From contig JAFMFD010000016.1 in NCBI GenBank assembly GCA_017856385.1, forward strand, positions 1 to 34,112: a stretch of 34,112 nucleotides of DNA. The letters run 5' to 3'. A program made the position numbers and the translations under genes. This DNA comes from Actinomycetota bacterium. GTDB taxonomy: Bacteria > Actinomycetota > Actinomycetes > S36-B12. The stretch's first letter is position 1. Each line of letters starts with the position of its first letter. Positions 1 through 34,112 of this stretch are shown piece by piece. Under the pieces are notes generated by a model that worked only from the letters and a program-made list of their open reading frames with translations, made no database searches and was not told the DNA's origin.

Positions 1-596
1 CCGGCCTTGATCTTGCCCCAGTCGCCGTCGTCGAAGTAGACCGGTCCGGGCGAGACGGTGTTGACGCGGATGCCCTTGGGAGCCAGGGCCTGCGCCGCCG
101 ACGATGCGTGACGGATGATCGCGGCCTTGAAGGCGCCATAGGAGTTCGGCGAACTCGGCCACACGTTGTCGAAGCCGAAGGTCGACGACAGCGCGATGAT
201 CGAGCCACCCCCCGCGGCCTCGAGGATCGGGGTGCCCTCATCGATGAGGTGCACGAGCGGGAGCAGGTCGAGCTCGAGGCTGCTCTGCCACTGCTCGGGA
301 CCCTTGAGGGAGCCGCCGGTCACGTTCGAGACGAGGATGTCGAGCCCGCCGAGCGCGTCCGCGGCATTGCGGATGAAGCCCTTGAGCTCATCCTCCTTCG
401 ACACGTCGATGGCCTCGGCGTAGACCGTGGCCCCCGCAGCGCGGAGCTCGCTGGCGAAGGCGTCGACCGCCTCCTGGCTGCGCGCGCAGAAGGCGACTGA
501 CGCACCCTCCGCAGCGAGCAGCTCGACGGTGGCGCGACCGATGCCGCGAGTGCCGCCGGTGACGAGGGCGCGCTTGCCCTTCAGGCCGAGGTCCAT
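1..596 (-). CDS. SDR-family oxidoreductase, C-terminus cut by the window edge
   Basis: Classical short-chain dehydrogenase/reductase, probably an NAD(P)-dependent alcohol/ketone oxidoreductase acting on a catabolic intermediate. Translating leftward from ATG at 596 gives about 198 residues without a stop: MDLGLKGKRALVTGGTRGIG, with the TGGTRGIG cofactor loop at residues 13-20. A SNVTGG stretch sits where the family usually has NNAG. The strand after LSST and the SYGAFK segment supply the YxxxK catalytic pair, and the RVNTVSPGPV stretch is the usual strand and loop following it. Only the last 50 or so residues (substrate loop and C-terminal tail) lie outside the window. It is transcribed away from the ferredoxin operon across a 115-bp divergent region. 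The family call is firm; the substrate is unknown. Confidence 0.88.
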   Translation of the reverse strand, partial: MDLGLKGKRALVTGGTRGIGRATVELLAAEGASVAFCARSQEAVDAFASELRAAGATVYAEAIDVSKEDELKGFIRNAADALGGLDILVSNVTGGSLKGPEQWQSSLELDLLPLVHLIDEGTPILEAAGGGSIIALSSTFGFDNVWPSSPNSYGAFKAAIIRHASSAAQALAPKGIRVNTVSPGPVYFDDGDWGKIKA

Positions 597-651
597 GGTG
601 ATCCCATCTGTCGAGACGTCGATTCCAGCGAACTGCCGTCCACTGAGTGGA

Positions 652-680
652 TTGGCATGTTACTAGATCCGGACTACGGT
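652..680 (+). promoter_or_regulatory. Candidate sigma-70-type promoter of the ferredoxin operon
   Basis: TTGGCA (652-657) and TACGGT (675-680) are separated by exactly 17 nt and point at the ferredoxin ATG at 712, which also has a GGGAG ribosome-binding site at 703-707. The region is shared with the divergent SDR that starts at 596. The match is seen in sequence; activity is inferred. Confidence 0.5.
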
Positions 681-711
681 AAGTGCCTGTTCACCAGACT
701 CCGGGAGCGCC

Positions 712-1023
712 ATGGAACGCGTCACCGTCCTGCCGATCGACCTCGCGCTCGAGGTGGCGGCGGGCCAGACGGTCATGGAGTCCGCGCATGAGCGCGGGTA
801 CGTGTGGCCGACCGAATGCGGGGGCAACGCCTCGTGCGGCCTGTGCGTGAGCATCATCCGCGAGGGCGTCGACCACTGCGGCGTCATGTCCGACGAGGAG
901 CGCGACACCCTCCAGCGGACCATGGGCGCCGTGGACCCGAGTCGACGTCTCGCCTGCCGACTGACCGTCACCGGACCGGTGACGCTGACCAAGCGCGGCG
1001 TCCGCCCCGCGGAAGGACACTGA
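712..1023 (+). CDS. [2Fe-2S] ferredoxin, adrenodoxin-type
   Basis: A 103-residue electron carrier of the vertebrate/bacterial adrenodoxin type. The cluster ligands are visible as Cys36-x5-Cys42-x2-Cys45 (CGGNASCGLC) and a distant Cys82 in RRLACRL; an additional Cys56 is not expected to bind the cluster. Such ferredoxins pass single electrons from an FAD reductase to a P450 or a Rieske oxygenase, but no reductase or oxygenase of those kinds is seen in this window, so its partner is unknown. It has a GGGAG ribosome-binding site 4 nt before ATG and a good upstream promoter. It is the first gene of an operon in which the next start codon overlaps its stop (TGATG). Family call firm, partner unknown. 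Confidence 0.9.
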   Translation: MERVTVLPIDLALEVAAGQTVMESAHERGYVWPTECGGNASCGLCVSIIREGVDHCGVMSDEERDTLQRTMGAVDPSRRLACRLTVTGPVTLTKRGVRPAEGH

Positions 1024-1481
1024 TGAACGACAACGCGATGATCGAGAACCTGCTGGCGCGGCTCGAGCGACTCGAGACCGCCGAGGCCGCCCGCGAGGTG
1101 ACGTGGCGCTACGCGAACGCCGTGGACGGTCCCGACTACGTGCTCCTCGGCGGCGTGTTCACCGACGATGCGGTGCTGGTCACGCGCAAGGGTCCCCGCG
1201 AGGGCCGCGACGCCATCATCGAGTACTACCGCACCGCGATGGCCGACCCGGTCGCGCGCAAGCACTTCGTGGTGAACCAGACGGTGACGAGCACCGGGCC
1301 GGGCACCGCCCTCGTCGAGTCGTACTTCCTCTACACCTACGCAGGAGACGACACCGCGATCCTCGGCTGGGGCAACTACGTCGACCGCGTGCGGGTGATC
1401 GACGGGGTCGGCTACATCGAGGAGAAGCGGATCTCGATCGACGTCCATGCCGACGTGCGCGAGGGGTGGGCCACCGCGTGA
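1023..1481 (+). CDS. SnoaL-like / NTF2-fold protein
   Basis: A 152-residue protein of the SnoaL-like (NTF2-fold) superfamily, a cone-shaped alpha+beta barrel used by small hydratases, isomerases, cyclases and ring-hydroxylating dioxygenase beta subunits. Visible hallmarks are the N-terminal helix with ENLLARLERLETAEAAREVTWRY, given here only as the helix over residues 8-30, the FTDDAVLVTRKGPREGRDAI segment that follows it, and the C-terminal strand with GYIEEKRISID. ATG at 1023 overlaps the ferredoxin stop by one base, which indicates translational coupling and decides the start. A second SnoaL-like gene lies at 3009-3458 on the other strand, so two members of the fold serve neighbouring operons. 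No catalytic residues can be assigned with confidence and the reaction is unknown. Confidence 0.8.
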   Translation: MNDNAMIENLLARLERLETAEAAREVTWRYANAVDGPDYVLLGGVFTDDAVLVTRKGPREGRDAIIEYYRTAMADPVARKHFVVNQTVTSTGPGTALVESYFLYTYAGDDTAILGWGNYVDRVRVIDGVGYIEEKRISIDVHADVREGWATA

Positions 1482-2278
1482 CTGCCCAGCTGGAGGGCAA
1501 GCGCTTCCTGGTGACCGGGGCCGCTCAGGGCATGGGCCGTTCTATTGCGGTCATGGCGGCGAGCCGAGGTGCCGAATCGGTGATCGTCACCGACGTGAAG
1601 GCGGGAGCCGTCGAGGAGACCGCTGAGATCGTGCGCGAGGCAGGGGCGGCATCGTCCGTCATCCTCGCCGACCTCACTCGCATGAGCGACATCCAGCGGC
1701 TGGTCGACGAGACCGTTGCCGCTGCGGGCGGCCTCGACACCCTCATCAACAACGCCGGGATCATCGACTCCGTGCTCATGGAGGGTGCGCGTTTCGACAC
1801 TCTCGACGAGCGCGTGTGGGACATCGTGTTCGACGTCAACGTGAAGGCCCCCTACTTCCTGTCCCAGGCCGCGGCGCCGCACCTGCGCGCGTCCGACCGC
1901 GGCCCATCCATCGTGAACTCCGCGTCCGTCTCGGGCATCAACGGTACCCAGAACGCGGTGGCCTACGGGGCGAGCAAGGCTGCGCTCATCTCCCTCACCA
2001 AGTCGACCGCCGTTGCGCTGGCCCCACAGGTGCGTGTCAATGCGTTCCTACCTGGGGCGATCGCCACTCCGATGGCGATGGACTTCCTTGACTCCGTCGA
2101 GGACCGCGAGTACACGATGAATCACATGACCGGCGCGCACCTGATCCCCCGCTTCGGCGAGGCCGATGAGGTGTCGGAGGTGGCCTGCTTTCTCGCCAGC
2201 GATGCGGCCTCGTTCGTGACCGGCGGCATCTACACGGTCGATGGCGGGACGCTCGCATGGCGGGGCCTTCGCGCGTGA
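1478..2278 (+). CDS. SDR-family oxidoreductase
   Basis: Complete 266-residue classical SDR. The Rossmann glycine loop TGAAQGMG is at residues 13-20, NNAG near residue 91, and the catalytic YGASK at residues 163-167, preceded by the NSASVSG serine strand. The C-terminus has the usual FVTGGIYTVDGG sequence. The start is GTG at 1478, which overlaps the preceding stop by four bases (GTGA), so it is translationally coupled to the SnoaL-like gene. The likely role is NAD(P)-dependent oxidation or reduction of a hydroxyl/keto group on the same substrate handled by the ferredoxin-linked system. The substrate cannot be read from sequence; this is one of four SDRs in the first 16 kb. Confidence 0.92.
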   Translation: MTAQLEGKRFLVTGAAQGMGRSIAVMAASRGAESVIVTDVKAGAVEETAEIVREAGAASSVILADLTRMSDIQRLVDETVAAAGGLDTLINNAGIIDSVLMEGARFDTLDERVWDIVFDVNVKAPYFLSQAAAPHLRASDRGPSIVNSASVSGINGTQNAVAYGASKAALISLTKSTAVALAPQVRVNAFLPGAIATPMAMDFLDSVEDREYTMNHMTGAHLIPRFGEADEVSEVACFLASDAASFVTGGIYTVDGGTLAWRGLRA

Positions 2279-2937
2279 CCCCTGCGTACGACGTCGTGCT
2301 GCTCGATCTCGACGGCACGATCATCCACTCCGAGCCCGGCGTCCACATCTCAGTGCAGTACGCGCTGGAGCGGGGCTTCGGCATCGTGCCCACGCAGGCC
2401 CAGCTCGAGGAGTTCATGGGCCCGCCGCTCGCCGAGGTACTTCCCCGGGTCTTCGGACTCAGCGATGCGGTCGATGAGCAGCGCTTCTTCGAGCTCTACT
2501 GTGAGCGCTACTTCCACGACGCGGAGTACGAGTTCGACCTCTACCCCGGGATGGGCGACCTCGTGCGCGACCTCGCAGAGAGCGACTGCTCCGTCGTCCT
2601 CGCAACGGCCAAGCCGCAGGAGTCCGCCGAGCGGATCCTGGATCGCGCCGGGCTGATCAAGCACTTCGCCTTCGTCGCGGGCTCCGCCTCCGACGGATCG
2701 CGCCAGGACAAGGCGGAGGTGCTCGAGCATGCCTTCGCGAGCATCGCCGCGGACGGGCGCACGCATCGGGTAGTCATGGTCGGCGACCGCGCCCTCGACG
2801 TGCAGGCCGCTCGTGCCCACGGCGTGGAAGCCATCGCCGTCACCTGGGGCTACGCAGAGGAAGGCGAACTCGAGTCCGCCGGCGCGACGCACCTGGCCGG
2901 CGACGTCGCTCAGCTGCGCTCCGTGCTGCTCGGCTGA
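2275..2937 (+). CDS. HAD-superfamily hydrolase, phosphoglycolate phosphatase-like
   Basis: About 220 residues with the four HAD motifs: the nucleophile DLDGT near the N-terminus, VLATAKP (motif II, Thr), the lysine region RQDKAEVL (motif III) and MVGDRALDVQAA (motif IV). The helical cap after motif I places it with the Gph/beta-phosphoglucomutase subclass, so a small phosphomonoester is the probable substrate. I chose GTG at 2275 because it recreates the GTGA overlap with the upstream SDR seen one gene earlier; an in-frame ATG at 2257 would add six residues and is a fair alternative. It ends the ferredoxin operon and is followed by a long inverted repeat. Why a phosphatase sits in this catabolic operon is unclear. 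Confidence 0.85.
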   Translation: MTPAYDVVLLDLDGTIIHSEPGVHISVQYALERGFGIVPTQAQLEEFMGPPLAEVLPRVFGLSDAVDEQRFFELYCERYFHDAEYEFDLYPGMGDLVRDLAESDCSVVLATAKPQESAERILDRAGLIKHFAFVAGSASDGSRQDKAEVLEHAFASIAADGRTHRVVMVGDRALDVQAARAHGVEAIAVTWGYAEEGELESAGATHLAGDVAQLRSVLLG

Positions 2938-2940
2938 TCC

Positions 2941-3002
2941 GTTGCTGCGTCACTTGTTGGGGTCTTCAGCCGCGTGGAGACCCCACCTACTGACGCAGCA
3001 AC
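2941..3002. terminator. Long imperfect hairpin between convergent genes
   Basis: Outer arms 2941-2952 and 2991-3002 are perfect 12-bp complements (GTTGCTGCGTCA), inner arms 2958-2965 and 2978-2985 are perfect 8-bp complements (TGGGGTCT). They are separated by a symmetric 5-nt internal loop and close on a 12-nt loop. It lies exactly between the stops of the HAD gene (2937) and the leftward SnoaL gene (3009). There is no T-tract, so a bidirectional terminator is inferred from position; a dispersed repeat element is the alternative. Confidence 0.6.
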
Positions 3003-3008
3003 GAGGGC

Positions 3009-3458
3009 TCAGCCCTTCGCGCGACGCGGGTTGACGACCCCGCCCTCCCGCGGCGGCTGGAAGCCGGCCTCGCGCACCCGTCGCTCGCGGATGCGCCACG
3101 TGCCGTCGATGCGGACCCACCGATCGTGGTACTCGCCCCACAGGATCATGTCGGGCTTGTCACGGTCGCGGTACCGGTGCCACGCCTGCACGTAGCTGAC
3201 GGCGTCCGCGGTGTCGTCACCCGTGAACGTGATGGTGATGTTGCCGATCAGGTGCTGCGTGGCCTCGAACGGCGGGAGCACCCGGGCCATCCAGTCCACG
3301 ACGGCGTCGACACCGTGGAGGTCGCCGCTGTGCGGGGAGGCGAACACGCAGTCGTCGGCGAACACGAGCCGGTGGTTCTCCGGCTCGAGCCAGTCCGTGG
3401 CGCGCGCGTAGGTGAACATCTGCTGCTCGATCGCCGCGCGATCCTCGAGACGGTCCAT
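3009..3458 (-). CDS. SnoaL-like / NTF2-fold protein
   Basis: 149-residue SnoaL-like protein of the nuclear transport factor 2 fold. The N-terminal helix (RAAIEQQMFTYARATDW) leads to FADDCVFAS, a conserved patch where many family members carry an aspartate, and the C-terminal strand reads WRIRERRVREAGFQ. ATG at 3458 is preceded by an almost perfect ribosome-binding site (AAGGAGGAGG), so translation is likely strong. It is the last gene of a leftward operon behind the LLM oxidoreductase (12-bp gap) and the CoA ligase. It is a distant relative of the SnoaL-like gene at 1023. Possible roles are hydration, isomerisation or a small oxygenase subunit; none is proven. Confidence 0.8.
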   Translation of the reverse strand: MDRLEDRAAIEQQMFTYARATDWLEPENHRLVFADDCVFASPHSGDLHGVDAVVDWMARVLPPFEATQHLIGNITITFTGDDTADAVSYVQAWHRYRDRDKPDMILWGEYHDRWVRIDGTWRIRERRVREAGFQPPREGGVVNPRRAKG

Positions 3459-3470
3459 GTCGCCTCCTCC

Positions 3471-4391
3471 TTACGGTGTGGCTGCGTCGAGCAGGGGGGC
3501 CAGCCGGTCCGGTACCGCTGCCCAGTCCTCGGGCGAGGTGATCGAGGGATCGAAGTTCGCGTCGATCGACACCGCGTCCACCCCCGACGCGGCCGCCTCG
3601 GCAACCTGCTCGCACAGCTCGTCGACACTCAGGGGTCGCAGGTTCGCGACGAGGACGGGTGGATCGGTGAACAGGTTCCAGCACATCTTGAGCGGGGCCA
3701 GCCCCGCCGGGCGCATCCCAGCGAGCTGATCCATCGTCTGCAGGTGCTGCTCGAGGGTGCCCGATGCCGGGTTCCACCAGTCGAACTGCTCCGCCGTGCG
3801 ACGCAGCCCCACCTCCGATCGCATGCCCGACATCAGCGGCGGGTGCGGCCGCTGCGCGGGCTTGGGGTCGACGTCCGACATCGGGATGGAGAAGAACTCC
3901 CCCTCGTACGACACCGGATCGGGCCCCCAGCAGGCCTTGAGCGCGTCGATGAGCTCCCCCGCCCGACGCCCTCGCGTGCGCGGGTCGACGTCGTACTGCG
4001 CGTGCTCCTCATCGGACCAGCCGACGCTGAAGCCGAACACCGTGCGCCCACCCGACAGCAGGTCCAGCGTGCTGATCCGCTGGGCGAGGTCGACCGGACG
4101 GTGGTAGCCGGCGACGAGGATGCTCGTGCCGAGGATGATCTCGGAGGTCCAGCCCGCGACCACGCCGAGCAGCTCCATCGGCTGCAGCACCGAGCGGTAG
4201 GCCTCGGGGACGGCGAGTCCGGGGCGCGCGGAGTAGCCCGACGCGACCTCGTGCGGGTAGAACAGGTGCTGCTGCACGAACAGGTGCCCGAACCCGAGCG
4301 CCTCCGCCCGCTCCGCGAATCCCCGGACCGCGCGCGCATCCGCACGTGGTCCGAGCTGCGGCAGGGCCAGGCCCACGCGCATCGACGACAT
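3471..4391 (-). CDS. LLM-class flavin-dependent oxidoreductase (bacterial luciferase-like)
   Basis: 306 residues of the luciferase-like monooxygenase TIM-barrel family, which uses FMN or F420. Diagnostic stretches are the N-terminal MRVGLALPQLGP strand, LGTSILVAGYHRP in the middle, GRTVFGFSVGWSDEEH (a near copy of the family's GVGW-xx-E signature) and RPHPPLMSGM before the C-terminal half. Actinomycetes often use F420 members in degradative pathways, but FMN cannot be excluded. ATG at 4391 follows a GAGGGGG ribosome-binding site; a second ATG lies three codons inside. It sits 15 bp behind the CoA ligase and 12 bp before a SnoaL-like gene, which suggests oxidation of a CoA-activated or ketonic intermediate. 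Family firm, reaction unknown. Confidence 0.88.
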   Translation of the reverse strand: MSSMRVGLALPQLGPRADARAVRGFAERAEALGFGHLFVQQHLFYPHEVASGYSARPGLAVPEAYRSVLQPMELLGVVAGWTSEIILGTSILVAGYHRPVDLAQRISTLDLLSGGRTVFGFSVGWSDEEHAQYDVDPRTRGRRAGELIDALKACWGPDPVSYEGEFFSIPMSDVDPKPAQRPHPPLMSGMRSEVGLRRTAEQFDWWNPASGTLEQHLQTMDQLAGMRPAGLAPLKMCWNLFTDPPVLVANLRPLSVDELCEQVAEAAASGVDAVSIDANFDPSITSPEDWAAVPDRLAPLLDAATP

Positions 4392-4406
4392 CGCGCACCC
4401 CCTCGA

Positions 4407-5972
4407 TCAGCCTGCGATCGTGCGGTCGGAGTCCCAGTAGGGACGGCGCAGCGACTTCTTGTCGACCTTCTGCATCTCGTTGCGCGGCAGCTCGGCGATG
4501 AAGTCGTACCGGCGCGGGATCTTGTAGGACGCGATCAGGTCACGGCAGAACACCTCGAGATCGGCAGGTGACGGGTGCGATGCCTGGTCCTCGGGGACCA
4601 CGAGGGCCAGCAGCTGCTCACCGAGGTCCGGATGCGGGATGCCGATCACGGCGACGTCGGCCACCTGCGGATGCTGCCGCAGCGCCGCCTCGCTCTCCGA
4701 GGGATACAGGTTGACGCCGCCGGAGACCACCATGTCGGACAGCCGATCGGTGATGAAGATGAATCCCTGCTCGTCGACATGGCCCATGTCGCCGAGGGTG
4801 AACGTGTTCTCCCTGACGTACGCCTTCGCCGTCTTCTCCGGATCCTGGTGGTACGACGGCCCGTACCCCTGCGGGGCCTCGAACGCGAGGATGCCGGTCG
4901 CGCCAGTGGGCACGTCATGGCCGTCCTCGTCGACGACGACGACGCGGAACGGATCCACCGCCCTGCCCACGGAGCCCGGGTGCTCGAGCCAGTCGACCGA
5001 CGAGATCCGGCACAGCGTGCCCGACTCGGACCCGCCGTACGACTCGACGAGCACCGGCCCGAACCACTCGATCATCGCGCGCTTGACGTCGGGCGGGCAG
5101 GCCGAGCCGGTGTGCGCGACGAGCTCGAGGCTGCTCACGTCGAACTGCTCGCGCACCGAGGGATCCACCGCGAGCAGCCGCTGGAAGTGCGTCGGCACCA
5201 TGACGGAGGACGTCACGCGGTGCTCGTCGATCAGGCGCAGCACCTCGGCGCCGTCGAAGCGCTCGACGACGATGACCGGGCGACCGAGGAGCAGGTGGCG
5301 CACCGCGGTCAGCGGGCCGTTGTGCTGCAGTGGCCCGACGACGATGTGCGCGCCGGCCGGGAACTGTGCGCGCGCACGCAGCTGCTCGAGGTACTCGCGG
5401 TGCGTCGTCACGGGTGCCAGCACCCAGCGGGTCTGGGTCCCCCGCGCGCGGCCGGTGGTGCCCGACGTGTAGACCATGCCCGGTCGCGGCGGCCGGTCCG
5501 GGAAGTCGTCGACGGGCGGTGCAACGGCGATCCAGTCCGCCCACGCCACCAGGCCCGGGTGCGTCGAGTCGCTCGTGGCGCCCGAGTGGAGCACCACGGT
5601 GGACACCAGTCCGGCCTTGAGGGCAGCGACCGCGGTCGGCGCACTCGACGGACCGGCGACCAGCCCGACCATGCCGGCATCCTCGATCTGGTCGGCGAGC
5701 TCCGCGAGTGTCAGCTGGCGGGAGACGGCCACGGCACCAACCCCGGCGAGCAGGGCAGCGGCGTGTGCGAGCAGCGTGGGAGCGGCGTTGTCGCCCATGA
5801 CGCCCCAGCGCTGGTCGGGGTCCGGGGTCGTCGCCAGCAACTGCGATGCGGCACCGCGAATGTCGTGGATCGCCTGGTCCCACGTCCAGGTCCTGCGAGA
5901 ATCCGCGAGCGCGAGCCCGCCCGGGTTCGCGACAGCGGCATCGGCGAGGGGGCCGAGGGGCAGGTCAGGCAC
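4407..5972 (-). CDS. AMP-dependent acyl-CoA ligase
   Basis: 521-residue member of the ANL (acyl-CoA synthetase/NRPS/luciferase) superfamily, expected to adenylate a carboxylic acid and transfer it to CoA. The phosphate-binding loop is [11 protein letters not shown] at residues 168-178, with Arg where the usual xPKG lysine sits. SYGGSESGT is the adenine-binding segment and [16 protein letters not shown] the hinge motif. The C-terminal domain has [12 protein letters not shown], whose Lys502 is the expected adenylation lysine. The start is GTG at 5972. It opens the leftward operon with the LLM oxidoreductase and SnoaL gene and diverges from the acyl-CoA dehydrogenase at 6077, so it is the likely entry enzyme for the acid degraded here. 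Chain length or ring structure of the acid cannot be told. Confidence 0.93.
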
Positions 5973-6023
5973 GCGGGATCCTCACAGGGGACTTCGGTCG
6001 GCGTGGCGCGAGGATACCGCGGT

Positions 6024-6033
6024 TACTAAAGTA
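6024..6033. promoter_or_regulatory. Candidate operator TACTAAAGTA in a divergent promoter region
   Basis: A short palindrome (TACT-AA-AGTA) lies between the divergent CoA ligase and acyl-CoA dehydrogenase genes; TAAAGT inside it also matches the TANNNT -10 consensus for the rightward gene. Two TetR regulators are encoded just downstream. Palindrome seen; binding is inferred and weak. Confidence 0.3.
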
Positions 6034-6076
6034 CGAGTCAAGAAACCCCGAGCGGGCACGGATGAGCGGAGCGAGC

Positions 6077-7294
6077 ATGGACTTCACCCCCAGCGCACGG
6101 GTCCAGGAGCTGTCCGCGCAGATGTGGGACTTCCTGAACGAGCGCGTGCTGCCGGCCGAGGCGGTCTACGACGCCTACCGGGCCGAGGTCGGGCCCGACG
6201 ACCACGAGCTGCCGCCCATCGTCGAGGAGCTCAAGGTCGAGGCGAGGGCGCAGGGGCTGTGGAACCTGTTCCTGCCCGCCATCAGCGGCCTGACCAACGT
6301 CGAGTACGGGCAGCTGGCGGAGATCTCCGGGTGGAGCGTCGACATCTACCCCGAGGCCATCAACTGCCAGGCGCCCGACACCGGCAACATGGAGACGATC
6401 CACCTGTTCGGCACTCCCGAGCAGAAGGAGCGCTGGCTCGAGCCCCTGCTCGACGGCACCATCCGCTCCGGCTTCGCGATGACGGAGCCGTACGTCGCGA
6501 GCAGTGACGCGACGAACATCGAGTGCTCGATCCGGCGCGAGGGTGACGAGTACGTCATCAACGGCACCAAGTGGTGGACGTCGGGCGCCAATGATCCCCG
6601 CTGCCGGATCCTGATCGTGATGGGCAAGACCGATCCCGACGGGCCCGCGCATCGGCAGCAGTCGATGGTGCTCGTGCCCATCGACACTCCCGGGGTCGAG
6701 ATCGTGCGCTCGCTGCCTGTCTTCGGCCGGCAGGACCAGCACGGTCACGCGTGGATCGAGTTCACCGACGTGCGCGTGCCAGTCAGCAACCGCCTTGCGG
6801 AGGAGGGCGACGGCTTCCGCATCGCGCAGGCGCGACTCGGCCCCGGTCGCATCCACCACTGCATGCGGTCGATCGGCGCGGCCGAGCGTGCCCTGCAGAT
6901 GATGGTGGAGCGGGCGAACAGCCGTGTCGCCTTCGGCGGACCGCTGTCAGACCAGGGATCCATCCAGGAGTGGATCGCCGAGTCCCGCATCGAGATCGAG
7001 CAGGCCCGCCTGCTCACGCTCAAGGCGGCGTGGATGATCGACCAGGGTGACGCCAAGAGCGCGAAGACCGAGATCGCCGCCATCAAGGTGATCGCGCCAC
7101 GCATCGCGTGCAACATCATCGACCGGGCGATCCAGGTGCACGGCGGCTTGGGCATCTGCGACGACGTTCCCCTCGCGCGCATGTACGGATGGCAGCGCGC
7201 CCTGAAGATCTTCGACGGTCCCGATCAGGTGCACCTGCGCTCGATCGCCCGGTGGGAGCTCAAGCGCGATCGGCAGGTTCGGCTTCCCTCATGA
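6077..7294 (+). CDS. Acyl-CoA dehydrogenase, ACAD10/ACAD11-type
   Basis: 405-residue FAD-dependent acyl-CoA dehydrogenase. The middle resembles the dehydrogenase half of animal ACAD10/ACAD11 more than the short- or medium-chain enzymes: [35 protein letters not shown], then [18 protein letters not shown] and [10 protein letters not shown]. The C-terminal half has the FAD-contact [30 protein letters not shown] region. ATG at 6077 has GGAG five bases upstream; ATG at 6062 is an alternative adding five residues. It diverges from the CoA ligase and overlaps the convergent TetR gene by 35 bp. In ACAD10/11 this domain is fused to an APH-type kinase; here a matching kinase is a separate gene at 19786-20856. 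The likely role is alpha,beta-dehydrogenation of an acyl-CoA or processing of 4-hydroxyacyl-CoAs. Confidence 0.9.
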
Positions 7295-7922
7295 TCGGGA
7301 CGAGGATGTCCGCCAGGACGGCCTCGACCTTCGCGACGGGCAGTCGGCTCAGCGTGCCGTCGAGCCACGCGGTCTGGGAGACCGGCAGCAGGGCGCTCAG
7401 GAAGCGGAAGCCGAGGAGGCGCACGGCGTACTGCTCGCGCGCCTTGCGGGAGCTGCGCGGCGGCCTCGTGTCCTCGGGCAGGTAGTCGAAGGCCCGCTGG
7501 GCATGGCGCTCCTGCCAGTCCTCGTACAGTCTGCGTGAGGCGGGCGTCGCGCCGTTCAGGTGCAGGGTCAGGAAGCGGGCCTCGACCGGATGCGTGCGCC
7601 ACCACGCCCATCCGGCGTAGATGACCTCCCGCAGCACATCCTCATTGAGCGTCGCGGCCGTGGCGCGCACCGAGTCGACCATCGCGGAGAAGCCGACGAG
7701 GCAGGCCTCGAAGGCCTGGTCGAAGAGTTCCTCCTTGCCGCCGAAGTGGTAGTACACGGCGGTGGGTGCGACGCCGCACTCGGCGGCGATGTCCTCGACC
7801 GTCGCCTCGGCGTAGGTCAGCCGCGAGAACACGTGCGTGGCCGCCATGACGATCTCGCTGCGGCGGGACGGGCGGTGTGCCGGACGGCTGGAGCCCAGGG
7901 CATCGTCCGAGACCTCGGTCAC
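7260..7922 (-). CDS. TetR-family transcriptional regulator
   Basis: About 220 residues with an N-terminal TetR helix-turn-helix: [20 protein letters not shown] followed by [15 protein letters not shown], then a helical ligand-binding domain. I chose GTG at 7922 because AAGGGA stands six bases upstream; ATG at 7958 would add 12 unconvincing residues. It is head-to-head with a second TetR gene at 7985, and their N-termini are alike ([13 protein letters not shown] here, SRPANRPSRRHEI there), pointing to an ancient duplication. It converges on, and overlaps by 35 bp, the acyl-CoA dehydrogenase gene. Likely a repressor of the neighbouring acyl-CoA genes responding to a CoA thioester, by analogy with other actinomycete TetR regulators of lipid catabolism; the ligand is not known. 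Confidence 0.88.
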
Positions 7923-7984
7923 CGTCGTCCCTTCACGCCAAGGCCCCCACCGGCCCATGCCCCCTGTGGGAGGATCGCCCGATC

Positions 7985-8584
7985 ATGCCAAAGACCCGTG
8001 CCAGCCGTCCGGCCAACCGGCCTTCGCGCCGTCACGAGATCCTCGAGGCGGCGATCGACCTGCTGGCGGCCCAGCCACCGGACGAGATCGCCGTCTCGGA
8101 CATCGCCGCCCGATGCGGCATGACGCCGGCGGCCTTCTACTACCACTTCGCGAGCAAGGACGAGATCCTCGACGAGATCGTGGGCACCTTCGCCGACCGG
8201 TGGTCGAACGCCGTTCAGGAGGCCCTGGCGGCCGTGCACTCGATCGACGACCTCACCGCCTGCGTCGACAGCGTGCTGACCTGGGTCGAGGAGAACGAGC
8301 AGGTGGCGCGCGTCTACTTCGTGACCTCCGTCGGGGCGACCAGCTCGTGCGAGGCGGTCCGGCGGCGTACCCGCAATGAGCTGGCCCGGCGCGGCGCCCG
8401 GACGTTCCATGAGATCGCGCCTGAGCAGGACCGCATCCGGGTGGCGCTCGCCGGCCTGGGCCTGGTCACGTTGCTCGAGATCGTCGCGCGGAGCCGGCTG
8501 GAGCTCGACCCGAGCTACCGCACCCTCGGCCCGGTGGCCTTCCGGCAGACGTCCGGCCAGCTCGCCCGCGCCCTCATCAGCTGA
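7985..8584 (+). CDS. TetR-family transcriptional regulator
   Basis: 199-residue TetR-type regulator. The helix-turn-helix lies at about residues 36-60 (DEIAVSDIAARCGMTPAAF, then YYHFASKDEILDEI), followed by an all-helical ligand domain. ATG at 7985 is preceded by GGGAGGA at 7968-7974. It is divergent from its paralogue at 7260-7922, with 62 bp between the two starts, so both probably share one operator region. It precedes icmF by 129 bp in the same direction but is probably a separate unit, since icmF has its own leader. Likely targets are the divergent partner, itself and nearby CoA-metabolism genes; the effector is unknown. Confidence 0.88.
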   Translation: MPKTRASRPANRPSRRHEILEAAIDLLAAQPPDEIAVSDIAARCGMTPAAFYYHFASKDEILDEIVGTFADRWSNAVQEALAAVHSIDDLTACVDSVLTWVEENEQVARVYFVTSVGATSSCEAVRRRTRNELARRGARTFHEIAPEQDRIRVALAGLGLVTLLEIVARSRLELDPSYRTLGPVAFRQTSGQLARALIS

Positions 8585-8646
8585 CGGGCCCAGCGTCCAG
8601 AGCGGTCATTTCGGACATTTTCGGCTATCCGTTCTCCGGAAGGATT

Positions 8647-8660
8647 GATATCCTAATATC
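8647..8660. promoter_or_regulatory. Candidate operator in the icmF leader
   Basis: GATAT-CCTA-ATATC is a perfect 5-bp inverted repeat in an AT-rich patch of an otherwise GC-rich 129-bp intergenic region, 54 bp upstream of the icmF GTG; TAATAT (8654-8659) inside it fits a -10 box. The MarR gene downstream of icmF is a natural candidate to bind here. The repeat is seen; the regulator is inferred. Confidence 0.4.
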
Positions 8661-8713
8661 TGTCATCCATTGACACGGGCGATGAGCCGCCCCCGAACCG
8701 CAGGAGAGAGCGC

Positions 8714-11700
8714 GTGCCCGAGGCCCCGCATCACCCCGTCCGGTTCGTCACCGCGGCCAGCCTGTTCGACGGTCACGACGCCTCGATCAACATCATGCGC
8801 CGCATCCTGCAGTCGCAGGGCTGCGAGGTCATCCACCTCGGCCACGACCGCAGCGTCGAGCAGGTCGTCCGCGCGGCACTGCAGGAGGACGCTCAGGGCA
8901 TCGCCGTCTCGTCCTACCAGGGCGGTCACGTCGAGTACTTCAGCTACCTGCGCGAGATGCTTGACGCGCATGGCGCCTCCCACGTGCGCATCTACGGCGG
9001 TGGCGGCGGTGTCATCGTGCCGGACGAGATCGCCCTGCTCGCTGACCGCGGCGTGCGCATCTTCTCCCCCGAGGACGGCCAGCGTCTCGGCCTCGTCGGG
9101 ATGATCGCCTCGATGGTGCAGGAGTGCGACCACGCTCTCGAGGACGCACCCAGCATCGAGGCCGTGCTCGCCGGGCACGACACCGCGCTGGCCCGCGCGA
9201 TCACCCTGCTCGAGGACGGACGCGCACCGGAGGCCCTCCGCACCGAGCTTCTCGCGGCGGCCGCCGCAAGCGGCACACCGGTGCTCGGCATCACCGGCAC
9301 GGGTGGATCGGGCAAGTCCTCGCTCACCGACGAACTGCTGCGCCGCTTCCGCGCCGACCAGGAGGGCAAGCTTCGCATCGCCGTGATTGCGGTGGATCCC
9401 ACGCGTCGCAAGGGCGGCGGCGCACTCCTCGGCGACCGCATCCGGATGAACTCGGTCGACCTCGGCAACGTCTACTTCCGCTCACTCGCCACGCGCCAGC
9501 CGGGTTCGGAGATCCCCGAGAACCTCGCCGACGCGATCGCGGCCTGCCGCTCGACGCACGATCTCGTCATCGTCGAGACGCCCGGAATCGGCCAGGGCGA
9601 TGCCGGCATCGTTCCCTTCTGCGACGTCTCGCTCTACGTGATGACGCCGGAGTTCGGCGCCGCCTCGCAGCTGGAGAAGATCGACATGCTCGACTTCGCC
9701 GACGCGGTTGCGATCAACAAGTTCGAGCGACGCGGGGCTGAGGACGCCCGCCGCGATGTCGCCCGCCAGCTGCTGCGCAACCGCGAGGCCTTCGGCTCAT
9801 CTTGGGAGGACATGCCCGTCTTCGGCACGTCGGCGGCACGCTTCGCCGACGACGGCGTGACGGCGCTCTACCTGTACCTGCGCGGCCTCCTCGTCGACAA
9901 GGGCCTGGAGGTGACGGCGGGAGTGCTCGAGCCGGTCGACACGCGCCAGCCGACCGGGCTGACCACCGTTGTCCCGCCCGCCCGCAGCCGCTACCTCTCC
10001 GACATCGCCGACTCGGTCCGCGGCTACCACCGCGAGACCGGCCAGCAGGCCGAGGTCGCACGCCGTGCCCAGCACCTGCGCACGGCGGCCGCGATGCTCG
10101 CCGCCGCTGGGTCCAGCGCGACCGACGTGGAGGCACTGCTCGCCGCGCAGGAGGCTGAGCTGAGGCCCGAGGTCGCCGCACTCCTCGAGGAGTGGCCCGC
10201 CGTCCGGGAGCAGTACGCGGCCGAGGAGCTCGTCGTCCGCATCCGCGACAAGGACCTGCGCACGCAGCTCTGGCGCACCACCCTCTCGGGCAATCGCGTG
10301 CCACGTGTCGCGCTGCCCCGCACGGAGGACGCCGGTGACCTCGTGCGCTACCTGCGCGAGGAGAACCTTCCCGGTCGCTTCCCCTACACCGCCGGGGTGT
10401 TCCCGTTCAAGCGCGACGGCGAGGCGCCCGCCCGCATGTTCGCGGGCGAGGGCGATCCCTTCCGGACCAACCGACGCTTCCACCTGCTCGCCGAGGGCCA
10501 GCCCGCCACGCGGCTGTCGACGGCGTTCGACTCCGTCACGCTCTATGGCCGCGACCCGAACACGCAGCCCGACGTGTACGGCAAGGTCGGCACGTCCGGC
10601 GTCTCGATCGCGACCCTGGACGACATGAAGGCGCTCTACGCCGGCTTCGACCTGTGCGATCCGACCACATCGGTGTCGATGACGATCAATGGGCCGGCGC
10701 CGACGATCCTCGCGATGTTCATGAACACCGCGATCGATCAGCGCCTCGACGCATTCCGCGAGACCGAGGGGCGCGAGCCCACGCCCGAGGAGGCAGCCGA
10801 CATCCGCGCGTGGGTGCTGTCGAACGTGCGCGGCACCGTGCAGGCGGACATCCTCAAGGAGGACCAGGGCCAGAACACCTGCATCTTCTCCACCGAGTTC
10901 GCACTGCGGTGCATGGGTGACGTCCAGCAGTTCTTCATCGACAACTCTGTGCGCAACTTCTACTCCGTGTCGATCTCCGGCTACCACATCGCCGAGGCCG
11001 GGGCGAACCCCATCTCGCAGCTGGCCTTCACGCTGGCCAATGGCTTCACGTACGTCGAGACCTACCTCGCTCGAGGCATGGACATCGACGACTTCGCCCC
11101 GAACTTCTCCTTCTTCTTCTCCAACGGCATCGATGCGGAGTACACGGTTCTCGGCCGGGTGGCGCGTCGCATCTGGGCGATCGCCATGCGCGAGCGCTAC
11201 GGAGCGAACGACCGCAGCCAGAAGCTCAAGTACCACATCCAGACCTCCGGTCGGTCCCTGCACGCGCAGGAGATGGACTTCAACGACATCCGCACGACCC
11301 TGCAGGCGCTGTGCGCGATCTACGACAACTGCAACTCACTCCACACCAATGCCTTCGATGAGGCGGTGACCACACCGAGTGAGCAGTCGGTACGTCGGGC
11401 CCTTGCGATCCAGATGATCATCGACCAGGAGTGGGGGCTGGCCAAGAACGAGAACCCGCTGCAGGGCTCCTACATCGTCGATGAGCTCACCGACCTGGTC
11501 GAGGAGGCCGTCCTCGCCGAGTTCGACCGCATCTCCGACCGCGGTGGCGTGCTCGGCGCGATGGAGACCGGCTACCAGCGCGGTCGCATCCAGGACGAGT
11601 CGATGCTGTACGAGCAGCGCAAGCACGACGGCACCCTGCCGATCATCGGGGTCAACACCTTCCTGAACCCGCACCCGGATGACGCCGTGCAGCGGCTCGA

Positions 11701-11929
11701 GCTGGCCCGGGCCACCGAGGAGGAGAAGGCCTCCCAGGTCGCACGCCTGGCGGTGTTCCACGAGGAGCACCGTGACGAGGCCGAGGAGGCCATCGCCCGA
11801 CTCAAGGACGTCGCAACTTCGGGAGGCAACACTTTTGCCGCCCTAATGCAGGCCGTCCGAGTATGCTCCCTCGGTCAGGTCACCGCCGCCTTCTTCGAGG
11901 TCGGCGGGCAGTACCGGCGCAATGTCTGA
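8714..11929 (+). CDS. icmF: Fused isobutyryl-CoA mutase IcmF
   Basis: 1071-residue adenosylcobalamin-dependent acyl-CoA mutase with its G-protein chaperone fused inside. Domains in order: N-terminal B12-binding domain with DGHDAS at residues 19-24 (His21 the expected cobalt ligand); MeaI-type GTPase with Walker A GTGGSGKS at 195-202, VDPTRRKGGG, VETPGIGQ and NKFE; linker; then the TIM-barrel substrate domain from about residue 535. In the substrate pocket the residues aligning with methylmalonyl-CoA mutase Tyr and Arg are Phe576 (RMFAGEG) and Gln720 (DQGQNTCIF). That is the isobutyryl-CoA mutase signature, not methylmalonyl-CoA. It interconverts isobutyryl- and n-butyryl-CoA; some family members also convert pivalyl- to isovaleryl-CoA. 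GTG start with AGGAGAGAG upstream. MarR and hydroxyacyl-CoA dehydrogenase genes follow. Confidence 0.97.
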   Translation: MPEAPHHPVRFVTAASLFDGHDASINIMRRILQSQGCEVIHLGHDRSVEQVVRAALQEDAQGIAVSSYQGGHVEYFSYLREMLDAHGASHVRIYGGGGGVIVPDEIALLADRGVRIFSPEDGQRLGLVGMIASMVQECDHALEDAPSIEAVLAGHDTALARAITLLEDGRAPEALRTELLAAAAASGTPVLGITGTGGSGKSSLTDELLRRFRADQEGKLRIAVIAVDPTRRKGGGALLGDRIRMNSVDLGNVYFRSLATRQPGSEIPENLADAIAACRSTHDLVIVETPGIGQGDAGIVPFCDVSLYVMTPEFGAASQLEKIDMLDFADAVAINKFERRGAEDARRDVARQLLRNREAFGSSWEDMPVFGTSAARFADDGVTALYLYLRGLLVDKGLEVTAGVLEPVDTRQPTGLTTVVPPARSRYLSDIADSVRGYHRETGQQAEVARRAQHLRTAAAMLAAAGSSATDVEALLAAQEAELRPEVAALLEEWPAVREQYAAEELVVRIRDKDLRTQLWRTTLSGNRVPRVALPRTEDAGDLVRYLREENLPGRFPYTAGVFPFKRDGEAPARMFAGEGDPFRTNRRFHLLAEGQPATRLSTAFDSVTLYGRDPNTQPDVYGKVGTSGVSIATLDDMKALYAGFDLCDPTTSVSMTINGPAPTILAMFMNTAIDQRLDAFRETEGREPTPEEAADIRAWVLSNVRGTVQADILKEDQGQNTCIFSTEFALRCMGDVQQFFIDNSVRNFYSVSISGYHIAEAGANPISQLAFTLANGFTYVETYLARGMDIDDFAPNFSFFFSNGIDAEYTVLGRVARRIWAIAMRERYGANDRSQKLKYHIQTSGRSLHAQEMDFNDIRTTLQALCAIYDNCNSLHTNAFDEAVTTPSEQSVRRALAIQMIIDQEWGLAKNENPLQGSYIVDELTDLVEEAVLAEFDRISDRGGVLGAMETGYQRGRIQDESMLYEQRKHDGTLPIIGVNTFLNPHPDDAVQRLELARATEEEKASQVARLAVFHEEHRDEAEEAIARLKDVATSGGNTFAALMQAVRVCSLGQVTAAFFEVGGQYRRNV

Positions 11930-11959
11930 CCCGGTCCGCGCTGAGAGGGAGATCCGCTG

Positions 11960-12466
11960 ATGACGATCGGTCGGACGCTGGACTCCGATCCCATCGAGGA
12001 GGCCCGGCGGCAGTGGATCGAGCGGGGCTGGGAGTCGGCGGCCGACGGCATGGCGGCCGTCACCTCGATCGTCCGGGCCCAGCAGATCGTGCTGCAGCGG
12101 ATCGACACCGCCCTGCGGCCGTTCGACCTCACCTTCGCCCGCTACGAGATCCTCACGCTGCTGTCCTTCACCAAGCGCGGCAGCCTGCCGATGACCCGGA
12201 TGGGCGCCCTGCTGCAGGTGCATCCGACGAGCGTGACCAGCGCCGTGGACCGGCTGGAGAGCCAGGGCCTGGTGGAGCGGCTGCCGCACCCCACCGATCG
12301 CCGGGCCGTGCTTGCCTCGATCACCGATACGGGACGGGCCCGGGCGCTGGCCGCCACGGCGGCGCTGAACGGCCAGGTCTTCGAACAGCTCGGCATCACC
12401 GAGCACCAGATCAACCAGCTGCGCACCGTCCTGAGGGCCCTGCGCGCGAATGCCGGGGACTTCTAG
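11960..12466 (+). CDS. MarR-family transcriptional regulator
   Basis: 168-residue winged-helix regulator. The dimerisation helix (about residues 25-55) leads to FARYEILTLLSFTKRG, then the recognition region MTRMGALLQVHPTSVTSAVD and the wing with LVERLPHPTDRRAVLASIT, whose Asp-Arg-Arg is the typical MarR wing motif. It begins 30 bp after icmF behind a GAGGGAG ribosome-binding site, so the two are probably co-transcribed. That arrangement suggests it controls the icmF operon, possibly through the AT-rich inverted repeat at 8647-8660, in response to a CoA ester or free acid. The effector and sign of regulation are inferred only. Confidence 0.9.
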   Translation: MTIGRTLDSDPIEEARRQWIERGWESAADGMAAVTSIVRAQQIVLQRIDTALRPFDLTFARYEILTLLSFTKRGSLPMTRMGALLQVHPTSVTSAVDRLESQGLVERLPHPTDRRAVLASITDTGRARALAATAALNGQVFEQLGITEHQINQLRTVLRALRANAGDF

Positions 12467-12523
12467 CCCGAACCGAGAGCGCGGGGGCACGGCCGCTACG
12501 CGCCGTCACATGAGAGAGAACAG

Positions 12524-13372
12524 ATGATGAATCGCATGGGTGTCGTCGGCTGCGGCGTGATGGGCGCAGGCATCGCCGAGGTGGGCGCCAAGGCGGGCTG
12601 CGACGTCGTCGTCGTGGATGCCTTCCCGGAGGCCCTGGACCGGGCGCGCGAGCGCATGGCCGCGTCACTGGCCAAGGCCGAGGAGAAGGGCAAGCTCTCG
12701 GAGCCCGCGGCGGATATCCTCGCCCGCCTGCGCTGGACCACCGACCTCGCGGCGCTCGCCGACCGCGAGATCGTCACGGAGGTCATCCGTGAGCAGCTCG
12801 ACGACAAGATCTCCCTGATCCACCAGCTCGACGGCATCCTCGCCCCGGACGCGATCATCACCACGAACACCTCGTCCATCCCGATCGCGCAGCTCGCCGC
12901 GGCGAGCGCCCACCCCTCTCGCGTTGTCGGCACGCACTACTTCAACCCGCCGCAGGTCATGCCCCTGGTCGAGGTCATCGCGGCAATCCAGACGTCGCCC
13001 GAGGCGACGGACCGCACCGCCGAGTTCTGCGCCGACGTGCTCGGCAAGAAGGTGATCCGCGCCAAGGACCGCTCCGGTTTCGTCGTCAACGCCCTGCTCG
13101 TGCCCTACCTGCTCGATGCCATCCGCTCACTGGAGAACGGCGTGGCGTCGAAGGAGGACATCGATGTGGGCATGGTGGCCGGCTGCGGCATGCCGATGGG
13201 TCCGCTGACGCTGTGCGACATGATCGGCCTGGACACCATGCTGCTGGTGTCGGAGAGCCTGTACGCCGAGCATCTCGAACTGCGCTTCGCTCCCCCGGCC
13301 CTGCTGAAGCGGCATGTCGAGGCGGGGATGTACGGCCGGAAGTCCGGCCGCGGCTTCTACGACTACTCCTAG
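12524..13372 (+). CDS. 3-hydroxybutyryl-CoA dehydrogenase-type enzyme
   Basis: 282 residues, the usual length for the single-function 3-hydroxyacyl-CoA dehydrogenase family (Hbd/PaaH/FadB2). NAD-binding GCGVMGAG at residues 9-16, ITTNTSS near 110, and the catalytic histidine region VVGTHYFNPPQVMPLVEV. The C-terminal dimerisation domain has MPMGPLTLCDMIGLDT and ends in KSGRGFYDYS, both hallmarks of the family. ATG at 12524 is followed directly by another ATG and either could be used. It would oxidise a 3-hydroxyacyl-CoA to the 3-ketoacyl-CoA. It lies 57 bp after the MarR gene and is probably the last gene of the icmF operon, which ends in a long hairpin. Confidence 0.93.
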   Translation: MMNRMGVVGCGVMGAGIAEVGAKAGCDVVVVDAFPEALDRARERMAASLAKAEEKGKLSEPAADILARLRWTTDLAALADREIVTEVIREQLDDKISLIHQLDGILAPDAIITTNTSSIPIAQLAAASAHPSRVVGTHYFNPPQVMPLVEVIAAIQTSPEATDRTAEFCADVLGKKVIRAKDRSGFVVNALLVPYLLDAIRSLENGVASKEDIDVGMVAGCGMPMGPLTLCDMIGLDTMLLVSESLYAEHLELRFAPPALLKRHVEAGMYGRKSGRGFYDYS

Positions 13373-13413
13373 CCCCCGCCGCACCCGCACCCGCACCCCC
13401 GCGCCCCCGCGCC

Positions 13414-13475
13414 CGCGAGTGGGCGGTTAGCGGGCCGAAACCTCGGGTTTTCGGCCCGCTAACCGCCCACTCGCG
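13414..13475. terminator. 27-bp perfect-stem hairpin between convergent genes
   Basis: Positions 13414-13440 and 13449-13475 are perfect reverse complements, enclosing an 8-nt loop (CCTCGGGT). It lies between the stops of the hydroxyacyl-CoA dehydrogenase (13372) and the leftward hydrolase (13491), so it can terminate both strands. A C-rich low-complexity run (13375-13413) precedes it. No T-tract follows. The stem is far longer than a usual intrinsic terminator. Confidence 0.75.
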
Positions 13476-13490
13476 AGAAGGAGGAGGGGG

Positions 13491-14522
13491 TCAGACGAGG
13501 CCGAGGGAGCCGTACGGGCAGGGGCCGAACGCCCGCTCCACCTGCTCGTCGGTCACGGCGTCGAAGGTCGCAGGCTCCCAGTGCGGATCCCTGTCCTTGT
13601 CGATGATCAGGGCACGGACCCCCTCGATCCCGTCATGGCCGTACATCAGCGCGCATGAGATGCCGAACTCCATCTCCAGCGCATGCTCCAGGGACTCCAG
13701 TGCGCGCGCCCGGCGGATCGCGGCAAGGCTGACGGTGACGGCGATGGGGGACTTCGATCGGATCAGGCCGGCGGTCTCACGGGCCTGCTCCACCGCGCTC
13801 CCGTCGAGTGCGCCGAGGATCTCCTCGACGGTGTCGAATCGGAAGCACTCGTCGATCCAGCCCTGCTCTCGCTGCAGCGGCGACTCCGGCGCCCGGACGG
13901 TGAGCTCGCGCAGCAGGGAGTCCAGCGGCTCCCGCGGGAGCCTGCCCTCGAACGCCGCGATGTTCGCGGACGGCAGGAGCAGGTCGGCGAGGCCGAGATG
14001 GATCGCGTCTGCGGCCCCGAAGGTCACCCCCGTCATCGCCAGGTAGGTGCCCAGCTCCCCCGGGGCCTGGGCCAGCAGCCACGTCGCACCGACATCGGGG
14101 CAGATGCCGATCGTGACCTCGGGCATCGCCAGCTTCGCCCGCTCGGTCACCAGGCGGACGCTCCCGTGAGCGCTGACACCGATACCACCACCCATGACGA
14201 GGCCGTCCATGATCGCGATGTAGGGCTTCGTGAACTGATGGATCTGCGCGTTCATCCGGTACTCGGCTCGGAAGAACTCCGCGGTCGAGTCATGGCGGGC
14301 GACCGCCCCCGTGTGCATGGCACGCACATCGCCGCCCGCGCACAGGCCGTGCTCCCCCGCACCGCGGATGAGCACGGCATGGATGTCTGGACGGTCCTGC
14401 CACTCATCAAGGTGCTCGCTGATCGCGAGCACCATCGCCGCGGTAAGGGCATTGCGGGCCCTCGGGCGGTTCAGCGTGATGAACCCGACGCCCGCCCGGA
14501 CCTCGAAGGCGACCTCATGCAT
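13491..14522 (-). CDS. 3-hydroxyisobutyryl-CoA hydrolase-type crotonase
   Basis: 343-residue crotonase-fold enzyme whose motifs match 3-hydroxyisobutyryl-CoA hydrolase (HIBCH) more than enoyl-CoA hydratase: NRPRARNALT, GEHGLCAGGDVRAM (oxyanion hole), MDGLVMGGGIGVS, MPEVTIGICPDVGATW, and the C-terminal HDGIEGVRALIIDKDRDPHW. The reaction would release 3-hydroxyisobutyrate from its CoA ester, the valine/isobutyryl-CoA branch. The start is ATG at 14522, which overlaps the stop of the upstream SDR by one base (TGATG). A longer reading frame runs upstream but lacks family similarity. Paired with icmF on the opposite strand it would drain isobutyryl-CoA. It is last in a leftward SDR-SDR-hydrolase operon. 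Confidence 0.87.
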   Translation of the reverse strand: MHEVAFEVRAGVGFITLNRPRARNALTAAMVLAISEHLDEWQDRPDIHAVLIRGAGEHGLCAGGDVRAMHTGAVARHDSTAEFFRAEYRMNAQIHQFTKPYIAIMDGLVMGGGIGVSAHGSVRLVTERAKLAMPEVTIGICPDVGATWLLAQAPGELGTYLAMTGVTFGAADAIHLGLADLLLPSANIAAFEGRLPREPLDSLLRELTVRAPESPLQREQGWIDECFRFDTVEEILGALDGSAVEQARETAGLIRSKSPIAVTVSLAAIRRARALESLEHALEMEFGISCALMYGHDGIEGVRALIIDKDRDPHWEPATFDAVTDEQVERAFGPCPYGSLGLV

Positions 14523-15310
14523 CAGCGCGACAGGTAGCCACCGTCGACCGCAAGGGCGTGGCCGATGGTGAAGCCGGCCGCCCCTGAGCACAGCCACAGG
14601 GCCGCCGCGGCGATCTCATCGACCGTGCCGAAGCGTCCGATCAGCGACAGTCGGCTGGCCACCTCCTGCGGATCCCGACCGCGCTTCTCCATGGCCCCGC
14701 GCAGCATCGGGGTGTCGATCGACCCGGGGCAGATCGCGTTGATGCGGATACCGCGGGGGGCGTAGTCGACGGCCGCGGACTTGGTGACGCCCAGCACGCC
14801 GAACTTGCTGGCCGTGTAGGCCGACTGATGGGCCTGCGGGCGGTAGGAGTTGGTGGAGGCGATGTTGACGATCGCGGCGCCTTCACGATCGGTCGCGAGC
14901 ATCGCGTTGATCTCGTGCTTCATGCACAGGAAAACGCTCTTGAGGTTGACCGCGATCATGCGGTCCCAGTCGCTCTCGGCGAGGTCGGCGAGGTAGTCGA
15001 CCTCGAACTCGATGGCCGCGGCATTGACGGCGAAGTCCAGACCACCGTACGAGGTGACGGCGAGGTCGACCATGGCGCGCACGTCGGCGTCCTGGGAGAC
15101 GTCCGTGCGGATGAACTGGGCCTCACCGCCGGCCGCTGTGATGAGGTCGACCGTCTCCTGGCCGCCGGCCTCCGCGACATCACTGACGATGACGCGGCTG
15201 CCGGCGGCCGAGAAGGCCAGCGCGATGGCCCGACCCATCCCCCCTGCCCCACCTGTGACGATCGCCGAGCGACCGTGGAACCACTGATCGAGGTCTCCCA
15301 GGTGGGACAA
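14522..15310 (-). CDS. SDR-family oxidoreductase
   Basis: 262-residue classical SDR. TGGAGGMG glycine loop near residues 19-26, NAAA in place of NNAG, IVNIASTNS, and the catalytic YTASK. It ends in a canonical GHALAVDGGYLSR. The start appears to be TTG at 15310: a GGAAGGA ribosome-binding site sits the right distance upstream and no ATG or GTG is better placed. It is translationally coupled to the HIBCH-type hydrolase and lies 41 bp after another SDR. A 3-hydroxyisobutyrate dehydrogenase role would fit the neighbour, but that enzyme normally belongs to a different family, so the substrate stays open. Confidence 0.9.
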   Translation of the reverse strand: MSHLGDLDQWFHGRSAIVTGGAGGMGRAIALAFSAAGSRVIVSDVAEAGGQETVDLITAAGGEAQFIRTDVSQDADVRAMVDLAVTSYGGLDFAVNAAAIEFEVDYLADLAESDWDRMIAVNLKSVFLCMKHEINAMLATDREGAAIVNIASTNSYRPQAHQSAYTASKFGVLGVTKSAAVDYAPRGIRINAICPGSIDTPMLRGAMEKRGRDPQEVASRLSLIGRFGTVDEIAAAALWLCSGAAGFTIGHALAVDGGYLSR

Positions 15311-15351
15311 CGGGTTCCTTCCGTGGAGGGGAATCGGTCAGCGCGGTGCTG

Positions 15352-16134
15352 CTAGTACGGCGAGGCGCCGCCATCGATGTTGATGGTCGTGCCGGTGATG
15401 CCCGCGCCCGCATCGGAGGCGAGCAGCACGCATGCCGCGCCGACCTCCTCGGCCGTGTTCGGACGCTGGATGCAGGTCACGCTGTACATGACAGCTGCCA
15501 GTGCGTCGAGATCCGGCAGGCCCATGGCCTCGACCGTCGCCGGCCCGGTCTCGTAGAACATGTCGGTCGGGACGAAGCCGGGGCAGACCGCGTTGGCGGT
15601 GATGCCCGAGGTGCCGACCTCCTTGGCGAGCGCCTTGCAGAAGCCGATGATCGCGTGCTTGTTGGTGATGTAACCCGGCACGGCCATCGTCGTGATCTTG
15701 CCGTACATCGAGCTCATGCCGATGATGCGGCCGAACTGCTGCGGGATCATGTACTTCAGCGCGCGACGTGCCATCCAGAACGTCTGGTTGATGTTGAAGT
15801 CGAGCTCGTACTGCCACTCCTCGTCGCTCATCATCGCGACCGGGGCGGTGTTGGCCACGCCACCGGCGTTCGGCACGACGATGTCGACGCGGCCGAACCG
15901 CTCGACGGTGCCGTCGACGAGGGCCTCGACGTCGGCCTGCTTGGCCGCGTTTGCCGCGATGAAGTGCAGGCGGTCACCGCCGCCCATCTCCTCGATGGCC
16001 TTCTGGCCCTTCTCGGGGTTGCGTCCGCTGAGGACGACGCTGGCGCCCTCCCTGTGGAAGGCCTCGGCGATGCCGCGGCCGATGCTGCGGGTGCTCGCGG
16101 TGATGACCGCGACCCTGCCGTCCAACTGGCCCAT
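15352..16134 (-). CDS. SDR-family oxidoreductase
   Basis: 260-residue classical SDR starting at ATG 16134, chosen because AAGGAG stands six bases upstream; a frame extending to 16170 adds 12 residues without support. The glycine loop is altered: TASTRSIGRG, with Ala and Ser where the family has TGxxxGIG. PNAGG, GMSSMYGK and GYITNKHA (YxxxK) follow, and the end ITGTTINIDGGASPY is standard. It is the first gene of an operon with the next SDR and the HIBCH-type hydrolase. The altered cofactor loop is seen in various ketoreductases and does not imply loss of function. Substrate unknown. Confidence 0.9.
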   Translation of the reverse strand: MGQLDGRVAVITASTRSIGRGIAEAFHREGASVVLSGRNPEKGQKAIEEMGGGDRLHFIAANAAKQADVEALVDGTVERFGRVDIVVPNAGGVANTAPVAMMSDEEWQYELDFNINQTFWMARRALKYMIPQQFGRIIGMSSMYGKITTMAVPGYITNKHAIIGFCKALAKEVGTSGITANAVCPGFVPTDMFYETGPATVEAMGLPDLDALAAVMYSVTCIQRPNTAEEVGAACVLLASDAGAGITGTTINIDGGASPY

Positions 16135-16242
16135 GGAGTGCTCCTTGTGCGTCAGGCCCGGCGTGGTCACCGGGCGTGAGTCCCGAGAGTAGTAGGACTT
16201 CCTCGAAACCGCCCGGGATTGCCGGAACCGCCCGAGACGGGG

Positions 16243-17010
16243 TCAGCTGCCGCCGAACTGAGCCGCGCGCTTGTCCTGGAAGGCCGCGATCCCCTCGGCG
16301 AAGTCGGCCGTGGTGAGCAGTTGGCCCTGGCGCTCCCGCTCGGCCGCGAGGACCGATCGGAGGTCGCCGAGGGTCGCCTCATTGAGCGTCCGCTTCGTCG
16401 CCGCGTAGGCAAGGGGTGCGCCGTTCGACGTCTGCTCGACGAGCTGCTCAATGCGGGCGTCGAACTCCTCATCGGCGACGGCCTCGGCGATCAGGCCCCA
16501 CTCGGCCGCCTGCCGCGCGGGGATCCTCTCGGCGAGCAGGGCCATGCGGGCTGCCCGGGCGCGACCCACCGCAGCGGGCACGAGCAGTGACGCGCCGCCG
16601 TCGGGCATCAGGCCGATCCGGGTGAAGGCGAGCATGAACGACGCCGACTCCTTGGCGATGGTGAGATCGGCCGCGAGGGCGAAGGAGCAGCCCACGCCCG
16701 CAGCGATGCCGTTGACGGCCGCGATCACGACGCATGGCGAGCCGGTCAGGGCGAGGGTGAAAGCGTTGGCGAGGTCGAGCAACTGGAGTCCCGGGGGCGC
16801 ACCATCGGGGCCGACGTCGGCACCGGAGCTGAACGCACGGCCGGCGCCGGTCAGGACGATGACCCGGGTGCCGTCGCCGGACGCTGCCTCCACCTCGGCG
16901 AGCGCTCGCTCGACGATCGCGGGGGTGAGGGCATTGAGCCGGTCCGGGCGGTCGATGGTCAGCCGCAGCACTGCGTCCGAGCGCTCGATGCGCAGCCCGT
17001 CGTCGGTCAT
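16243..17010 (-). CDS. Enoyl-CoA hydratase/isomerase-family protein
   Basis: 255-residue crotonase-fold protein. Motifs: IDRPDRLNALTP, GAGRAFSSGAD (oxyanion-hole Gly/Ala) and NGIAAGVGCSFALAADLTIA. In the active-site helix it reads FMLAFTRIGLMPDGGAS, so the two glutamates of classical enoyl-CoA hydratase are absent and an Asp stands in the PDGG loop. That pattern is closer to PaaG-like delta-isomerases than to hydratases, so isomerisation of a double bond is at least as likely as hydration. Its ATG at 17010 has AAGGCAGGA upstream. It is divergent from the KstD-like flavoprotein by 57 bp and upstream of the SDR operon by 108 bp. Confidence 0.87.
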   Translation of the reverse strand: MTDDGLRIERSDAVLRLTIDRPDRLNALTPAIVERALAEVEAASGDGTRVIVLTGAGRAFSSGADVGPDGAPPGLQLLDLANAFTLALTGSPCVVIAAVNGIAAGVGCSFALAADLTIAKESASFMLAFTRIGLMPDGGASLLVPAAVGRARAARMALLAERIPARQAAEWGLIAEAVADEEFDARIEQLVEQTSNGAPLAYAATKRTLNEATLGDLRSVLAAERERQGQLLTTADFAEGIAAFQDKRAAQFGGS

Positions 17011-17055
17011 GTCCTGCCTTTCGCCGTCGCCGGAGAGTCAACGTCACTGTAGCGA

Positions 17056-17061
17056 TAGATT
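17056..17061 (+). promoter_or_regulatory. -10 box of a leaderless promoter
   Basis: TAGATT at 17056-17061 puts the predicted transcription start at the A of the ATG (17068), with no Shine-Dalgarno in the preceding 20 bases. No convincing -35 box. Position fits leaderless mRNA. Confidence 0.45.
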
Positions 17062-17067
17062 CTTTAC

Positions 17068-18759
17068 ATGGAGTCCGGTTTCGAGTTCGACGTGGTGGTC
17101 CTCGGCAGCGGCGCCGCGGGGCTGACAGCGGGCCTCGCCGCCGCCCAGCAGGGCGCCACCGTGGGACTGTTCGAGAAGGCCGACGTGCTCGGCGGATCCA
17201 GTGCGATCTCCGGGGGGGTCCCGTGGATCCCCCTGAACCACCATCAGGACGAGGCCGGTGTCGCCGACTCCCGCGAGGATGCCCTGGCCTACCTGGACTC
17301 ACTGTCGCTGGGCCGGATGGACCCGACGATGGCGGAGACGTTCGTCGACAACGGCCGCGCGACGATCGAATGGCTCGAGGACACCACTGCCGCGAGCTTC
17401 ACGCTGCTGCCGCGCTACCCCGACTACCACCCCGAGAATCCCGGTGGCCGGCCCGACGGCGGTCGCTCCCTCGACCCCGGCCTGTTCTGCTACGCCGAGC
17501 TCGGCGCCTGGCAGGACCGCGTTGCGCGCAGCAAGCGCAGTGCGCACCTGAAGATCACCGACACCACGCTCGGCGGCGGCACCGGTCATCTGCCCGAGGA
17601 GGAGATGCAGCGGCGCATCGACCTCGACCTGCGCGGGTGCGGCAACGCGCTCGTCGGCCCGATCATCAAGGCGCTGCTCGACCTCGGCGTCGAGCCCGTG
17701 GTCAATGCACGGGCCCTCGATCTGCTCGTCGAGAACGGACGCGTCGCAGGTGTGCGGCTGGAGATCGACGGCGAGAAGCGCGTGGTGCGCGCACGCCGCG
17801 GAGTCGTGCTCGCCACGGGTGGCTTCGAGTGGAACACCGACCTGGTGTCGGAGTTCCTGCGCGGGCCGATGACCGCACCCACGTCGGTCCCGACCAACAC
17901 CGGCGACGGCCTGCTCATGGCGATGCGCGTGGGCGCCCGCCTGGCCAACATGGGCCAGGCGTGGTGGGTGCCGGCGGTCAGGATTCCCGGCGACACCGCA
18001 TTCGGTGAGCCGAGGTCGAACCTCGTCAACCGCGAGCGCACCCTTCCCGGCTCGATCATGGTGAACTCCGCCGGCCGCCGCTTCACCAATGAGGCCAGCA
18101 ACTACAACGCGCTCGGCGGCGCGTTCCACCAGCTCGATCCCGTCACGTTCACCTACGCCAACCTGCCCGCGTGGCTCGTCTTCGACCACGCGCACGCCGA
18201 GCGCTATGGCACTTTCGGCGCCCCCGCAGGCACGCCCGTTCCGGAGTGGGTCACCAGCGCCGACTCGGTGCGCGACCTCGCAGACACGCTGGGCATCGAC
18301 GCGGAAGGCCTCGAGCGCACGATCGAGCGCTGGAACGGCTTCGTCGCGCAGGACCACGATGACGACTTCCGTCGCGGCGACAGCGCGTACGACCGCTGGA
18401 GCGGTGACGGTGACCACCGCTTCACGACCGCCTCGACGCTGGGGCCGATCGCAACCGCGCCGTTCTACGCCGTGCCGGTCGAGTCCGGCACCCTCGGCAC
18501 CAGCGGCGGGCCGCGCACCGACGCTTCCGGTCACGTTCTCGACACGCACCTGGTGCCGATCCCGGGCCTGTTTGCCGCCGGCAACGTCGCTGCCGCCCCG
18601 ACCGCGATGGCCTACGGAGGCGCGGGCGGCACTCTCGGGCCGATTCTGGTGTTCGGTCGCCTCGCGGGCCTGGCCGCGGCGCAGGAGCCAGAGTGGCCCG
18701 CGCTCAGCGAGGACGAGCTCGATGACGTGGCAGGGGTCCTCAGACCGACGCTCGAATGA
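17068..18759 (+). CDS. FAD-dependent dehydrogenase, 3-ketosteroid-delta1-dehydrogenase-like
   Basis: 563-residue flavoprotein of the fumarate reductase/KstD group. N-terminal dinucleotide loop GSGAAGLTAG from residue 13, then FEKADVLGGSSAISGG. The C-terminal FAD segment is GLFAAGNVAAAPTAMAYGGA ending GGTLGP, followed by a conserved VFG. Tyr516 and Gly520 occupy the Tyr-xxx-Gly positions that in KstD polarise the substrate ketone, so delta1-dehydrogenation of a 3-ketosteroid-like or other cyclic ketone is plausible. The rest of the steroid pathway is not present, and the protein could act on another cyclic enone. It has a leaderless-type promoter and converges on the SET-like gene with a 20-bp overlap. 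Confidence 0.88.
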   Translation: MESGFEFDVVVLGSGAAGLTAGLAAAQQGATVGLFEKADVLGGSSAISGGVPWIPLNHHQDEAGVADSREDALAYLDSLSLGRMDPTMAETFVDNGRATIEWLEDTTAASFTLLPRYPDYHPENPGGRPDGGRSLDPGLFCYAELGAWQDRVARSKRSAHLKITDTTLGGGTGHLPEEEMQRRIDLDLRGCGNALVGPIIKALLDLGVEPVVNARALDLLVENGRVAGVRLEIDGEKRVVRARRGVVLATGGFEWNTDLVSEFLRGPMTAPTSVPTNTGDGLLMAMRVGARLANMGQAWWVPAVRIPGDTAFGEPRSNLVNRERTLPGSIMVNSAGRRFTNEASNYNALGGAFHQLDPVTFTYANLPAWLVFDHAHAERYGTFGAPAGTPVPEWVTSADSVRDLADTLGIDAEGLERTIERWNGFVAQDHDDDFRRGDSAYDRWSGDGDHRFTTASTLGPIATAPFYAVPVESGTLGTSGGPRTDASGHVLDTHLVPIPGLFAAGNVAAAPTAMAYGGAGGTLGPILVFGRLAGLAAAQEPEWPALSEDELDDVAGVLRPTLE

Positions 18760-19771
18760 CCTGGGCCTGAACCTCCGCCGCTCGCGCGATCGTTGCCGCC
18801 GCGGCACCTGAGCAGGTCGTCGTAGCGGAGAGCAGAACGTCGAGCAGCCGCAGGTTCGCGTTCGCAATCGCCGCGACGACGCCCGCGGGCAGCACGCCCG
18901 TCTGCCCCGCGCCGAACGTCACGTGGCTCGCGACAAGGCCGTCACTCGATCGTCGCACCTGCGTGGGCATGAGCGTTCCGTCACGACGACGACCCTGAGC
19001 CTGCACCCGCACACGACCGAACCCCGGCACATCCACGGACACGGGAGCACTGTGGGCGATGGCAGAGTCCGAAGCCACGAATCCGTAGACCACCGCCATG
19101 CCAATCGCGTCGCGCTGCAGCCCGTAGTCCAGTCGGCACTCCCCCAACTCACCCGCATGCGCGATGTCGACGCTGAATTCCGTTCCTGACCACGTCGGCG
19201 TGGAGCCATCACGTGCGTGGTCCAGCAGGTCGATGAGCGGGACCGCAACCGGCTCAACAGCGCCATCGTCGCCCACCGGCAGCCGGAACACCCGATCGCT
19301 CCAGAACAGGCCCGCCGCCGATGGCTGCCGTCGACGGAAGCGGGGCCGGAATGCGCGGATGGCGTCGATCACGTCGTCGCTGAAGTCGGGAGCGAGGACC
19401 GGATGCGTCGACACGAGCCACGGGATCTTTCCGCAGGCGTTGTGGAGAGCAGCCTGCAGGACCAGCAGCTCGGTCTCGATCGAGCTGAACTCGGAAGGCA
19501 CCGCGTCGAACTCCAGTGCCTCGCTGGACGTGGACCAGCCAACCCGGCCGATGCGCACGAGTGCCGAGCGCGGGATGCGCAGCAGAGGCTCACCGGCAAT
19601 GCCCTCGCATCGCACGCTCCCCTGCCCCTGCCGGATCACGAACCGCGCCGCAGGGTGGACCCACCCGCCAGCCTCCGCCACCGCATCGACGGTGCCGGCC
19701 AGCAGGTCGGCTACGAGGTCGTCGTCGCAGACCACATGACGCCACGGGTCGAAGGCCGGCACAGACGTCAT
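18740..19771 (-). CDS. Putative SET-domain protein, SETD6/RuBisCO-LSMT-like
   Basis: 343 residues from ATG 19771; a frame running further upstream only reads through the kinase gene. By eye it follows the layout of LSMT/SETD proteins, which methylate protein lysines with SAM. An N-terminal stretch at residues 51-72 contains EGIAGEPLLRIPRSALV, like the family's opening strand. An FW-SDRVFRLP segment precedes PLIDLLDHARDG at 178-189, in the place of P-ADxxNHS but with Asp for Asn. Residues 210-232 contain LDYGLQRDAIGMAVVYGFV, like the family's terminal YD-x-N-x-E-x-x-DYGF, with Tyr229 as the likely catalytic tyrosine. It lies 14 bp behind the kinase gene. Remote homology judged by eye; a catalytically altered relative is possible. 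Confidence 0.55.
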   Translation of the reverse strand: MTSVPAFDPWRHVVCDDDLVADLLAGTVDAVAEAGGWVHPAARFVIRQGQGSVRCEGIAGEPLLRIPRSALVRIGRVGWSTSSEALEFDAVPSEFSSIETELLVLQAALHNACGKIPWLVSTHPVLAPDFSDDVIDAIRAFRPRFRRRQPSAAGLFWSDRVFRLPVGDDGAVEPVAVPLIDLLDHARDGSTPTWSGTEFSVDIAHAGELGECRLDYGLQRDAIGMAVVYGFVASDSAIAHSAPVSVDVPGFGRVRVQAQGRRRDGTLMPTQVRRSSDGLVASHVTFGAGQTGVLPAGVVAAIANANLRLLDVLLSATTTCSGAAAATIARAAEVQAQVIRASV

Positions 19772-19785
19772 GCACGCCTGCTCGA

Positions 19786-20856
19786 TCAGGAGGCCAGGCC
19801 GGCGATCGCGCCGTGCGCGAGGACCTGTCGGCCCATCGCGGCGAGCGCCTCGGTGGCACTGCGCATGCCGTCGATCTCCGCTGCGCCTGCGCCGAGCTGC
19901 TGGCCCTGCAGGCTGCGAGCGAGGATCGACTCCATGATGACGGCGAGCTTGAAGCACGCCAGGGCGGTGCACGCATCGAGGCCGTCCAGCCGCGACCCCG
20001 TGCGCTCGGCGTAGCGCTCGACCACGCGCTCACGCGTCCAGAAGCCCGGGCGGTCGGTGATGTGCTCGGCGACGGGCACACTCGCGCGCAGGGCATCACC
20101 CGGGTCCGTCCAGTAGACGAGAGTGACGGCGAGGTCCATGACGGGATCGCCGAGCGTCGCCATCTCCCAGTCGACGACCGCCTGCACGGTCGGCTCCTGC
20201 AGCCCAAGGATGGTGTTGTCGAGCCGATAGTCGCCGTGCACGATCGCGGCTCGCCCTGCGGGCACGGAGGGGATCACCGTCTCTAGCGCGGACTGCAGTG
20301 CATCCACGTCACTGACCTCACGGGTCTTGGTCAGCTGCCACTGCTGCGACCAGCGACGCACCTGGCGCTCGAGGTAGCCATCCGGTCGCCCCAGCTCGCC
20401 CAGGCCCGCAGCCTCGGCGTCGATGGCGTGGAGGTCGGCCAGCGTGTCGACCAGGGATGCGCAGATGGCACCGGCCTCGACGGGATCGATCGCCGCCGCC
20501 CTGTCCTGCGAGTCGATGACGCGACCGTCGACGAAGCCCATCAGCAAGAACGATGCGCCGATGACGCCGTCGTCCTGGCACAGCGCCACCACCGGTGGCG
20601 TCGGGAAGCCCACGCTGTTGAGTCCGGACAGCACGCGGAACTCGCGCACCATGTCGTGCGCGCTGGGCAGGACGTGGCCGAGCGGCGGTCGGCGCAGGAC
20701 CCAGTCACCCCCCGAGGCATCGCGGAGGCGGTAGCTCACATTCGACCGCCCCCCTGCCAGGAGCGAGGCTCGTAGCGGTGCGGAGTCGTCGACCGGGATG
20801 CCCGACGCCTGCATCCACGCCGTCAGGGGCACGAGCCGCAGGCCCTCGGGATCCAT
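19786..20856 (-). CDS. APH-family phosphotransferase, ACAD10/11-kinase/LvaA-like
   Basis: 356-residue protein-kinase-like phosphotransferase. ATG at 20856 has GGAGGGC upstream. AGGRSNVSYRL is the nucleotide-loop strand, WVLRRPP carries the ATP lysine-like position, HGDYRLDN at 207-214 is the catalytic loop (Asp209, Asn214) and VVDWEMATLGDP holds the metal-binding Asp229. These motifs fit the family annotated as aminoglycoside phosphotransferase but found with acyl-CoA dehydrogenases, including the kinase domain of ACAD10/ACAD11 and LvaA, which phosphorylate the 4-hydroxyl of acyl-CoAs. Antibiotic resistance is therefore unlikely. The fitting dehydrogenase is at 6077. It leads an operon with the SET-like gene. 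Confidence 0.88.
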   Translation of the reverse strand: MDPEGLRLVPLTAWMQASGIPVDDSAPLRASLLAGGRSNVSYRLRDASGGDWVLRRPPLGHVLPSAHDMVREFRVLSGLNSVGFPTPPVVALCQDDGVIGASFLLMGFVDGRVIDSQDRAAAIDPVEAGAICASLVDTLADLHAIDAEAAGLGELGRPDGYLERQVRRWSQQWQLTKTREVSDVDALQSALETVIPSVPAGRAAIVHGDYRLDNTILGLQEPTVQAVVDWEMATLGDPVMDLAVTLVYWTDPGDALRASVPVAEHITDRPGFWTRERVVERYAERTGSRLDGLDACTALACFKLAVIMESILARSLQGQQLGAGAAEIDGMRSATEALAAMGRQVLAHGAIAGLAS

Positions 20857-20947
20857 CGCGTACGCCCTCCAGGGTCGTCTTGCCGGCGGCCTGTAACGAT
20901 ACCCCCCGAGCGACCGGTCCCCGACGTGCATTTCCGGCGACGACCAC

Positions 20948-20953
20948 TAGCCT
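20948..20953 (+). promoter_or_regulatory. -10 box of a near-leaderless promoter
   Basis: TAGCCT (20948-20953) predicts a transcription start one base before the peroxiredoxin ATG at 20961; no ribosome-binding site lies between. Seen by spacing only. Confidence 0.35.
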
Positions 20954-20960
20954 GCCGACC

Positions 20961-21446
20961 ATGACCATCGCCATCGGAGATCGCATCCCTGACGTCACCG
21001 TCTCGATCATGAAGGACGGATCCCCCACTGACGTCTCGTCCCTGGAGCTGCTCGGCAGCGGCCGCGTCGTGCTCTTTGCCGTGCCCGGTGCGTTCACGCC
21101 CGGCTGCTCGCGCGTGCACCTGCCCGGCTATGCCGAGCGCGCCGGCGAGATCGCCGGCAAGGGTGTCGACCGAATCGCGTGCATCTCCGTCAACGACACG
21201 TTCGTGATGGATGCCTGGGGCGAGGCCCACGACGTCAACGACACGATCACGATGATCGGCGACGGCGATGCCCTTTTCACCGAGGCCGTGGGCCTGGAGG
21301 TCGAGGTGCCGAGCGCGGGACTCGGCCGTCGCTCGCAGCGCTACGCGATGATCCTGCAGGACGGCGTCGTGCAGGAGCTCATGCTCGAGGACAACGGCCT
21401 GTCGGTCGCCAACAGCGCTGCGGAGTGCGTGCTCACGCGCCTGTGA
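20961..21446 (+). CDS. Peroxiredoxin, Prx5-type
   Basis: 161-residue thiol peroxidase of the Prx5 subfamily, reducing hydrogen peroxide and alkyl hydroperoxides in the cytoplasm. VPGAFTPGCS followed by HLPGY is the diagnostic active site with peroxidatic Cys49. The only other cysteines are Cys74 (RIACIS) and one near the C-terminus (AECVLT). No glutaredoxin domain is fused, so it would depend on an external thiol. ATG at 20961 was chosen over a longer frame because a -10 box stands directly upstream. It is divergent from the kinase gene and overlaps the leftward ATP-grasp gene by 14 bp at its 3' end. Confidence 0.93.
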   Translation: MTIAIGDRIPDVTVSIMKDGSPTDVSSLELLGSGRVVLFAVPGAFTPGCSRVHLPGYAERAGEIAGKGVDRIACISVNDTFVMDAWGEAHDVNDTITMIGDGDALFTEAVGLEVEVPSAGLGRRSQRYAMILQDGVVQELMLEDNGLSVANSAAECVLTRL

Positions 21447-22326
21447 CGCGGCGGGCGATCGCGGCCGCGAACCGGTCGGCGGCGCCCGAGGAGTGGGCGA
21501 GGAACACCGACGGCTCGGTGAGCTCGAGCTCGAGCACCATCGGTGACATGTCGGCGTCGCGGATGAGGTCCACCCGGGCATAGAGCGGGGCTCCGCCGGG
21601 GATCATGTCGAGGGCCCGACGACCGACGTCCAGCTCGTCGTCGGTCGGATCGCGGGGGTCGATCTGCTCGCGCAGGAAGAGCCCCTCGACCTGCTCCCCT
21701 TCCTCGCCGCGGGCGAGCAGGGGACCCTTGCGGATCGCATGCGAGAACTCCCCGTCGAAGTACAGCAGCGCGGTCTCGCCCGCGAGGTCGACGGAGGCGA
21801 TGTAGGGCTGCACCATCGCCGTGCGACCGGCCGTCATCAGCCCCCCGGCGTGGTCGAGGATTCGACCGGCATCCTCGCGGGTGTCGTAGCGGGCGGTGTC
21901 GCGCGACCCGCACGAGATCGCCGGCTTGACGACGACCTCGCGCCACGAGCGACGCTCCTCGCCCGACCAGCCCTGAGGGTCATCACCGGGCTCGAGGAAC
22001 ATCGTGGGCACGACGGGCACACCCGCATCGGCGAGGTCGCGCAGGTAGCGCTTGTCGGTGTTCCACCGCAGGACGTGCGCCGGGTTGAACAGCCGCGTCG
22101 CCGCTGAGACGTGGTCGACCCAGGCGAGGTAGGCGTCGCGGTCGTTCGCGTAGTCCCATGTGCCACGCACGACGACGACGTCGAAAGCGCCCCAGTCGAC
22201 CGTCGGGTCGGTCCAGACGGCCGGCACCCCCTCGAGGCCGATGGCGGCCAGCGCCGGGAGCAGCAGCTGGTCGTCCTCGTCCAGGACGGGGAACTCCTGG
22301 CACGTCGCCAGACCGATGCGGGGCAC
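21433..22326 (-). CDS. ATP-grasp family protein
   Basis: 297-residue ATP-grasp enzyme of the RimK/prokaryotic glutathione synthetase type, expected to form an amide or ester bond by way of an acyl phosphate. NTDKRYLRDLADAGVPVVPT opens the central domain, VVVKPAISCGSRDT gives the ATP-binding lysine strand, GETALLYFDGEF the hinge, and ARVDLI plus LELELTEPSVFL the metal-binding end. The resemblance in layout is to DcsG-like and other stand-alone ligases; the substrate is unknown. The start is GTG at 22326, overlapping the last base of the lipoprotein stop (TAGTG), so it is translationally coupled to it. Its 3' end overlaps the peroxiredoxin gene. Confidence 0.85.
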   Translation of the reverse strand: MPRIGLATCQEFPVLDEDDQLLLPALAAIGLEGVPAVWTDPTVDWGAFDVVVVRGTWDYANDRDAYLAWVDHVSAATRLFNPAHVLRWNTDKRYLRDLADAGVPVVPTMFLEPGDDPQGWSGEERRSWREVVVKPAISCGSRDTARYDTREDAGRILDHAGGLMTAGRTAMVQPYIASVDLAGETALLYFDGEFSHAIRKGPLLARGEEGEQVEGLFLREQIDPRDPTDDELDVGRRALDMIPGGAPLYARVDLIRDADMSPMVLELELTEPSVFLAHSSGAADRFAAAIARRVTGA

Positions 22327-22706
22327 TACTCGCTGATCGTCAGGGCGATCTCGCGCGTCGCGCCGTCCGGGCCGGTGAGCGTCAGGGTGGCCTCGCCCGC
22401 AGCCAGGCACTTGCCGCCCGGGTTGAACAGGGCGTCCCCCTCCTGCTTCGCCTGGGTCACCTCGACGAGGGCGGTGTCGCTGGAGTCGATGGTCGTCCCG
22501 GCGAGCTGCTCCTCGGGGATGATCACGTCGAGGAAGTTGCCGACCTTGCAGGTGGCCGAGGTCTGGTCCTCGGTGATGATCACCGGGGGCAGGGCCTGCG
22601 CGGCGTCGCCGGTGTCGGCGGAGTCGCTCGACGACGAGCAGCCGGCCAGGACACCCGCGCCGATCAGGGCGGCGGCGGCAATGGCGGTGGTACGCATGCG
22701 GAACAT
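22326..22706 (-). CDS. Small secreted lipoprotein
   Basis: 126-residue exported lipoprotein of unknown function. ATG at 22706 follows AAGGGAG. The signal peptide is MFRMRTTAIAAAALIGAG followed by a VLAGC lipobox, so the mature protein begins with lipidated cysteine, an SSSSDSADTGDAA linker and a domain of about 90 residues. That domain has two cysteines (TCKVG and GGKCLAAGEA), which may pair outside the membrane. The later segment EATLTLTGPDGATREIALTI reads like beta strands of an Ig-like fold. It is coupled to the ATP-grasp gene, though one product is exterior and the other cytoplasmic. No named family recognised. Confidence 0.85.
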   Translation of the reverse strand: MFRMRTTAIAAAALIGAGVLAGCSSSSDSADTGDAAQALPPVIITEDQTSATCKVGNFLDVIIPEEQLAGTTIDSSDTALVEVTQAKQEGDALFNPGGKCLAAGEATLTLTGPDGATREIALTISE

Positions 22707-22820
22707 GGGACTCCCTTGAGTTCTGCGTGAGGTGCCGGGCAGGCACCCGCTCGGACGCAAGCCTAGACGCTCAGGTTTCCGGCACCTAGGTCCGTCGGCC
22801 GACCGCGGTGGGGAACCCGC

Positions 22821-23189
22821 TCAGGGCGCGGGGCTCAGCCAGACCACCTGGTCGCGGAGTTCGCGAGCGCCTGAGTGCGCGGTCATCAACCTGTCGATGC
22901 TCTCGACGAAGGTGCCGATGGACGCCCTGCTCCGCGGCATCCGCGCGTCCGAGGTGAAGGCCAGGCCGAAGTGGGATCGGCCGACTCCACTCCACGAGCG
23001 AGAGACCGACATGAAGTCTGCGACGTTGTTGGTGAGCACGGCGCGCTCCTCTCCGGACCCCAGGGCGAGCAGTTCCTCGTCCGATGCGGTGTGCCAGCCC
23101 CGCTCCTCGCAGGCAATGACGTCATGGCCTCCCTCCCGGAGGACCGCCGCGATCATGGGTGAGAAGTGGTGATCAAGCACAAGCCTCAC
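22821..23189 (-). CDS. PIN-like (DUF5615-type) putative toxin
   Basis: 122 residues from GTG 23189, chosen because it overlaps the upstream antitoxin stop by four bases (GTGA). The N-terminal strand VRLVLDHHFSPMIAAVLREG and then GHDVI are the DUF5615 PIN-like opening with its first acidic residue, and DEELLALGSGEERAVLTNNV followed by ADF gives the next acidic pair. PIN-fold toxins are RNases that cleave tRNA, rRNA or mRNA. The C-terminal 40 residues are longer than the typical family member. Together with the preceding DUF433-containing gene this forms a canonical type II toxin-antitoxin pair. Activity is not proven. Confidence 0.8.
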   Translation of the reverse strand: MRLVLDHHFSPMIAAVLREGGHDVIACEERGWHTASDEELLALGSGEERAVLTNNVADFMSVSRSWSGVGRSHFGLAFTSDARMPRSRASIGTFVESIDRLMTAHSGARELRDQVVWLSPAP

Positions 23190-23608
23190 GCGAGAACGTC
23201 CTGCGCGCGCTGCCATCGAGCGAGCTCCCGGTCAGCGCGATCCTGCGCCGCCGCCGCATCCCGATCGACCTCCTCGGTGAAGTCGGCGAAGTAGGTGATC
23301 GCCGCTCGCACCGATGCCTCCGGAATGCCGAAGTACTCAGCGGTCGCCGCGATGTCGTCGCCATCGGCACGGAGGGTCGCGATGACCTGGCGCACGAGGA
23401 TGCGGGTGCCGACGAGTCCTGGCTCCCGTCGCCCGGCTCCGCCCGTCCGGAAGGAGATCAGCGGGTGCGAGTGGGTACGAAGTCCCTCGGCGAGCACCTG
23501 CTCCACCAGCGAGGTCCGTGACTCACCCGTCTCCTCGGCGATGTCATTGAGCAGTTCGCTGGTGCGGACGGTGAGGCGAAAGGAGCGCTGAACAGTGGGG
23601 GTCGACAT
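23186..23608 (-). CDS. RHH-DUF433 putative antitoxin
   Basis: 140 residues from ATG 23608. The first 50 residues look like a ribbon-helix-helix DNA-binding domain (QRSFRLTVRTSELLNDIAEE, then TGESRTSLVEQVL), and the rest is a DUF433 domain with LVGTRILVRQVIATLRADG, then AEYFGIPEASVRAAITYFAD. In this family the protein binds its own promoter and neutralises the PIN-like partner. The toxin follows with a GTGA overlap. A perfect 7-bp inverted repeat at 23609-23635 flanks its -10 box directly before the start codon, consistent with autoregulation. DUF433 with a fused RHH domain is less usual than a stand-alone DUF433. Confidence 0.82.
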   Translation of the reverse strand: MSTPTVQRSFRLTVRTSELLNDIAEETGESRTSLVEQVLAEGLRTHSHPLISFRTGGAGRREPGLVGTRILVRQVIATLRADGDDIAATAEYFGIPEASVRAAITYFADFTEEVDRDAAAAQDRADRELARWQRAQDVLA

Positions 23609-23635
23609 GTATCCCACTGTAAGTAATCGGGATAC
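23609..23635 (-). promoter_or_regulatory. Promoter and candidate autoregulatory operator of the TA pair
   Basis: GTATCCC (23609-23615) and GGGATAC (23629-23635) are perfect inverted repeats 13 bp apart, with the TACAGT -10 box (minus strand, 23621-23616) between them. The right repeat abuts the antitoxin ATG. Transcription is predicted to start zero to one base before it. Structure seen; binding by the RHH domain inferred. Confidence 0.6.
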
Positions 23636-23665
23636 CAATGGTCAGTCCGGCTCTCACCAGCGCGG

Positions 23666-23806
23666 TCATCCTCCGCTGCCCCTACGGAACAGCACCTTGA
23701 CGACGGCCGCGATCACCGAGCCGATGACGATGACGATAAGGCCGAGCCACAGCACCACGTAGGCGCCGAGGTCGACTCCGAAGGGATTCAGGATCCAGTC
23801 GAGCAC
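23666..23806 (-). CDS. 46-residue single-span membrane protein
   Basis: A small gene easily missed: GTG at 23806 behind a strong GGGGGAG ribosome-binding site, ending TGA at 23666. The product starts MLDWILNPFGVDLGAYVV, has one hydrophobic segment of about 20 residues (VVLWLGLIVIVIGSVIAAVV, residues 17-36) and a basic tail KVLFRRGSGG. The positive-inside rule places the C-terminus in the cytoplasm. It lies between the TA pair (23608) and the PIN remnant, with its own start signals. No family recognised; small membrane proteins of this kind may modulate an inner-membrane complex or be type I toxin-like, but nothing here decides. Confidence 0.6.
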   Translation of the reverse strand: MLDWILNPFGVDLGAYVVLWLGLIVIVIGSVIAAVVKVLFRRGSGG

Positions 23807-23864
23807 AGCTCTCCCCCGTTCATCCGGCCGGTTCCGGTCAGGCCCACGACGCTAGGGCACCGGT

Positions 23865-24116
23865 GTGACAGCCTCGGCCCTGTCCGACCTAGGGCTGTCG
23901 GTAGATCGATTGGTCACCGATCCGCCGCCACAGCACCCGGAGCACCTGCACGTGCTCGGCCGCATGATCCAGGCAGCCGGTCGAGGGGGGGAGCTGACCC
24001 CGGACGCTCACCTCGCGGCGCTGGCGTTCGAGAACGGCGGCACCATCGCCTCCCACGACGCCGACTTCGCGCGCTTCACCCTGGTGTCGTGGATCGACCC
24101 GCTGGCCCCCTCCTAG
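23865..24116 (+). pseudogene. PIN/VapC-type toxin gene, 3' remnant
   Basis: An open frame of 83 residues from GTG 23865. Its last 50 residues (ELTPDAHLAALAFENGGTIA, then SHDADFARF and SWIDPL) match the C-terminal half of VapC toxins, with the acidic residues of the PIN active site. The N-terminal half with the first catalytic Asp is missing, and an in-frame stop (TAG, 23853-23855) stands just upstream. No antitoxin precedes it. It is best read as a truncated toxin gene, although a short product could still be made. Its end overlaps the end of rpiB by four bases. Confidence 0.65.
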
Positions 24117-24571
24117 ACCTCCGCAGCGCCGTTCGTCTCGTCGAGGCGCTCGAGCATGTCCACGCGGGCTTCATGCCGGCCGCCGTCGAACGGGGTGGTC
24201 AGAAACACCTCCAGTGACGCGACCGCGACGTCGGCCTCGGTGAACCGCTCGCCGAAGCAGGCGACGTTGGCGTCGTTGTGGCGTCGGGTCATCTCGGCGT
24301 CCTGCTCGTCGCGGATGACGCCGCCTCGCACGCCCGGGATCTTGTTGGCCGCCATGCAGATCCCCTGCCCGCTCCCGCATACCGCGACACCGAGGTCGGC
24401 ATCGCCGCTGGCCACCGCGCGGCCGACGAGCGCGCCGAAGTGGGGGTAGTCGACCCGGTCCTCGCTGTAGGTGCCGAGGTCGATGACGTCGTGGTCCTGC
24501 TCGAGCAGCCATGCGCGCAGGGTCTCCTTCAGGACGAACCCGGCGTGGTCCGAGCCGATGGCGATCCTCAT
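24113..24571 (-). CDS. rpiB: Ribose-5-phosphate isomerase B family (RpiB)
   Basis: 152-residue RpiB/LacAB-type aldose-ketose phosphate isomerase. GSDHAG at 6-11, active-site Cys65 in AVCGSGQGICMAANKIPGVR, TRRHNDANV with the phosphate-binding Arg/His at 96-98, and FDGGRHEARVDML at the end. Family members isomerise ribose-5-P/ribulose-5-P, allose-6-P/allulose-6-P or tetrose phosphates. ATG at 24571 overlaps the stop of the FGGY kinase by four bases (ATGA). It is the last gene of an epimerase-kinase-isomerase operon, so a specialised sugar role is more likely than a housekeeping pentose-phosphate one. Confidence 0.92.
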   Translation of the reverse strand: MRIAIGSDHAGFVLKETLRAWLLEQDHDVIDLGTYSEDRVDYPHFGALVGRAVASGDADLGVAVCGSGQGICMAANKIPGVRGGVIRDEQDAEMTRRHNDANVACFGERFTEADVAVASLEVFLTTPFDGGRHEARVDMLERLDETNGAAEV

Positions 24572-25998
24572 GCGTGGACTCCGTCCTGGTCATCGCCCTG
24601 CCGGCGCTCGACCTCGCGCACCATCCTGCCGCGCCGCTCGGCGAGCATCGCGACGGCCTGCGGGTCGGGGTCGACGCGGCCCGACAGCCCGGGCTCCCGC
24701 GGGCTCGACGTGCGGCCGGTGCCGAGCAGCGCAGCGCCGATCACGGCCGCATCCGGGGCCTCCGTGACCGCGAGGCTCACCTGGCACGCGTCGGCGAGCA
24801 ACTGCCGGAACGCCGGGTCATGCGTGCCCCCGCCGACCAGTGGCACGACGCCTGGCAGCGGCGCACCGGACTGCTGCACCGCCTCCACGCCGAGCGCCAC
24901 CGCCTGCGCGACGCCCTCCAGCACGCTGCGCAGCATCGCCGCTCGGTCGGTGCCGAGCGACAGCCCGTGCCACGAGCCGCGCAGGCCCGGGGTCATGAAG
25001 GGCGTGCGCTCACCGGAGAGATAGGGGACGAAGACGGGATCGTCCGCGCGGATGCCCTGCGCGAGCGCGGCGGAGGCCTCCTCGATCGAGGCGTCCAGCC
25101 AGCGCAGCGCAGCGGTAAGCGTCAGGCCCGCGCTCTGGACGGCGCCGATGCGGTACCAGCCGGAGGCGGGCGCACCCGCCACAGCGAACGTGTGGGTGCG
25201 CAGGGTGCCGTCGAGCGTGGGCTCGTCGAGCATGCGCACGGTCTGGGATCCGCTGCCGACGGCGACGAACCCGTCGCCCACGCGCAGGCCGAGCCCAGCG
25301 ATGACACACGCGGTGTCGGCACCCCCGACCACGCAGGGCACATCATGCGCGCCGATGCGGATCGATCCGGCGGACGCCTGCGATGCACGGATGCCCGGCA
25401 GCAGCGCCGGATCGATGCCCGTCCATGCGACGGCATCTGCCGACCACGTGCCCGAGGCCACGTCGAGCATGAGCGTTCCCGATGCGTCGCTCGGCTCGGT
25501 TGCCACCTCGCCGCCGAGCGCAGCACGCAGCCAGTCCTTGGGCTGCAGCACGTGCGCGGCTCCGTCGAACACCTGCGGCTCGTGCTCGACGAGCCAGGCC
25601 AGCGTCGTCGCAGCGAATCCCGACACCGCGGGCGAGCCGAGACTCGCGAGCAGCTCGGCGGGCAGATCGCGCGCCATCGCTGCGGTCTGCTCGGCCGAGC
25701 GCACATCGGCCCACAGGATCGCCGGGCGCCGGGGAGAGAGGACGGCATCGGCGACGACGACGCCATGCATCTGGCCGGAGAAGCCGACCGACGTCGGGGC
25801 GCTGCCGGACTCCTCGATCGCCCGCAGTGCCACATCGACGCTGGCCTCGAGCCACTCGCGCGGATCGCTCTCGGCCCAGCCGGGACGGGGGGAAGTGACG
25901 GCGTATGCGCGGCTGGCCTGCGCGAGGACGGTGAGGTCCTCGTCGAGGACGGCAGCCTTGACCGATCCCGTGCCGAGGTCGATGCCGAGCATCGTCAT
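24568..25998 (-). CDS. FGGY-family sugar kinase, xylulokinase-like
   Basis: 476-residue carbohydrate kinase. MTMLGIDLGTGSVKAAVLDE is the N-terminal ATPase strand, GFSGQMHGVV the substrate strand, ILWADVRS, VVGGADTACVIAGLGL (with the catalytic Asp) and LVGGGTHDPAFRQLLADACQ the C-terminal nucleotide-binding end. The pattern is closest to xylulokinase, but FGGY kinases take various ketoses and polyols. ATG at 25998 has GGGAGG eight bases upstream. It follows the ketose 3-epimerase by 31 bp and overlaps rpiB, so it probably phosphorylates the ketose produced by the epimerase before isomerisation. Confidence 0.87.
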   Translation of the reverse strand: MTMLGIDLGTGSVKAAVLDEDLTVLAQASRAYAVTSPRPGWAESDPREWLEASVDVALRAIEESGSAPTSVGFSGQMHGVVVADAVLSPRRPAILWADVRSAEQTAAMARDLPAELLASLGSPAVSGFAATTLAWLVEHEPQVFDGAAHVLQPKDWLRAALGGEVATEPSDASGTLMLDVASGTWSADAVAWTGIDPALLPGIRASQASAGSIRIGAHDVPCVVGGADTACVIAGLGLRVGDGFVAVGSGSQTVRMLDEPTLDGTLRTHTFAVAGAPASGWYRIGAVQSAGLTLTAALRWLDASIEEASAALAQGIRADDPVFVPYLSGERTPFMTPGLRGSWHGLSLGTDRAAMLRSVLEGVAQAVALGVEAVQQSGAPLPGVVPLVGGGTHDPAFRQLLADACQVSLAVTEAPDAAVIGAALLGTGRTSSPREPGLSGRVDPDPQAVAMLAERRGRMVREVERRQGDDQDGVHA

Positions 25999-26029
25999 GG
26001 TGGAGGCCTCCCAGCGCGCGAAGCCGACG

Positions 26030-26908
26030 CTACCGGCTCGACGCAGTCGCGTGCGCTCGCTGCATGCCCTCAGCCATGAAGGCTCGCGCATGCGTCGCGA
26101 GATCCTGGCTGTCGGACCACAGGTTGCGCCACACCGCGAGGGCATTCGACAACTGCAGATCGACGACCGCGGACGAGAACGACTCGAACACCATCGGTCC
26201 GCTGTAGTCGATGTCGGCGAGCGCGCCGAACACCTCGTCGAAGTCGATCGTCCCCTCACCGAGGTAGCCGCGGTTGGACTCTCCGATGTGGACGTAGCCG
26301 AGGCGGTCCTGGCACAGCAGCAGCGGTGCGCGGAACCCGTTCTCCTCGATGTTCATGTGGTAGACGTCAGCATGGACGACCACGTTGGGCTCATCCACTT
26401 CGTCGAGGTAGTCCAGGGTCTGCTGCACGGTGTTCAGCAGGTTGCTCTCGTAGCGGTTCACGAACTCCAGGCCGATCGTCAGGCCACCGCGAGAGGCCTC
26501 CTGCGCGAGCTCCTTGATGACGGCCACGCTGTTGCGGCGTGCGGCCTGCGTCGTCGGACCGGGGTACTTCGCGATCGCCCCGAAGATCACGCCGCCGAGG
26601 TACTCACCGCCGATGCCGAGCGTCACCTCGAGCGCGCTCATCAGGATCTGCCGTCCCCGCTCGACCGTCGCGGCGTCCTCGGAGTTGATGTCGGCGTCAA
26701 GGCTCAGGCCGAGCGACACTCCGGCGCGAAGTCCGTGCGCCTCCAGGCGAGCCCGGGTGTCGGCGATGTCGATGCGCGAGGGGTCCAGGGCCGGGATCTC
26801 GATGAGGTCGTAGCCCGCGCGCGCGGTGGATGCGATCGCCAGCTCCGCATCATCAGGCGTCCACCCGCCCGTCCAGACGAGCGCATGCACGCCCAGGGGA
26901 TTGACCAT
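26030..26908 (-). CDS. Sugar isomerase/epimerase, D-tagatose/D-allulose 3-epimerase type
   Basis: 292-residue TIM-barrel epimerase of the AP endonuclease 2 fold. The four metal ligands of the D-tagatose 3-epimerase family line up with exact spacing: Glu148 (GLEFVNRYE), Asp181 (VHADVYHMNIEE), His207 (YVHIGESN) and Glu242 (VFESFS). HIGESNRGYLGEGTIDF is the family's diagnostic segment. The enzyme would move the C3 hydroxyl of a ketose. ATG at 26908 opens the leftward operon with the FGGY kinase and rpiB, and it is divergent from the ribokinase-like gene across an 82-bp region containing a strong palindrome. Confidence 0.9.
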   Translation of the reverse strand: MVNPLGVHALVWTGGWTPDDAELAIASTARAGYDLIEIPALDPSRIDIADTRARLEAHGLRAGVSLGLSLDADINSEDAATVERGRQILMSALEVTLGIGGEYLGGVIFGAIAKYPGPTTQAARRNSVAVIKELAQEASRGGLTIGLEFVNRYESNLLNTVQQTLDYLDEVDEPNVVVHADVYHMNIEENGFRAPLLLCQDRLGYVHIGESNRGYLGEGTIDFDEVFGALADIDYSGPMVFESFSSAVVDLQLSNALAVWRNLWSDSQDLATHARAFMAEGMQRAHATASSR

Positions 26909-26954
26909 CGAGCCTCCTCGTTCTCAGCGTCCGGGCCCCATCATGGTCGGCTCG

Positions 26955-26984
26955 GGGGCCGCACGCGTGCGCCCCCGCCATACT
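26955..26984 (+). promoter_or_regulatory. Palindromic operator and leaderless promoter of the ribokinase gene
   Basis: Positions 26955-26976 form a 22-bp palindrome with one mismatched pair, centred on ACGCGT and including a perfect 12-bp core (CGCACGCGTGCG, 26960-26971). It covers the -35 zone of the divergent sugar operons. CATACT (26979-26984) is a -10 box that puts transcription at the A of the ATG (26991). A LacI- or GntR-like repressor is inferred; none is encoded in the window. Confidence 0.5.
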
Positions 26985-26990
26985 GGCGCC

Positions 26991-27911
26991 ATGAGTTCAC
27001 GCGTCGTCGTCGTCGGCAGCCTCAACCAGGACCTCGTCGTCACCCTCGATCGCATGCCCGACGCGGGCGAGACCGTGTTCGGCACCGCCTTGGAGCGCCA
27101 TGCGGGGGGCAAGGGCCTCAACCAGGCCGTGGCCGCTGCCCGCATGGGTGTCCCCGTCACGATGGTCGGGTCGATAAGCGCCGACAGCGCGGGCGACTTC
27201 CTTGCAAGAGTGCTGGACGCCGAGGGCATCGACGCGTCGCATGTCGCGCGCGTCGACGGCTTCTCCGGCACCGCCGTCATCGAGGTGGACAGCACCGGCG
27301 CCAACCGGATCATCGTCATCCCCGGCGCGAATGCGAAGGTCGACGCCGCCCAGGTGCGCGCAGCACTCGAGCAGATCCCGGAAATCGCCGCGATTCTCGC
27401 GCAGGGCGAGGTGCCAGCGGACGCCGTGCATGCCGCGATGGCGTTCGGTCACGAGCGTGGCATCCGCACCGTGCTGAACCCATCTCCCGTGCAGGTCTAC
27501 CCGGCCGATCTCTGGCCCCTCGTCGACATCGCGGTCCCGAACGAGCACGAGATCGCGCTCATCACCGGGCATGACGCAGAGACCAGTGCGGACGCCACGG
27601 CGGCCGCCCGGGCGCTCGCCGAGCGCGGCGTCGGCACGGTCATCGTCACTCGGGGCTCACGGGGCTCGGTCTGGTCGACCCTGACCACGAGCGGGTCGGC
27701 AGGGGCATTCACCGTGCGCGCCGTCGACACGGTCGCCGCAGGCGATGCGTTCTGCGGGGCGCTGACCGCCTCCCTCGCCGAGGGCAACAGCCTCACCGAG
27801 GCGCTGAGGTGGGGAAGTGCAGCAGGTGCGCTTGCTGCGACGAAGGCCGGGGCCGTCCCCTCGCTGCCGACTCGCGACGAGGTCGAGGAGCTCGTCAACA
27901 TCGACGCTTAG
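26991..27911 (+). CDS. rbsK: Ribokinase-family sugar kinase
   Basis: 306-residue PfkB-family kinase closest to ribokinase. MSSRVVVVGSLNQDLVVTLD at the N-terminus, GGKGLNQAVAAARMG (residues 39-53; substrate loop), SADSAGDFL, and TVAAGDAFCGAL with the catalytic Asp, preceded by DTVAA instead of the usual DTTGA. ATG at 26991 has a -10 box 7 bp ahead and no ribosome-binding site, pointing to leaderless expression. It lies divergent from the epimerase-kinase-isomerase operon across a palindrome. It could phosphorylate ribose or another sugar in the same pathway, alongside the FGGY kinase. No transporter is visible, so uptake must be encoded elsewhere. Confidence 0.88.
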   Translation: MSSRVVVVGSLNQDLVVTLDRMPDAGETVFGTALERHAGGKGLNQAVAAARMGVPVTMVGSISADSAGDFLARVLDAEGIDASHVARVDGFSGTAVIEVDSTGANRIIVIPGANAKVDAAQVRAALEQIPEIAAILAQGEVPADAVHAAMAFGHERGIRTVLNPSPVQVYPADLWPLVDIAVPNEHEIALITGHDAETSADATAAARALAERGVGTVIVTRGSRGSVWSTLTTSGSAGAFTVRAVDTVAAGDAFCGALTASLAEGNSLTEALRWGSAAGALAATKAGAVPSLPTRDEVEELVNIDA

Positions 27912-27955
27912 TCGACACGATCGAAACCCAAGACGTCGCACCGCCAGGCTCGTCA

Positions 27956-28003
27956 ACGAGATCCTGCGACTGCCGATCTCGTCGCACTCAGGCCCGCTAC
28001 CCT
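27956..28003 (+). promoter_or_regulatory. Inverted repeat and -10 box before the propeller gene
   Basis: ACGAGATC (27956-27963) and GATCTCGT (27975-27982) are perfect 8-bp inverted repeats 11 bp apart. TACCCT (27998-28003) is a -10 box placing transcription at the A of the ATG (28010), and the right repeat falls on the -35 position. It could be an operator or a weak terminator of rbsK. Confidence 0.42.
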
Positions 28004-28009
28004 GCGCCG

Positions 28010-30001
28010 ATGGGCGCGACATCACACGGATCGTCAGGGGCGCTGAGCTCCCGGCACCGCTCGCGGGTGACGATGGGGGCGTTCATCACCGTGGTCCTGG
28101 CCGCTCTCGTGACGGGCATCGCGGTCGCCCCTGCCAGCGTCACCGCTGACCCCGCGTGGAGCTCCGCGGTCGACCTGTCCGCCGCCGGACAGAGCGCCTA
28201 TGGCCCCCAAGTCGCGATGTCGACCGACGGCCGCTACCAGACCATCACCTGGCAGCGGTCCAATGGCAGCAACTACATCATCCAGGCACGCACCAGCAGC
28301 GACTACGGCGCCACCTGGTCCACCGCGGTCGACCTGTCCGGCACCGGAGCGAACGCCACCGAGCCCCAGGTCGCGATGTCCTCCGACGGCCGCTACCAGA
28401 CCATCACCTGGCAGCGGTCCAATGGCAGCAACGACATCATCCAGGCGAGCACCAGCAGCGACTACGGCGCCACCTGGGCCACCGCGGTCGACCTGTCCGC
28501 CACCGGAGCGAACGCGCTCTACCCCCAGATCGCGATGTCCTCCGACGGCCGCTACCAGACCATCACCTGGTACCGGTACAACGGCAGCAAGGACATCGTG
28601 CAGTCACGTACCAGCAGTAACTACGGCGCCTCCTGGGCCACCGCCCTCGACCAGTCCGCCACCCTTCAGGACGCCTACGAGCCGCAGGTCGCCGTATCCA
28701 GCGATGGCCAATACCAGACCATCACCTGGTACCGGTACAACGGCAGCAAGGACATCGTGCAGTCACGTACCAGCAGTAACTACGGCGCCTCCTGGGCCAC
28801 CGCCCTCGACCAGTCCGCCACCCTTCAGCACGCCTACGAGCCGCAGGTCGCCGTATCCAGCGATGGCCGCTACCAGACCATCACCTGGAAACGCTCCAAC
28901 GGCAGCAACACCATCATCCAGTCACGCACCAGCAGCGACTACGGCACCACCTGGTCCACCGCGACCGACCTCTCCGTCACTGGGCAGAACGCTGATATCC
29001 CCCGCGTCGCGATGTCCTCCGACGGCCGCTACCAGACCATCACCTGGAGACGCTCCAACGGCAGCAACACCATCATCCAGGCGAGCACCAGCAGCGACTA
29101 CGGCACCACTTGGGGCGCCGCGGCCGACCTGTCCGACACCGGACAGACCGCGCGCAACCCCCAGGTCGCGATGTCCTCCGACGGCCGCTACCAGACCATC
29201 ACCTGGTACCGCTCCAACGGCAGCAACTACATCATCCAGGCACGCACCAGCAGCGACTACGGCACCACCTGGTCCACCGCGGCCGAACCGTCCGCCACCG
29301 GACAGAACGCGCTCGACCCCCAGATCGCGATGTCCTCCGACGGCCGCTACCAGACCATCACCTGGTACCGCTCCAACGGCACCAACACCATCGTCCAGGC
29401 GAGCACGTGGGCGAACCCAGCCGCGGAGACCTCGTCGACCACCGCGCGGGCCACGTTCCGGTTCGTGCTCGCCGACGGCACCGAGTGCACCGTGATCAGC
29501 CCGCAGGTGGTCATCGTCGGCACCATGGTGACCCTTCCCACTGCCGACGCGAACTGCCGCACCATGCCCGGATCGACCGTGGCCGGCTGGACCATCCCGA
29601 CCCCACCCGGGTCCACCGAGTACGGATCCCCCACCACACCCTTCGGCCCGGGACTGTCGGTGCGCGTCGTCGACTCCCAGACCTTCACGCTCGTGCCCTT
29701 CGAGCCGATCCTGACCTTCGTCTACGACGCCAACGTCGCGGCAGCGGACTCCTGCACCAGCAACAACGTCGAGAACACCACCGCTACGGGTCGCCGCAAC
29801 CACGTGTGGGTGCCGCGCCACGACGTCACCATCGCCCGCTTCCCCACCAGGGCCGCCTGCACCCCACCCGGGCACACCCTCACCGGCTGGAACACCCGCG
29901 GCGACGGCACCGGCACGAGCTACCGCCTCGACGAGACCCTGCCGAGCACCTGGGCCACCGACTCAGTAAACGAGCGCACCCTCTTCGCCGTCTGGAAGTA
30001 G
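28010..30001 (+). CDS. Secreted Asp-box beta-propeller protein with InlB-like C-terminal modules
   Basis: 663 residues. A basic N-terminus, a hydrophobic stretch (FITVVLAALVTGIAVAPA) and a likely cleavage before DPAW make a signal peptide. Residues 63 to about 480 are eight tandem blades of 53 residues, each with PQVAMSSDGRYQTITWYRSN-like strands. Seven carry an Asp-box: SSDYGATW or SSDYGTTW in five, SSNYGASW with Asn for Asp in two. The eighth lacks the box, and the N-terminal WSSAVDLS strand could complete it, closing an eight-bladed propeller. The C-terminal 180 residues contain InlB/Listeria-Bacteroides-type modules ending LTGWNTRGDGTG and TLFAVWK. No sialidase catalytic arginines are evident, so a binding or adhesion role is more likely than enzymatic. 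No sorting motif at the C-terminus. Confidence 0.9.
   Translation: MGATSHGSSGALSSRHRSRVTMGAFITVVLAALVTGIAVAPASVTADPAWSSAVDLSAAGQSAYGPQVAMSTDGRYQTITWQRSNGSNYIIQARTSSDYGATWSTAVDLSGTGANATEPQVAMSSDGRYQTITWQRSNGSNDIIQASTSSDYGATWATAVDLSATGANALYPQIAMSSDGRYQTITWYRYNGSKDIVQSRTSSNYGASWATALDQSATLQDAYEPQVAVSSDGQYQTITWYRYNGSKDIVQSRTSSNYGASWATALDQSATLQHAYEPQVAVSSDGRYQTITWKRSNGSNTIIQSRTSSDYGTTWSTATDLSVTGQNADIPRVAMSSDGRYQTITWRRSNGSNTIIQASTSSDYGTTWGAAADLSDTGQTARNPQVAMSSDGRYQTITWYRSNGSNYIIQARTSSDYGTTWSTAAEPSATGQNALDPQIAMSSDGRYQTITWYRSNGTNTIVQASTWANPAAETSSTTARATFRFVLADGTECTVISPQVVIVGTMVTLPTADANCRTMPGSTVAGWTIPTPPGSTEYGSPTTPFGPGLSVRVVDSQTFTLVPFEPILTFVYDANVAAADSCTSNNVENTTATGRRNHVWVPRHDVTIARFPTRAACTPPGHTLTGWNTRGDGTGTSYRLDETLPSTWATDSVNERTLFAVWK
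28196..29408 (+). repeat. Eight tandem 159-bp coding repeats
   Basis: In-frame repeats of 159 bp (53 codons) starting at 28196, each with a YQTITW core; the eighth is incomplete. Copies starting at 28571 and 28730 differ by only three substitutions across 159 bp, so the array is still expanding or being homogenised. Confidence 0.93.
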
Positions 30002-30030
30002 TACACGACGCAGCGCACTACCAACCTGGC

Positions 30031-30696
30031 TCAACCCTCGATGCACTCCGCCGGCAGGCCCAGCTCGCGCGCGGCCTCGCGATACGCCGCCGCCGGATCG
30101 CGCACGTCGAGCAGGATCGAGCGCAGCCCGACGCGTCGACCACCCTCGACGTAGGACGGGTTGTCGTCGATGAACACGATCTCCTCCGCAGGCAGGCCCA
30201 TCTGCTCGATCGCGATGAGGTAGGGCTCGGGCGCGGGCTTGCGCGCACCGAGCTCGGAGGAGTCGACGAGCACCGGGAACCAGTCGAACCACGGCTGCGC
30301 CTCGACCCACTCGCGGCCCTGGAAGTCCATCAGCTCATTGGTGAGGATGCCGACGCCGAGACCGGCCGCGCGGCAGGCCTGCACGAGCGCGAGGCCCTCG
30401 TGGCGCACGCCGTCGATCCCCGGCTGCTGGAACATTGCGCGCATCAATGTGGGGTGCCCGTCGAGCGGGGCACCGCGCTCCTGCGCGCGGGCGGCGAAGG
30501 TCAGCCAGTAGTCCCGCTCGGTGATCTCCCCGCGGCCGTAGCTCTCCCACAGCGGATCCTCGCCCTCGAGGGGACCGCGGCCCTGGACGGTGCCCGCGGG
30601 CAGGCCACGCAGGCGCTCGTAGTCGTCGGCGATCTCCCACACCGACTTGAAGAACACGACTCCTACGTCGAGCAGCAGTCCCCGCGCGTGACCCAT
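30031..30696 (-). CDS. HAD-IA hydrolase with a DVG nucleophile motif, ACAD10/sEH-N-like
   Basis: 221-residue HAD-family protein from ATG 30696. Motif I is LLLDVGVVFFKS: the nucleophile Asp is kept but the second Asp of DxD is Gly, as in sEH-N/ACAD10-like HADs. GILTNELMDF is motif II, ARKPAPEPY motif III and FIDDNPSYVEGGRRVGLR motif IV. The cap holds YGRGEITERDYW, similar in place to the N-terminal HAD domain of animal ACAD10. It lies 17 bp behind the heparinase-like gene and is probably co-transcribed. The missing second Asp may change phosphatase function. Substrate unknown. Confidence 0.85.
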   Translation of the reverse strand: MGHARGLLLDVGVVFFKSVWEIADDYERLRGLPAGTVQGRGPLEGEDPLWESYGRGEITERDYWLTFAARAQERGAPLDGHPTLMRAMFQQPGIDGVRHEGLALVQACRAAGLGVGILTNELMDFQGREWVEAQPWFDWFPVLVDSSELGARKPAPEPYLIAIEQMGLPAEEIVFIDDNPSYVEGGRRVGLRSILLDVRDPAAAYREAARELGLPAECIEG

Positions 30697-30713
30697 GGGC
30701 CTATTCCAGCGGA

Positions 30714-32690
30714 TCAGGCGGGAACGGGCACGGGAGTCGTGATGGTTGTCCCGTTCCGCGTGACAGTCACGCCGTTCCCGTCGATCGTGACGGGCACCGC
30801 CTCGGCGCTGGTGCGCGGGACGAAGACGGTGACGAGCACCTCGGAGGACTTCCTCGGCTTCAGGGCGGCCTGGCGCGACACGACGGCTCCCGGCAGCCGC
30901 TCCCCCCACTGCCCGGTGAACCACCCGGCATTGGAGCCGCTCCCGGCGGCCTTGATGTCCCAGTTGCCGGGGCCGGACTTGTGGACGTCGAGGCGGGCGT
31001 CGCCGGTGCCGAGGGTCAGGACGTCGTTCTCGTAGCTGAGCGCGCCGATGCCCGGGGGCAGCTGCCACCGCTGGGTGACCTCGCGCGGCGGCTTGCCGCG
31101 CAGGGCCTTGCGCTTGCCGGGCAGCCGCTTCGCATCCGCGTAGTCGGCGACGATCACCGCGTCGACGGACCTCACATACACGGCGCAGCGCGTCACGGTG
31201 ACGCTCCCCCATGTGCGGTCGACGAGGCACGTGGTGTCGTTGCCGCCCTCGCGCCAGTCGGAGTTCGCGAACGACTTCAGCACGTTGCCCGACTTGGTGC
31301 GCGGCACGTTGCTGACGGTGAACGACGAGTGCGCGGGCCGAGACTTCATGAAGTAGCGCAGGGAGCTGCCGTTGTCATAGCGGTACGGCCCGGGATCGCC
31401 GATCCACTCGACCCCGCGGGAGAACAGGGTCATGCCGCCACCGTCGTCATGCGTATGCGCGGTGTCCGGACGCGAGGACGAGAAGCGCAGGGAGTAGAAG
31501 GTGTCGGGGCCGCCGGGCTGGGGCCGCCAGCCCGCCCTCCCGAACACGTAGCCGCCGTCGAACGTCGTGTAGACCGGGGTCGGGGGCGCTCCGGCCGCGC
31601 CGGACGAGCGGATCCAGTCGGCGCGCCAGTCGCCGACGCCGAAAGAGTCGCGCAGACCGCTGTTGACGGAGTCGCCGAGCGAGGTCAGCCGGAAGTCGGG
31701 ACGGAACGCCTGCGCGACGAACTGGTAGAGCAGGCCGCGCAGCTCGGTCACGGTGGCCGTCGACTGGCCGCAGTTCGCGCCCGCGCGCTCGGCGTCGGTC
31801 AGCAGCGCCTCCATGTAGGCGGCGTAGGCCGGGGACCCCTCGACGTCGCTGCCGTCCGGGTGCACCAGGCCGCGGGCGAGCGCCTCGATGTTCGCCCATG
31901 CCCGCGCGATGCCCGGGGGGTCCTGGACCCAGCAGTATGCGGCGAGCGCGCCGGTCTGCCGGATGAGGTCGGTGTTGTTCGTGCCGATGGCTGCGGTGCG
32001 GTTGGAGCGGAAGCCACGGATCATCGTCTGGGAGTCGCGCAGGGCCGCGTCGATGATCTTCTGGTCATTGAGCGTCTGCGCCGCGCAGACGAGGGTCTGC
32101 GTCCGAAGGCCGCCGTAGATCGACCCGTCGACCCAGTAGCCGCGGCCGGTCTGGTGGTCGTCGATCCAGTAGTAGAGCAGGTCGCGGAAGCGCTGCACCA
32201 TCGCCGGGTTCTGCGCGGTCACGCCCTGGTAGAGCAGCGGCAGGGCCCAGTCCAGGGAGTGCACGTGGCGGTCGCCGGAGGTGTCGGTGCCCGACTGCGG
32301 CCGCCAGTTTGGCCGCTCGGCCAGCTTGTAGGTGCCGCCCTTGCCCATGTCGACGGTGCCGGCCATGATCGCCCGCGCCTTGGCCCGCTGGGCACCGGGC
32401 TTGCGCTGCGGGAAGAGCGCGGTGCACCACGAGCCGAGGGACGTCGGCATCACCAGTGGGGCGGGAGCAGCCGGGGTGGGGGCGGACTCGGTCGGTGCGG
32501 GGGCCGCGGGGGTGGACGCCGAGGGCGCTGGGGTGGGTGACGGGGACGGGTCCTCAGACGGCGCCCGGAGGGGAAGGGCCTGCGCGGAGCCCAGGGGGGT
32601 GGCGAGCAGCGCCACCACGGCCAGCGCACCGGCCACCCAGCCGCCCCGACGGCGGTCACGTCCCATCTGCAACATCCGAACCATCATCAC
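30714..32690 (-). CDS. Secreted heparinase II/III-like polysaccharide lyase
   Basis: 658 residues. A basic start and hydrophobic WVAGALAVVALLATPLGSAQA form a signal peptide, followed by a 40-residue Pro/Ser/Thr/Ala linker (residues 45-80). Then comes a helical (alpha/alpha toroid) domain with RHVHSLDWALPLLY and WIDDHQTGRGYWVDG. The C-terminal beta-sandwich carries the hallmark RPDTAHTHDDGGGMTLFSRG, then DPGPYRYDNGSSLRYFMKSR and SSFTVSN. His-x-His-Asp-Asp is the expected catalytic/metal-site segment. It would cleave an acidic polysaccharide by beta-elimination outside the cell. Several ATGs (32690, 32687, 32675, 32666) compete for the start; no good ribosome-binding site decides. The HAD gene follows. 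Confidence 0.85.
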   Translation of the reverse strand: MMMVRMLQMGRDRRRGGWVAGALAVVALLATPLGSAQALPLRAPSEDPSPSPTPAPSASTPAAPAPTESAPTPAAPAPLVMPTSLGSWCTALFPQRKPGAQRAKARAIMAGTVDMGKGGTYKLAERPNWRPQSGTDTSGDRHVHSLDWALPLLYQGVTAQNPAMVQRFRDLLYYWIDDHQTGRGYWVDGSIYGGLRTQTLVCAAQTLNDQKIIDAALRDSQTMIRGFRSNRTAAIGTNNTDLIRQTGALAAYCWVQDPPGIARAWANIEALARGLVHPDGSDVEGSPAYAAYMEALLTDAERAGANCGQSTATVTELRGLLYQFVAQAFRPDFRLTSLGDSVNSGLRDSFGVGDWRADWIRSSGAAGAPPTPVYTTFDGGYVFGRAGWRPQPGGPDTFYSLRFSSSRPDTAHTHDDGGGMTLFSRGVEWIGDPGPYRYDNGSSLRYFMKSRPAHSSFTVSNVPRTKSGNVLKSFANSDWREGGNDTTCLVDRTWGSVTVTRCAVYVRSVDAVIVADYADAKRLPGKRKALRGKPPREVTQRWQLPPGIGALSYENDVLTLGTGDARLDVHKSGPGNWDIKAAGSGSNAGWFTGQWGERLPGAVVSRQAALKPRKSSEVLVTVFVPRTSAEAVPVTIDGNGVTVTRNGTTITTPVPVPA

Positions 32691-32738
32691 CCGAGCCCCG
32701 ACCCCGGGCCAAATCCACGCCCTCCCGGGCGCGCCGCG

Positions 32739-33638
32739 TCAGGCGTCGAGCCTCGCGAGCCGGCGCTCGGCCGCCTGCACCGACGGCGACGAGGGCCCGA
32801 GGGCGAGGGCCAGGCCCCCGAGCATGGCGCCCACCGCGGGCCGGACCACGGTGAGCGGGATGGTGGGCAGCTCCAGCAGGCGGCGGTGCTCGGCGGGCAG
32901 GGTCGCCACAGCCCCCGCGAACAGCAGGGCGTAGGCCGGCCGCCCGGCGACGGGGATGGGCGCATTGCGGATGAAGTCGACGGTCTCCAGGGCGGCCGCT
33001 CCCCCGCGCAGGTCCGGCCCGAAGTCGGCGATCTGCTGCTCGAGCTCCGAGACCGAGCGGGGGGCGTCGGTGACGCCGACGAGCTCGCCGGCCTTCGCCC
33101 ACTGGCGCACGTAGGCGTCCGGCCCGCCCGGGATCGGCCCACCCCACACGCGATGGGTCGCGAGGAACGAGTCGGTGAAGGCCACGTGCACCCACCGCAG
33201 CAGGTCCGGGTCCATCGCGGAGTAGGCGCGCTCGGTGCCGCGATCGTCGACGTAGGAGCCCGCCACCCGGCGGTGCATGCCGCGCACCCGCGCGCACTCC
33301 CGGTCCGCGGCCACGGTGTCGCCGAACGTGACGACCGTGAGCCACTGCGTGGTGCCGGCGAGTCGGCCGAGGCCGTCCTGCTGGTAGCGCGAGTGCTGCT
33401 GCACGCCCGCGAGCGCGCCGGGATGCAGTGCCTGCATGAGCAGGGCACGGATGCCGCCGATGATCGTCGGCAGGGAGCCGTGCACGAACCAGGGCGCGGA
33501 CTGCGGCCCGAAGTAGCCCTCGTCGATGCCGTCCGCCAGGCTGCGTGCCCACTCCGGGGCTCCCGACGGATCCCCCGAGACGACCTTGCGGAATCCGGCG
33601 GCCACGCGATCGCGCAGCGGGTCGAGGACGGCGGGCAC
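32739..33638 (-). CDS. MpaB/DUF2236-family oxygenase-like protein
   Basis: 299 residues of the DUF2236/MpaB family, which includes latex-clearing protein Lcp and other haem-binding oxygenase-like proteins. Hallmarks are RALLMQALHPGALAGVQQHS followed by RYQQD near residue 65-85 and LLRWVHVAFTDSFLATHRVW, which supply the histidines expected to bind haem. The start is GTG at 33638 with weak ribosome-binding context. It lies 48 bp upstream of the heparinase-like gene on the same strand. The substrate is unknown; oxidative cleavage or hydroxylation of a lipid or polyisoprenoid is a family-based guess. Confidence 0.88.
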   Translation of the reverse strand: MPAVLDPLRDRVAAGFRKVVSGDPSGAPEWARSLADGIDEGYFGPQSAPWFVHGSLPTIIGGIRALLMQALHPGALAGVQQHSRYQQDGLGRLAGTTQWLTVVTFGDTVAADRECARVRGMHRRVAGSYVDDRGTERAYSAMDPDLLRWVHVAFTDSFLATHRVWGGPIPGGPDAYVRQWAKAGELVGVTDAPRSVSELEQQIADFGPDLRGGAAALETVDFIRNAPIPVAGRPAYALLFAGAVATLPAEHRRLLELPTIPLTVVRPAVGAMLGGLALALGPSSPSVQAAERRLARLDA

Positions 33639-33710
33639 CTCGACAGACTGCCCGGGATCGCGACGGTCCGCATCCGCGGAGGCCCCGCCGCGACCGTGGC
33701 CTTCAGCACA

Positions 33711-33754
33711 GTGATGGCCCGCGCCCTCGAGGAGGAAGGGGCACGGGCCATCAC
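33711..33754 (-). terminator. Hairpin downstream of the HtrA-like gene
   Basis: Arms 33711-33726 and 33739-33754 are reverse complements over 16 bp with one mismatch, around a 12-nt loop. It lies 19 bp past the stop of the HtrA-like gene and before the MpaB-like gene; no T-tract. Confidence 0.55.
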
Positions 33755-33772
33755 GTCAGCGGGCCGCCTGCG

Positions 33773-34112
33773 TCAGGACTGGCTCCCGAGGGTGACGGGG
33801 ACCTCGAGGGTCTGCCCGCCGCGCTCGATCGTCAGCTCGATCGTGTCGCCGGGCGCCTGCGCCCGGATGGTCACGACGAGCTGCGTGGAGTCGGCCAGCA
33901 CGGTGCCGTTGGCCTTGATGATCACGTCGCCCTCCTGAAGGCCCGCCCGGTCGGCCGGGCCCTGGGCCGTCACCTCAGCCACGCGAGCACCGGGACCGGT
34001 GAACTCGGTGTCGAGGCTGACGCCGATGATCGGCGTCGTCGACGTGCCCGTCGCGAGGATCTCGTCGGTGATGCGCTTGGCGACGTCGATCGGGATCGCG
34101 AAGCCCAGGCCG
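33773..34112 (-). CDS. HtrA/DegQ-type serine protease, C-terminal part
   Basis: The frame reads in from the window edge and gives about 112 residues. It begins GLGFAIPIDVAKRITDEIL, the end of a trypsin-like HtrA domain, then a PDZ domain (PIIGVSLDT, VTAQGPADRAGLQEGDVIIK, LVVTIRAQAPGDTIELTIER) and ends PVTLGSQS. The catalytic His-Asp-Ser lie upstream outside the window. HtrA proteins are usually membrane-anchored, extracytoplasmic proteases or chaperones for misfolded exported proteins. An internal ATG at 33982 is not the start. A hairpin follows the stop. Confidence 0.9.
   Translation of the reverse strand, partial: GLGFAIPIDVAKRITDEILATGTSTTPIIGVSLDTEFTGPGARVAEVTAQGPADRAGLQEGDVIIKANGTVLADSTQLVVTIRAQAPGDTIELTIERGGQTLEVPVTLGSQS

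What the first reader, a model, noticed from the sequence alone, without database searches (positions are those of the whole stretch)
18740..19771. A SETD6/RuBisCO-LSMT-like SET protein encoded next to an acyl-CoA-type kinase in an actinomycete
The 343-residue product follows the SETD/LSMT order: an opening strand with a basic residue after LLRIP, PLIDLLDHARDG in the P-ADxxNHS place, and LDYGLQRDAIGMAVVYGFV in the place of the terminal YD-x-N-x-E-x-x-DYGF. Such SET proteins are typically eukaryotic lysine methyltransferases. The NH-to-DH change may alter SAM binding or activity. A kinase gene lies 14 bp upstream.
Basis: partly seen in the sequence, partly recalled or inferred. Interest (0 to 1): 0.68.

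Follow-up and report, generated by a model that had tools for sequence, protein, structure and literature searches.

The report
Bacterial SETD6-like methyltransferase, some lasso-linked
A freshwater actinobacterium carries an unannotated enzyme built like the eukaryotic SETD6/SETD3/RuBisCO methyltransferases, and distant bacterial relatives of it sit beside lasso-peptide genes, so this class of protein methyltransferase has a bacterial branch that may decorate peptides.

Summary
Window 18740-19771 (minus strand, 343 aa) is a real gene of a family that Pfam and NCBIfam miss. An AlphaFold2 model (pLDDT 91.8) matches SETD6, SETD3, RuBisCO LSMT and the plastid-RNA-polymerase homologue before anything else: all 35 Foldseek hits at E<=1e-3, VIA Z 15.9 for SETD6 over 270 residues, next SET proteins Z 6.5. 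A family profile independently ranks SETD6, LSMT and SETD3 first among PDB sequences. Cofactor- and catalysis-linked residues are kept: R160, H185, Y216, G230, F231. The window's N-to-D change at 184 recurs in 5 of 31 homologues with the rest of the pocket intact, so it need not mean inactivity. F162 and I180 fit a lysine pocket better than SETD3's histidine pocket. The kinase pairing is real (ACAD10/11-like, 14 bp away) but holds in only three genomes. Unexpectedly, the divergent branch lies within about 2 kb of lasso-peptide B2 genes at six loci, often with RRE, cyclase-like and ABC exporter genes. The window's clade is not lasso-linked. Best reading: a bacterial SETD-class, probably lysine, N-methyltransferase family; substrate unknown here, possibly the lasso precursor in the divergent branch.

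The parts
18740..19771 (-). SETD6/SETD3/LSMT-class SET protein, 343 aa (P0001)
19217..19222 (-). Codons of D184-H185, place of the SETD3 N278-H279 / SETD6 NH cofactor motif
   Evidence: alignment; column counts; codon positions follow from the 343-aa frame
19124..19126 (-). Codon of Y216, place of the SETD6 Y285 / SETD3 Y313 tyrosine; invariant in 31 of 31
19082..19084 (-). Codon of G230 of the terminal YGF; invariant in 31 of 31
19292..19294 (-). Codon of R160, place of SETD3 R254, which binds the cofactor carboxylate; 30 of 31
19786..20931 (-). APH-fold kinase of ACAD10/11 type, 381 aa, 14 bp upstream
   Evidence: adjacent to the SET gene in three genomes only
17068..18759 (+). FAD_binding_2 flavoprotein (ketosteroid dehydrogenase-like), convergent, overlaps the 3' end of the SET gene by 20 bp; a neighbour, not thought to be part of the same system

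Best explanation
P0001 is a bacterial member of the SETD6/SETD3/RuBisCO-LSMT class of SET proteins and most likely a working SAM-dependent N-methyltransferase, probably acting on a lysine side chain of a peptide or protein. It would bind SAM in the cleft between the SET core and the C-terminal helices. R160 would hold the cofactor carboxylate, D184/H185 the ribose, amino group and adenine, and F231 would stack on the adenine. The substrate side chain would enter beside F162, Y216 and Y229. Shown here: predicted fold, residue conservation and purifying selection. Inferred: activity, lysine preference and cofactor binding. The substrate of the window's enzyme is unknown; a divergent branch linked to lasso-peptide clusters probably methylates the lasso precursor peptide.
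For: Model pLDDT 91.8, pTM 0.85. All 35 Foldseek hits at E<=1e-3 are SETD6, SETD3, LSMT or the plastid RNA polymerase homologue. VIA Z 15.9 for SETD6 over residues 21-343, then a drop to 6.5 outside the class. Profile-only PDB search ranks SETD6 (E 0.005), LSMT (0.017) and SETD3 (0.02) first (a smaller profile gave the same order). R160 30/31, H185 31/31, Y216 31/31, G230 31/31, F231 24/31 map to SETD3 R254, H279, Y313, G326, F327, of which R254, H279, Y313 and F327 contact AdoHcy (PMC6400499). SETD6 Y285A abolishes activity (PMC11958702). F162 is F in 23/31, at the place where LSMT and SETD6 carry the Phe that contacts lysine and SETD3 has N256 (PMC6400499); N256F with W274A gave SETD3 lysine activity (PMC8537074), and position 180 is I/V/L in 30/31. 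dN/dS 0.17-0.27 for close pairs.
Against: N278 of SETD3, whose Ala mutant is severely impaired, is Asp here. The second Gly of GxG is missing in nearly all homologues (present in 2 of 31, P0001 among them). Six short homologues (about 276 aa) lack most of the C-terminal region that SETD6 needs for activity. No Pfam SET or Rubis-subs-bind model hits any of 23 members. No biochemical evidence exists.
Confidence: 0.72

Rival explanations
1. A SET-fold protein that has lost methyltransferase activity and now serves as a binding or scaffold protein.
For: Asn-to-Asp at the cofactor position in the window and 4 other homologues; second Gly of GxG kept in only 2 of 31; six C-terminally short members.
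Against: H185, Y216 and G230 invariant and R160 30/31 across very divergent homologues, including all five that carry Asp. A scaffold would not be expected to keep the catalytic tyrosine.
Confidence: 0.15
2. A histidine (SETD3-like) or other side-chain methyltransferase rather than a lysine enzyme.
Against: The two SETD3 histidine-pocket residues, N256 and W274, are F162 and I180 here; F at that place is the LSMT/SETD6 type.
Confidence: 0.2
3. The enzyme works in the pathway of its upstream ACAD10/11-like kinase, for instance by modifying the kinase or an acyl-CoA enzyme.
For: 14 bp spacing, same strand, also in L031 and L032; surroundings rich in enoyl-CoA hydratase and short-chain dehydrogenase genes.
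Against: The kinase is not the immediate neighbour of any other homologue examined, same-genus ones included.
Confidence: 0.1
4. Recent transfer of a eukaryotic SETD gene into one bacterium, or contamination.
For: The SETD class is described from eukaryotes; GC3 of the gene is 0.805 against 0.85-0.945 for neighbours.
Against: Diverse homologues in many genera of freshwater actinobacteria and in picocyanobacteria, embedded among bacterial genes.
Confidence: 0.04

Closest known systems
SETD6 (human, PDB 3QXY)
   Same: Best structural match, Z 15.9 over 270 residues; catalytic Y285, Y297 place, NH place, YGF, Phe of the lysine channel by position
   Different: 16% identity; shorter (343 vs 473 aa); the Asn of NH is Asp in the window; carries an Arg at the SETD3 R254 place that SETD6 lacks
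RuBisCO large subunit methyltransferase (LSMT, PDB 1MLV/2H21)
   Same: Z 13.4; Arg and Phe of the RxF stretch, NH/DH, catalytic Tyr, YGF
   Different: 12% identity; no Pfam Rubis-subs-bind match
SETD3 actin-histidine methyltransferase
   Same: Z 15.2; R254, H279, Y313 and F327 equivalents kept
   Different: N256 and W274 of the histidine pocket are Phe and Ile
Bacterial SET protein LegAS4 of Legionella (PDB 5CZY)
   Same: SET core
   Different: Much weaker match, Z 6.5 over 127 residues
Lasso-peptide tailoring methyltransferase StspM
   Same: A methyltransferase gene beside lasso genes (for the divergent branch only)
   Different: StspM is a C-terminal carboxyl O-methyltransferase (PMC8498205); the family here has the SET fold

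Membership tests
SETD3/SETD6/LSMT class of SET proteins | Overall fold: SET core, helical iSET insertion, C-terminal helical domain | tested here: met
   Z 12-16 to this class only, aligned to residue 343; helices 97-158 lie between the strands at 62-67 and 161-165, the iSET place. The knot was not inspected directly.
SETD3/SETD6/LSMT class of SET proteins | Catalytic tyrosine (SETD6 Y285, SETD3 Y313) | tested here: met
   Y216, 31 of 31
SETD3/SETD6/LSMT class of SET proteins | Asn-His cofactor motif | tested here: inconclusive
   His 31/31; Asn 26/31, Asp in the window and 4 others
SETD3/SETD6/LSMT class of SET proteins | GxG near the N-terminus of SET | tested here: inconclusive
   P0001 has G49-Q-G51 and G49 is 27/31, but the second Gly is in 2/31 only; the alignment there is loose
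SETD3/SETD6/LSMT class of SET proteins | Aromatic lysine channel (SETD6 F225, Y285, Y297) | tested here: met
   F162 23/31, Y216 31/31, Y229 27/31
SETD3/SETD6/LSMT class of SET proteins | SAM-dependent methyltransferase activity | not testable with these tools
   needs protein
SETD3-type histidine methyltransferase | Asn256 and Trp274 of the histidine pocket | tested here: not met
   F162 and I180; never N or W in 31 homologues
Pfam SET (PF00856) / Rubis-subs-bind (PF09273) | Match to the curated profile | tested here: not met
   no match at E<=10 for any of 23 members
Lasso-peptide tailoring enzyme (window protein) | Gene beside lasso B1/B2/cyclase genes | tested here: not met
   no B2-type gene (PF13471) found in the window's genome
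Lasso-peptide tailoring enzyme (divergent branch) | Gene beside lasso B1/B2/cyclase genes | tested here: met
   six loci with a B2 gene within about 2.1 kb; NCBIfam lasso_biosyn_B2 over cut-off at three; RRE at L058, L059, L071, L112 and cyclase-like genes at L058, L059, L070, L071, L111
Lasso-peptide tailoring enzyme (divergent branch) | Modifies the precursor peptide | not testable with these tools
   no convincing precursor gene recognised
ACAD10/11-type kinase (upstream gene) | APH fold with the ACAD11 kinase domain among its close solved relatives | tested here: met
   PF01636 167 bits; ACAD11 8v3v E 1e-43, 3dxp 'putative acyl-CoA dehydrogenase' E 1e-52

The most novel reading that the evidence does not exclude
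The SETD-class fold has a bacterial branch whose divergent members are tailoring enzymes of lasso-type peptides, installing N-methyl-lysine (or a similar mark) on the precursor: a SET-domain methyltransferase used in RiPP biosynthesis, with the window's lasso-free clade acting on another peptide or protein.
Probability: 0.4. Interest if true: 0.8.

Novelty: new variant of a known kind. Interest (0 to 1): 0.6.

Why it matters
SETD3, SETD6 and RuBisCO LSMT are studied as eukaryotic enzymes acting on actin, NF-kB and RuBisCO. A patchy bacterial family with the same fold and pocket, missed by current profile libraries, bears on where this class came from and offers smaller enzymes (down to about 276 aa) for mechanism work. 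The lasso-cluster branch would make SET enzymes a new kind of peptide-tailoring tool and gives the family a first testable substrate. In the held paper library the only paper naming both lasso peptides and SET domains is a review of entangled proteins.

Tried and rejected
Phage or plasmid carriage: no match in viral contigs, phage records or plasmids; no viral structure at E<=1e-3. A conserved operon for the window's clade: neighbours are shared only within small groups of close genomes. A kinase-methyltransferase unit: three genomes only. Lasso function for the window's own gene: no B2-type gene in its genome. A lasso precursor gene in the linked clusters: a small-ORF scan gave no convincing candidate. 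A single-sequence PDB search gave nothing useful; the profile was needed. One family search failed on wrong coordinates.

Full report
What was checked. The quoted ORF exists on the minus strand at 18740-19771: ATG start, 343 aa, all three quoted motifs present. Longer GTG starts exist in the same frame, but homologues begin near the ATG. The kinase gene 19786-20931 ends 14 bp upstream. A flavoprotein gene on the other strand overlaps the 3' end by 20 bp.

It is a real gene family. Searches of relatives found homologues in 26 of 99 genomes at E<=0.01, and a 31-member profile found it in 28 of 166 genomes of the order, 17 of 80 good ones. Named records that match these contigs are actinobacterial MAGs, several labelled Candidatus Nanopelagicales, plus Cyanobium sp. 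Cruz CV13-4-11. It is rare elsewhere: 3 of 396 genomes sampled across the phylum and 3 of 386 in the cyanobacterial sample, one of these being the seed genome G515. dN/dS of close pairs is 0.17-0.27 (0.057/0.213, 0.117/0.601, 0.268/1.54, 0.251/1.29; the last two have near-saturated dS). No Pfam or NCBIfam model matches P0001, and none of the 23 members scanned hits a SET model.

Fold. AlphaFold2 on P0001 with 15 homologues gave pLDDT 91.8 and pTM 0.85. Foldseek against the PDB: all 35 hits at E<=1e-3 are SETD6, SETD3, RuBisCO LSMT or the homologous subunit of the plastid RNA polymerase. VIA-align: SETD6 Z 15.9 (270 residues, 4.2 A), SETD3 15.2, LSMT 13.4, all reaching model residue 343; the next SET proteins (LegAS4, SMYD2) are at 6.5 and 6.2. 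Independently, a sequence profile without structure puts SETD6, LSMT and SETD3 in the first four places of all PDB sequences, E 0.005-0.02 (same order with a smaller profile). Each E-value is modest on its own, but the ranking and the structure agree.

Pocket. From the profile alignment and published contacts (PMC6400499), SETD3 R254, N278, H279, Y313 and F327 correspond to R160, D184, H185, Y216 and F231. The mapping is from sequence alignment; residue-level structural superposition was not available. In 31 homologues these places read R 30, N 26/D 5, H 31, Y 31, F 24. SETD6 Y285, whose Ala mutant is inactive (PMC11958702), is the same tyrosine. The Asp of the window occurs in five homologues that sit in different parts of the main clade and keep R160, H185, Y216, G230 and F231, so I read it as tolerated; its effect is untested. 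SETD3's histidine specificity rests on N256 where LSMT and SETD6 have Phe, and N256F/W274A gives SETD3 lysine activity (PMC8537074). Here the two places are F162 and I180. That favours lysine over histidine; it is inference. The mapping around GxG is loose: P0001 has GQG, but the second Gly is nearly absent in the family.

Context. The kinase is ACAD10/11-like. It is adjacent to the SET gene in the window, L031 and L032 only. The window clade (19 sequences, support 100/100) has no common neighbour. No lasso B2-type gene was found in the window's genome.

The divergent branch is different. A B2-type gene (PF13471) lies about 60-2100 bp from the SET-like gene at six loci: G014 twice, G656, G515, G522 and G895. 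G515 and G522 hold similar clusters and are not independent, so this is five independent cases at most. Each genome has one or two such genes in 2.4-4.1 Mb, so proximity within about 2 kb by chance is roughly 0.2% per locus (my estimate). Of eight B2-type genes over the cut-off in divergent-branch genomes, six are adjacent; the other two (G420, G1108) are on other contigs, and at G1108 a lasso-cyclase-like gene lies beside the SET-like gene instead (L111). Several other divergent-branch members have no B2 gene in their genome. NCBIfam's lasso_biosyn_B2 passes its cut-off in L066, L070 and L071. RRE/PqqD proteins are at L058, L059, L071 and L112, cyclase-like asparagine synthetases at L058, L059, L070, L071 and L111, ABC exporters at L059 and L070, and an HprK-like protein (weak match) and a sulfotransferase at L059. 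HprK-type kinases are known lasso tailoring enzymes, a sulfotransferase gene has been noted in lasso clusters, and a known lasso methyltransferase, StspM, is a carboxyl O-methyltransferase (PMC8498205). The cyclase matches are far below NCBI's cut-off, G895 has no cyclase recognised nearby, and no precursor was recognised, so 'lasso-type' is meant by machinery, not by product. The tree places the lasso-linked members outside the window's clade but does not resolve their order; several have long branches.

Conclusion. P0001 belongs by fold and pocket to the SETD3/6/LSMT class, in a separate bacterial family, and is most likely an active lysine N-methyltransferase with unknown substrate. The lasso link of its distant relatives is the most interesting lead and is well supported as genomic association, not as function.

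Noticed in passing
window 21433-22440, minus: ATP-grasp gene close to D-cycloserine synthetase DcsG (284 bits against a cut-off of 360); other cycloserine genes were not looked for.
   Followed up: no
L068 4915-6183 and 6194-7399 (G096:C713): Two divergent SETD-like genes in tandem, followed by a gene related to one in L059 and by the start of a sulfotransferase-like gene.
   Followed up: partly
L046 / L072 (Cyanobium sp. Cruz CV13-4-11, G494:C26 3263-4337): The SETD-like gene lies in two pieces in different frames, so it is broken or the assembly has an error; no B2-type gene found in that genome.
   Followed up: partly
L061 9340-10641 (G558): Very divergent homologue (branch length about 4) in a relative of Cyanobium, beside a TPR protein that looks like a sulfotransferase.
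   Followed up: no
L010, L013, L015, L016, L017, L018: Short homologues (about 276 aa) that end soon after YGF and lack most of the C-terminal domain.
   Followed up: partly
L043 and L045: Public MAG records titled Bifidobacterium breve carry genes of this family and are probably mislabelled.
   Followed up: no
window 18743-19771: GC3 of the SET gene is 0.805, lower than nearby genes (0.85-0.945), which may hint at transfer or weaker codon selection.
   Followed up: no
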